Shown: piece after piece, positions 1 through 64,000 of the stretch
How the letters are laid out: each line of letters starts with the position of its first letter
How positions within the stretch are numbered: position 1 is the first letter of the stretch
From: Candidatus Altimarinota bacterium
GTDB taxonomy: Bacteria > Patescibacteriota > Gracilibacteria > UM-FILTER-43-11
NCBI GenBank assembly: GCA_028281045.1
Contig: JANQKP010000003.1
Location: 124,001 to 188,000 of the forward strand
Direction of reading: 5' to 3'
DNA: 64,000 nt
Program-made: the position numbers and the translations under genes
The notes under the pieces: generated by a model
Database searches by the model: none
Seen by the model: the letters and a program-made list of their open reading frames with translations, nothing else
Told to the model about the DNA's origin: nothing

Positions 1-2
1 TG

Positions 3-836
3 GCCGATAGCATTGAAGCCACCCGTCTTTGCCGCGAAGTGGGACTTAAAATTTGTCATCATCTGATGCCAAACTTGCCTACGGCTACGGTAGAATCTGA
101 CCTAAAATCTGGAAGAGATCTATTCTTAAACGAAGGGCTCTGCCCAGATTATCTAAAGGTCTACCCTACTATGGTAACCCCTTACAGTGATCTAGAAAAA
201 ATGGTGAAAGAAGATCCGAGCATTCATACGCCATACACCGATGATGAACTCATGGAAATCATCGCAGAGATTAAAACGCATGTGCCAGAATATTGCCGCA
301 TCATTCGTATTATTCGCGATATTCCCGCAGAGAGCATTATTATGGGTTCTAAAACCAGTAATCTGCGCCAGGAAATGCACCGCAGAGGTATTGTTTGCCG
401 CTGCGTGCGCTGCCGCGAGATTCAAGACAATAACTTTAAAATGGAAGACACAGAGCTTCGCGTGCAAGAGTACCAAGCCAATGGGGGCCCAGAACTATTT
501 ATTTCTATAGACGAAGTGAAACAAGATAAGATCATTGGACTATGTCGTCTTCGGCTCCCTAATAAGCCGAATGACGATATCTTTAATGAGCTAAAAGATG
601 CAGCCTTGGTTCGTGAACTTCACGTTTACGGGCGCCAAAAATCTCTAGAGCAAGGGGCGGTAGAAAGTAAATCGCAACATGTTGGTTTTGGACGCATGCT
701 CATGGAAAAAGCGGAGGCTATTTCTAAAGAAAGAGGCTACGATAAAATCGCTGTTATTGCTGCTGTGGGGACCCGCGAGTACTACAAAAAATTAGGTTAC
801 CACTTAGAAGGAACTTATATGGTGAAAGCGCTTTAA
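3..836 (+). CDS. elp3: Elp3-like radical SAM/GNAT tRNA U34 acetyltransferase, C-terminal part (5' end outside window)
   Basis: Frame is open upstream of the listed start (ADSIEATRLCREVGLKICHHLMPNLP). Contains RGIVCRCVRCREI and a C-terminal GNAT domain HVGFGRMLMEKAEAISKERGYDKIAVIAAVGTREYYKKLGYHLEGTYMVK, typical of Elp3. Ends TAA. Confidence 0.9.
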   Translation, partial: ADSIEATRLCREVGLKICHHLMPNLPTATVESDLKSGRDLFLNEGLCPDYLKVYPTMVTPYSDLEKMVKEDPSIHTPYTDDELMEIIAEIKTHVPEYCRIIRIIRDIPAESIIMGSKTSNLRQEMHRRGIVCRCVRCREIQDNNFKMEDTELRVQEYQANGGPELFISIDEVKQDKIIGLCRLRLPNKPNDDIFNELKDAALVRELHVYGRQKSLEQGAVESKSQHVGFGRMLMEKAEAISKERGYDKIAVIAAVGTREYYKKLGYHLEGTYMVKAL

Positions 837-1786
837 TCTTTCTTTTCTTCTATGGTTCCCAGATCTTCATCTTGAATGATGGTCTGGCTTTTTTCGGCAA
901 GCAGATTAAACGTAAGCACCCAAACCGTGGCGGCAAAAACATGGAAAAGTCCAAAGAGGTAAGCGGCTACAAGAATAAGGGCAAGGCCAACTACCCCTGC
1001 AATAGCGAGCCCTATTTTCCACCATACTACGGTGGCGAGGAAGGTGGTAGAACCAATAATGAACATAGGAATTAAAAGGACAAGAATCACATTTAAAATG
1101 ATTCTTGCTCCAATTAAAAGCATAAGAATAAGTACTAGAATGGTTTTTCTAAGATTGGCAATCACCAGAATCACACTGTTCATGATCGCTTTCATGAGCC
1201 GCTGATTATGCAGCACAATGTAATACTCTGCATAGGTGAACAGGAAGCTCACCACGAACCCAATAATGGCAATGAAAAGCAGAATGGGCAGCGCAAAGAA
1301 GAAGACGTTTTCACCCCACCAGCGCAGAATGAAAGAGCTTTCTGTAAAGAGCGTGGTGATACTAAAAGCTCCTGAGATAAGACCGAATTCGAAGACGGGG
1401 AAAAAGCGACGAACTCCCACTTCTACAGAGCCGTCGATGGCTTTGTATTCGTGAATCCGATTCACCGCTTCAATGAGCGCTCCACGAAGAATAGGGGTTA
1501 AAAGCACATAGCCTAAGAAAAAGAGAAGGCCAATGATTCCCAGAGCAATAGAAAGCCCCACATGACCAGTTATGAAGTGCCAGATACTTTCAATGTTGCC
1601 TACCATAGAATCCCCTGCATCTTCATTAAAAAGGCTGCTGTGTCTAAAAGCATTGTATTGGTAAATCAGATAAGCGCTGCTCACCACAATACTAAAGAAA
1701 GCAGGAATAGCCCCATACCATATGAGTTTTTTAAGATGAACTTGGGTCATCTGCCAGGCTTTGCGGACAATATCTCGTGTATTCAT
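833..1786 (-). CDS. multi-pass membrane protein of unknown function
   Basis: 317-aa ORF with about six hydrophobic segments; converges on elp3 with a 4-nt overlap. Confidence 0.8.
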   Translation of the reverse strand: MNTRDIVRKAWQMTQVHLKKLIWYGAIPAFFSIVVSSAYLIYQYNAFRHSSLFNEDAGDSMVGNIESIWHFITGHVGLSIALGIIGLLFFLGYVLLTPILRGALIEAVNRIHEYKAIDGSVEVGVRRFFPVFEFGLISGAFSITTLFTESSFILRWWGENVFFFALPILLFIAIIGFVVSFLFTYAEYYIVLHNQRLMKAIMNSVILVIANLRKTILVLILMLLIGARIILNVILVLLIPMFIIGSTTFLATVVWWKIGLAIAGVVGLALILVAAYLFGLFHVFAATVWVLTFNLLAEKSQTIIQDEDLGTIEEKKD

Positions 1787-1944
1787 TCCTTTAATTTACT
1801 GGCGAATATTTTAGCAAAAAAAGGCCCATTTGAACAGTCTCAAATAAACCCTTTACAAAATTTAATAAATAGTATAGAATAATCTCCAATTGCCCTTTTG
1901 TCACAATAAATTACCCTGCTCCTCCCGGTGTAGGGTTTTTTATT

Positions 1945-2340
1945 GGAATAAAATAAAGGGTGCCACGATTTGAACATGTAGTCCGTAAAAGAATTAGGAG
2001 CAACAGAGGTTTCGAAAGCACCCTTTCGTCACACAACCCCAGAATATTACCGACTGCCAACAACAGCGATAATATTAGTTTTGTAAGGTTGGTGTTGGTC
2101 CACCGAAGTGGACGCGCCTCCCTACTTGGCTTTATTTTTATTTTTGTGCCAGTAAAGGCATTTTGTTTTTGTTTTTGGTCCCTACTACCCCGGAGCCAAA
2201 AGGCTCCAAAGGAGAGACTACTTTTTCTTTCTGTTTTTATTTCAAAAACAGAGGTGTAAAAGCAGGGAGAAGGCTGCCTAGGTTATCCCCAGGCAAGCTC
2301 CCGCCTGCTTAGTTAAAGCCAAATGTGAAAGAACAAATCT
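1945..2340 (-). ncRNA. candidate structured non-coding RNA (~390 nt), family unresolved
   Basis: No convincing ORF. Consensus -35/-10 promoter reads into it on the minus strand. Minus strand has many hairpins (GTCCAC-TTCG-GTGGAC, GGAGCC-TTTT-GGCTCC, TGCC-TTTAC-TGGCA, AATATTA...TAATATT) joined by A-rich linkers. The 3' end pairs AAAGGGTGC with GCACCCTTT and has a T-loop-like TTCAAAT. Confidence 0.55.
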
Positions 2341-2344
2341 AATA

Positions 2345-2373
2345 ATTATAGCAAAGTTTTTTAATTTCGTCAA
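2345..2373 (-). promoter_or_regulatory. sigma70-like promoter driving the ncRNA candidate
   Basis: Minus strand TTGACG-N17-TATAAT. Confidence 0.65.
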
Positions 2374-2427
2374 GAGGTGGCTGCTTTGGAAAACCAATAA
2401 TTTGGTGTACTATTTCGACCGTAAATT

Positions 2428-3000
2428 ATGTCTGGAAAATTATTCTTAATCGTTGGCCCTTCGGGTTCTGGGAAAAGCTCTGTGATGATGGGGCTTAAAG
2501 AGCAGCACCCTGAATTCACTTATCCGCTTTCTGCCACCACGCGCGACATGCGCCCTGGTGAAAAAGACGGTGAAATCTACCACTTCATGAGCAAAGTGGA
2601 TTTTGAAATTGGAATCAAAGAAGGAAAATTCTTGGAATACGCTGTAGTGCACCAAGATAATTTTTACGGCCTGATTAAACAGCCTGTACTTGATGCCCTT
2701 GCGGCGGGAGAAACCGTGGTGCGCGAAGTGGATATTCAAGGGTTCGATAGCATCCGTGATGCCCTTGAAGAAGATCAGCTGATTAGCATCTTCATCACGG
2801 TGCCACACAAAGATGAACTGGTAGATCGCATTAAAGGCCGCGCCGAAATTTCAGACGAAGAACTCGATAAACGCATGAAAAGCATGTACGCGGAATTTGC
2901 TCGTGCAAGAGACTGCGATTACATGGTTGAAAATGCCAACGGTAAATTACAAGATACCATTGATCGCGTGGTAGAAATCATTCAAGAGGAATCTAAATAA
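2428..3000 (+). CDS. gmk: guanylate kinase
   Basis: N-terminal P-loop LIVGPSGSGKSSVM, YPLSATTRDMRPGEKDGEIYHFMSKVDFE; ~190 aa. Confidence 0.95.
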   Translation: MSGKLFLIVGPSGSGKSSVMMGLKEQHPEFTYPLSATTRDMRPGEKDGEIYHFMSKVDFEIGIKEGKFLEYAVVHQDNFYGLIKQPVLDALAAGETVVREVDIQGFDSIRDALEEDQLISIFITVPHKDELVDRIKGRAEISDEELDKRMKSMYAEFARARDCDYMVENANGKLQDTIDRVVEIIQEESK

Positions 3001-3011
3001 CCTAAGGTCTT

Positions 3012-3962
3012 ATGAAAAGACCCGTATCGCTCGACAGCATTGTTAAGTCTTACAAAGAAATATTCTCGAAGCACGATGTGCCGAGAGGCTCTTTTGATAA
3101 AAAGAAAAAGCTTCTAACCACTTTAAACGAAATTGAGGTAGGACCCCCCGTTTTAAACGCCCTATTTTTGCCCAACGACATTGAACTCATTAAAAAGTGT
3201 AATAAGGAATTAGATCCAAAAATCTGCAAACTAAAAGCAGATGCTCTAAAAATTCTGAAAGATAAAAAAGAGCTTATGCGCATGAAAAGGCTCAAGAAAA
3301 TTAAAAATGCAGACTATGAAAAAGTAGCCCTGGCTCTGATAGAGCTGATTTTAAAACTAAAAGATGAAGGCGGTAATACAACCTTATATAAAGAGATTAG
3401 ATCTAGCTGGATTCCCCTGGCAGACCATGCAGGGATGTGGAAACTTCGCTACAAATTAGAAGACCTCACCTTTTCACTAGAGGAACCTAAAGAGTATCAG
3501 CTCATCATTTCGCTTCGTAAAAAAGCGAATGATGCGCATCAACAACTTTTCAAAGATATTGTGGACATTCTCTCGTTCAAATTCGATAACGAAGGGCTTA
3601 AAAAATATCAGATTCTTTTTAGAAAAAAGAACATCTATGGGGTTTACGAAAAAATGAAGCGTAACAGTAAAAATATCAATCACATCACGGATCTTTTTGC
3701 GCTTCGCATAATTGTAAATAGCGAAGCAGACTGCTACAAAGCGCTAGAGATACTGCATTACTTGTGGCCCCCTTTCCCAAGTAGACTTAAAGACTATATT
3801 AAAGACCCTAAGCCAAATGGATACAAAAGTATTCATACCACGCTGCACTGCATAGATAAGCAAACAGTGGAGTTTCAAATTCGCACCGAAGAAATGGACC
3901 AAATCGCTAAATTTGGAACTGCGGGACATGCGGCTTACAAGAAAGTAATAAGAGCTATTTAG
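3012..3962 (+). CDS. RelA/SpoT-family (p)ppGpp synthetase-like protein, apparently without a recognisable HD hydrolase motif
   Basis: Contains ADHAGMWKLRYKLEDLTFSLEEP, FALRIIVNSEADCYKALEILH, PKPNGYKSIHTTLH, EFQIRTEEMDQIAKFGTAGHAAYK. Confidence 0.85.
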   Translation: MKRPVSLDSIVKSYKEIFSKHDVPRGSFDKKKKLLTTLNEIEVGPPVLNALFLPNDIELIKKCNKELDPKICKLKADALKILKDKKELMRMKRLKKIKNADYEKVALALIELILKLKDEGGNTTLYKEIRSSWIPLADHAGMWKLRYKLEDLTFSLEEPKEYQLIISLRKKANDAHQQLFKDIVDILSFKFDNEGLKKYQILFRKKNIYGVYEKMKRNSKNINHITDLFALRIIVNSEADCYKALEILHYLWPPFPSRLKDYIKDPKPNGYKSIHTTLHCIDKQTVEFQIRTEEMDQIAKFGTAGHAAYKKVIRAI

Positions 3963-4737
3963 CTTTTTTCTTAAGCTGCTTATTTTCTTCAAGGAGCTCA
4001 GCGTAGTCCCAACACATTTGGAACATATTACGCATGCTTTCTGAGATGTCTTTACTTTTTACGATTACTGCTAGTTTTTCTTCTACAGAGAAGTATGCCA
4101 CCTTATCATCGTAAATGTTGAGTTCAATATTATTGAACTCATATTTATCGCGAGGTACTAGACGTGACACGCGAAGCTCGCTTTCATCTTTCTTTTGACG
4201 AGCCTTAGACATTTTAGACTCTGGGAAGATTGCTTTAATCAGAATTCCAGCGGCTTTACGACGCTGATAATACTGATTCATATAATCTGGGAACTCTCCT
4301 TCGGTTTCATCAATAGCCGCAATAGCCAAAATATCGCTTTTAGAAGTGAGTGTATCTTCAAAGGCCGCAATGATCCCCTCTTTTCCTTCATAAAAGGCGA
4401 TCTCAGGCTTACTGAGGGCTGGATTCATGTAATCTGAAAACTTGTGCAGATTATCACTAAAAGATTTAATATTTTCCTCTAATTTATACTTAGAATTTTC
4501 TAGTATTTTCAGGAGCACTTCAGGATGCTCTGCTGTGAAGAAATCTTTCTCACGAGCATAGCGACTAATGAACCCGCGCTCCATGAGGCTCGATAAAATC
4601 AACATGGCATCTGAAGTAGATAGTCCAGTGTCTTTTGAAATCGTTTTAATATCCTGAGTTCCCAGCTTTAAAGTAGCCAGGTACACTTTGGCTTCGTTGC
4701 TATTGAGTCCGATTTTTTGAAGGACTTTAGTGAGCAT
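3955..4737 (-). CDS. TrmB-family transcriptional regulator
   Basis: N-terminal HTH (LQKIGLNSNEAKVYLATLKLGTQDIKTISKDTGLS...) plus C-terminal effector domain (FYEGKEGIIAAFEDTL); similar to the ORFs at 17365 and 27961. Confidence 0.85.
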   Translation of the reverse strand: MLTKVLQKIGLNSNEAKVYLATLKLGTQDIKTISKDTGLSTSDAMLILSSLMERGFISRYAREKDFFTAEHPEVLLKILENSKYKLEENIKSFSDNLHKFSDYMNPALSKPEIAFYEGKEGIIAAFEDTLTSKSDILAIAAIDETEGEFPDYMNQYYQRRKAAGILIKAIFPESKMSKARQKKDESELRVSRLVPRDKYEFNNIELNIYDDKVAYFSVEEKLAVIVKSKDISESMRNMFQMCWDYAELLEENKQLKKKAK

Positions 4738-4764
4738 AGAATTTTAGTCGATGGAGCTATTATA

Positions 4765-7701
4765 CTACACACCTGGCCACCAAGAAACTGCTTTTTTCGC
4801 CTGAGCGATGAAGCTATCTGGATCATTCTCGATCTTGTGGCCAATAAGCTCCCAGTGAACGGCGCTAATAGTATCAAAGTAGTCATCGATTTCATCTGTA
4901 TTTAAGGCTTGTTCATCATCTACAGAAAGGCGTAGTCCGCGCTCATTTTGTAGGCACTCAGTACTTCGGTGCTTCAACTTATCAAGAGCTCTCTGCATAT
5001 CACCCCCATTAACGGTAGGAAATGTCATAGCAAGTACACCTGTGTAATCTTCTGAATTACGGTGAACTGGGTAAATAACTCTTGCTCCCAGCCACTGAGC
5101 TAGCTTTTCTTTCTTATGCTGCTCCCAAAGCCTACGGGCTTTTCCTGAAAGCATGTGATCCATGATGAATTGCTGCCCATATTCTTCTATTTTCATCATT
5201 AGATATTCGGTCACCTCAGAGCTTCTCATAGCTCTTTTTTGATCTACAGTCATATCTCTGTACTTCCCGAAGTTACCCCCCAGGTGCATATAGTCGATTT
5301 TAGACATTAGGCGATCAAGCGCTACACCCATAGCAGCAAAGTAAGCCACCGGTCTGGTACCAGAATCATTTTGCTTATAGCGATATTTCTCCTTGAAGGC
5401 CGAAGAAGTCATCAGAAGCCCAGTTTGATCTACCCCTAGAGCTTTGTGACCTGAAGTAATGTATAGATCCGGTTTCATTAGACCAAGGTCATCTGCTTCT
5501 GTACGACCAAGGGCCTGAGAACCATCTAAACAAATGGGCACATCTGGATAAGCTTCTTTGAGCATAGCAATAAGTTCTGCCATGTTTTCCTGACTTGATT
5601 TTCCATTATTTAAAGAAAATGGAGTGTCTCCAAAGCGAGTGCGCGTACTCATTAGAATCATACGAGTCTTACCATTGATCTTTTTACTCATAGACTCAAA
5701 AACTTCTTCTACGGTATGAGGTCTTTGGCTTCTCACTTTCTTTTCATTCATATTCACCGCACGTACCTTGGCGCCACGACGTGTGAATGGCTTTGTAATA
5801 CTCGGATACTCTTGATTAAACGTGACAATGTTTTCGTCTGGTTGAACTTCTGGAAGTTGCTCCATGAGCTCTGTGAAAGCCACTGTAGCAGAGGCATAAC
5901 AATCAATATGGTACCCCTTAGCGTTGAAGTACTTTCTTGATTTACGCCTAGTGAACTCAATGATCTCATTGAATGAATGCATATCAGGATTAGCCATAGC
6001 AGCTCCGATACGAAGCAAGTTCTTATTAGAAACACAGGTAGCGGCTGTATTCAGATTCCCATTAAGCTCTTTTTTGCGTCGCTCCGATGCATCTACCGTA
6101 ATTCTTATAGGCCCTTTCACTTTTCCAACCCCATCTCTAATTTGTTTCTCGGTGAAAATATCTAGAGCAAGCTCCACAATATGATCACGAATACAGCGAT
6201 CTCCTAGTCCTATACATGCCATATCTAAACAAGGATCATTATCTGCCAGTAGCAGTTGTATAGATCTATATAACGCCTCTCTTTCATTTACTTTTTCAGC
6301 ACTACGAATAGCTCCCAGCATTTCTAAGAAACGTTGTTGAGCGACCTTATCTTTATAAATGGTTTTAGGATGAAGTACGCGAAGAAACATAGACTCGCGA
6401 ATTACGTCAGGCTTGCTCTTATCAAATCCTTGTGGGGACATGCGTGGAGCCTCTTCATTTTCTAGTAAAGCTTCTTCCATGTATATGATTTTGTCCGCGG
6501 TATTAGGAAGCCCACGAATATCCTCATCAGCTCTTAAGATTCTGAGCGCACCTGTAATTGGGACCTCAAGCCTACTCTTTCTTTTTGAAAGCTTTCTCAC
6601 TTTTTCTCTCAGGTTTTTTAACGCTTCCTCATCCGGATTAGCCTTGCCTTCCTTTTTGGCTACTTCAGCTTTTGCCCTTTTTATATCCGCTGCAAATTGA
6701 TCGAACTTCGCCTTATTTTCCTTATAATAAGTAATGGCCTCTCTCACAATTTCAAGCTCAGACTCACTGTAATAAAGATGGGCTGACTCATTGAGTTCTA
6801 CAAGAGCTGCGGCCAGGGCATTACGAGGTACTTCTGGGCTAACGAGTAAGCCAAGCTTATTGGCATCAAAAGGAGTAGATTCGAAATTGGTTCCCCATTT
6901 CCATGGGAAGTGCCTGATAAAAACATCAAAAATATTGATGACTGCATCAGGAACTCGAAGCTTAGGATCGGAAAGCACATCTTTTAACACCTGATGGGCT
7001 TCAACTCTCATTTTTTGCTCGTCTTTAATATTACTTGCATTTGTAATTTCAGTAGCAGCGTCCCCATAAATAGTTAAAAAGGCCTGAAGTTGCACTAGGA
7101 AGCTTGGTGCCTTCTCTTGCCCTTCATGCTTTTCAATGGTTGGCCAAGCTTCAATAATAGCCTCAAGCGTATCAATATCTCCTTTTAGTAGGTTGTAAAG
7201 GAGTTGAATCATTTTCTCATTCCCTGGATCTTTTTGGGCAACTATTCTACAAAGTGCATTAAGGCGATTGGCCATGTTTTGGTCGATCTTATGGCGAACT
7301 GGACGCCTATTGTCTGTAAGCACTCTGCGTAAAAAATCTTTACCATGAAATTCAAACTTAAAATTCATAGGATTTTCGACTTCTTCCAAAGCAGCTTCAT
7401 AGTGATGATCTCTTACGGCAGCCTCTCCTATTTTAAGCTCCGGTATAATATGAAAAACGGAATCTCTTACCTGATCAGTAAGGTCTATACCCAAAAGCAG
7501 TCTTCTTAATTCTATAACAAGGCGTCTTTGGCTTAAGTCGTCTCTAATAGTATCTAAACCCAGAAGAAGATCATTCCATGACCTTAAATCTTCTAGTTGA
7601 GAATCAATGGCTATACCCGGCTTGATATCAGCCTTAGCCTGACCAAAACTACCTGCGATTTTCTCCTTAGCGAGCCTAAGGGTGAGAGAGCTTCCTGACA
7701 T
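4765..7701 (-). CDS. large protein with a C-terminal class V aminotransferase-like (PLP) domain and a long helical N-terminal region
   Basis: Contains ILMSTRTRFGDTPFS, PICLDGSQALGRTEADDLGLMKPDLYITSGHKALGVDQTGLL (PLP-lysine-like SGHKALG). Start taken at MSGSSLTLR (7701). Confidence 0.7.
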   Translation of the reverse strand: MSGSSLTLRLAKEKIAGSFGQAKADIKPGIAIDSQLEDLRSWNDLLLGLDTIRDDLSQRRLVIELRRLLLGIDLTDQVRDSVFHIIPELKIGEAAVRDHHYEAALEEVENPMNFKFEFHGKDFLRRVLTDNRRPVRHKIDQNMANRLNALCRIVAQKDPGNEKMIQLLYNLLKGDIDTLEAIIEAWPTIEKHEGQEKAPSFLVQLQAFLTIYGDAATEITNASNIKDEQKMRVEAHQVLKDVLSDPKLRVPDAVINIFDVFIRHFPWKWGTNFESTPFDANKLGLLVSPEVPRNALAAALVELNESAHLYYSESELEIVREAITYYKENKAKFDQFAADIKRAKAEVAKKEGKANPDEEALKNLREKVRKLSKRKSRLEVPITGALRILRADEDIRGLPNTADKIIYMEEALLENEEAPRMSPQGFDKSKPDVIRESMFLRVLHPKTIYKDKVAQQRFLEMLGAIRSAEKVNEREALYRSIQLLLADNDPCLDMACIGLGDRCIRDHIVELALDIFTEKQIRDGVGKVKGPIRITVDASERRKKELNGNLNTAATCVSNKNLLRIGAAMANPDMHSFNEIIEFTRRKSRKYFNAKGYHIDCYASATVAFTELMEQLPEVQPDENIVTFNQEYPSITKPFTRRGAKVRAVNMNEKKVRSQRPHTVEEVFESMSKKINGKTRMILMSTRTRFGDTPFSLNNGKSSQENMAELIAMLKEAYPDVPICLDGSQALGRTEADDLGLMKPDLYITSGHKALGVDQTGLLMTSSAFKEKYRYKQNDSGTRPVAYFAAMGVALDRLMSKIDYMHLGGNFGKYRDMTVDQKRAMRSSEVTEYLMMKIEEYGQQFIMDHMLSGKARRLWEQHKKEKLAQWLGARVIYPVHRNSEDYTGVLAMTFPTVNGGDMQRALDKLKHRSTECLQNERGLRLSVDDEQALNTDEIDDYFDTISAVHWELIGHKIENDPDSFIAQAKKAVSWWPGV

Positions 7702-7819
7702 ACTTCGTAACAAGGGCTACATATAGATTGATATTTTACAATTTTTTATTATTTTTGTCAATATATTCCTCTATATAAAATAGCTATACTGTTCCTTAGT
7801 GTAATTAACATAAAAAAAC

Positions 7820-9490
7820 ATGCAAATCTTTCTGATAATTCTTGGTGTTATTGCTGGTCTCCTTGCTCTGGTATTCATCTGGGACCGCTTCTTTCAGCAA
7901 AAGAACATTGTTAAAAGTAATTTCCCTTTGGTGGGGCGTTTTAGATACGCCTTTCATGAGCTTAGGCCTTTCTTCAGGCAGTATTTTGGAGATGACAATG
8001 CCTTTGCTCCGCGTATTGTGATTGATTGGATATTAAGAGTAGCCCAAGGAAAAACAGGCTACTTTTCTTTTGATAAGTTCGATACCACCAATCACTTGCA
8101 TGATGGGCAACACCAAATGGTACATGCAGCTGCCCCACTGAATAATGATGAAATGAAACCGGTTTTCCCTGTGATTGGAGAAAATAGAAAGCATCCTTTT
8201 AAGATGCAATCTTATTTTTACCGTAGTGCTATGAGCTTGGGGTCTATTGGATTTGAAGCCACTTACGCCATGTCTGCGGCTTGCGCGGATACCCAATCGG
8301 CCTTTAATACGGGTGAAGGAGCCCTTTCCGTGCATCATTTACCACGAGTGAAGTTCTCTAAAAGTAAAAAGTTTTTCAAGTACATTCAGGTCGCTAAAAT
8401 CTTTAGATTGCTTTATTTCATCGCCCCTGGAAAACGCATGAAAGATAGAGTGGTGGATTTCCTTGGGAATATGTACTGCGGCAAGGACCTAAGGGATGTG
8501 TACTGGTTTGATAAAAAGGCTTTCGTGTTCTACACCATTGATTGGGATGCTCCACTAGATGCCTTCCCTAAACCAGAAGACCTTACAGAAGACTTTGGAA
8601 ACATTATTCTTCAAGTAGGTTCTGGGCTTTACGGACTTAGAGCTAAAACCAAAGATGGCAGCCTAGAACTAGACTGGGATCGCTTTAAAAAAGTATCTAG
8701 CTTTGCAAGAGCCATTGAAATCAAGCTGGCTCAAGGAGCCAAGCAAACTGGTGGGATTCTTAAGGCGGTTAAAAACACCCCTGCCATTGCCTATATTCGT
8801 GGAGTAGAACCTGGGATTGAACTAGTATCTCAAAATAGATTCCCTTACTACGACCCAGGACAGATTCATGAATTCTTCGACTTCATTGAAGACCTGAGCG
8901 ATGCTGCTGGAGGAAAACCGGTAGGGGTTAAAATTGTGATTTCTGATGAGAAGAACATTGAACCATTTGCCAAAGAGCTTAAAGCCAATCCTAAAAAAGG
9001 TCCTGACTTTATCACAATAGATGGGGGTGACGGAGGTTCTGCCACCGCGCCTGTGGCCCTTGGAGTGCTCTTTGGAAAAACCATTTATGAAGCACTGCCT
9101 ATTGTTACCAGTACCCTAGAAGAACACGGGGTAAGAGATCGCGTGAAACTCTTTGCTTCATCTAAACTCTATGCGCCACATATGAGCGCCCGCGTACTAG
9201 CCCTTGGAGCTGACGCTGTAGGAGTAGCCCGTGGAATCATGGTTGCCGGTGGATGTATCCGTGCTGGAGTTTGTTCTGGAGAAAACGGAGACTGCCCTGT
9301 AGGACTTGCCACCTTAGTTAAGTCTAAACGCCGTGGTTACATGCAAACGCTGGAGCGTAAGATCGTAGAGATCAGCAACTACCTTAATGCTCACCACAAA
9401 GGCGTGGTGCAAGTGGCCGCAATTTGTGGAGTAGATAGCCCAAGCAAGCTTGGACTGCAACATATTGCTGACGCAGAAAATGTACATTAG
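7820..9490 (+). CDS. FMN-binding glutamate synthase family protein (GltB-like domain) with N-terminal TM helix
   Basis: PVGVKIVISDEKNIEPF, DFITIDGGDGGSATAPVALGVLFGK, LGADAVGVARGIMVAGGCIRAGVCSGENGDCPVGLATL. Confidence 0.88.
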   Translation: MQIFLIILGVIAGLLALVFIWDRFFQQKNIVKSNFPLVGRFRYAFHELRPFFRQYFGDDNAFAPRIVIDWILRVAQGKTGYFSFDKFDTTNHLHDGQHQMVHAAAPLNNDEMKPVFPVIGENRKHPFKMQSYFYRSAMSLGSIGFEATYAMSAACADTQSAFNTGEGALSVHHLPRVKFSKSKKFFKYIQVAKIFRLLYFIAPGKRMKDRVVDFLGNMYCGKDLRDVYWFDKKAFVFYTIDWDAPLDAFPKPEDLTEDFGNIILQVGSGLYGLRAKTKDGSLELDWDRFKKVSSFARAIEIKLAQGAKQTGGILKAVKNTPAIAYIRGVEPGIELVSQNRFPYYDPGQIHEFFDFIEDLSDAAGGKPVGVKIVISDEKNIEPFAKELKANPKKGPDFITIDGGDGGSATAPVALGVLFGKTIYEALPIVTSTLEEHGVRDRVKLFASSKLYAPHMSARVLALGADAVGVARGIMVAGGCIRAGVCSGENGDCPVGLATLVKSKRRGYMQTLERKIVEISNYLNAHHKGVVQVAAICGVDSPSKLGLQHIADAENVH

Positions 9491-9521
9491 AAAATATTTA
9501 AAAGTTTAATGTCAACAAATT

Positions 9522-9548
9522 AAAGTGGCTTAAATAAGCCACTTTTTT
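9522..9548 (+). terminator. rho-independent terminator after the glutamate synthase-like gene
   Basis: AAAGTGGCTTA-AA-TAAGCCACTTTTTT. Confidence 0.8.
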
Positions 9549-9556
9549 GATACAAA

Positions 9557-9603
9557 GTGAATTTTTGTTCACTTTTTTCTTGACCGGGTGAACATTTGTA
9601 CAC
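9557..9603. promoter_or_regulatory. two SOS-box-like operators overlapping a promoter upstream of the small-peptide/lexA operon
   Basis: GTGAATTTTTGTTCAC (9557-9572) and GTGAACATTTGTACAC (9588-9603), resembling GAAC-N4-GTTC LexA boxes. The -35-like TTGACC (9580-9585) lies between them and a -10-like TATCCT follows. Confidence 0.65.
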
Positions 9604-9636
9604 TATCCTATGGGCGTCCAATAAACACAAAATATT

Positions 9637-9846
9637 ATGTTAATGAATCTTTTGATCGCAGCGAGCTTTGTTTTAATTTCTATCGCTTTCCTTCTGAATT
9701 TCGATAGAGCCTTCAATATCATCATGAAGGCGGGAGAGCTCATTATTTCCTTCGTTAAAAAAACAAAACTTTTTTTAAAGCATATGGAGCGCGCCCGTAT
9801 GCACACCCAAAAAAGCCTAAATAAAAACTACTCTTTAAATTACTAA
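9637..9846 (+). CDS. small single-pass membrane protein (69 aa)
   Basis: MLMNLLIAASFVLISIAFLLNFDRAF...: one TM helix then a basic tail; directly downstream of the SOS-box promoter. Confidence 0.6.
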   Translation: MLMNLLIAASFVLISIAFLLNFDRAFNIIMKAGELIISFVKKTKLFLKHMERARMHTQKSLNKNYSLNY

Positions 9847-9847
9847 T

Positions 9848-9934
9848 ATGATTGGAACTATTATGCTTGGAACCTTTATGATCTTCTCAATGTTCGCACT
9901 AGCTCTACTTGTAGATCTTGTTAGCGAGGCCTAA
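9848..9934 (+). CDS. 28-aa hydrophobic micropeptide MIGTIMLGTFMIFSMFALALLVDLVSEA
   Basis: ATG lies 1 nt after the TAA of the preceding small ORF; a single predicted TM helix; 21 nt before lexA. Confidence 0.5.
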   Translation: MIGTIMLGTFMIFSMFALALLVDLVSEA

Positions 9935-9955
9935 TGTACTTTTTAATTCAATTTT

Positions 9956-10534
9956 ATGATTGATCACATTCAAGAAAAACTGAGACGTATTCGTCAATAT
10001 TATAAGGAGAATAAAATCATGCCTACGTATGATGAAATTTGCAGCCTCCTTGGCTTTAAGTCTAAAAATGCTGCGTTTAAACTCGTCGACAAATTGGTGG
10101 AGCTCGGATTCGTCGAGAAAATGGATAAAGGCCGCATTCGACCAACAGAGCACTTCATGGGAATTCCACTGTTTAATTCCGTTTCCGCGGGGCCAGCAAC
10201 GGCTGAGGAAGAAGTGCTTCTAGACCGCGTTGATCTAAATGATTATCTTGTCTCCTCTCCTGAAAAGACCATTCTCATTAATGTTCGTGGAGATTCCATG
10301 ATCGAGGCTGGGATTCAAGAGGGGGACAAAGTCGTGGTTGAAATGGAATCCTCTACCCGTGTCGGAGACATTGTGGTCGCCGCCATTGATGGAGCTTATA
10401 CCGTGAAGTATTTAGATCAGTCTCCAAATGGCCAGGTTGTTTTACATCCGGCTAATCCTAATTACTCCCCTATCATTCCGAGCGGCGAACTTAAGATTTT
10501 TGGAAAGGTTGTGGGCGTTGTTCGCAAGGTATAA
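9956..10534 (+). CDS. lexA: LexA repressor
   Basis: HTH PTYDEICSLLGFKSKNAAFKLVDKL, Ala-Gly cleavage site SVSAGPA, catalytic GDSMIEAGIQEGD and YTVKYL. Confidence 0.93.
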   Translation: MIDHIQEKLRRIRQYYKENKIMPTYDEICSLLGFKSKNAAFKLVDKLVELGFVEKMDKGRIRPTEHFMGIPLFNSVSAGPATAEEEVLLDRVDLNDYLVSSPEKTILINVRGDSMIEAGIQEGDKVVVEMESSTRVGDIVVAAIDGAYTVKYLDQSPNGQVVLHPANPNYSPIIPSGELKIFGKVVGVVRKV

Positions 10535-10559
10535 GTGTCAAGTTAAGTTGTTTGTGTCT

Positions 10560-10594
10560 AAATACCCTTCTTATTTAAAATAGAAGGGTATTTT
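10560..10594 (+). terminator. lexA terminator
   Basis: AAATACCCTTC...GAAGGGTATTTTATT inverted repeat. Confidence 0.7.
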
Positions 10595-10610
10595 ATTAAC
10601 TCTAATTACT

Positions 10611-12227
10611 ATGGCAGATAGACAAGTTTGGTCGACGCGAACCGCTTTCCTTCTGGCTGCAATTGGGAGTGCTGTGGGTCTTGGTAACCTATGGCGTTTT
10701 CCGTTTATTGCATTCAAGAATGGAGGGGGTGCGTTTCTTGTACCTTATTTCTTCGCGCTTCTTACTGCGGGGATTCCACTCCTTCTTACGGAGTATGCCT
10801 TAGGTCATCGCTCTAAAAAAGGGGCACCACAAGCCTTTAGAGATCTTTCTCCAAAGATTGAATGGATTGGATGGTGGGCCATTATCAGCGCCTTTATTGT
10901 CCTGACCTATTATATGGCCGTTATGGCCTGGACATGGTTCTATACCTTTGTCTCTTTTGACGTTCCTTGGAAAGAGGATTCAACGTCATACTTCTTTAAC
11001 ACGGTACTTCAGATCTCTGAAGGCCCTCTAGAGCTTGGAGGTGTTGTATGGCCTCTAGCAGCTGGGGTTCTGGCTACCTGGGTGATCATTTACCTCATCA
11101 CTCGTTGGGGAACCAAAAGTGTTGAAAAAGTGGTGAAGTGGACCGTTCCACTTCCTTACCTTCTGCTTCTGATTCTTCTTGTGCATGGTCTCATGCAACA
11201 AGGTTCGCTTCAGGGGCTTATTTATTACCTCACTCCTAGCTGGGAAACCCTAAGCGATCCACAAGTGTGGGTAGCGGCCTATGGACAAGTGTTCTTCTCT
11301 ATTGGAGTAGGGTTTGGAATTATGATTGCTTACGCCTCATACCTTAAAAGAAATGAAGATATTTCATGGAATGCGAGCTTTGCCGCACTTTCTAACTCTG
11401 CAACAGAGTTCTTTGCAGGGTTCGTTGTATTCTCTATTCTAGGGGCTCTTGCGGCAGTAACTAACGTAGAAGTGACTGAAGTGGTCGCTGGAGGACCAGG
11501 ACTGGCCTTTGTGGCCTTCCCAACGGCTCTTGCTAGCCTGCCTTCTTCTGGCTTCTTCTCATTCCTCTTCTTCATTACGCTTCTGACTCTAGGGATAGAT
11601 TCAGCCTTTAGTCTGCTTGAAGGAGTAGCTACAGCAGTTAACGATCGTTACACGAAAATTAAGCGTGAAACGGTTATTCTTGTGCTTTCTATTGTTGGAG
11701 CTGCTATTTCTATGCTGTTTGTGAGCCAAGCCGGACTATACTGGTTAGACATCGTAGATCACTGGCTCAACAGCTACGCGCTTGTGCCGCTTGGACTTGC
11801 GATTTGTCTTGCGGTTACCGCTTACATTGGTACCGAGAAGCTTAGAAAAGAGATTAACGCTAATACGGTAAGACCTATTGGTAAATTCTGGGATGTTTGT
11901 ATTTCAACAATCACTCCTATTGTACTAATCATCACGCTGTATTTCTCTCTTAAAACAGAGCTTACTACGCCTTACGAAGGTTACCCAGAAATGGCACTTG
12001 CCATTGGTGGGTGGGGAATGATTGCAGGATCTATTCTACTAGCACTACTTCTTCAAAAAGACCGTGTGAAATGGCTTAAGATCTTTGTGATTGCTGTAGC
12101 GACTGGTGTTGTCCTTACGGGTATTTACGTAAGCACAGCCCTTGCTGTAGGAATTGCTGGTTCATTTATCCTTCTTGGAAGCCTTATTGGACTTCTGATG
12201 ATAGATAAAGCCAAAGCGAAAAAATAA
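10611..12227 (+). CDS. sodium-dependent (SNF/NSS family) transporter
   Basis: WSTRTAFLLAAIGSAVGLGNLWRFPFIAFKNGGGAFLVPYF is the NSS N-terminal signature; ~12 TM helices. Confidence 0.93.
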   Translation: MADRQVWSTRTAFLLAAIGSAVGLGNLWRFPFIAFKNGGGAFLVPYFFALLTAGIPLLLTEYALGHRSKKGAPQAFRDLSPKIEWIGWWAIISAFIVLTYYMAVMAWTWFYTFVSFDVPWKEDSTSYFFNTVLQISEGPLELGGVVWPLAAGVLATWVIIYLITRWGTKSVEKVVKWTVPLPYLLLLILLVHGLMQQGSLQGLIYYLTPSWETLSDPQVWVAAYGQVFFSIGVGFGIMIAYASYLKRNEDISWNASFAALSNSATEFFAGFVVFSILGALAAVTNVEVTEVVAGGPGLAFVAFPTALASLPSSGFFSFLFFITLLTLGIDSAFSLLEGVATAVNDRYTKIKRETVILVLSIVGAAISMLFVSQAGLYWLDIVDHWLNSYALVPLGLAICLAVTAYIGTEKLRKEINANTVRPIGKFWDVCISTITPIVLIITLYFSLKTELTTPYEGYPEMALAIGGWGMIAGSILLALLLQKDRVKWLKIFVIAVATGVVLTGIYVSTALAVGIAGSFILLGSLIGLLMIDKAKAKK

Positions 12228-12246
12228 TTCTGTAAACAGAACTAAC

Positions 12247-12272
12247 AAAAGACCACTTCGGTGGTCTTTTTT
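12247..12272. terminator. bidirectional terminator between convergent genes
   Basis: AAAAGACCAC-TTCG-GTGGTCTTTTTT. Confidence 0.8.
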
Positions 12273-13950
12273 AGTACACCTCCGCCAGATAACAAGGTTC
12301 ACAATATACAATCTCTGGCCGATCTGGCGCATAGGATGTTTTAATCTCTGCGTTACATTTGGCACAGTTTCTATCCCAGAGCTCTCTAGGGTTCCTCTGT
12401 TTTAATCTATGCGCATGACGCACCTCTGGAGAATATCTTGGAAGAGGAATGTCATTTTCTTTATAGAATTTGAACTCTTGTGGAATGATTTTATAGGGCT
12501 TTCTTGTCTCTTCGCAGGTGAGCACTTCATTACAAATAGACTCCTCTGTGTCTCTTATAGAGTCTGGCAGTTCTACCTTTTTCTCTGGTGGTGTTACAGG
12601 TGGCTCATCATACCATTTAGCGCCTAATTTAAGAGCTTCTTCTTTAGAAATAGGCACGTAGTCCATCACGGTGCTCTGGTTGTAGTTAAGCGGACAAAGT
12701 TTCATCGGGAAGAACTCTCCCCATTCCCCTGTTTTCCTCATGTGCTCTATGATCTTTGGCACAAGGGCTTCGTATTCTTCTTTGGTGTACTGCTTGTTTA
12801 AGATGCAGTATTTTTTACTATTCATGGAAACGCAGCCAAAGATGTCTGAAGAATTATTGGTGTAGTAGCTGTAATACACATCTGTACCGTTGTACGTAGA
12901 AACGCTAAACAGTACATGGTTACTACTGTCTCCTACCTCAAGACACTCGTAGGCTTTTTCTGTGCCTGGAAGGCCCCAAGAATAGATGTCCATACAGTTT
13001 TTACTGTTGTGAAACCAGGCAATGTATTTACAGTCCCAGTTTCCGGTGGCATCGAAGGCGTACTCACAATTTTTATTGTTGTTTACAGAGTTTCCAATAA
13101 CGTTTTCATTCATTTCTCCCATCATGTACTTCACCGGATACTGCAGGCGGTGTTTTTCAAAGAAGGCCTTGGCTTCTTTAACACGGCTATATTTATGAAG
13201 CTCTAAGCTTTCCATTTTCTTTTCATATTCCTCCTTAGTGAGTTGCTTATTCATATACACATACTGCTTATTTACCAGGTTCACAGAGCCAAAACAGTTA
13301 CGGCTTCCTTTACAGTTGTAGAGGAAGTAAGAGTCTGAACAATCGTGACAGTTATAAGAGTATTTCACATTGTAACAGCCCTTAGAATCTATGAGTTCGT
13401 AACACTTTTCGCAGCTGTGTACGAAGCTAGAATCTACCGTAGTTTTTGAGTGATTAATGAAGATGTCATAGTAACAATCTTCATTATGATTCGCGGCTGA
13501 AATGAGATAACAATTCTTGTTCCAAGAAGCACTATTTACATAGTCGCTGTTTACGTTAGCCTTAGCTGAAAGGGCCATAAGAGGCACTTCTTTGATGAGC
13601 TCTTCGAATTGTTCGAAGAAAGGGCGAGAAAAGTCGAAATCACGGCCATATTTAGTGGCATCCCATTTGTCAGACCACCACTCATCGGTGTTATATACTA
13701 CGCAGTCTGCTTCCGGAGGATATAGTGAAACCATGGTGTTACCACTAAGGTCACTTTTACGCTTAAATAGGTGGAGTTCTGCGCGCCAAATGAGACGTCT
13801 TTGGTAACGACACTGCGGGCAAATTGTAGGGCCTGGAATTTCAAACTTTTCACCGTTAAATTCTGGGGCTAAATCATTCAGCAAATTACGGTCCCAATCT
13901 GCGACTTCAAAATCTTTTGAACATTGTTTACATTGAAGTTGAGTTGCCAT
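12271..13950 (-). CDS. Cys/Tyr-rich zinc-ribbon protein, paralog A
   Basis: MATQLQCKQCSKDFEV...CPQCRYQRR, YGRDFDFSRPFFEQ, repeated NC/CY motifs, C-terminal NCAKCNAEIKTSYAPDRPEIVYCEPCYLAEVY. Start placed at 13950, forming TAATG with the preceding stop. Confidence 0.85.
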   Translation of the reverse strand: MATQLQCKQCSKDFEVADWDRNLLNDLAPEFNGEKFEIPGPTICPQCRYQRRLIWRAELHLFKRKSDLSGNTMVSLYPPEADCVVYNTDEWWSDKWDATKYGRDFDFSRPFFEQFEELIKEVPLMALSAKANVNSDYVNSASWNKNCYLISAANHNEDCYYDIFINHSKTTVDSSFVHSCEKCYELIDSKGCYNVKYSYNCHDCSDSYFLYNCKGSRNCFGSVNLVNKQYVYMNKQLTKEEYEKKMESLELHKYSRVKEAKAFFEKHRLQYPVKYMMGEMNENVIGNSVNNNKNCEYAFDATGNWDCKYIAWFHNSKNCMDIYSWGLPGTEKAYECLEVGDSSNHVLFSVSTYNGTDVYYSYYTNNSSDIFGCVSMNSKKYCILNKQYTKEEYEALVPKIIEHMRKTGEWGEFFPMKLCPLNYNQSTVMDYVPISKEEALKLGAKWYDEPPVTPPEKKVELPDSIRDTEESICNEVLTCEETRKPYKIIPQEFKFYKENDIPLPRYSPEVRHAHRLKQRNPRELWDRNCAKCNAEIKTSYAPDRPEIVYCEPCYLAEVY

Positions 13951-15593
13951 TAATAAACGGTTAGTAGGTAGCAAGGTTCACAATAAACGCTCTCAGGGCG
14001 GTCTTCGGCATAAGTCGTTTTAATTGCTTTTTCACACTTGTCGCATTTGCGATCGTAAAGCGTGCGCGGGTTTTGCAGTGAAGCTCTTCTTTGGTGTCTT
14101 GCTTTTGGAGATAAATGAGGAATAGGCAACCCCTTTTGGCGGTAAAATTTAAGCTCACGAGACTGAATTTTAAATGGCTTATTCGTCTCTTCACATTCTA
14201 TCGCCCAGTTCAGTATATCATCTGGAACGTCACTGATGTTATCTGGAACCCTTCTGGCGGGGATTACTTTTATATCTTTAGGTAGTGGGGCTTCGTAATC
14301 AGACCACTTCCACCCTTTCTTTCTCACCTCTTCTTTTTCCATTGGGAACCACTCCATCGCTTTCGTTTCGTTGTAGCCAAATGGGGACATTTCTATAGGG
14401 AAAAACTCTCCCCATTCCTCGGTTTCTTTCATGTGTTCTATGATCTTTGGAACAAGCTCTGTGTACTCCTGCTTAGAGTATTGCTTGTTTAAGATCACAT
14501 AGCTGTTTTGCTTTAGGCTCATGCCACCAAAAACGTTACTAGAGCCTTGGCAGTTATCGCTGTAAGCGATGTTATCTGACTGATAACACAAGTTCGTAAA
14601 CTTCCCGTATTTGAGGTCTACAGCACCTTTACATTCATAAAGGAATTCTCCGCCTCCAATACGAGTACAATCGTAGCCATCTTTTACATCTTTCGCTTCG
14701 TAGATATAGCGCGCATCTTCAATGTCTTTTACATTGTAAGCATGCCGCGCGTTTTTAGAGTCTACAATGTAGTTTCCAGAGCAGTTTTCTACATTCGTAG
14801 ACCAGGCATACATTTTAGGCGCCTTAAGCTGCAAGGCTTTGTATTTTTCTAGAAACTCTTTTTTAAATTCAGGATCTGTTTTAAGCCTATGAATAGTACT
14901 AATACATTCTTCTTTAGACGCTGGCTGATTGAGAATATGATTCTTTCTATTACGAAGCCCTACGCAGCCCACTAGGCGCGTAGAAGACTTACAATCGAAG
15001 GCGTAGAAAGATTCTTGCACGTTTTCACAAAGCTCTAAATAGTTAGAAAGATTACAATCTTGGCTATCTACCGTTTCGAAACACATTTCCATACGGCTAC
15101 AGAACAGCATGTCCATGCTGTCTTTACAGTTAAAGCCCCAGTCGGTATACATTACATCTTCACAATCTACCAGAGAGCTTCCTATATAACAGTTTCTATT
15201 CTTGGAACTATGCACCGTAAACTCCGAGTTTTCACTTTGCGTATTAAAAATTGCCAGGCGTGGGACTTCTGCTCTCATTTCTGCATACTGCTCGAAGAAA
15301 GGACGAGAGAAATCATAGTCTTTTCCATAGTCCAGTGGGCTCCATTTATCACTCCAGAAACAGTCTGGACAAAGCACTTTAAGCGGCTTATCTGGCGAGT
15401 AAATTGAAATGGTAGGCTTTTTACAAAGATGGCATTCATTCTTGTAGTAATTCGAGTCATTTCTAAAAGAAATGCGACGCTGTTGCCTGCAATTTGGGCA
15501 AAGCTTTGGCGCAGGCACTTTCATCAGCTCGTGGACTTTTTTGTCCGCGTCTGTCACTTCAAAATCTGTGGTGCAACTTTTGCAATTAGCCAT
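13950..15593 (-). CDS. Cys/Tyr-rich zinc-ribbon protein, paralog B
   Basis: MANCKSCTTDFEV...CPNCRQQRR, YGKDYDFSRPFFEQ, CDKCEKAIKTTYAEDRPESVYCEPCYLLTVY. Confidence 0.85.
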   Translation of the reverse strand: MANCKSCTTDFEVTDADKKVHELMKVPAPKLCPNCRQQRRISFRNDSNYYKNECHLCKKPTISIYSPDKPLKVLCPDCFWSDKWSPLDYGKDYDFSRPFFEQYAEMRAEVPRLAIFNTQSENSEFTVHSSKNRNCYIGSSLVDCEDVMYTDWGFNCKDSMDMLFCSRMEMCFETVDSQDCNLSNYLELCENVQESFYAFDCKSSTRLVGCVGLRNRKNHILNQPASKEECISTIHRLKTDPEFKKEFLEKYKALQLKAPKMYAWSTNVENCSGNYIVDSKNARHAYNVKDIEDARYIYEAKDVKDGYDCTRIGGGEFLYECKGAVDLKYGKFTNLCYQSDNIAYSDNCQGSSNVFGGMSLKQNSYVILNKQYSKQEYTELVPKIIEHMKETEEWGEFFPIEMSPFGYNETKAMEWFPMEKEEVRKKGWKWSDYEAPLPKDIKVIPARRVPDNISDVPDDILNWAIECEETNKPFKIQSRELKFYRQKGLPIPHLSPKARHQRRASLQNPRTLYDRKCDKCEKAIKTTYAEDRPESVYCEPCYLLTVY

Positions 15594-17272
15594 TAATAAA
15601 CTTCATTTACATAGCATGGTTCACAATAGACCTCCTCGGGGTAATCCTGAGGAAAAACAGCTTGTATAGTATTTTGGCATTTATCACAGGTTCTAGTAAA
15701 GAGTTTTCTTGGTCTGCGATCTTTAATTCTGTCTTTGTGGCGCTCATCTGGATGCAATCTTGGAATAGGCAACTTCTTATCCCTATAAAATCTGAGCTCC
15801 TGGCTCGTGATCTTGAAGAGCTTTTGAGAGCGCTCACATTCAATGGCATAATGCAGAATATCGTCTGGCACATCATCGATATAATCCGGAATTCTAGTCG
15901 CCGGAATAACAGGAGCATCTGGCTTAGGGGCTTCAAAGTCACACCAGGTGAAGCCTTTAGCTAGGGCCTCCTCTTTTGTCAGTGGATAATACTCTTGAGC
16001 CACTGTTTCGTTATAGCCATAAGGCGAAATTCTAGGGTCGAAGAATTCCCCCCACTCTCCTGTTTTTTTCATGTGCTCTATAATTTTTGGCACTAGCTCT
16101 TCATATTCCTCTTTGGTGTATTGCTTGTTTAAGATGCAGTACTTACTCTTTCTAAGACCTGCAGAACCAAACACATATTCGCAAGTATTGGTACAAAGGA
16201 AATTATAGTAACTATCTACAAGACCGTTAGCGGTATTTAGAATAAAGGCAGTGCGTTCTACGTTAAGACCACCCCCTATAAATTCATAAGTCCACTTGGT
16301 TCCCCCAAGGGCATAACCGTCTTGGGTATTTTCTGCTTTCACTGGGGCATATATGACATTCTTAATGTTTTCACAATCGTGAGAATCAAAGGCATTCGTT
16401 GCATTTTTACAGTCATAAAGATGATTTCCCGCCACATTCTCCACATTAATATTGCGAGAAGCTCTTCTTGGAAGTGTTTTTTTCACTTCCAAAGAAGCTT
16501 CCTTATAGTTTTTAATCGTTTCTGAAGTGAACTTTACGGTATTCATAAAGGCTTCCCACTCCTCTTTGGAAACTTGCTTGTTATAAATATAATATTCCTT
16601 GTGGCTCAGCCCATGAGAACCCCAAACATTTTTGCAGCCAACAAGGTCTGAAGAGAAATAACAATTATTAGAATTTTCTAGGTCGAAAGAGAAGAAGCAT
16701 TCGTAACAATTCACACAGTCCACTGCCTCATAGCAGAGTTCAGATTTTAAGGTGTGAGACACATCTACACAAAAATTACAGTACTCGGCGCAGTATCCAT
16801 AAAGAACACCTTCGCAGAAGTCTGAACAGAAACACATGTAGCAATCTTTAAGTTGAAAAGCATTGCTGTTATAGTCTGAGTTTTCCTGTTGAATAAGCCA
16901 AAGGCCAATCACGGGAACATCTTCCCAAAGTTCACGAAGCTGATCAAAGAAGGGACGAGAGAAATCAAAATCTCTTCCATATTCTTTGGGATCCCAACCA
17001 TCTCCCCAGTAGCAATCAAAGCAAAGGGGCTTAAAAGGTTTGTCTGGGGAATATAGACTTACAATTTTCTTCTGACACAGACTGCACGTGTTACTATAGA
17101 GCTTCCTTTCTGCTCTGGCTGCCATGCGGCGCTGCATTCTACAATCGGGACAAAGCGTAGGATCTGAAATAGGATAAACTTTGCCTGAAAGATTTGGAGA
17201 GACTTTGGTCAAAAACTCGCGATCTTCTTTTGAGACTTCAAAACCGGTGTTGCACCATTTGCATGATTTCAT
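15593..17272 (-). CDS. Cys/Tyr-rich zinc-ribbon protein, paralog C
   Basis: MKSCKWCNTGFEVSKEDREF...CPDCRMQRR, YGRDFDFSRPFFDQ, CDKCQNTIQAVFPQDYPEEVYCEPCYVNEVY. Confidence 0.85.
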   Translation of the reverse strand: MKSCKWCNTGFEVSKEDREFLTKVSPNLSGKVYPISDPTLCPDCRMQRRMAARAERKLYSNTCSLCQKKIVSLYSPDKPFKPLCFDCYWGDGWDPKEYGRDFDFSRPFFDQLRELWEDVPVIGLWLIQQENSDYNSNAFQLKDCYMCFCSDFCEGVLYGYCAEYCNFCVDVSHTLKSELCYEAVDCVNCYECFFSFDLENSNNCYFSSDLVGCKNVWGSHGLSHKEYYIYNKQVSKEEWEAFMNTVKFTSETIKNYKEASLEVKKTLPRRASRNINVENVAGNHLYDCKNATNAFDSHDCENIKNVIYAPVKAENTQDGYALGGTKWTYEFIGGGLNVERTAFILNTANGLVDSYYNFLCTNTCEYVFGSAGLRKSKYCILNKQYTKEEYEELVPKIIEHMKKTGEWGEFFDPRISPYGYNETVAQEYYPLTKEEALAKGFTWCDFEAPKPDAPVIPATRIPDYIDDVPDDILHYAIECERSQKLFKITSQELRFYRDKKLPIPRLHPDERHKDRIKDRRPRKLFTRTCDKCQNTIQAVFPQDYPEEVYCEPCYVNEVY

Positions 17273-17299
17273 AAAATGTTGTTTAGGAACATATTAATA

Positions 17300-17361
17300 G
17301 ACGAATAATTTCGACATTTCAAACTTTTATGATAGAATATCTGTGTCGGAAATAATCGACA
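17300..17361. promoter_or_regulatory. candidate TrmB operators in the divergent promoter region
   Basis: Near-palindromes GACGAATAATTTCGAC (17300-17315) and TGTCGGAAATAATCGACA (17344-17361) flank a -10-like TAGAAT. Confidence 0.45.
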
Positions 17362-17364
17362 TAT

Positions 17365-18105
17365 ATGTTAAAAACGCAACTTTTAGATTTAGGATTTACC
17401 GAAAAAGAAGCTCTAGTTTATTTGGAGCTTAATCGGATTGGACCCATGGCAGCTTCAACGCTGGCTCGACTGACCAATTTAAAACGTACTTCTATGTACG
17501 ACATTTTAAATGCACTGCTTCAACGTAACGTGATTACGCGTTATGTGAAAAACGGAACTACCTTTTATTACATCGATGATGTTTCTAAGGTGCTTCATCG
17601 AGAAAAAGAACGCGTACAAACAGCCGAAGAAGTGATTAAAAAACTTAAAGAAGAGCAGGTAGAGTCTCACAGAGTGTCTGTTTACCACTACCAAGGGCCA
17701 GAGGGCTACCGCGAAATGTATGAAGATATTCTAAAGGCCAAACCTAAGGAGCTCCTTGGATGGCTGCACCTGGACGAATTCTATAAACACCTAGATCCCA
17801 AGCGTGAAGTAGAATGGACCAAAGAAAGAATACAATCCAAGATCTATGCTCGCCTCCTAATGCAGCGCACCAAGCTCACTGAAGATTTCAAGTTAGACGA
17901 CCCTAAATCCCATAGGGAAACCAGGCTTATTCCAAAGGAGAACATGTTTAAAACCACCTGTTTTCTTTATGACGGAAACATTACCTTTTTAGATCCCACC
18001 AAGGAAGTTACAGGAATACGCATTGAAGATAAGGAGCTTTATGAAATGCAAAAGCAGCTCTTTGAAATGAACTGGAATTATTTATCTTCCTTAGTCCAAG
18101 GATAA
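17365..18105 (+). CDS. TrmB-family transcriptional regulator
   Basis: MLKTQLLDLGFTEKEALVYLELNRIGPMAASTLARLTNLKRTSMYDILNALLQRNVI HTH; C-terminal YHYQGPEGYREMYEDIL. Confidence 0.88.
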   Translation: MLKTQLLDLGFTEKEALVYLELNRIGPMAASTLARLTNLKRTSMYDILNALLQRNVITRYVKNGTTFYYIDDVSKVLHREKERVQTAEEVIKKLKEEQVESHRVSVYHYQGPEGYREMYEDILKAKPKELLGWLHLDEFYKHLDPKREVEWTKERIQSKIYARLLMQRTKLTEDFKLDDPKSHRETRLIPKENMFKTTCFLYDGNITFLDPTKEVTGIRIEDKELYEMQKQLFEMNWNYLSSLVQG

Positions 18106-27960: not shown

Positions 27961-28719
27961 ATGCTTAAAGAACTCAATGAACTCGGCCTTACCGCAGAAG
28001 AAGCCAAAGTTTACCTGGCCATTTTGGAGCTTGGAGGAAGCTTTGTTTCGGCCATTGCACGTCGCGCTAAAGTGAATAGATCTTCGTGTTATCACACGCT
28101 AGATAATTTGGTAAAAAAGGGGCTTATTAGCTCTTATCAACGGGGTAAGGTAAAGCATTACGTGGCTGAAGACCCTAAGGTGTTCATTCGTATTGCCGAA
28201 GAGCGCACGCAAAGAACCAAGGATTTAATTCCCCAGCTGCTCTCGGTAACGAATATCTTGGCCTTTAAGCCAAAGATTCGTTTCTTCGAAGGAATAGAAG
28301 GGATTAAAGCGATCTATGAAGATGTACTCACCACAGAAGAAGGCGAAGTACTAGGTTATACCAACTTGGAAGGGATTATTGAGCTCTTCCCGGATTACTT
28401 TAAGCAGTTCAATAAAAAGAAAATAGAGAAAGGAGTGCGCACCAGATACATTGCTCCTGCTACAGAAGAAGGTGTGGATATTGTAGATAAATACTTTCCC
28501 AAGAAATACGATAAAAACCTCCTTGAGATTCTTATGGTGAATCCCAAGGAGTTTAATTTTCAGAATGAAATTGCGATTTATGGGAACAAAGTAGCAGTGA
28601 TGTCCCTGAATAAAGATGAGCTTATTGGGCTACTGGTAGAATCTACCACCTTTGCCCAAAGTATGAAGTCTGTATTTGATCTTGCCTGGCTTGGAGCTAC
28701 TGCCTTTGTGGCCCAGTAG
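27961..28719 (+). CDS. TrmB-family transcriptional regulator
   Basis: MLKELNELGLTAEEAKVYLAILELGGSFVSAIARRAKVNRSSCYHTLDNLVKKGLI; C-terminal RFFEGIEGIKAIYEDVLT. Directly follows the methyltransferase. Confidence 0.9.
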   Translation: MLKELNELGLTAEEAKVYLAILELGGSFVSAIARRAKVNRSSCYHTLDNLVKKGLISSYQRGKVKHYVAEDPKVFIRIAEERTQRTKDLIPQLLSVTNILAFKPKIRFFEGIEGIKAIYEDVLTTEEGEVLGYTNLEGIIELFPDYFKQFNKKKIEKGVRTRYIAPATEEGVDIVDKYFPKKYDKNLLEILMVNPKEFNFQNEIAIYGNKVAVMSLNKDELIGLLVESTTFAQSMKSVFDLAWLGATAFVAQ

Positions 28720-28720
28720 A

Positions 28721-29107
28721 CTACTGAACTAAGGCATTGAAGCTTTCTCCGGAAGACGTTACTTGACCTCTTGAACCGTGAACTTTGTAGCCATAAAAGA
28801 ATTCTTTTGTTTGGAGTCTGTCGGGGTTTTGATCAAGGGTTCCTTTTGCCGCAGCACGAACATCACTGATGCTCATACCAATTTCAAAAGAATCTCTGAC
28901 GCTACCAATGAATTTCCAAAAATCGAGAGTAGACATAAGAACTCTACAATCTTCCGTGGAGCTAGTTATACCACCCCTGCGGTTTCTCTCGCTATAAGGA
29001 AATGACAGCCTTACATCAAGGGTGTCAGTACCCATAGACTCTACTTGTCTTTTTAGATCATCAATTTTAAATGATGAGCTTTGAAAGTGTCCATATTCTC
29101 TAGCCAT
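28721..29107 (-). CDS. hypothetical protein
   Basis: 128-aa ORF filling the gap; no family recognised. Confidence 0.45.
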   Translation of the reverse strand: MAREYGHFQSSSFKIDDLKRQVESMGTDTLDVRLSFPYSERNRRGGITSSTEDCRVLMSTLDFWKFIGSVRDSFEIGMSISDVRAAAKGTLDQNPDRLQTKEFFYGYKVHGSRGQVTSSGESFNALVQ

Positions 29108-29218
29108 AATAAATTTGTTACTTAAGAGGTCATTTTAAGAAAATATTATTTTGAAGTAAAGTAAAAGGCCCCCTCTTTGCATTCTGCAAAGTGTGTGGGC
29201 CTTTTTTCTCATACAAGA

Positions 29219-29794
29219 CTATTGCTCAGAGAGCATAATGATACGGGTCGCATCATCTGGCATTGCTGCCTTTGTCACCTTGAAGCTTTCCTCTTCTTCG
29301 GCTTTACCACCGATTTCTTTTAAGAAAGCAGCAGGGCTTCCTTCTCCAGTTACAGGGATAATAACGCGAGGTTCAATTTCTTCAATAACAGATTTTGCTG
29401 TTTTTGGATCTAGAGATTTTCCATCTGCTGGAACAAAAAGAATATCGATATCTCCAATCTTTTCAGATTGTTCTTCATCGAGTTTAGTTCCTAGGTTTCC
29501 TAGATGACAGAAATGCGTTCCATTTACGGTGTAAGTGTAAATGATGTTTTCTTTTCCGCTAGCGTCTGCAGAGTGGATTCCACGTACGTGGATTCCCCCA
29601 CTTTCGTATTCACCAGGCCAAGAGAAAATTTGTTTTTCTCCTTCTACGCTATCTACAGCGTTATGACCATCGTTATCTGTACTTACGGTAACAATGTTTC
29701 CGCTTAGCTTCGCTTTCGCATGTGGGTCTGCCACAACAACGTTTTTTCCTTCGGTAATAGAGACACAAGAGCCTCCGTGATATTTAACTTCCAT
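29219..29794 (-). CDS. MBL-fold metal-dependent hydrolase-like protein
   Basis: MEVKYHGGSCVSI...VVVADPHAK..., CHLGNLG, DILFVPADG, EPRVIIPVTGEG. Confidence 0.7.
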   Translation of the reverse strand: MEVKYHGGSCVSITEGKNVVVADPHAKAKLSGNIVTVSTDNDGHNAVDSVEGEKQIFSWPGEYESGGIHVRGIHSADASGKENIIYTYTVNGTHFCHLGNLGTKLDEEQSEKIGDIDILFVPADGKSLDPKTAKSVIEEIEPRVIIPVTGEGSPAAFLKEIGGKAEEEESFKVTKAAMPDDATRIIMLSEQ

Positions 29795-29807
29795 TTTTAA
29801 TATTATT

Positions 29808-29840
29808 AAAAGACCTGGGTCATATTAACACAGGTCTTTT
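29808..29840 (-). terminator. terminator of the surface-protein operon
   Basis: AAAAGACCTG...CAGGTCTTTT stem-loop just beyond the last gene. Confidence 0.7.
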
Positions 29841-29866
29841 AAGTAACAAAGTCAGTAATTTTTCGT

Positions 29867-30841
29867 TTAAGCGAATGTTTTTTTAGCTTTCCATCCAAGA
29901 AGTGAAACAAAAGCTAGAAGCATAGCCAGCATCAGGGCTTCTGGCCCTGTTTCTGGCGTCGCATTTACTCCGCTTAGATCTGTACTTGGAGCAGAAATAT
30001 CTGCTACCGCTACAAGTACTGGAGTTGAAACTACAGTGGTTCCACCACTAGCAGCAATAATACCTTGGTTTTGTGCTAGCACTTGTTGTGGAGTCTGAGC
30101 CACGGTATGAGTATTGGCTCTGAATCCGGTCACAGCACCTGGCTGTGAAATTATATTTGTCGTAGTAATTGCAGGTGGAGTTACCGCAGGAGCTTCCGGT
30201 GCTAGTGGCACTGTTCCTGGAGCAGATCCACGAAGCGTTCCTTCTTCAGAAATAGTGGTCACAAGATCTTCGATCATGTCTTGGCTCGCTTCATCTTTTG
30301 CTTTTAGATCTTCTACTTGAGCGGCTAGCTCTTTAAGTAGTTTTTCGTTCGCGGTAAGATTTTCATCTTCATCGCTAGCAATAGGTTCTAGGTCATCTAG
30401 AACAATAGTTTCAGCTTCGGTAATGGGTTCAACCGCAATTGAAACTGCCTCTGTTTCAGGCTGTGAAGAAACTGGTTCAGCCTCTTGCACTTCTTCTACT
30501 TCTTCAGCTTCAGTAGTTTCGGTTTCTACTTCTGCTGCAGGTTCTGCAGGAGCTTCCTCTTCATCGTCTCCGATGATTTCTAGAGGCTTAATCTCTTGAT
30601 TCACTGTAGACGCAGGCGTCCCAGCGGTTTCAAAGATGTTCCCCTGAAGAAGAGAGTTAATGTCTTGTGGAGAAAGCGCTGTAATGGTCACAGCGATCAC
30701 TACGACAAAACCAATTCCCCAAAGGAGTTTGTTTTGTACAGGATCCTGCGCTCTAGTCGCTTTTCCTTTCTTTCCTTTCGAGGCAGGTGTATGTACCTTC
30801 TCGTCCGGAACGGTTACCCATTTTGTTGACTTGCTAGCCAT
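29867..30841 (-). CDS. surface protein: N-terminal TM, acidic low-complexity region, C-terminal PETGPE-TM-basic tail
   Basis: Glu/Ala/Thr-rich middle; C-terminus NATPETGPEALMLAMLLAFVSLLGWKAKKTFA. Confidence 0.7.
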   Translation of the reverse strand: MASKSTKWVTVPDEKVHTPASKGKKGKATRAQDPVQNKLLWGIGFVVVIAVTITALSPQDINSLLQGNIFETAGTPASTVNQEIKPLEIIGDDEEEAPAEPAAEVETETTEAEEVEEVQEAEPVSSQPETEAVSIAVEPITEAETIVLDDLEPIASDEDENLTANEKLLKELAAQVEDLKAKDEASQDMIEDLVTTISEEGTLRGSAPGTVPLAPEAPAVTPPAITTTNIISQPGAVTGFRANTHTVAQTPQQVLAQNQGIIAASGGTTVVSTPVLVAVADISAPSTDLSGVNATPETGPEALMLAMLLAFVSLLGWKAKKTFA

Positions 30842-30871
30842 GATATAAAAAATTAAAAGTGTTTAAATAAA

Positions 30872-31924
30872 TTATTTTTTTCTACGTAAAACGGTAGTTC
30901 CACTTAGACCAGCGGCTGAAAACAGAAGCCAAGAAACTAGCGGACCGTTTTGAGGTTGCTGTGGAATACGTGAAATGTACGCATCTAGTAGTCCTGCAAA
31001 AGGTGAAGTGCTACTTAGAGGTTCATTCACGATGATCCCAACTTCGTCGCTGTAATCTCCTTCTTGAGAAAGCGTATTAAATGCAGTCACTGCAAAGTAA
31101 TAGGTTTCTCCGTTAAGAAGGCCATCTATACGAGCTTGGTTGATATTCACGGTTCTACGACGGGTGTAAGAACCAGAGGTTCTTCCGTAGTAGATGTTGT
31201 ATCCAGTAACGCGAGCATCGGTTACTCCATCCCATTGAAGGTCTACGTATCCAGATCCAGTGTTGGCTTTAAGCCCTGTTGGACGTGGAAGAGTAGCATC
31301 GAATCCGCTACCTCCAATATTTGGATTAACGGTAGGGGTAGGTGCTGGAGTTTCTACGACAGGAGTTTCCACAACTGGCGCAGAAGGCGTTGCTCCTGGA
31401 TTAAGTGTAATAGTCACAGATTCAGGTTCCTCACTAAGAATGTTTAGAGGGAAACCTCCATCAATAATATTTACATTGGTGTGCCCAAGCTCAGAAACTT
31501 GATAATCGTATGGGCTAATTACGGTAGAAACAGGTTCTACTGTTTTAACGCGGAAACGTACTTGTGCTACTACAGCTTCACTTTCTGTTACTCCTCCAGA
31601 AATGTTACTGCGTCCAATTTTCACACGTTTTTCAGCTACTGCAAATTCGTCTTCTCCAGGGGCTGCCAGGGTAAAGGCAGACGCTGAAGTGTCTACAGCA
31701 ACTCCTTCAATTACATCGGTGTCGTAGCTCAGCCATGAGCGTACAGAAATGATGTTTGCAGCGGCTGGGTTTTTAACCAGTACATCTACGGTGAATTCTT
31801 CACCGACAGAAGCAGATGGCACACTTGATTTTAGCTCAAGCTCTGCAGATCCTTGCTGCGCGAAGGTAGGAACAATAAGTCCCAGGGTTAATATGATTGT
31901 GATGAATACGTTTAAGCGTTTCAT
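30872..31924 (-). CDS. secreted cohesin-like plus fibronectin type III protein with C-terminal TM anchor
   Basis: Signal peptide; SAELELKSSVPSASVGEEFTVDVLVKNP...SYDTDVIEG (cohesin-like); RPTGLKANTGSGYVDLQWDGVTDARVTGYNIYYG (Fn3); C-terminal WLLFSAAGLSGTTVLRRKK. Confidence 0.75.
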   Translation of the reverse strand: MKRLNVFITIILTLGLIVPTFAQQGSAELELKSSVPSASVGEEFTVDVLVKNPAAANIISVRSWLSYDTDVIEGVAVDTSASAFTLAAPGEDEFAVAEKRVKIGRSNISGGVTESEAVVAQVRFRVKTVEPVSTVISPYDYQVSELGHTNVNIIDGGFPLNILSEEPESVTITLNPGATPSAPVVETPVVETPAPTPTVNPNIGGSGFDATLPRPTGLKANTGSGYVDLQWDGVTDARVTGYNIYYGRTSGSYTRRRTVNINQARIDGLLNGETYYFAVTAFNTLSQEGDYSDEVGIIVNEPLSSTSPFAGLLDAYISRIPQQPQNGPLVSWLLFSAAGLSGTTVLRRKK

Positions 31925-31947
31925 TGGAGTAAAATTAATAGGTTTTT

Positions 31948-32547
31948 TTATTGAATGATTAGGGCTGGGCTTTCTGGTTTAAGCATTACGTTGTAAGCAT
32001 CACCATCTACCACAACGTTGGCAGAAGTGTGACCAGAAAGAGTTGTTTGATAATCAAAGGCGTCTACAAAAGTGGTTCCTTCTGCAGTTGCCTTAAAGTT
32101 AATAGTGGCTACATCGATAGAATTATCGGTAACCGGCACGCTAGAAGAGCGTCCTACTTTAGCTACTCCAGAGATTTGATCGAAATCTTGCTCATATGGA
32201 GCTGCAAATTCAAAGGCAGATCCTTCATCTGAGATCGCTACCCCCTCAAGGGCACTTGGATCATATGAAAGCCACGTTTGAACTGAGGTAATAGGCTTAT
32301 TATTTGGATTATCTAGGGTCACCACAATGGTGATTTCATCTCCCTCACGGCTAGACTTAAGTTCTAGAGCTACATCTCTTTCGGCTTGCTCAGAAACAGC
32401 AGCTAACTTAAGTCCTTCAGAAGGAGCTTGAGCTTGCTCTGCAGCCTCTTGGCTAGAACATCCACCTAGTAATGAAATTGCTCCAAATAAAAGCACAGTT
32501 GCAATCATTGTTTTGTGTGGAGCCATGGTGTTTCTTTCAGTTTTCAT
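31948..32547 (-). CDS. lipoprotein with a cohesin-like domain
   Basis: Lipobox SLLGGCSS; DVALELKSSREGDEITIVVTLDNPNNKPITSVQTWLSYDPSALEGVAI is closely similar to the 30872 protein. Confidence 0.75.
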   Translation of the reverse strand: MKTERNTMAPHKTMIATVLLFGAISLLGGCSSQEAAEQAQAPSEGLKLAAVSEQAERDVALELKSSREGDEITIVVTLDNPNNKPITSVQTWLSYDPSALEGVAISDEGSAFEFAAPYEQDFDQISGVAKVGRSSSVPVTDNSIDVATINFKATAEGTTFVDAFDYQTTLSGHTSANVVVDGDAYNVMLKPESPALIIQ

Positions 32548-32578
32548 TTTGTTTTTGTTATTTATTTTGTTTTTTATT

Positions 32579-35500
32579 TTATTGAGTAGGATCAGAAGTT
32601 ACCGGAACGGTCGCATCTGGATTCTCATTGATTGGAGAAAGTCCTTGATCCGAATTTCCAGTGTATTCAATGTTCACTCCTAGTTCCTCAAGAATGGTTC
32701 CATAAGCCGCAGAGAAGATAGTGAAATCGGTAAAGTCTACACGACCATCACCATTAAGATCTGCGCTACGAGAAACGGCTTGTTGCTGTACTGCGCGAGT
32801 ATTGAATCCGATCACGAATTTGTTTACTCCAACCGTTGGTGCAACACCAGCAGCAGATTCTACGTCAGTCATACGAATTCTGTATTTTTGATTCGATTTC
32901 TGTAGATCTGTGTGTACATGTACTTTGTTTGGTTCTACAAGAGTCACTCCACGTACTGCAAGTTCATCTGAAGTTTCACCACTTTCGTTTACTTCAAAGT
33001 TGAATGAAGTAGAAGTGAAAGGGCTGGTGCGGAATTGTTCTTGTGCTCCAGTTACTGGCGCAAGCGTTAGACTAGAAGGACGAATGTCGTTCTTGAATCC
33101 AACTTCGAAAGTATTTCCGCTTACTGCAGCTACGTATTCAATCACAGGAGGCGTTGTAGACGCTTCGTAACCTGTGAAGAAGCTACGATTAGCTGTTCCA
33201 ACAGCTAGAGGTACTCCAACCGCATCTGTGATCTCACGAGATCCAGAAACTAGGTATTGTTTTCCTCCTTCTTGGGTGTCTGTGGTAAGGGTTACCACAG
33301 TTCCAGTTGCGTTGATCGTAGAAGAAATCACGCGAAGCTCATCGTTTACGTCACGACTATTTGTGATCGTGAAGTTGTTATCATCGATAGTGTTCGCTGA
33401 CATTTCTTCGCTGAATAGTACTTCAATAGTCGTAGGAGAAGTAGATACAGCCAGTTGAATCGCAGGAGGTGCTACATCATTTGTGAACGATACTCCATCA
33501 TTTACATGAACTGGAATAGATCCACGTCCTACTTTACCGAATTTATCAGTAGCAATTACGTCTACTAGATAAGGTTCAGAAGAAGGAGGTGTAGAACTTG
33601 AAATAGTTACATCTGGAAGTACAAACCATTGTCCTTCGTCACCTTCTTTAAGGCTTGGTTTCATACATACAATAGATTTGCTTCCTGAGTTACATGGGTC
33701 GTCAGTTGCTTCAGTATCTGTTACTACTGCTCCGAAGTCTGAAGGCGTTTCAAGACCAACTTGTCCTACTTTACTTAGGTTAACGATTACGCTTTCAATA
33801 TCGTCATCACGATCTTGAATGAATGCGTAAAGCGTTAGAGGAGTTTTACCATCGTTAATCGCTACGCGAGGTGTGGTGTATCCTTTGTCTTGTTTAATAA
33901 ATGGTGCTTCTCCAATGGTATCTTCATCAGTTACATCTAGTTGAAGAATTACATTTCCAGTGTTTCCACCTTTGTCAGAAGCAATTACTTCTACTTGGTG
34001 AACTCCAAGAGGAGAAGTTGCAGGAATCGTAAGACCTTCTGCTGAGAAGAACCCAGCTTTAGCGGTGTCTCCAGATTCCGCTCCACGTTCTAGAGCCACT
34101 GGAGGAAGTCCAATGATTCCAAAGTCTGCGATCACGTTTGAAATGTCTCCAAGTCCATCTACGTCTTCAACGTAAACATGTATACTGAATGGAGTTTTTT
34201 CATCACGTGGAACAGATTGACGTGGTGAGAAGTAACTACGATCTAGGCTAATAGTAGGTCCTGCAATCGTGTCAGAAACTTCAAGGGTTGGAGTTGCAAT
34301 TCCAACTTCACCGGTACTATCTGTAGCCGTTACATCTACGGTGTAAGAACCGGCTGGAGTAGTACTTGGAATCGTGAATTCATCACTAGAGTACCAAGCG
34401 GTTACTTGTTCATTAGCGGTTCCAGCTACATCTAGACGTTCTAGCTGAATGAATCCAGCTCCAAGAGGTCCAAGATTAGCCACTACAGAAGTTACGGTAT
34501 CTGCTCCATCGGTATCGGTTACTTGAGCAGAAATCTTAATAGGAGTTGTTCCATCTGGTGGAGCAGCAATAGGACTGAAGTAAATGTTTTCAATCACTGG
34601 CGCCACCGATTGGATAATGTCTTTAGTTACAAATAGCGATACAGAACCTGTTGCTACTTCGTTTCCTTTACGCACTTCTACAGGAAGTAGGTACGCTTCG
34701 TCAGAAGTGGCTACAAGAGCGTCAATAGTTGTGGTGTACACGTACCATTGTTGTCCTTGAGGTTGAGTTCCTGAATCTTTTTCCATCACTTGAGCACGAT
34801 CTCCATTGATTTGTTCAAGGTTGATCGTAACGGTATCGATAGAATTTAGATCTACTGGATCTTGTACTAGTACCCAGAAGGTTACTTCTGTGTCAGATCC
34901 TGGTGCTACGCGGTTAGGCGTTGCACGAGAAGAGTCGGTTACCACAGTAAATGGTTCTACTACTTCTTCGATCACTACCGCATTTGGTTGAGTGATCACT
35001 TTGTTATCTGCGGTTCTAAGCGTAAGAGTGTAAACCCCAGCTTCAAGACCAGCAAGAACTTCAAGATCTAGACTGGTTGCTGATTGAGCAGTAATGGTCA
35101 GATCTGTAGTTCCAAGAGACACTGAAGTGATTTGATCAAGACTTTGACCAAACACAGTGAAGGCTGTGTCTACATCAGAAACAAGTGTTGCTGGAGTGAT
35201 TTGTTCTACTACCACGTCAGCCGCTTCAAATCCTAGGAATTGAACTGGAGTGTGGTTTCCAAGAAGATTTCCAAAGGTATCTTCTACCCCACGGAATACT
35301 ACAAAGTAGTTTCTTCCAGCTTCTTGTACTTCGGTTTGAATACGGATCTGAGTCGTTGAATCAAATTCAATATTAGTAATAGTAAGCTCTTCAGTTACTC
35401 CACCATCTACAGATTTAATTCCAATATTTAGTGGGGTTACCGTAGCTGCATTTACGGCTTCAGAGAAGGTAAGCCCAAGCTCTGTGCTTGAGTTTACTCC

Positions 35501-36556
35501 GCTAGTCGTTACAAACGCATTGCTCGTTACACTAGAGTCTACGTATCCGTGTACAAGTACGCGGTTATAGTCTGTTGCAGGAGCTCCTTGAGTATTACTC
35601 ATGATGTTTCCTGAAACTTGAATCGTGTATTCACGAGGTTCATTGGCAGCAGGATTTAGAGGATCTAGCGTTTGTGGATCTGTAGTAAGAATCACAGATT
35701 GCTGAGCAGCCCCAAGTTCTACATTAGTTACGTTTAGGAAATTAATTCCAGAGTCTTCGTAAGTTACAGTGTAGTCTCCAGGAACTCCAACATTGGTGAT
35801 GAAATCGCTGAAGAATACTTCAATAGTTGTGTTGCTATTTGCTACCGCTGCGAAAGCTTGAAGCTCATCTTGCGAAGCAATAGTAATGTTTCCTGCGGTA
35901 ATGTCTGTAAATAGGTTGCTAGACACAAAGATTTGAGTTGCATCTGGCTCTACTACATCCACTCCGGTTACGTTCATATCAATTACAGTACCGGTTGGAA
36001 TAGTAGGTTCAATTTGAACTCCTAGTTTTGCAATGTTGTTAACTCCAGCAGGAATAGTTACTGGTGCATTAGAGAAGAAAGTGAATGTTGCTTCTCCTGG
36101 CACAGTAGTGGTTACAGATTTCAGATCAGCCCCCTGAAATACTGTAGTATCATCGAAAACTATAGAGTTTTCGTTAAAGATTAGTGCGTTGGTTGGCGTA
36201 TATTCCACCGTGAATTGCACAGAGTGCACATCGGTAGGGCCACCAATCGCAGTGGTGTCTGCGACAAGCGCTAGTAGACCTTCGTCTGCAGGACCTGCAG
36301 TGTAATCCGGAATATATAGATTTCCGGCACCTGTAGGAGCACCCTGCTCAATGATCGCTGCACGGAATAGCTCCGGACTTTGGTATCCGAACCATCCTGC
36401 ACCTACTAGAGCAATGGCCACAACAGCAAATGCAAGCTTGCGCAGGCGAGATGCTTTGTGTTCCTTCACAAAGGTTTGGAGCTCTGGAGAACTTTGCACG
36501 CTTGGCGTACTTTGCTCCGGAGTCTGGTTAATTGGCTGATTAGTATTTGTTTCCAT
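32579..36556 (-). CDS. giant surface protein: N-terminal TM, cohesin-like domain, repeated Ig-like domains, C-terminal dockerin-like motif
   Basis: Repeats of the type DGTTPIKISAQVTDTDGADTVTSVVANLG / EKTPFSIHVYVEDVDGLGDISNVIADFG / GKTPLTLYAFIQDRDDDIESVIVNLS; C-terminal ADLNGDGRVDFTDFTIFSAAYG. Confidence 0.8.
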   Translation of the reverse strand: METNTNQPINQTPEQSTPSVQSSPELQTFVKEHKASRLRKLAFAVVAIALVGAGWFGYQSPELFRAAIIEQGAPTGAGNLYIPDYTAGPADEGLLALVADTTAIGGPTDVHSVQFTVEYTPTNALIFNENSIVFDDTTVFQGADLKSVTTTVPGEATFTFFSNAPVTIPAGVNNIAKLGVQIEPTIPTGTVIDMNVTGVDVVEPDATQIFVSSNLFTDITAGNITIASQDELQAFAAVANSNTTIEVFFSDFITNVGVPGDYTVTYEDSGINFLNVTNVELGAAQQSVILTTDPQTLDPLNPAANEPREYTIQVSGNIMSNTQGAPATDYNRVLVHGYVDSSVTSNAFVTTSGVNSSTELGLTFSEAVNAATVTPLNIGIKSVDGGVTEELTITNIEFDSTTQIRIQTEVQEAGRNYFVVFRGVEDTFGNLLGNHTPVQFLGFEAADVVVEQITPATLVSDVDTAFTVFGQSLDQITSVSLGTTDLTITAQSATSLDLEVLAGLEAGVYTLTLRTADNKVITQPNAVVIEEVVEPFTVVTDSSRATPNRVAPGSDTEVTFWVLVQDPVDLNSIDTVTINLEQINGDRAQVMEKDSGTQPQGQQWYVYTTTIDALVATSDEAYLLPVEVRKGNEVATGSVSLFVTKDIIQSVAPVIENIYFSPIAAPPDGTTPIKISAQVTDTDGADTVTSVVANLGPLGAGFIQLERLDVAGTANEQVTAWYSSDEFTIPSTTPAGSYTVDVTATDSTGEVGIATPTLEVSDTIAGPTISLDRSYFSPRQSVPRDEKTPFSIHVYVEDVDGLGDISNVIADFGIIGLPPVALERGAESGDTAKAGFFSAEGLTIPATSPLGVHQVEVIASDKGGNTGNVILQLDVTDEDTIGEAPFIKQDKGYTTPRVAINDGKTPLTLYAFIQDRDDDIESVIVNLSKVGQVGLETPSDFGAVVTDTEATDDPCNSGSKSIVCMKPSLKEGDEGQWFVLPDVTISSSTPPSSEPYLVDVIATDKFGKVGRGSIPVHVNDGVSFTNDVAPPAIQLAVSTSPTTIEVLFSEEMSANTIDDNNFTITNSRDVNDELRVISSTINATGTVVTLTTDTQEGGKQYLVSGSREITDAVGVPLAVGTANRSFFTGYEASTTPPVIEYVAAVSGNTFEVGFKNDIRPSSLTLAPVTGAQEQFRTSPFTSTSFNFEVNESGETSDELAVRGVTLVEPNKVHVHTDLQKSNQKYRIRMTDVESAAGVAPTVGVNKFVIGFNTRAVQQQAVSRSADLNGDGRVDFTDFTIFSAAYGTILEELGVNIEYTGNSDQGLSPINENPDATVPVTSDPTQ

Positions 36557-36586
36557 CTTAGTGGAGTTAATAAATTTTATTTTTAA

Positions 36587-39500
36587 TTAAGATTCTGTTG
36601 CCTGACGGAACAGTTGAATAACGTCGATCATAGTTACCGTTCCATTACCATCGATGTCTGCTCCTTCTACTTGAGAAGTAGTAGGCGCTAGATCACCGGT
36701 AGCGATTTGGAAGGCTAGGATAACGTCAATCATATTTAGGTTTCCATCTCCGTTTACATCACCTGAAGCAATCGCTCCAACGAAGATTGGGATCACACGA
36801 TTCACAGTGAATCCTGCGGTATCAGTAATTTGAAGAATAAGTTTGTAGCTTCCATCTACAAGACGTGCATCTTGAGGGATTTGCACAGGAATGGTGAACG
36901 TGGTGTACGCCATAGCCTGAGCAAGAGCTTCTGGAATAAGTAGATCTAGTAGTGAAGCTTGTTCATCTACGGGTTCAATTTCGTTGATTTCAACGTCATC
37001 TACAGAAGACTCAGCTTCTTCTTCAGTCACTTGTTCAGTCACTTCAATTAGGTCATCGAACGATTGAACATTGAACCATACAGCATTGTCATCACCGTCG
37101 ATATCGGCGTAAGTATCAAAGGCAGATTGTACTACCCATACTTTGATATCAGCGATGTCATTAATAGAGTCAAAGTCAGTTACTTTGACGCTTAGGTTCA
37201 CGTTCGCTCCGCGTTCAATAGATCCAGATCCAAGAATGCGGATGAAGTCGATTTGTGGTCCAGATGGAACATCTACGGTAATAGAATTAGAGGTTACAAC
37301 GGTTCCATCTCCGTATACGAATTCAGCGTATACCACTGAAGTTCCACTTGTATCTCCACGCTCTAGAAGTCCAGCTTCTAGCGCGGTGTCGTCTAGGCGA
37401 GCTACAGGAGTTACTACAAAGTTAAGGTCTGCAAGATCTACGATCTTCGTAAGTCCGTTGTCGTATTCTCCAACTGCTTTTAATTGGAAAGTTTCTCCTA
37501 GAGGAAGAGCAATGGTGCTCACTCCAGGAACCACTGTAAATTCTTCTTTATTCGCTGTACTTGTAATGTCTACACGTCCGTTTGTGTCGGCTGCATTAGC
37601 CGTAAGAATAATGATTCCAGGAAGGGTTGGGTGAGTGGTCACGTTCAGACTTGGAACAAGAAGTGCAATGTCTGCAGACACTTGGTCACGAATCGCCTCA
37701 ACACGTTGAATATCACTTTCATAGTTTCCAATTGGAAGGAATAGATCTACAGTTTGATCTTCTACCACCACTTGTTTTCCAACAAGATTAGGTGAGTTGA
37801 TCATAATCGCTACACTGCGCATCACATTGTCACGTGCTTCTGCAGGTAGTCCGTCTACTGTAGCGTCATCTAGAGTTAGCGTTAGTCCGTTTAGTACAGA
37901 TACACGTACTGGGATGCTTTCTTCTGAAATCACAGTACCTGTTTCAGCATCTTCTGAAACGTATCTAGCAAATACATTTGCTGCTCCTGGTTTCAGGGCA
38001 GAGATACGACCGGTTTCAGAAACGGTAGCCACATCAGTATTGTCTGAAATCCATTCCACTTCGTTCGTTACTTCGCTATCTCCTCCAATTTCTCCACGGT
38101 ATCCAAGGAAAGCACGGGCTTGAATGGTGTCTCCTTCTTCGTAGATTCCAGTTCCGTCTCCTTCGGCTTCTAGAATTAGTTTTTGTTCTACCACTTCAAT
38201 ATCAACTGGAGCAGTACATCCATCAGCATCGGTTACAAATAGAGTCGCTGTTCCTGGGCGTTTTGCAGAAACAACTGCAAAGGTAGAAACGGCAGTTTCT
38301 CCTGTTGAACCAGAAGTGGTTTTAGGCGCTAGTTCATTTGGAACAAGCGTAATGCTTCCAGAAACGAATTCAACAATGGCAACTCCTTCGGTTGGGAATC
38401 CATTTCCTACAGAAGAGGTTACTTTAGCTGTAATTTCTACGTCTGCAAGAAGGGTTCCAACTACATCTCCGGTTAGAGTTCCTCCTGAAAGCGTTCCGCT
38501 TAAGAAGATATTAGTATCAGATTGAGCAGAAGCATTTTTCTCCTCAGTTAGCGTTCCTGTTACTACTCCAGATCCTTGAGAAGTTCCTTCAATCACGGCT
38601 CCTTCTGGTGGAGTAATAAATACGCTGTAAGTTTGTCCTGCAATACTGTAATTCAGTGAAGCGGTTACGGTTACATCACAGTTATTTAGTGTTGAACCGG
38701 TGTCATCTTCAAGGTATTCACAGCTATTTAGGTTTAGATTTAGGTCTACATCTGAAGCATCTAGAGATTCAGAGTGTTGGAAGATTACATCTTCTCCCGT
38801 AAGAGCCACATCATCACTTGGAGCTTCGGTTAGAGAATCGATAGAGAAAATAGAAGCATCTGAAGTTCTCCAGGTTAGATCTCCTTTACCTCCACGAGCA
38901 TAAATGAAGCGCGTGTCTCCTTGGTGAATTGTAGGTTCTAGAGTCATTGGAGGATCTGTAACCACCGCAGAAAGTGGGGTTACTCCATCGGCTTCAAGAC
39001 CAGCGGTTCCTCCTGCAAAACAGTTCACAGGTAGTGACGTAGCAGTACATTCATAATTATTAGTGTGCACTCCTACCTCCGTAGAGTGAAGCACTACACC
39101 ATCTGGGTTACCTGTTTGAGTGTAAGCAATGAATGGTGAATTTGCTTCAAGTAGTCCGTTTACAGCAAAGATGAAGTTAGAAGCAGTTCCATTTGGAGTC
39201 GCTTCGTTTCTTACTGAAATCTCATAGTTGTTTCCATTACGAGTAGTGATTTCAGCTCTTTCTGAAAGCGTATCAGTAAAGTTGAATTTAAGTTCGAAAA
39301 TAGATTGTCCTGCGCTTTGTCCTTGATTCACAGGGTTCTTAAGAACAATAGTGTCGTAAGCATAAAGGTTGAAATCAAATGGGCTTCCTTCATTTGAAGA
39401 TCCAGTTGGAAGCGTTACTCCAGGCTCTGGAAGGAAGAATCCTTGTCCACGACCTTGGTAAAGATCGATTTGAAGATTCTCACACATCGTAGAAGAAATA

Positions 39501-40501
39501 GTGATTGGAGTTACCGCAGAAAGTGTTCCAGAAGGATCATGGAATTGGTAAGAAGCCGTAAGTGGCGCTACCGCTCCAGATCCAGCAATAACAGCTACTC
39601 CATCAAAGTTAGTCGCATCTGCTGTGTCAATTGGAACATCTACAAAAGTGTAGTGAATATCTCTTAGTAGGTAAGTTCCATTGTTATCTACAATTCCAAG
39701 AGAATCTCCGTTTACGTTATCGCTTTGAAGTTCGTAAACACCTCCAACGGTTGTTGAAAGATTCTGAGTTAAACTCGTTGGCGCTATATTATTGTATCCC
39801 GTGCGCATATCAATGGTGATATTGTTGCGCTCTTGTGGAAGATCAATAGAAGCTCCCACAATAGTTTCCCCGATTCCAGGGTTTTGAATAATACTTAACT
39901 CAAGAGATTCATTAGCAAGATCACTATTACTATATTCATAGATCACTCCATTAAATAGAGTGGCTCTTACCTTAGTGATCGCAAGAGTGTTTCCATCCAC
40001 TTGAAGCGGTGCTCCTGGTTGTGGATCGATAAACTCTAGTTTTTCAATACAAGAAGGGGCTACCTTAATAGTAAAGGTATGATTTGGCCCAAATGGTGCT
40101 CCGTTTTCTGGAGTCACTGTAATTTCATATTCAGTTTCAATACTTGAATCTGTTGGATCCTGTTCTGGAGCCACGAATTCAACGGCATCAAAAGCTCCAT
40201 CAATTTGATTAGAAAGAACCCCTGTGGTTGGATGCTTAAGCACAGCATCTGCTGGGCTTGCTTGCCATGTATAAGACGTACCACCCCCGGTTACTCTTAA
40301 TACATTAGAACCCCCCACCTGACATGGAACCCCTGATGACAGTGGATCGAAAGCATCTCCTGGAATACCGAAAGTAGCATTATTTTGAATGCCAATGTCA
40401 GCTTTGAAGAGCTCCGTTTGGTTAGAAACTTGGTACAGACCTGCTGCTGCGAGCGCAATCGCAAGGACAAGCAGTCCGAATTTTAAGTTAAAGCGTTTCA
40501 T
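36587..40501 (-). CDS. giant surface protein with Ig-like (BIG2-type) domains and a C-terminal double dockerin-like module
   Basis: VEWISDNTDVATVSETGRISALKPGAANVFARY (BIG2-like); C-terminal GDVNGDGNLNMIDVILAFQIATG...GADIDGNGTVTMIDVIQLFRQATES. Confidence 0.82.
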   Translation of the reverse strand: MKRFNLKFGLLVLAIALAAAGLYQVSNQTELFKADIGIQNNATFGIPGDAFDPLSSGVPCQVGGSNVLRVTGGGTSYTWQASPADAVLKHPTTGVLSNQIDGAFDAVEFVAPEQDPTDSSIETEYEITVTPENGAPFGPNHTFTIKVAPSCIEKLEFIDPQPGAPLQVDGNTLAITKVRATLFNGVIYEYSNSDLANESLELSIIQNPGIGETIVGASIDLPQERNNITIDMRTGYNNIAPTSLTQNLSTTVGGVYELQSDNVNGDSLGIVDNNGTYLLRDIHYTFVDVPIDTADATNFDGVAVIAGSGAVAPLTASYQFHDPSGTLSAVTPITISSTMCENLQIDLYQGRGQGFFLPEPGVTLPTGSSNEGSPFDFNLYAYDTIVLKNPVNQGQSAGQSIFELKFNFTDTLSERAEITTRNGNNYEISVRNEATPNGTASNFIFAVNGLLEANSPFIAYTQTGNPDGVVLHSTEVGVHTNNYECTATSLPVNCFAGGTAGLEADGVTPLSAVVTDPPMTLEPTIHQGDTRFIYARGGKGDLTWRTSDASIFSIDSLTEAPSDDVALTGEDVIFQHSESLDASDVDLNLNLNSCEYLEDDTGSTLNNCDVTVTASLNYSIAGQTYSVFITPPEGAVIEGTSQGSGVVTGTLTEEKNASAQSDTNIFLSGTLSGGTLTGDVVGTLLADVEITAKVTSSVGNGFPTEGVAIVEFVSGSITLVPNELAPKTTSGSTGETAVSTFAVVSAKRPGTATLFVTDADGCTAPVDIEVVEQKLILEAEGDGTGIYEEGDTIQARAFLGYRGEIGGDSEVTNEVEWISDNTDVATVSETGRISALKPGAANVFARYVSEDAETGTVISEESIPVRVSVLNGLTLTLDDATVDGLPAEARDNVMRSVAIMINSPNLVGKQVVVEDQTVDLFLPIGNYESDIQRVEAIRDQVSADIALLVPSLNVTTHPTLPGIIILTANAADTNGRVDITSTANKEEFTVVPGVSTIALPLGETFQLKAVGEYDNGLTKIVDLADLNFVVTPVARLDDTALEAGLLERGDTSGTSVVYAEFVYGDGTVVTSNSITVDVPSGPQIDFIRILGSGSIERGANVNLSVKVTDFDSINDIADIKVWVVQSAFDTYADIDGDDNAVWFNVQSFDDLIEVTEQVTEEEAESSVDDVEINEIEPVDEQASLLDLLIPEALAQAMAYTTFTIPVQIPQDARLVDGSYKLILQITDTAGFTVNRVIPIFVGAIASGDVNGDGNLNMIDVILAFQIATGDLAPTTSQVEGADIDGNGTVTMIDVIQLFRQATES

Positions 40502-40538
40502 GATAATAAGGGGTGAATAAATAAGGGGTTATAAATTT

Positions 40539-43106
40539 TTAATTATTTGGATCAATTGGGGCCAAGAACACTCCTTCTGCGCTGCGGCGCTGAAGTCCTT
40601 GTCCTTGAACCGTAAATGGAATGGTAAAGTCACATCCGGTGGTGTCTGCTGTAGCGTCGTAAACGCGAACAGTTCCTGTTGCTCCTTGTGGAGCGTTTCC
40701 GGTTACTGTGAATTGAACATAATCTTCTGCACCGGTTAATCCAGAGATAGCAGAAGAGGTATCATTTACCACTTCAATACCCACCTTGTCATAGATAAGT
40801 TGGTTATTGAGGTAGAAACGATAAGTTGTATTGGTTAGCACCCCTAGATTCCCTACAAAGGTAGATCCTGAACCATCCATAAACCTTGCAGCATCAAATC
40901 CTTTTCTTTGTAAGTAGTTTTGAACAAACATGTCTTCGCTACACTTATTATTATATTTAACGGTGCGTGAATACGTTTGTCCTGTATATGGATCTGTAAC
41001 GGTGATCACAAACTCCGCTTCTGGGTCTGCGCTCGCTACGTAAGTTGCTTTGTGGTCTCCAATTCCAGCAACAGATCCTGGGTCTCCTGCAAAAGTGCTT
41101 ACTGGAGCAATAGACCAGTCAATGTCTCCATTGTATGGACCTTGGCTGGTTGGAACACTAAACGTGTAACTATTATTAATAGTAATGTCTGAAGCCACAT
41201 TAATCGCATTAATCGTGCGACCTTGTATATTAAAGGTCTTGTCTACGGTTTTAATTCCGTCAGATAGACGTATTTTAACCGTACCACTAGTGGCTCCGCC
41301 TGCAGAGTAAACTCCAGTACTACTATTAATAGATCCTGGACCACTTACTTTAGACCAACTTAGGCCATAAGTATTAGAATTGGCATTGAAGTCAAAGGTG
41401 GTTCCGTAAGCTAGACCATTATTAGAAGTAGCGGGGGCGTTAGTAATAGCAGGTGAATTTTTAACATTAACGGTACATGTATCATCATTTGATGAGTTAT
41501 GTGTGCTGTACGCTCTAAGCGTTACATCTCCTACTCCATTAAAGGTTACGTTAGTAGACCAGTTATGATTACTGTCAGCTGCATCATTGAATGATACAGA
41601 GGCTCCGCTTGCCTTGTTGAATTTCACATATTTAAGTCCTCCACTTGCGTTAAGCGCTTTGGTGTCTCCTTTATAAATACGTCCTGTTGGGCAGCTCGCT
41701 ACTACATCTTGAGCCACAGGAGAATAATCATATTCAAGGTAACAAGTCTGAGAACCGTCAGGCCCAGAACAACTTAGTTTATTTCCCCAAGAGTTAAGGA
41801 TGTTACTCAACGTATTGTCGCTACTGGTTGAAGAACTTCCAAAGGTTTTAAGATTTCCTCTTTCAAAATTACGATTTCCGTAGGTCGTTGATTTGCAACA
41901 ATCTTCCCTACACTTGTCATCCAGATCTCCTGGAATACCTACCCCAATAGCAATCACTAGTGCTCTACAAGTCATGTCTGGAGCCGTGGTATTCACATGA
42001 TAGCTACTGAAGAATGGAATGTTGCTACAAGTTGAACTACATTGGCTATCGGCTACAGCTACTGGAGCATTTACCATGAATTTCCCTGAGTCATCGCTGG
42101 CCATTCCTCCAAGCACATTTAGCGCAAGAATAAGTCCAAGACTCATAGAAAGGGCTTCTTCAAGTAGATTGAAGTTGATGTGACGAATCACAGGAAGGCT
42201 GTTCCATTTGCGAGAGAAGAGTTCAAAACGATCTTTCGCAGGTTCTGCTTTTTGAAGCATTTCAATCAGTTCACGACTTGCACGTTTACCCCAAGCAGCC
42301 GCTTCATGCTCTACCACCAGGTAGCGAATTGTAGCAATACCCACAAGCGTTACGAAGTAAGCTGTAAGCGCTACAGCAAAGGTAGCTGAGAAGGTGTAAA
42401 CAATAAACGCTCCGATCACGGCAAAGGTTAAGGCCCAAAGGGTTTGAACTGGGCTGATGTAATCTTCGCGTCCTTTGATCGAAATCTTAATCAGAGCATG
42501 CAAGAAATAAAGCAGGCTCGCAGAAAGCGGAACTAGGAAGCTAGCAGGACTTGCTAGCAGGCTAATATTTCCAAGATTCCAAGATCCAGCCACAAGCTGT
42601 GGAGAACGAACGATTAGTGCAAGTCCCCAAAGCACTGAAAGGAATACAATCAGCTGGATAACAACAAGCAAGGCGCCACGGCTGTGAATTTTTTCGTTCA
42701 CCGCGTAAAGCTTCTCAAGTTCGTACTCGGTGCTTGATACAGAAAGTTCCCCGGCTTCGAATTTATCGATTAGCTTTTTGTGGAACATGTGAATCTTTTT
42801 CAGTTTCAGTTGAATTGAAACGCTTGGGTAAAGCAGCACAAGTTCAACGATCACGGCAAGCGCCACGATTGCAGCGAACAGGCTATTTCCAAAAACAGAA
42901 AGCAGGCCGTTTAAAACAGCGGCCATAACTTCAACCACTTCGGCACGAATTCCTGTGTATAAAACCGGAGCAACTTCTGGAGCTGATCCAAAAGTAGCTG
43001 AAAGGTTTTGGGTAGAATCCGAAACCACATTGCCTTGCATGAACGCTACGTAAAGCGAAGCTGCAAATAGGACAAGAGTGCCTGTGATTAGAGAGAAACG
43101 TTTCAT
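40539..43106 (-). CDS. membrane protein with an N-terminal multi-TM (possibly Oxa1/YidC-like) region and Ig-like C-terminal domains
   Basis: TM pattern ...NSLFAAIVALAVIVELVLLYPSVSIQLKLKKIHMFHKKLIDKF...ISLLASPASFLVPLSASLLYFLHALI; Cys-containing and Ig-like C-terminus. Confidence 0.6.
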   Translation of the reverse strand: MKRFSLITGTLVLFAASLYVAFMQGNVVSDSTQNLSATFGSAPEVAPVLYTGIRAEVVEVMAAVLNGLLSVFGNSLFAAIVALAVIVELVLLYPSVSIQLKLKKIHMFHKKLIDKFEAGELSVSSTEYELEKLYAVNEKIHSRGALLVVIQLIVFLSVLWGLALIVRSPQLVAGSWNLGNISLLASPASFLVPLSASLLYFLHALIKISIKGREDYISPVQTLWALTFAVIGAFIVYTFSATFAVALTAYFVTLVGIATIRYLVVEHEAAAWGKRASRELIEMLQKAEPAKDRFELFSRKWNSLPVIRHINFNLLEEALSMSLGLILALNVLGGMASDDSGKFMVNAPVAVADSQCSSTCSNIPFFSSYHVNTTAPDMTCRALVIAIGVGIPGDLDDKCREDCCKSTTYGNRNFERGNLKTFGSSSTSSDNTLSNILNSWGNKLSCSGPDGSQTCYLEYDYSPVAQDVVASCPTGRIYKGDTKALNASGGLKYVKFNKASGASVSFNDAADSNHNWSTNVTFNGVGDVTLRAYSTHNSSNDDTCTVNVKNSPAITNAPATSNNGLAYGTTFDFNANSNTYGLSWSKVSGPGSINSSTGVYSAGGATSGTVKIRLSDGIKTVDKTFNIQGRTINAINVASDITINNSYTFSVPTSQGPYNGDIDWSIAPVSTFAGDPGSVAGIGDHKATYVASADPEAEFVITVTDPYTGQTYSRTVKYNNKCSEDMFVQNYLQRKGFDAARFMDGSGSTFVGNLGVLTNTTYRFYLNNQLIYDKVGIEVVNDTSSAISGLTGAEDYVQFTVTGNAPQGATGTVRVYDATADTTGCDFTIPFTVQGQGLQRRSAEGVFLAPIDPNN

Positions 43107-43139
43107 TTAGTTTTGTTTTTGATTTTTTGAAATCTTATA

Positions 43140-43168
43140 ATTATATCAAATTTTACGAATTTTTTCAA
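43140..43168 (-). promoter_or_regulatory. promoter of the surface-protein operon
   Basis: Minus strand TTGAAA-N17-TATAAT, ~35 nt upstream of the 43106 start. Confidence 0.6.
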
Positions 43169-43476
43169 TGCACTAGAACTTGCCAAAGTAGTAAAATATG
43201 TTGCATAAAAACTGCCACGGTATTTGGGGCTATTTTGAGCCAACAAAATTTTTAAAAAACGGTCAAATTTGGAGTCCGTTTTTGAAATAATTTTTCTCTA
43301 TGAGGCTAAATTTTGAAATCTAATTTTTGACAAATTAAAAAATTATGAAGAATATTTTCTGGCTTAAAATTAACAGAAAGTCGTTCATCATATTTTTGAG
43401 ATAATGCAAATTTTTTCAAAGAAAATTGAGGGCTTAAAATCGACCTTTGGATGCTAAAAAACGTTAAAACAGGCTA

Positions 43477-43505
43477 TTGATTTTTTTGCCATTTTTTGGT
43501 ATAAT
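43477..43505 (+). promoter_or_regulatory. promoter of the T4SS-like operon
   Basis: TTGATT-N17-TATAAT, 33 nt upstream of ATG 43538. Confidence 0.55.
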
Positions 43506-43537
43506 ATTTAGATAATTTTACACACGCGTACGCGCGC

Positions 43538-45655
43538 ATGCATACAAAACAAAAATTCATCACTGGCCTACTAGCCCTTGTGCTCACCTTTGGATTTTCT
43601 TTTAGTCCGGCGTTGGCACAGGACGAAGTAGTAGAACCTGAAGTGGCCATAGAAGAAGTTGCTGAGATTACCCCAGAAGTGACTGAACCTGGATCGATTC
43701 AATCTGTGGTGCTTTCTGAAGTAGATGAATCTTTTGAAAAAGACAGCCTAGTTACTGCTGGCCTGCAGTTTATGATCCGCGGAAAAGAAGCCCTAGGATG
43801 GTCGCTGAATATTGATGAAACTGGATTTAGAACAGAAGCCATTCAAAGCAGCTATAACAAGGTGCTCACCATTGTAAACAGTCTGTTTATTCTAGGCCTA
43901 CTCGCCATTGCTGTAATGGCCATGTTCAAGGTGATTATTCCACGTGGAGCGATTCGTAGAACCGTATTCACTTATGTAATTGCCGTGATCTTTGTGAACT
44001 TTGCCCTGCCGATTAATCAGCTATTTATAGATGGAACTAATATTCTGCAAAGAACACTACTTGTAAATGAGAGTAATCAGATTTCTATTGCCGATATTGT
44101 AGAAACACCAGAGTATAGCGATGAAAATACCGTGGGATATTCTGCGGCAAATGCAGAAAAAGAAGCCGCTGATATCACCCTGAAACTAGGGGCAGATCCG
44201 ATCACCGATGTGGGTGAAATTAATACGGGTCTTACCACTGGTTTTGCAGGCAGTGATCAGCTCGTGATTAACTCAAGCACACAAAGACTTTCACTGAATA
44301 GCGAAATCTCTGCGAGCTTAGAAAAACAAGCGACATTTGATCAAAGCCGCGAGCACCATGTGTTCGCCTTTGTGATGATGGGTCTAACAGGTATTGCCTA
44401 CCTACTCCTAGCCTTGATCTTTGTGCTTCGCGTCGTGATTCTATGGGCGCTTATGATTTTATCTCCAGTGCTATTTTTACTGGCGATATTTAATATCACT
44501 CGTGGATATTTCTACAACTGGCTTTCTATTTACGGTAAGTGGCTCCTTATTGGACCGCTTGCTGCCCTTGGAATTTCAGTGGTGGTAAATATTTGGCAAC
44601 AAGTGGGTCTACCACTAACAAGTACCTATGTAACCGCTACGAATTTTGCCCCTGCAGGAAATGTTGGATTTATGCTTCCTGGAAGCGCCAGTTTAAATAC
44701 CCTAAGTACTACCGGGCAGATGATGGAATACATCGTGTTCTTACTGATGCTTTATATTCCCCTATTCTTTGCATTCGCCCTTACGCGTAGCAAGGTACTC
44801 GCTACAGTAAGTGCTGCAGCCGTAGATACTGGATCACGTGTGATTCAAAGTAGAACCAGCACAAGAACTTCTGGTGGTTCTGCTACCGCAGAAACTAAAG
44901 AAACTGAAACCAAAGAAAAGAAAACCAGTGGGTTTAAATCTCTACTGGATTCACAAATTGCTAAGGTTAGTAGAACGGCACTGCCAGGCTCACTTACCGG
45001 TGGTGTAACCACTAGTGGTCTTACTGCTTTTGAAACGGCTTCAAGTTATCTACCAGAACATCTGGCCGTGGCTAAAACCGATGATCTTCTGAGCCTTGCT
45101 GGCGCAGAAGAAGGCTCTCGCCATGGAAAAGAGGGTGCTATTACAAACCTAGCGGCCCCACAAAATGTGGTAGATCCTACAGAAAGAAAACATGTAAATG
45201 CGGTTCGTTCTGAACTTGAAAAACGTGCGAGCACCGGTGACCCAGGGGCTGTACTGCTTATGGGTGAAATCCAGAACAAAGAAGCCCAAATTTCAGGCGG
45301 GCATTCTACGAATATTGGAACCGCTTCGGCGGCTTCAGGTAACACCCCGGCACCAGTAACAGGACTATCTAGTGCTCCTGAAATTCATGTAGAAGCTACA
45401 CCGGTTGCTTCGGGAACGAATATCATAGAAAAAACCACAGAGAAAACCGTGGTAGAAAAAGCGCCTCAAGAGGTGCAGGTGGCTGAGGTAAAAGCTGCAG
45501 ATAAAAAAGCAGAAGAAGACAAAACGGAAGAAAAAGAAGATAATGAAAATACAGAAGATCAGAATCAGGAACAGAAGCAAGAAGACAACAAAGAAGCTGA
45601 AGATGATCACGGGTACGATGAAAATGAAAATAACCAAAATCAAACGAATGAATAA
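43538..45655 (+). CDS. TrbL/VirB6-like polytopic membrane protein of a T4SS-like module
   Basis: Signal peptide, multiple TM helices with FAFVMMGLTGIAYLLLALIFVLRVVILWALMILSPVLFLLAIF, long charged C-terminal tail. Confidence 0.65.
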   Translation: MHTKQKFITGLLALVLTFGFSFSPALAQDEVVEPEVAIEEVAEITPEVTEPGSIQSVVLSEVDESFEKDSLVTAGLQFMIRGKEALGWSLNIDETGFRTEAIQSSYNKVLTIVNSLFILGLLAIAVMAMFKVIIPRGAIRRTVFTYVIAVIFVNFALPINQLFIDGTNILQRTLLVNESNQISIADIVETPEYSDENTVGYSAANAEKEAADITLKLGADPITDVGEINTGLTTGFAGSDQLVINSSTQRLSLNSEISASLEKQATFDQSREHHVFAFVMMGLTGIAYLLLALIFVLRVVILWALMILSPVLFLLAIFNITRGYFYNWLSIYGKWLLIGPLAALGISVVVNIWQQVGLPLTSTYVTATNFAPAGNVGFMLPGSASLNTLSTTGQMMEYIVFLLMLYIPLFFAFALTRSKVLATVSAAAVDTGSRVIQSRTSTRTSGGSATAETKETETKEKKTSGFKSLLDSQIAKVSRTALPGSLTGGVTTSGLTAFETASSYLPEHLAVAKTDDLLSLAGAEEGSRHGKEGAITNLAAPQNVVDPTERKHVNAVRSELEKRASTGDPGAVLLMGEIQNKEAQISGGHSTNIGTASAASGNTPAPVTGLSSAPEIHVEATPVASGTNIIEKTTEKTVVEKAPQEVQVAEVKAADKKAEEDKTEEKEDNENTEDQNQEQKQEDNKEAEDDHGYDENENNQNQTNE

Positions 45656-46217
45656 ACTTAAATCATTCATCATTGGACTTATCGCCTACGGAGCTTTTGC
45701 TCCGAGCGCTCTAGCACAAGATACAAGCACCCCGCTTGGAGAAGTTTCTAACTTTGGAGAACTCGTTTCTCTGGTTTGGGGGTTTGGAAGCCAAGTTGTT
45801 CTAGGGCTTGCTGTATTCCTTGTGGTTCTTGGAGCTTTCTTCTACGTGGCCTCTGGTGGAAACGATGAACGTATTTCTCAAGGAAAAGATCTGATCTTTG
45901 GTTCTTTAATTGCCATTATCATTGTGATGACCTCTGGTGTTCTTATTAGAACATTGCACAAACCTACAGAAGGAACTACAGGATCTCTGACCGAGATTCC
46001 TGCCGTGATCCAAAATGCCACCAATATTCTAGTGGGTATTATTGGAACCTTCTCTATTCTTATGTTTATCTATGCCGGTATTCTTTACATGCTGGCCCGT
46101 GGAAACGAAGACCGTATCGATAAAGCACGTCGTGCTTTCCGCTACGCGGCCTATGGTCTTATTTTAGCGCTCATTGCCTTTACGGCGGTGAATGCTGTGA
46201 TTAACTTCTTTATATAA
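45648..46217 (+). CDS. VirB2/TrbC-like pilin-family protein with two tandem pilin-like units
   Basis: Signal peptide MNKLKSFIIGLIAYGAFAPSALAQ; two copies of a TM-(G.EDRI.KA/GNDERI.QG)-TM unit. Start overlaps the previous stop (ATGAATAA). Confidence 0.65.
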   Translation: MNKLKSFIIGLIAYGAFAPSALAQDTSTPLGEVSNFGELVSLVWGFGSQVVLGLAVFLVVLGAFFYVASGGNDERISQGKDLIFGSLIAIIIVMTSGVLIRTLHKPTEGTTGSLTEIPAVIQNATNILVGIIGTFSILMFIYAGILYMLARGNEDRIDKARRAFRYAAYGLILALIAFTAVNAVINFFI

Positions 46218-46549
46218 TGGATCAATTGCTTGCTCAAAATTTAATCAACTGTCCAGATGGATCTAAAGCAGACCCAAGCATTGGATGTGTTAAGACTCCA
46301 GGAAATGTCGTGAATCCAGATTCTTCAATCATCGATATTCTCCTTTCTGCAGCAACGCTTCTTATGACTGCTGCGGCCGCGATTGCCATTGTTTCTATTA
46401 TTTGGGGAGGCATTCAATACGCCACTGCCGTGGGTGATGAGGAAAAAATAAATCATGCGAAGAGAATTATTTTTTACTCAGTTTTAGGCCTAATTTTAGC
46501 GCTACTTGCTCGCTATGTAGCGGTGTTTTTAACCGGTATTGTAGGATAG
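46217..46549 (+). CDS. VirB2-like pilin-family protein
   Basis: 110 aa; TM-IIWGGIQYATAVGDEEKINHAKRIIFYSVLGLILALLARYV. Confidence 0.7.
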   Translation: MDQLLAQNLINCPDGSKADPSIGCVKTPGNVVNPDSSIIDILLSAATLLMTAAAAIAIVSIIWGGIQYATAVGDEEKINHAKRIIFYSVLGLILALLARYVAVFLTGIVG

Positions 46550-46630
46550 CTTTCACCTATGATTAGAAAATATTCAATTTTTTCTGTCTATCTTTTTTAA
46601 GTAGCCAGTCTTTCTTTTTGTACAAAAATA

Positions 46631-47383
46631 TTGTACACTCTTTTCGAACAACAAAAATTCATGAAAACACTTAGAAAACTTTTCTCTTCGTTGACCCTCA
46701 TTGTCTTTATATCGCTTGCCTCGACTCCAGCAGCTTTCGCGGCTGTTAATTGTGACGCTGATAACGACGGATACATTACTATTACACGTGATCGCTTCGA
46801 AAACGTGGTTCTTGCCGGAAACGAAACTGATCGCCTTAGATACAATCAAGATGGAAACAATCCACCAGAAGTGTGGGCCAACTGGTTTGAGACTTATAAA
46901 GCTCAAATCGAAGCAGACCCTGGAATCTCTGGTGATGATGTTTGTGAAAGTCTGAACTTTAAGAAAGGAGCGGAACCTGTTCGTTGTGACAGTCCGATTA
47001 TCGCTAGCTCTTCAGGAGTTTATGACACTGCTAAAGTACAATCTCTTACTGGAAACAAGGTAAATCCGGGTGCTTTTGACACCCCGAATGATGGAATTGA
47101 TCAAAACTGTGATGGAGCAGATGGTGAATTCATCCCAGGATCTTCAGATTCTGGTACAGACCTTGGATCTCTTGTAGACCGCACGATTAATCTACTGTCT
47201 AGAGCGGTTGTTGTTGTTTCAATTATTATCCTGATTTGGGGAGGAATTCTTTACGCTACTGCAGCGGGAGATGAACAAAAAACCTCCAAAGCACGGAAGG
47301 CCATTATCGGAGCCATCATTGGGCTTATCGTAGGTCTTCTTGCCCCTGCAGTTGTGAATTACATCACAGGGCAACTAGGTTAG
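46631..47383 (+). CDS. VirB2-like pilin-family protein with an N-terminal Asp-rich metal-binding-like domain
   Basis: Signal peptide; NCDADNDGYITITRDRF and TPNDGIDQNCDGADGEF motifs; C-terminal IILIWGGILYATAAGDEQKTSKARKAIIGAIIGLIVGLLAP. Confidence 0.7.
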   Translation: MYTLFEQQKFMKTLRKLFSSLTLIVFISLASTPAAFAAVNCDADNDGYITITRDRFENVVLAGNETDRLRYNQDGNNPPEVWANWFETYKAQIEADPGISGDDVCESLNFKKGAEPVRCDSPIIASSSGVYDTAKVQSLTGNKVNPGAFDTPNDGIDQNCDGADGEFIPGSSDSGTDLGSLVDRTINLLSRAVVVVSIIILIWGGILYATAAGDEQKTSKARKAIIGAIIGLIVGLLAPAVVNYITGQLG

Positions 47384-47408
47384 CCAACAAAAATAAAAAT
47401 AAAATAGG

Positions 47409-47452
47409 AAAAAAGCTTGTCGTAATATTTTGAAAAAGGGCAGGCTTTTTCC
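47409..47452 (+). terminator. terminator of the T4SS-like operon
   Basis: AAAAAGCTTGTC...GGGCAGGCTTTTT imperfect stem with T-run. Confidence 0.55.
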
Positions 47453-47896
47453 TTATGCACGACGAGAGCCTGCTGCCGCAAGTACGCGACGAGCTATATT
47501 TTCATCCCCTATAATCCCGATAAACTCATTCAGGTTTTCTTTAAAATACTCAGCATTATCAGCTGTGGCTGTTACAGCGATACGAAGCATTACTTCTAGC
47601 CCGTCTGGCGTAAACATTTCTACCCATATATCTAGCTGTGTAAGCATCATGACAAACATATCCTCATCTTCAAAAGCATCTGCTAAGGTTTGTTCATCTG
47701 GAATACCTAGCATGGCTCTAAAATCAGGTGGTGGGTCGAAATCATCTAAGATTTCATCATAAGTAGCTGATGAATTGGTGACCATAGTAACAGATCCTCT
47801 AATACTTACTAGGGGCTCTTCTTGAGTAGGCTGAAAGCCTTCTACGTCTATATTTTGATCTTTTTTTTCTGGATTTCCCATAAATATGCTTATCAA
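47453..47896 (-). CDS. hypothetical protein
   Basis: 147-aa ORF; TATAAT-like element upstream. Confidence 0.5.
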   Translation of the reverse strand: MISIFMGNPEKKDQNIDVEGFQPTQEEPLVSIRGSVTMVTNSSATYDEILDDFDPPPDFRAMLGIPDEQTLADAFEDEDMFVMMLTQLDIWVEMFTPDGLEVMLRIAVTATADNAEYFKENLNEFIGIIGDENIARRVLAAAGSRRA

Positions 47897-48123
47897 TACT
47901 ATATATTATAACACACTTATATATTATTGACAATATTAGGAGCTAAGAGATACAATGGGCTTCGCTCATTTGCGTTGATATTTCTGCTGGTTTTTCTTGT
48001 TGGAACTATCTCAAATGATCTGATCTTTCAAAAATCGCCTTTTGATTAAGTAAATTGATGATTTATGTCATTAGCTTGCTTAATCAAATATCCACGGACA
48101 ATTTACAGATACATGGAGGTATC

Positions 48124-48813
48124 ATGTTCTTACGACAACTTGTGCTGATTTTAGCACTCATCCCGACGGCCCTCCTCAGCGGTTGCGACCTGCTGGATCA
48201 ACTTGAAGAGGCGAACCAGGCCCAGGTTGATTCGGAGTTTCCGCCTACAGAGCGCTTTCCCGTTATGGACCTTTTCGTCTATGACGAAAATGGCGACCCA
48301 GTGCTTGAAGCCATTGCACAGGCGACGTTTTACACCGATGGGGACCCTCTGGATCATTTCACGGACCTCACCGACGAAGACGGCTACGTTTTTCTGTCGC
48401 TTCAAGAAGCCGAGCTTGGCGAAGAGATAGAAGTTGTGATTTCTGCCGAAGGCTTCAATGCCTTCAGCAAGCGGGTCACCGTCTCCGAATATCGGATTAC
48501 GGAGGTGGTCAACCTCGAAGTCTACGAAGAGTGTGAAAACCTCACCTACGTAGACCTCAACATCTACGCGGTCGATATTTCGACAGAGACGCCTTTGGAC
48601 GGCGCCATAGTTCGGATGCACTTCGAAGATGAAGATCCCTTAGACACCTTCACGGATGCCCTTGGCTCCACGGGTTATGAGCTCATCATCGGAGTAGACA
48701 CCGAAATCACGCTGGAAGCCTTTAGAGGCGGCTACGCCGACTACACTTCGACGTTCACGATCGCCGCCGGCGTGACCGAACAAACCATCACTCTCAAGAT
48801 GGAAAAAAACTGA
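48124..48813 (+). CDS. lipoprotein with two carboxypeptidase-regulatory-like (CNA-B-type) repeats, compositionally atypical
   Basis: MFLRQLVLILALIPTALLSGCDLL lipobox; repeats MDLFVYDENGDPVLEAIAQATFYTDGDPLDHFTDLTDEDGYVFL and VDLNIYAVDISTETPLDGAIVRMHFEDEDPLDTFTDALGSTGYEL; GGAGG 4 nt before ATG; TGA stop. Confidence 0.8.
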   Translation: MFLRQLVLILALIPTALLSGCDLLDQLEEANQAQVDSEFPPTERFPVMDLFVYDENGDPVLEAIAQATFYTDGDPLDHFTDLTDEDGYVFLSLQEAELGEEIEVVISAEGFNAFSKRVTVSEYRITEVVNLEVYEECENLTYVDLNIYAVDISTETPLDGAIVRMHFEDEDPLDTFTDALGSTGYELIIGVDTEITLEAFRGGYADYTSTFTIAAGVTEQTITLKMEKN

Positions 48814-48850
48814 CCACTGTCTGTGCAAAAAGGCGCATTTTTGAAAACCG

Positions 48851-48886
48851 GGGCCCTACGTATGTGGGGTCCTTGTTTCTATTTTT
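48851..48886 (+). terminator. terminator after the atypical lipoprotein gene
   Basis: GGGCCCTAC-GTAT-GTGGGGTCC followed by a T-rich tract. Confidence 0.6.
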
Positions 48887-49889
48887 CTTTGGCAATACTG
48901 CGCTGATCCCCCTTGTCTACAATTTCTCTATGAAGAATATCGTTGAAGTCTGTGATGAGGTCTAGTGAAGTAATGATGTCTTTTTTAGCCTTTTTATACT
49001 CCTTAAAGGTAAGAATAGGCCCTGTTAGACGCCCTCCGGGCTCTATAGGGTGGAAATCGGTTTCTATTACGAGTAAATCGTCTACCGTTTCAAAAGAATT
49101 TACAAATTTATTTGGATCTCTGCGTAAAATAGCATCCATAAGCCTTGGATTAAGCACCAAAAAGGCTTCTTTAGGGTGTCCGGCTCTCACCACGAATCTT
49201 TTATTAAATCTAGGACTCTCTAGCTCAATATCTTGGCCTTTAAAGAAGCCAAAGACACTGGAATCTTGAAGACAATGCACATCTGGGAAGGCTTTTTTCA
49301 TTTGCTGCACATAAATAGACTTATGAATCGTCTGCTCATGCTTTCCGCTACTTACAACATAGCTATAAGTACCAAAGTAGGTTTCGCGGCCATCGTATTT
49401 CAGCTTGAAAAAAGGGCTAAGCCTGACCTTGTTGCGTTTTCTAACCAGCTGAGAACCTAGATTTTCCCACTTAGGAATAAGCTGATTCGCATGCTTTATT
49501 TCTTCGGCATCGAAATCGAATTGAAGGACCCTTAAAAAGAATTTTGTGCGCTGCTGATGCACATAGCCCCAGTACGTTGCGGGGATGAAAAAAGGCAATA
49601 TTCCAATTTGAAAAGCATCTTCATCTATACTGAATTGGAACATAATGGCAATCCAAACAATAAATAACACTAGGGCGAGTATAGATAGAAGGCCAAGAGT
49701 GAGTTTTGGCTCTAGTGGCCCCGTATGAATTTTGGCATTGGCTACCACAAAGCCAATATCGACTTCATCGTCTAAAAAATCGCGATTTTTAAAGTACGCC
49801 TTCCATTCTTCGCGTGTTTTAGAGGTCACGCCCTGGCGTTTTATTTCACTCGCAACCTCCTGAACTTTTTGCTCATGGTTTCTCTCCAT
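48879..49889 (-). CDS. DUF3137-like membrane protein
   Basis: 336 aa; two TM helices, then ..YSYVVSSGKHEQTIHKSIYVQQMKKAFPDVH...FNKRFVVRAGHPKEAFLVLNPRLMDAIL. Confidence 0.65.
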   Translation of the reverse strand: MERNHEQKVQEVASEIKRQGVTSKTREEWKAYFKNRDFLDDEVDIGFVVANAKIHTGPLEPKLTLGLLSILALVLFIVWIAIMFQFSIDEDAFQIGILPFFIPATYWGYVHQQRTKFFLRVLQFDFDAEEIKHANQLIPKWENLGSQLVRKRNKVRLSPFFKLKYDGRETYFGTYSYVVSSGKHEQTIHKSIYVQQMKKAFPDVHCLQDSSVFGFFKGQDIELESPRFNKRFVVRAGHPKEAFLVLNPRLMDAILRRDPNKFVNSFETVDDLLVIETDFHPIEPGGRLTGPILTFKEYKKAKKDIITSLDLITDFNDILHREIVDKGDQRSIAKEK

Positions 49890-49891
49890 GT

Positions 49892-51856
49892 TTATTTTTT
49901 AAGTTGCTTAGCTAGCTCATCGATTTCATCTCTAAGATTCGCTGCTTTTTCGAATTCTAAGTTTTGGGCAGCAAGGTCCATTTGATGTTCCAGTTCCACC
50001 ATAAGCATACCAATTTGTTCCTTAGGAATCTTGCTGGTATCGCGTTTCCCTTTCTTGGTGGGTTTATTCTGAGAAATATCTGCAATCTTTTTCTTAATGG
50101 TTTGCGGTGTAATTCCGTGTTTTTCGTTGTAATCCATCTGAATTTTACGACGACGTGCCGTTTCATCGATGGCTTCTTGCATTGCTTTTGTGGTTTTGTC
50201 GGCGTACATCAGCACATGCCCATTTACATTACGTGCCGCGCGCCCAATAGTTTGAATTAAGGCATCACGACTACGCAGGAACCCTTCTTTATCGGCATCT
50301 AGAATAGCAATAAGCGATACTTCTGGTAGATCTAGCCCTTCACGAAGCAGATTAATCCCTACGATAATATCGATTTCACCTAGACGAAGTTCACGGAGGA
50401 TTTCGATACGCTCAAGGGTATCGATATCCGAGTGAAGGTATTTCGCTTTTAGATCGGCTTCTAGTAGGAAATCACTGAGTTTTTCCGCTGATTTCTTGGT
50501 TACCGTGGTGATTAAAACGCGTTCTCCGCGAGCGATCACCTTTTGAATCTCCGCAAGAAGGTTATCGATCTGATGCTCCGTTGGACGCACTTCAATTTCA
50601 GGATCTACAAGCCCTGTTGGGCGAATGATTTGCTCTGCAATGTCGGGTTTTTTTGTATTTTCATACTCATATTTACCAGGCGTCGCAGAAATATACACAA
50701 TTTGGTTCACATGATCTTCAAATTCTTCGAATTTAAGGGGTCTATTGTCATGTGCACTTGGCAGCCGGAATCCATGTTCAATGAGATTCGTCTTTCGTTT
50801 GTAGTTTCCATTATGCATGGCCCCAAGCTGTGGAATCGTCATATGAGATTCATCGATAAAGAACAGACTATCGCTTGGGAAATAATCTAGAAGGGTAGCG
50901 CTCGGCTGACCTGGGTCTAGATTATTTAAGTAGCGCACATAGTTTTCAATTCCGCTGGTGTAACCCGTTTCTAGCATCATTTCAATGTCGTATTCTGTGC
51001 GAGTTTTTAAGCGTTCCACCTCTACAATTTTCCCCATGTCCTTAAGCTGTTTCAGGCGAATTTCTAGGTCTTTTTTAATCTGTTCAATAGCTTTTTCTAC
51101 CCGTTCTTTGGTGGTTACATTATGTTTCGCTGGGAAAATCTTAATTTCTGTAAGATCTTTAATGAGTTCACCAGTAAAACTGTCGGCTTCTTGCATGGCC
51201 TCGATTTCATCGCCAAAGAATTCCAGGCGAATCATGTTCTCAGAAAATGGTGGAATGATTTCCACCACATCCCCAAGCACGTGATACATTCCTGATTTAA
51301 AATCAGTAGAAACTCTTTGGTACTGAAGATCTGCGAGAATACGCAAAAGCTTATTACGTTTAATAACGTCCCCTACTTTTAAATCGATGGAAAGTTCTTC
51401 GTAGGCACTTACATCACCTAGACCGTAAATCGCAGAAACCGAAGCGACAATAAGCACATCTTTTCTAGTGAGTAGATTGTACGTCGCTACATGGCGCAGA
51501 CGATCGATTTCTTCATTAATCGAGGCGTCTTTTTCAATATAAGTATCGGTTTTAGCAATATACGCTTCCGGTTGATAATAATCGTAGTAAGAAACGAAGT
51601 AAGACACTCCATTATCTGGGAAAAACTCTTGGAACTCCGCACAAAGTTGAGCCGCCAGGGTTTTATTATGTGCCAGTACCAGCGTTGGACGCTGAATTTC
51701 TTGCACAATGTTAGCCATGGTAAAAGTTTTACCTGTACCGGTGGCTCCAAGCAGTGTTTGATGCCTTTTGCCCCCTTGAATTCCCTTAACCAGCTGCTCT
51801 ATGGCCGCTGGCTGATCCCCCGTTGGTTTGAACTTTGAAGTGAGTTTGAATTCCAT
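49892..51856 (-). CDS. uvrB: excinuclease ABC subunit UvrB
   Basis: MEFKLTSKFKPTGDQPAAIEQLVKGIQ...LLGATGTGKTFTMANIV, VSYYDYYQPEAYI, GINLLREGLDLPEVSLIAILDADKEGFLRS, C-terminal UVR motif. ORF start corrected from 52033 to 51856. Confidence 0.97.
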   Translation of the reverse strand: MEFKLTSKFKPTGDQPAAIEQLVKGIQGGKRHQTLLGATGTGKTFTMANIVQEIQRPTLVLAHNKTLAAQLCAEFQEFFPDNGVSYFVSYYDYYQPEAYIAKTDTYIEKDASINEEIDRLRHVATYNLLTRKDVLIVASVSAIYGLGDVSAYEELSIDLKVGDVIKRNKLLRILADLQYQRVSTDFKSGMYHVLGDVVEIIPPFSENMIRLEFFGDEIEAMQEADSFTGELIKDLTEIKIFPAKHNVTTKERVEKAIEQIKKDLEIRLKQLKDMGKIVEVERLKTRTEYDIEMMLETGYTSGIENYVRYLNNLDPGQPSATLLDYFPSDSLFFIDESHMTIPQLGAMHNGNYKRKTNLIEHGFRLPSAHDNRPLKFEEFEDHVNQIVYISATPGKYEYENTKKPDIAEQIIRPTGLVDPEIEVRPTEHQIDNLLAEIQKVIARGERVLITTVTKKSAEKLSDFLLEADLKAKYLHSDIDTLERIEILRELRLGEIDIIVGINLLREGLDLPEVSLIAILDADKEGFLRSRDALIQTIGRAARNVNGHVLMYADKTTKAMQEAIDETARRRKIQMDYNEKHGITPQTIKKKIADISQNKPTKKGKRDTSKIPKEQIGMLMVELEHQMDLAAQNLEFEKAANLRDEIDELAKQLKK

Positions 51857-51962
51857 AAGTATAATTGTACTTATAATCCCAGGATGTTCAAGGGGGAAAT
51901 GGAAACAAAGGTATTTTAAATTGAAAACCTTTGTTATACTTTCCCTCCTGTAATTAAAACAA

Positions 51963-54212
51963 ATGCTTAAGAAGATATTTTTCGCTTTATTATTCACGCT
52001 TTTCTTGTCGCCACAGGCTTTTGCTGCCAGCAATCAGCCTACGGTGAAGATCACCAGTTATAAATATCTGCCAACGGGGCAGATTTATCCTTTTGGATCT
52101 GGAAGTGGAACGCTTATTTCTGAAGATGGCCTAGTGGTGAGTAATAACCATGTGATTTTTAATGAATCTGAATTTAAACCTCACGATGTCTTTGGTATTT
52201 GTATTACTTTCGCTGTAAAAGATGATCCAGAGTGTAAATACACGGCTCATCTTATGGCGAATAACCGAGATTTAGACCTTTCACTTCTCAAAATTAACGA
52301 AGTGGATATTTTTGGAGAACCTGTGGGGAATTTAAATTACCTCAATTACAAACACGATGTTATTCCAGAGGAAAAAACCCGTGTACAGGTACTAGGTTAT
52401 CCAGGATCTGGAGGTGAAACCATTACGATCACCCAAGGACAAGTGTCTGGAGTAGAAAAATTCAACAATGCCCTGTATTACAAAACCGATAGTGATATCG
52501 ATTTTGGAAACAGTGGTGGAACCGTGGTGGACAGCAAAGGAAACTACATTGGAGTGCCTACGTTTATCCGCGCACTTGCGGAAACCGTAGGATACTTTTT
52601 AGGCATTGAAGATGTGCGCCCATGGGTGGACGCCAACTTAGATAAAGAACTTATTATTCACGCCGCGGGGCAACAAAGATTAGAGCGCGTACTAAAACGC
52701 TACTACATCGCTAACGACACGCTGAGCTATGAAACCGATTTTTATCCTTTTTATAAGGTAACACTTCCAGAGGGTTGGGAATTTTACCAAATGTCTGATG
52801 TAGGTATTGGAGCCCACGAAAAGCAGCTAGCCTCAAGGCTCACCTTTGTGACCTCTGTGATTTATTATCAATTTGAAATTGGTGAAGGCTTCTTAGATGA
52901 GCTCGATAATCAACTGCGTCACATTCGTGAAAGATTCCCAGATTATAAAAAAGAAGTGGTGGACTTTGCAGGTACTGAGGCCTGGAAAGTGAGCTACACC
53001 GGATTCAATGGGCTGACCACGAATTACTACATTCCTTACGGTTATGCGCTGCTTAGTCTGAGCTACCACATTGATCCAGACCAAGAAGAGGAAGAGACCG
53101 AAAAAATTGAGCAGCTACTGAGCACCTTTGAATTTACACAGCCAGCTCAGAAGGATCCAAATCTTCCAGATACAATCACGTTTGAAGATCCTGGATTTTC
53201 AATCACGATGTCGGGAGACTTTAAAATGCAGGCCAATAAAAAACCGTGGCCAATCTACCTGATTTCTGAGGCAACTCAGCATGAAAACTATGAAGGAGAA
53301 ATGACCATCAACTACCGCCAGGTTTCTAAAGAAGATAGAGATCTTTCTGCGGAAGATCGTTTGGATGGTGTAGTGCAAAACATCTACGGAAACACCAAGG
53401 TGGTCTTTAAAAACGACAATGTTGTTTTAGATGGGCTAGAAGGATTCCTTTACACCCTTGAATACGAAGGAGATGAGTTCCAACAAGTGAGAAAAGTGAT
53501 CACGATTGGCCTGAGAGATGGAGACTATGAACTAACTATTGATTACGATGACCTTTCAGAAACCTTTGATGCGAACCTAGGAGCCTTAAGAGATATTCTA
53601 AATTCTTTTGATTGGCACGATGACAGCTTAGAAAAAGCTGGGCAGTATAGCTTTGGAAGCCTAGGGCAACAATTTTCTGATGTAAATCATCATCGTTTTG
53701 CTAGCAGCATTGCTAGCCTGGCTGAAAAAGAAATTGTAGGCGGATACGGAGATGGAACCTTTAAACCAGAGCGCGAAGTGTCTCGCGCCGAAGCGCTGAA
53801 AATGATTTTAGAAAGTAAAAATCATCTAGAAAAATCTAAAAAGCTGAATCAAGAAGTGAACTTTGATGAGTACCGCCAAAGCAGAACGCCAAATCCTTTC
53901 CGCGATGTTTCACGTAAAGATTGGCACCTTAAATATGTGAAATATGCGGTGCAAAAAGGTCTACTTAAAGGGTATCCAGATAAAACCTTTAGACCAAGTC
54001 AAACAGTAACTCTAGCTGAAGCGCTGAAGATGATTTTTGTTGGCTATGAAATCCCAGTATGGGAAGGTGAAACAGATCCATGGACTAAGAAGTACATCGA
54101 CAAAGCCTATGAGCTTGGAATGCTTCCAAGAGGACTTGAAGATCCAAATCATAATGTCTCAAGAGCTGAAATCGCCTTCTTGATTGAATCGGTTTACCTT
54201 CGTGCGAAATAA
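51963..54212 (+). CDS. secreted trypsin/HtrA-like serine protease with C-terminal S-layer homology (SLH) repeats
   Basis: SGSGTLISEDGLVVSNNHVIF, NRDLDLSLLKI, DIDFGNSGGTVVDSKGNYIG (catalytic GNSGG); SLH FSDVNHHRFASSIASLAEKEIVGGYGDGTFKPEREVSRAEALKMILE plus further repeats. Confidence 0.88.
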   Translation: MLKKIFFALLFTLFLSPQAFAASNQPTVKITSYKYLPTGQIYPFGSGSGTLISEDGLVVSNNHVIFNESEFKPHDVFGICITFAVKDDPECKYTAHLMANNRDLDLSLLKINEVDIFGEPVGNLNYLNYKHDVIPEEKTRVQVLGYPGSGGETITITQGQVSGVEKFNNALYYKTDSDIDFGNSGGTVVDSKGNYIGVPTFIRALAETVGYFLGIEDVRPWVDANLDKELIIHAAGQQRLERVLKRYYIANDTLSYETDFYPFYKVTLPEGWEFYQMSDVGIGAHEKQLASRLTFVTSVIYYQFEIGEGFLDELDNQLRHIRERFPDYKKEVVDFAGTEAWKVSYTGFNGLTTNYYIPYGYALLSLSYHIDPDQEEEETEKIEQLLSTFEFTQPAQKDPNLPDTITFEDPGFSITMSGDFKMQANKKPWPIYLISEATQHENYEGEMTINYRQVSKEDRDLSAEDRLDGVVQNIYGNTKVVFKNDNVVLDGLEGFLYTLEYEGDEFQQVRKVITIGLRDGDYELTIDYDDLSETFDANLGALRDILNSFDWHDDSLEKAGQYSFGSLGQQFSDVNHHRFASSIASLAEKEIVGGYGDGTFKPEREVSRAEALKMILESKNHLEKSKKLNQEVNFDEYRQSRTPNPFRDVSRKDWHLKYVKYAVQKGLLKGYPDKTFRPSQTVTLAEALKMIFVGYEIPVWEGETDPWTKKYIDKAYELGMLPRGLEDPNHNVSRAEIAFLIESVYLRAK

Positions 54213-54252
54213 CATAAGTGGTATACTTTGATTTGCTAAGTAAACTTAAGTT

Positions 54253-55059
54253 ATGAACTCGGCCCTAATACGCCTTAAAATCTTACAAGTCATTGTAGAC
54301 GGCCTACTTATACTGGCTGCCTTTGCCCTGGCGTATTTTTTTCGTATTGGGTTTTATTTCTCTAGTGATTTCCCCTTTGATCAGTACTTTTTAATTGGGG
54401 CCGTCACTATGCCGTTTACGCTGCTCTTTATGTTCTTTATTAGAGCTTACAAGTTAAGTCAGCAGATCTTTAGCTTTAGACACATTCAACGTATTGCCTT
54501 TGTAGCGCTTGAAAACGTGTTCCTGTTTATGATTCTCTACTACTTCACATTCCGTGAGTTTTTCTCAAGACTTATTCTTATTTATCTATTCCTACTCACG
54601 CTGGTGCTTATTTGGGCTTGGCACAATATCTTCCGTTGGATCATGAAAAAGGCTTCATCGAAGGAAATTGGCGTCTATAGAACGCTTATTATTGGAACCA
54701 ATCGCCCGGCAGAGCGCATTATTAAACTTTTAATACAGCAAAAGTCTCACATTAAACCGGTAGCGGTTATAGACCCACACGGTTCTAAGAAAACCGTGGT
54801 ACATGGGATTCCTGTGGTAGGAAAAATGAACGTGTTTGAAAACACTATTGCTAAGCACGATATCGATTTTATTCTGCAAACCGACAACCTAGAGCAAAGT
54901 TTAAACATCATAAACTATGCTCTAGCGAATAACATTAAGTATGTGATGCCTCCAGAGCTTCTGGGTATTTTCCAAGGGCATCAGACACTTGAAGAAATAG
55001 AAGGTCAGCCATTTTTAAAGGTAAACGCGAAGAAAAAATGGTGGCATAACATCTGGTAA
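54253..55059 (+). CDS. membrane protein with CoA/NAD-binding-like domain, similar to the N-terminal part of polyprenyl glycosylphosphotransferases
   Basis: Multiple TM helices; YRTLIIGTNRPAERIIKLLIQQKSHIKPVAVIDPHGSKKTVVHGIPVVGKMNVFENTI; no C-terminal sugar transferase domain seen. Confidence 0.65.
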   Translation: MNSALIRLKILQVIVDGLLILAAFALAYFFRIGFYFSSDFPFDQYFLIGAVTMPFTLLFMFFIRAYKLSQQIFSFRHIQRIAFVALENVFLFMILYYFTFREFFSRLILIYLFLLTLVLIWAWHNIFRWIMKKASSKEIGVYRTLIIGTNRPAERIIKLLIQQKSHIKPVAVIDPHGSKKTVVHGIPVVGKMNVFENTIAKHDIDFILQTDNLEQSLNIINYALANNIKYVMPPELLGIFQGHQTLEEIEGQPFLKVNAKKKWWHNIW

Positions 55060-55061
55060 TC

Positions 55062-56003
55062 ATGAAATGTATTATTTTAGCCGGAGGTTATGCAACGCGC
55101 CTTTGGCCGCTTACAGAAAATAAGGCAAAACCCTTGCTTCACCTGAAAGATCGGCCGCTGATTTCGCATATTGTAGATCAGATTCCAGAAGACGTAGAAA
55201 TCATCGTTTCTACGAACATGGCTTTTGAAGAAGATTTTAAAGAATGGGCCAAGCCTTACGGAAGTCGAATTAAGATCTTCGTAGAAGATTCTGGGGATGA
55301 TGCCGGGAAAAAAGGAGCCCTTGGGGCGACCGCTCTTGTAATAGAGCAAGAAAACATCAAAGATGATCTTATGCTCATTGCTGGAGACAACTACTTTGGA
55401 TTCTGCATGCAAGATTTCCTCAATCGTTTTGAAGGAAATCCTCTACTCGCCGCTTACGACATTAAAGATTTAAACAAAGCGAAGAAATTTGGAGTGGTGG
55501 TGCAACAAGATGGCAAAGTAAAAGAGTTCCAAGAAAAACCTGAGGAACCTAAAAGCACTTTGGTTTCTACCGGATGCTTTCTATTCCCACAAAAAAACTT
55601 AAAAGACATCATTCATCATGCCAAGGAGCACAATGATGATTTAGGCGGCGTATTTGAATACTTAAAACAAGAAGGGGAAGATATAGATGTTTACCGCTTT
55701 GATGCCCTTTGGTACGACATTGGCTCTTTTGACGCCTACATGGCGGCGAATAAAGAACTCATTACTCATGATGTGATTGAAAAAGAAGGCGTGAGCCAAG
55801 AAAACAACAAACTTTCTGGCAGCGTTTATTTGGGGCCTAACGTGACGGTGAAAAATTCTACGCTAGAAAATGTGATTGTACTCGATAACACCACGCTTGA
55901 TGATGTGGTGATCAGAAACTCTGTCATCGACCATGATTGCCAGCTAAAAGGCATAGATTTAGAAGGTAAAATGGTGCGCAAAGAAAGCAAGATCGAAAGA
56001 TAG
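55062..56003 (+). CDS. sugar-phosphate nucleotidyltransferase
   Basis: MKCIILAGGYATRLWPLTENKAKPLLHLKDRPLI, LMLIAGDNYFGF, GVFEYLKQEGEDIDVYRFDALWYDIGSFDAYM, C-terminal left-handed helix-type repeats. Confidence 0.9.
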   Translation: MKCIILAGGYATRLWPLTENKAKPLLHLKDRPLISHIVDQIPEDVEIIVSTNMAFEEDFKEWAKPYGSRIKIFVEDSGDDAGKKGALGATALVIEQENIKDDLMLIAGDNYFGFCMQDFLNRFEGNPLLAAYDIKDLNKAKKFGVVVQQDGKVKEFQEKPEEPKSTLVSTGCFLFPQKNLKDIIHHAKEHNDDLGGVFEYLKQEGEDIDVYRFDALWYDIGSFDAYMAANKELITHDVIEKEGVSQENNKLSGSVYLGPNVTVKNSTLENVIVLDNTTLDDVVIRNSVIDHDCQLKGIDLEGKMVRKESKIER

Positions 56004-56110
56004 CAATTTTGAGGCAAAATCTTTAGCTCAAATGGCAAGGTGGAAACAGTTGATCCCCTAGCCTATTTTATATAGAATACTTGAGCTAAAATTTAAATTT
56101 CGTAAAACTC

Positions 56111-64000: not shown

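Follow-up and report, generated by a model that had tools for sequence, protein, structure and literature searches.

Two conserved small ORFs upstream of lexA in a Peregrinibacteria family encode a predicted pair of SOS-controlled membrane proteins

Introduction

Do two small open reading frames lying between a pair of LexA-type boxes and lexA encode membrane proteins of the SOS response, and could such proteins hold back cell division? The question arises from a stretch of 64,000 nt (hereafter the window; G000:C5:124001-188000) of a 1.2-Mb genome whose nearest lexA relatives are labelled Candidatus Peregrinibacteria or Patescibacteria. Small single-span SOS inhibitors adjoining lexA, most of them unrelated to one another, recur across bacteria (PMC6851548). 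Among the known cases, YneA binds FtsW via its membrane span (PMC13396833), and SidA, an SOS-induced inner-membrane protein of 29 aa, also acts on FtsW (PMC4211646).

Organization of the Locus

The sequence-only reading of this DNA had described two boxes, 31 bp apart from start to start and overlapping a promoter, followed by a 69-aa ORF, a 28-aa ORF, and lexA in that order. All of these elements were recovered, together with possible boundaries on both sides:

9522..9545, no strand assigned: terminator-like hairpin AAAGTGGCTTAAATAAGCCACTTT, its stem taken from a scan (minus strand), with a T run after it on the plus strand
9557..9572, no strand assigned: upstream LexA-type box GTGAATTTTTGTTCAC, one mismatch to GTGAAC-N4-GTTCAC
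9580..9609, plus strand: sigma-70-type promoter TTGACC-N18-TATCCT, a consensus match only, such sites being no more frequent in the scan than in shuffled sequences
9588..9603, no strand assigned: downstream LexA-type box GTGAACATTTGTACAC, one mismatch to GTGAAC-N4-GTTCAC, inside the promoter spacer
9637..9846, plus strand: ORF1, 69 aa (conservation, pN/pS, hydropathy and charge, AlphaFold2)
9848..9934, plus strand: ORF2, 28-aa membrane micropeptide starting 1 nt after ORF1 (conservation, pN/pS, hydropathy)
9956..10534, plus strand: lexA, 192 aa (Peptidase_S24, TIGR00498, alignment)
10561..10592, no strand assigned: 11-bp inverted repeat AATACCCTTCT / AGAAGGGTATT located 3' of lexA, read from the sequence, its 10-nt loop exceeding the limits of the scan

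The hairpin at 9522..9545 sets the operon apart from the upstream gene, and the inverted repeat at 10561..10592 is probably a terminator. Because the boxes are preceded by the former and lexA is followed by the latter, the box pair, ORF1, ORF2, and lexA look like a single transcription unit. The promoter hexamers found in relatives were TTGATT or TTGCTT and TATAAT.

LexA Boxes and the LexA Protein

Boxes were searched with the pattern GTGAAC-N4-GTTCAC, using the reversed pattern as a control. Perfect boxes numbered 30 in 19 genomes of the family, versus 2 for the control pattern. The genome of the window contains seven sites with at most one mismatch, five of which precede lexA, recA, or radA: two at the lexA operon, two (30 bp apart) directly upstream of recA, and a perfect box directly upstream of radA; the remaining two lie inside long ORFs. 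A 16-mer identical to GTGAATTTTTGTTCAC occurs twice upstream of recA in this genome. Palindromic operator-type boxes are present in the pattern search both before the operon of lexA itself and before recA. Of the 17 family genomes in which the start of recA is covered, 15 have a box with two or fewer mismatches in front of it. Perfect boxes were also located in relatives upstream of radA, rarA, paralogous lexA genes, DNA-cytosine methyltransferases, and others, the product names being read from the sequences.

Control by LexA and the SOS response had been put forward earlier from the letters of the window, with a genome-wide search for the 16-mers as its check; in that search the box turned up before recA and radA, which supports the proposal. 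Since boxes recur before recA, radA, and rarA, SOS control of the ORF1-ORF2-lexA operon is very likely, and from the same sequence patterns we strongly infer binding of LexA to the boxes. The GTGAAC-N4-GTTCAC box may already be described in the 2017 study of the Patescibacteria DNA-damage network by Sanchez-Osuna, Barbe and Erill (doi 10.1111/1462-2920.13826), and novelty is not claimed for the box as such.

The LexA protein of the window matched Peptidase_S24 (PF00717) at 1.5e-27 and the curated lexA model TIGR00498 at 1e-31, with 110.2 bits, just below the cut-off of 110.95. The match to LexA_DNA_bind (PF01726) was weak (E 2.6e-4) and, at 21.3 bits, fell below the cut-off of 23.7. In the alignment the residues for autocleavage are kept, namely the Ala78-Gly79 cleavage site and the catalytic Ser114 and Lys151, all of them invariant in 10 orthologs.

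Conservation and Coding Selection of ORF1 and ORF2

Loci from genome contigs and from the genome search were combined, counting once those genomes present in both sources, and this gave 15 distinct orthologous lexA loci of the Peregrinibacteria family. All 15 contain, in the same order, the box pair with a spacing of 30-31 bp, ORF1 (58-72 aa, counted from the conserved start), ORF2 (25-28 aa), and lexA. This invariant arrangement bears out the operon with lexA that had been proposed for the window. ORF1 occurs as one copy per genome, solely beside the orthologous lexA. Four genomes of the family lacking ORF1 also lack the orthologous lexA; since three of the four retain the recA box, some of them may reflect mere assembly gaps. 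Among 384 genomes of the phylum, the only hits to ORF1 beyond its own family were marginal partial matches.

Selection was measured as pN/pS over five independent close pairs. ORF1 had a value of 0.29 (p = 2e-37) and ORF2 one of 0.23 (p = 1.4e-17); reading this DNA in its two other frames gave 0.85-2.13 and ran into stops. Strong purifying selection acts on both ORFs and is confined to this frame. Conservation of the two ORFs in related genomes had been named as a check in the sequence-only reading, and its outcome (all 15 loci, frames intact, low dN/dS), along with hydropathy, bears out the claim that they are genuine small ORFs with a single membrane span.

The distance between ORF2 and lexA is -8 to 38 nt at nine of the 15 loci, 127 nt at one, and 315-502 nt at five, all five of which carry another gene in between. 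The pair thus stays at the promoter though its distance to lexA varies. In the three relatives tested (L005:2577-2939, L008:2605-2973, and L009:1545-1907) the inserted gene matched 23S_rRNA_IVP (PF05635; a four-helix-bundle family), and L036 and L038 have a similar-looking ORF at this place. If co-transcribed, the insert would come under SOS control. L143 has another IVP-like ORF, located after a perfect box.

Paralogous lexA genes within the family are preceded by a box at a distance of 57-243 bp (only a looser one in L094), and no ORF1/ORF2-like pair was found 5' of them; nor was such a pair seen in more distant members of the class where the upstream region was read in the coding direction. 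Since the paralogous loci have the box without these ORFs, the pair does not accompany lexA genes in general. A generic lexA leader was likewise rejected, on the ground of these paralogous loci and of the variable gap or inserted gene before lexA. Several family members (L091-L097) encode a second, divergent LexA-like protein (~40% identical) with its own box 5' of the gene, GTGAAC-N4-GTTCAC or, twice in L091, TAGAACAAATGTTCTA.

The ORF1 leader of three relatives (L002:2662-2726, L004:2645-2711, and L007:2535-2596) contains a 13-bp hairpin whose loop core, CTGACTTGTGA, is invariant. Pairing in it is 100% and includes three compensatory pairs, the covariation being modest because only three sequences are involved. 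It was present in three of 19 genomes, once in each and at the ORF1 locus only; it had no Rfam match and is absent from the window. An Rfam scan of the loci of the three relatives yielded only tRNAs above the gathering score.

Features of the ORF1 and ORF2 Proteins

Hydropathy analysis of ORF1 revealed at 15/15 loci a hydrophobic segment covering residues 2-22 or so and preceded by no charged residue; the net charge of the tail that follows ranges from +2 to +11, the ORF1 of the window having +7. Topology was called by the positive-inside rule; with no charge before the span and net positive charge after it, the N-terminus is predicted to be outside and the tail cytoplasmic. AlphaFold2 modelled ORF1 as a single helix of residues 2-66 (pLDDT 86), and the tail forms a basic amphipathic helix. 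The tail (residues 41-63) is also the most constrained part of the protein, its pN/pS being 0.14 whereas the span has 0.43; both values come from that half of the family which carries a motif like RRSK-LTEYILRAYIRYRKTINK. Such constraint would be expected of a protein-binding surface. By hydropathy, ORF2 consists of little more than a hydrophobic helix and is nearly devoid of charged residues.

Searches with 11 members of ORF1 against Pfam, PHROGs, PADLOC, and PDB, and with 11 members of ORF2 against Pfam, returned weak, scattered matches only. ORF2 matched no Pfam or NCBIfam model, no LysM domain (Pfam) was detected in ORF1 or ten relatives, and neither protein was identified by any library searched, in agreement with the initial impression that these sequences are unrelated to known families. 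The phage family phrog_3667, whose function is not known, matched residues 2-61 of ORF1 weakly in three relatives (best E 5.4e-4) and did not match the ORF1 of the window itself. A phage or mobile origin was considered and rejected: one ORF1 query found no relative in phage records or viral contigs, and phrog_3667 is a weak lead carrying no function.

Comparison With Known SOS Membrane Proteins

The closest counterparts in position are YneA, ChiZ, SosA, and DivS, the lexA-linked proteins of Gram-positive bacteria, which like ORF1 are small, have a single N-terminal span, are controlled by LexA, and are encoded beside lexA, and which show little sequence likeness even to each other (PMC6851548, PMC13396833). 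SosA, with 77 aa, is similar to ORF1 in size. No sequence match to them was found for ORF1 or ORF2 in the libraries searched. Their C-terminus is extracellular, whereas the basic tail of ORF1 is predicted to be cytoplasmic; YneA and ChiZ contain a LysM domain, which ORF1 lacks; and sosA is divergent from lexA, whereas ORF1 and ORF2 are co-directional with it, lie upstream, and include a second micropeptide. Consequently, the description of ORF1 as YneA-like in the sequence-only reading holds for a small single-span protein beside lexA under LexA boxes and fails for the LysM domain and for the basic C-terminal tail, which is predicted to be inside. Given the lack of LysM and the reversed predicted topology, ORF1 was kept out of the YneA/SosA family, and it would at most work like the YneA/SosA/SidA class. 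We know of no precedent among lexA-linked inhibitors for two proteins, one of them of just 25-28 aa.

By size, SidA (29 aa) can be likened to ORF2, and DidA (71 aa, one span) to ORF1 (PMC4211646). DidA of Caulobacter crescentus is SOS-independent, unlike ORF1 with its LexA boxes, and SidA acts alone, whereas ORF1 and ORF2 are encoded as a pair. To our knowledge, SidA is not encoded in any lexA operon. DinQ, a hydrophobic single-span peptide of 27 aa controlled by LexA, is likewise similar to ORF2 (PMC3567139). The type I toxin-antitoxin loci of Escherichia coli encoding TisB and DinQ, in contrast, lie apart from lexA, have antisense RNAs, and lack an ORF1-like partner. No description of an ORF1-ORF2 pair was found in the literature compared, to which the 2017 study of the Patescibacteria DNA-damage network did not belong. 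By sequence comparison, ORF1 and ORF2 are a conserved pair of predicted SOS membrane proteins unrelated to known families.

The known SOS division inhibitors, each found separately, have hardly any sequence in common, and the clue they share is a small gene for a membrane protein next to lexA. That the lexA operon of an uncultured lineage holds a conserved pair lacking database matches suggests that this arrangement evolved again in small-genome bacteria, the Peregrinibacteria version adding a second micropeptide and a reversed predicted topology. ORFs of less than 30 aa in lexA operons can be missed, which calls for caution.

Proposed Function and Alternative Explanations

An autoregulated SOS operon predicted to make two small membrane proteins is well supported by these data, and we infer the induction of ORF1 and ORF2, their membrane insertion, and their topology. 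In an undamaged cell LexA would sit on both boxes and keep the promoter shut. Upon DNA damage, RecA filaments would bring about self-cleavage of LexA, and ORF1 and ORF2 would be made along with fresh LexA. ORF1 would span the inner membrane, its N-terminus pointing outward and its long basic helix lying in the cytoplasm, and ORF2 would be a bare membrane helix. Probably together, they would attach to some membrane-located part of the division or septal-wall machinery, for example the single FtsW/RodA-type protein of this genome, and division would be delayed until newly made LexA closed the operon, giving a reversible membrane checkpoint. The small membrane proteins are encoded early in the transcript, and LexA resynthesis would end their production. 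Joint action of the pair, its target, and division arrest are proposals drawn from analogy.

A division inhibitor is plausible by position and shape, since lexA-linked membrane inhibitors recur in unrelated bacteria. The genome of the window encodes FtsZ and a single FtsW/RodA-type protein, the latter at G000:C1:63165-64259. Because lexA-adjacent inhibitors recur, YneA and SidA act on FtsW, and both division proteins are present, a membrane checkpoint pausing division during DNA repair is our leading reading, to which we give a probability of about 0.5. Another SOS membrane function would also fit the evidence. Since the cytoplasmic tail of ORF1 is constrained, a specific protein partner is favoured over simple membrane damage, although this does not name the partner. 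In a more specific form, which we consider tentative, ORF1 and ORF2 would constitute a two-component SOS checkpoint unrelated to the described inhibitors, a membrane hetero-oligomer in which a basic cytoplasmic helix, and not an extracellular domain, stalls the divisome in a bacterium with a single FtsW/RodA-type protein. We know of no damage checkpoint effector so far from the Candidate Phyla Radiation, and this one, if true, would be the first. The pair is in any case a compact candidate for how small-genome bacteria coordinate division with DNA damage.

Two other functions are less likely, about equally so, and are the serious rivals. One is an SOS membrane toxin of the TisB/DinQ kind, by which ORF2, with or without ORF1, would lower membrane potential and ATP and lead to dormancy of damaged cells. 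ORF2 does resemble DinQ in size and make-up (27 aa, single span, LexA-controlled; PMC3567139), and control of translation through leader structure, as the compensated ORF1 leader hairpin of three relatives could provide, is typical of such toxins. However, that hairpin is absent from the window and confined to 3/19 genomes, DinQ and TisB belong to free-standing units that have antisense RNAs (PMC3567139) while this operon is joined to lexA at all 15 loci, and the strongest constraint falls on the cytoplasmic tail of ORF1 and not on the span. The other is a different membrane role in damage survival, such as tethering of RecA or the nucleoid to the membrane by the basic tail of ORF1, or modulation of an envelope enzyme. 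Such a role would fit the basic charge (net +2 to +11) and amphipathic helical character of the tail, joint regulation with recA, radA, and rarA, and the reported influence of DinQ on nucleoid compaction and recombination (PMC3567139), but the known lexA-adjacent precedents, by analogy, point to division inhibitors (PMC6851548).

Much less probable is that ORF1 and ORF2 are leader peptides whose translation controls lexA expression, and not functional proteins. The end of ORF2 near or overlapping the start of lexA at nine of the 15 loci is as in translational coupling; this is opposed by the gap of 127 nt in one genome and of 315-502 nt, with an intervening gene, in five, by selection on the amino-acid sequence of both ORFs, and by the paralogous lexA loci with boxes and without such ORFs. 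Functionless chance ORFs in the lexA leader, short ORFs commonly arising by chance (115 are listed in 11 kb), were rejected as contradicted by 15/15 conservation and frame-specific selection, and their probability is negligible.

Other Observations

Three tandem paralogous cysteine-rich proteins of 547-567 aa, with repeated CxxC motifs and a common C-terminal part, are encoded on the minus strand at 12271-17272 of the window; the one scanned had no Pfam match. In the relatives L149, L152, L151, L148, L156, and L153, perfect boxes lie 5' of genes resembling, as read from the sequence, ORF6N/KilA-N-type proteins, DNA-cytosine methyltransferases, and RarA, and in L149 and L152 the box has such a gene on one side and, on the other, a divergent cysteine-rich protein like those encoded at 12271-17272.

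Some other Patescibacteria, namely Taylorbacteria and a relative, encode a different protein of ~63-72 aa (MSKHQxIKTIRxEIDRLNQEIDLRIIKGVSYRREALRHKFL...) in the interval between lexA and a LexA box that is perfect or nearly so (L012:2753-2968, L015:2674-2862, L016:2734-2946, and L017:2589-2777), a second, unrelated small gene at the same position.
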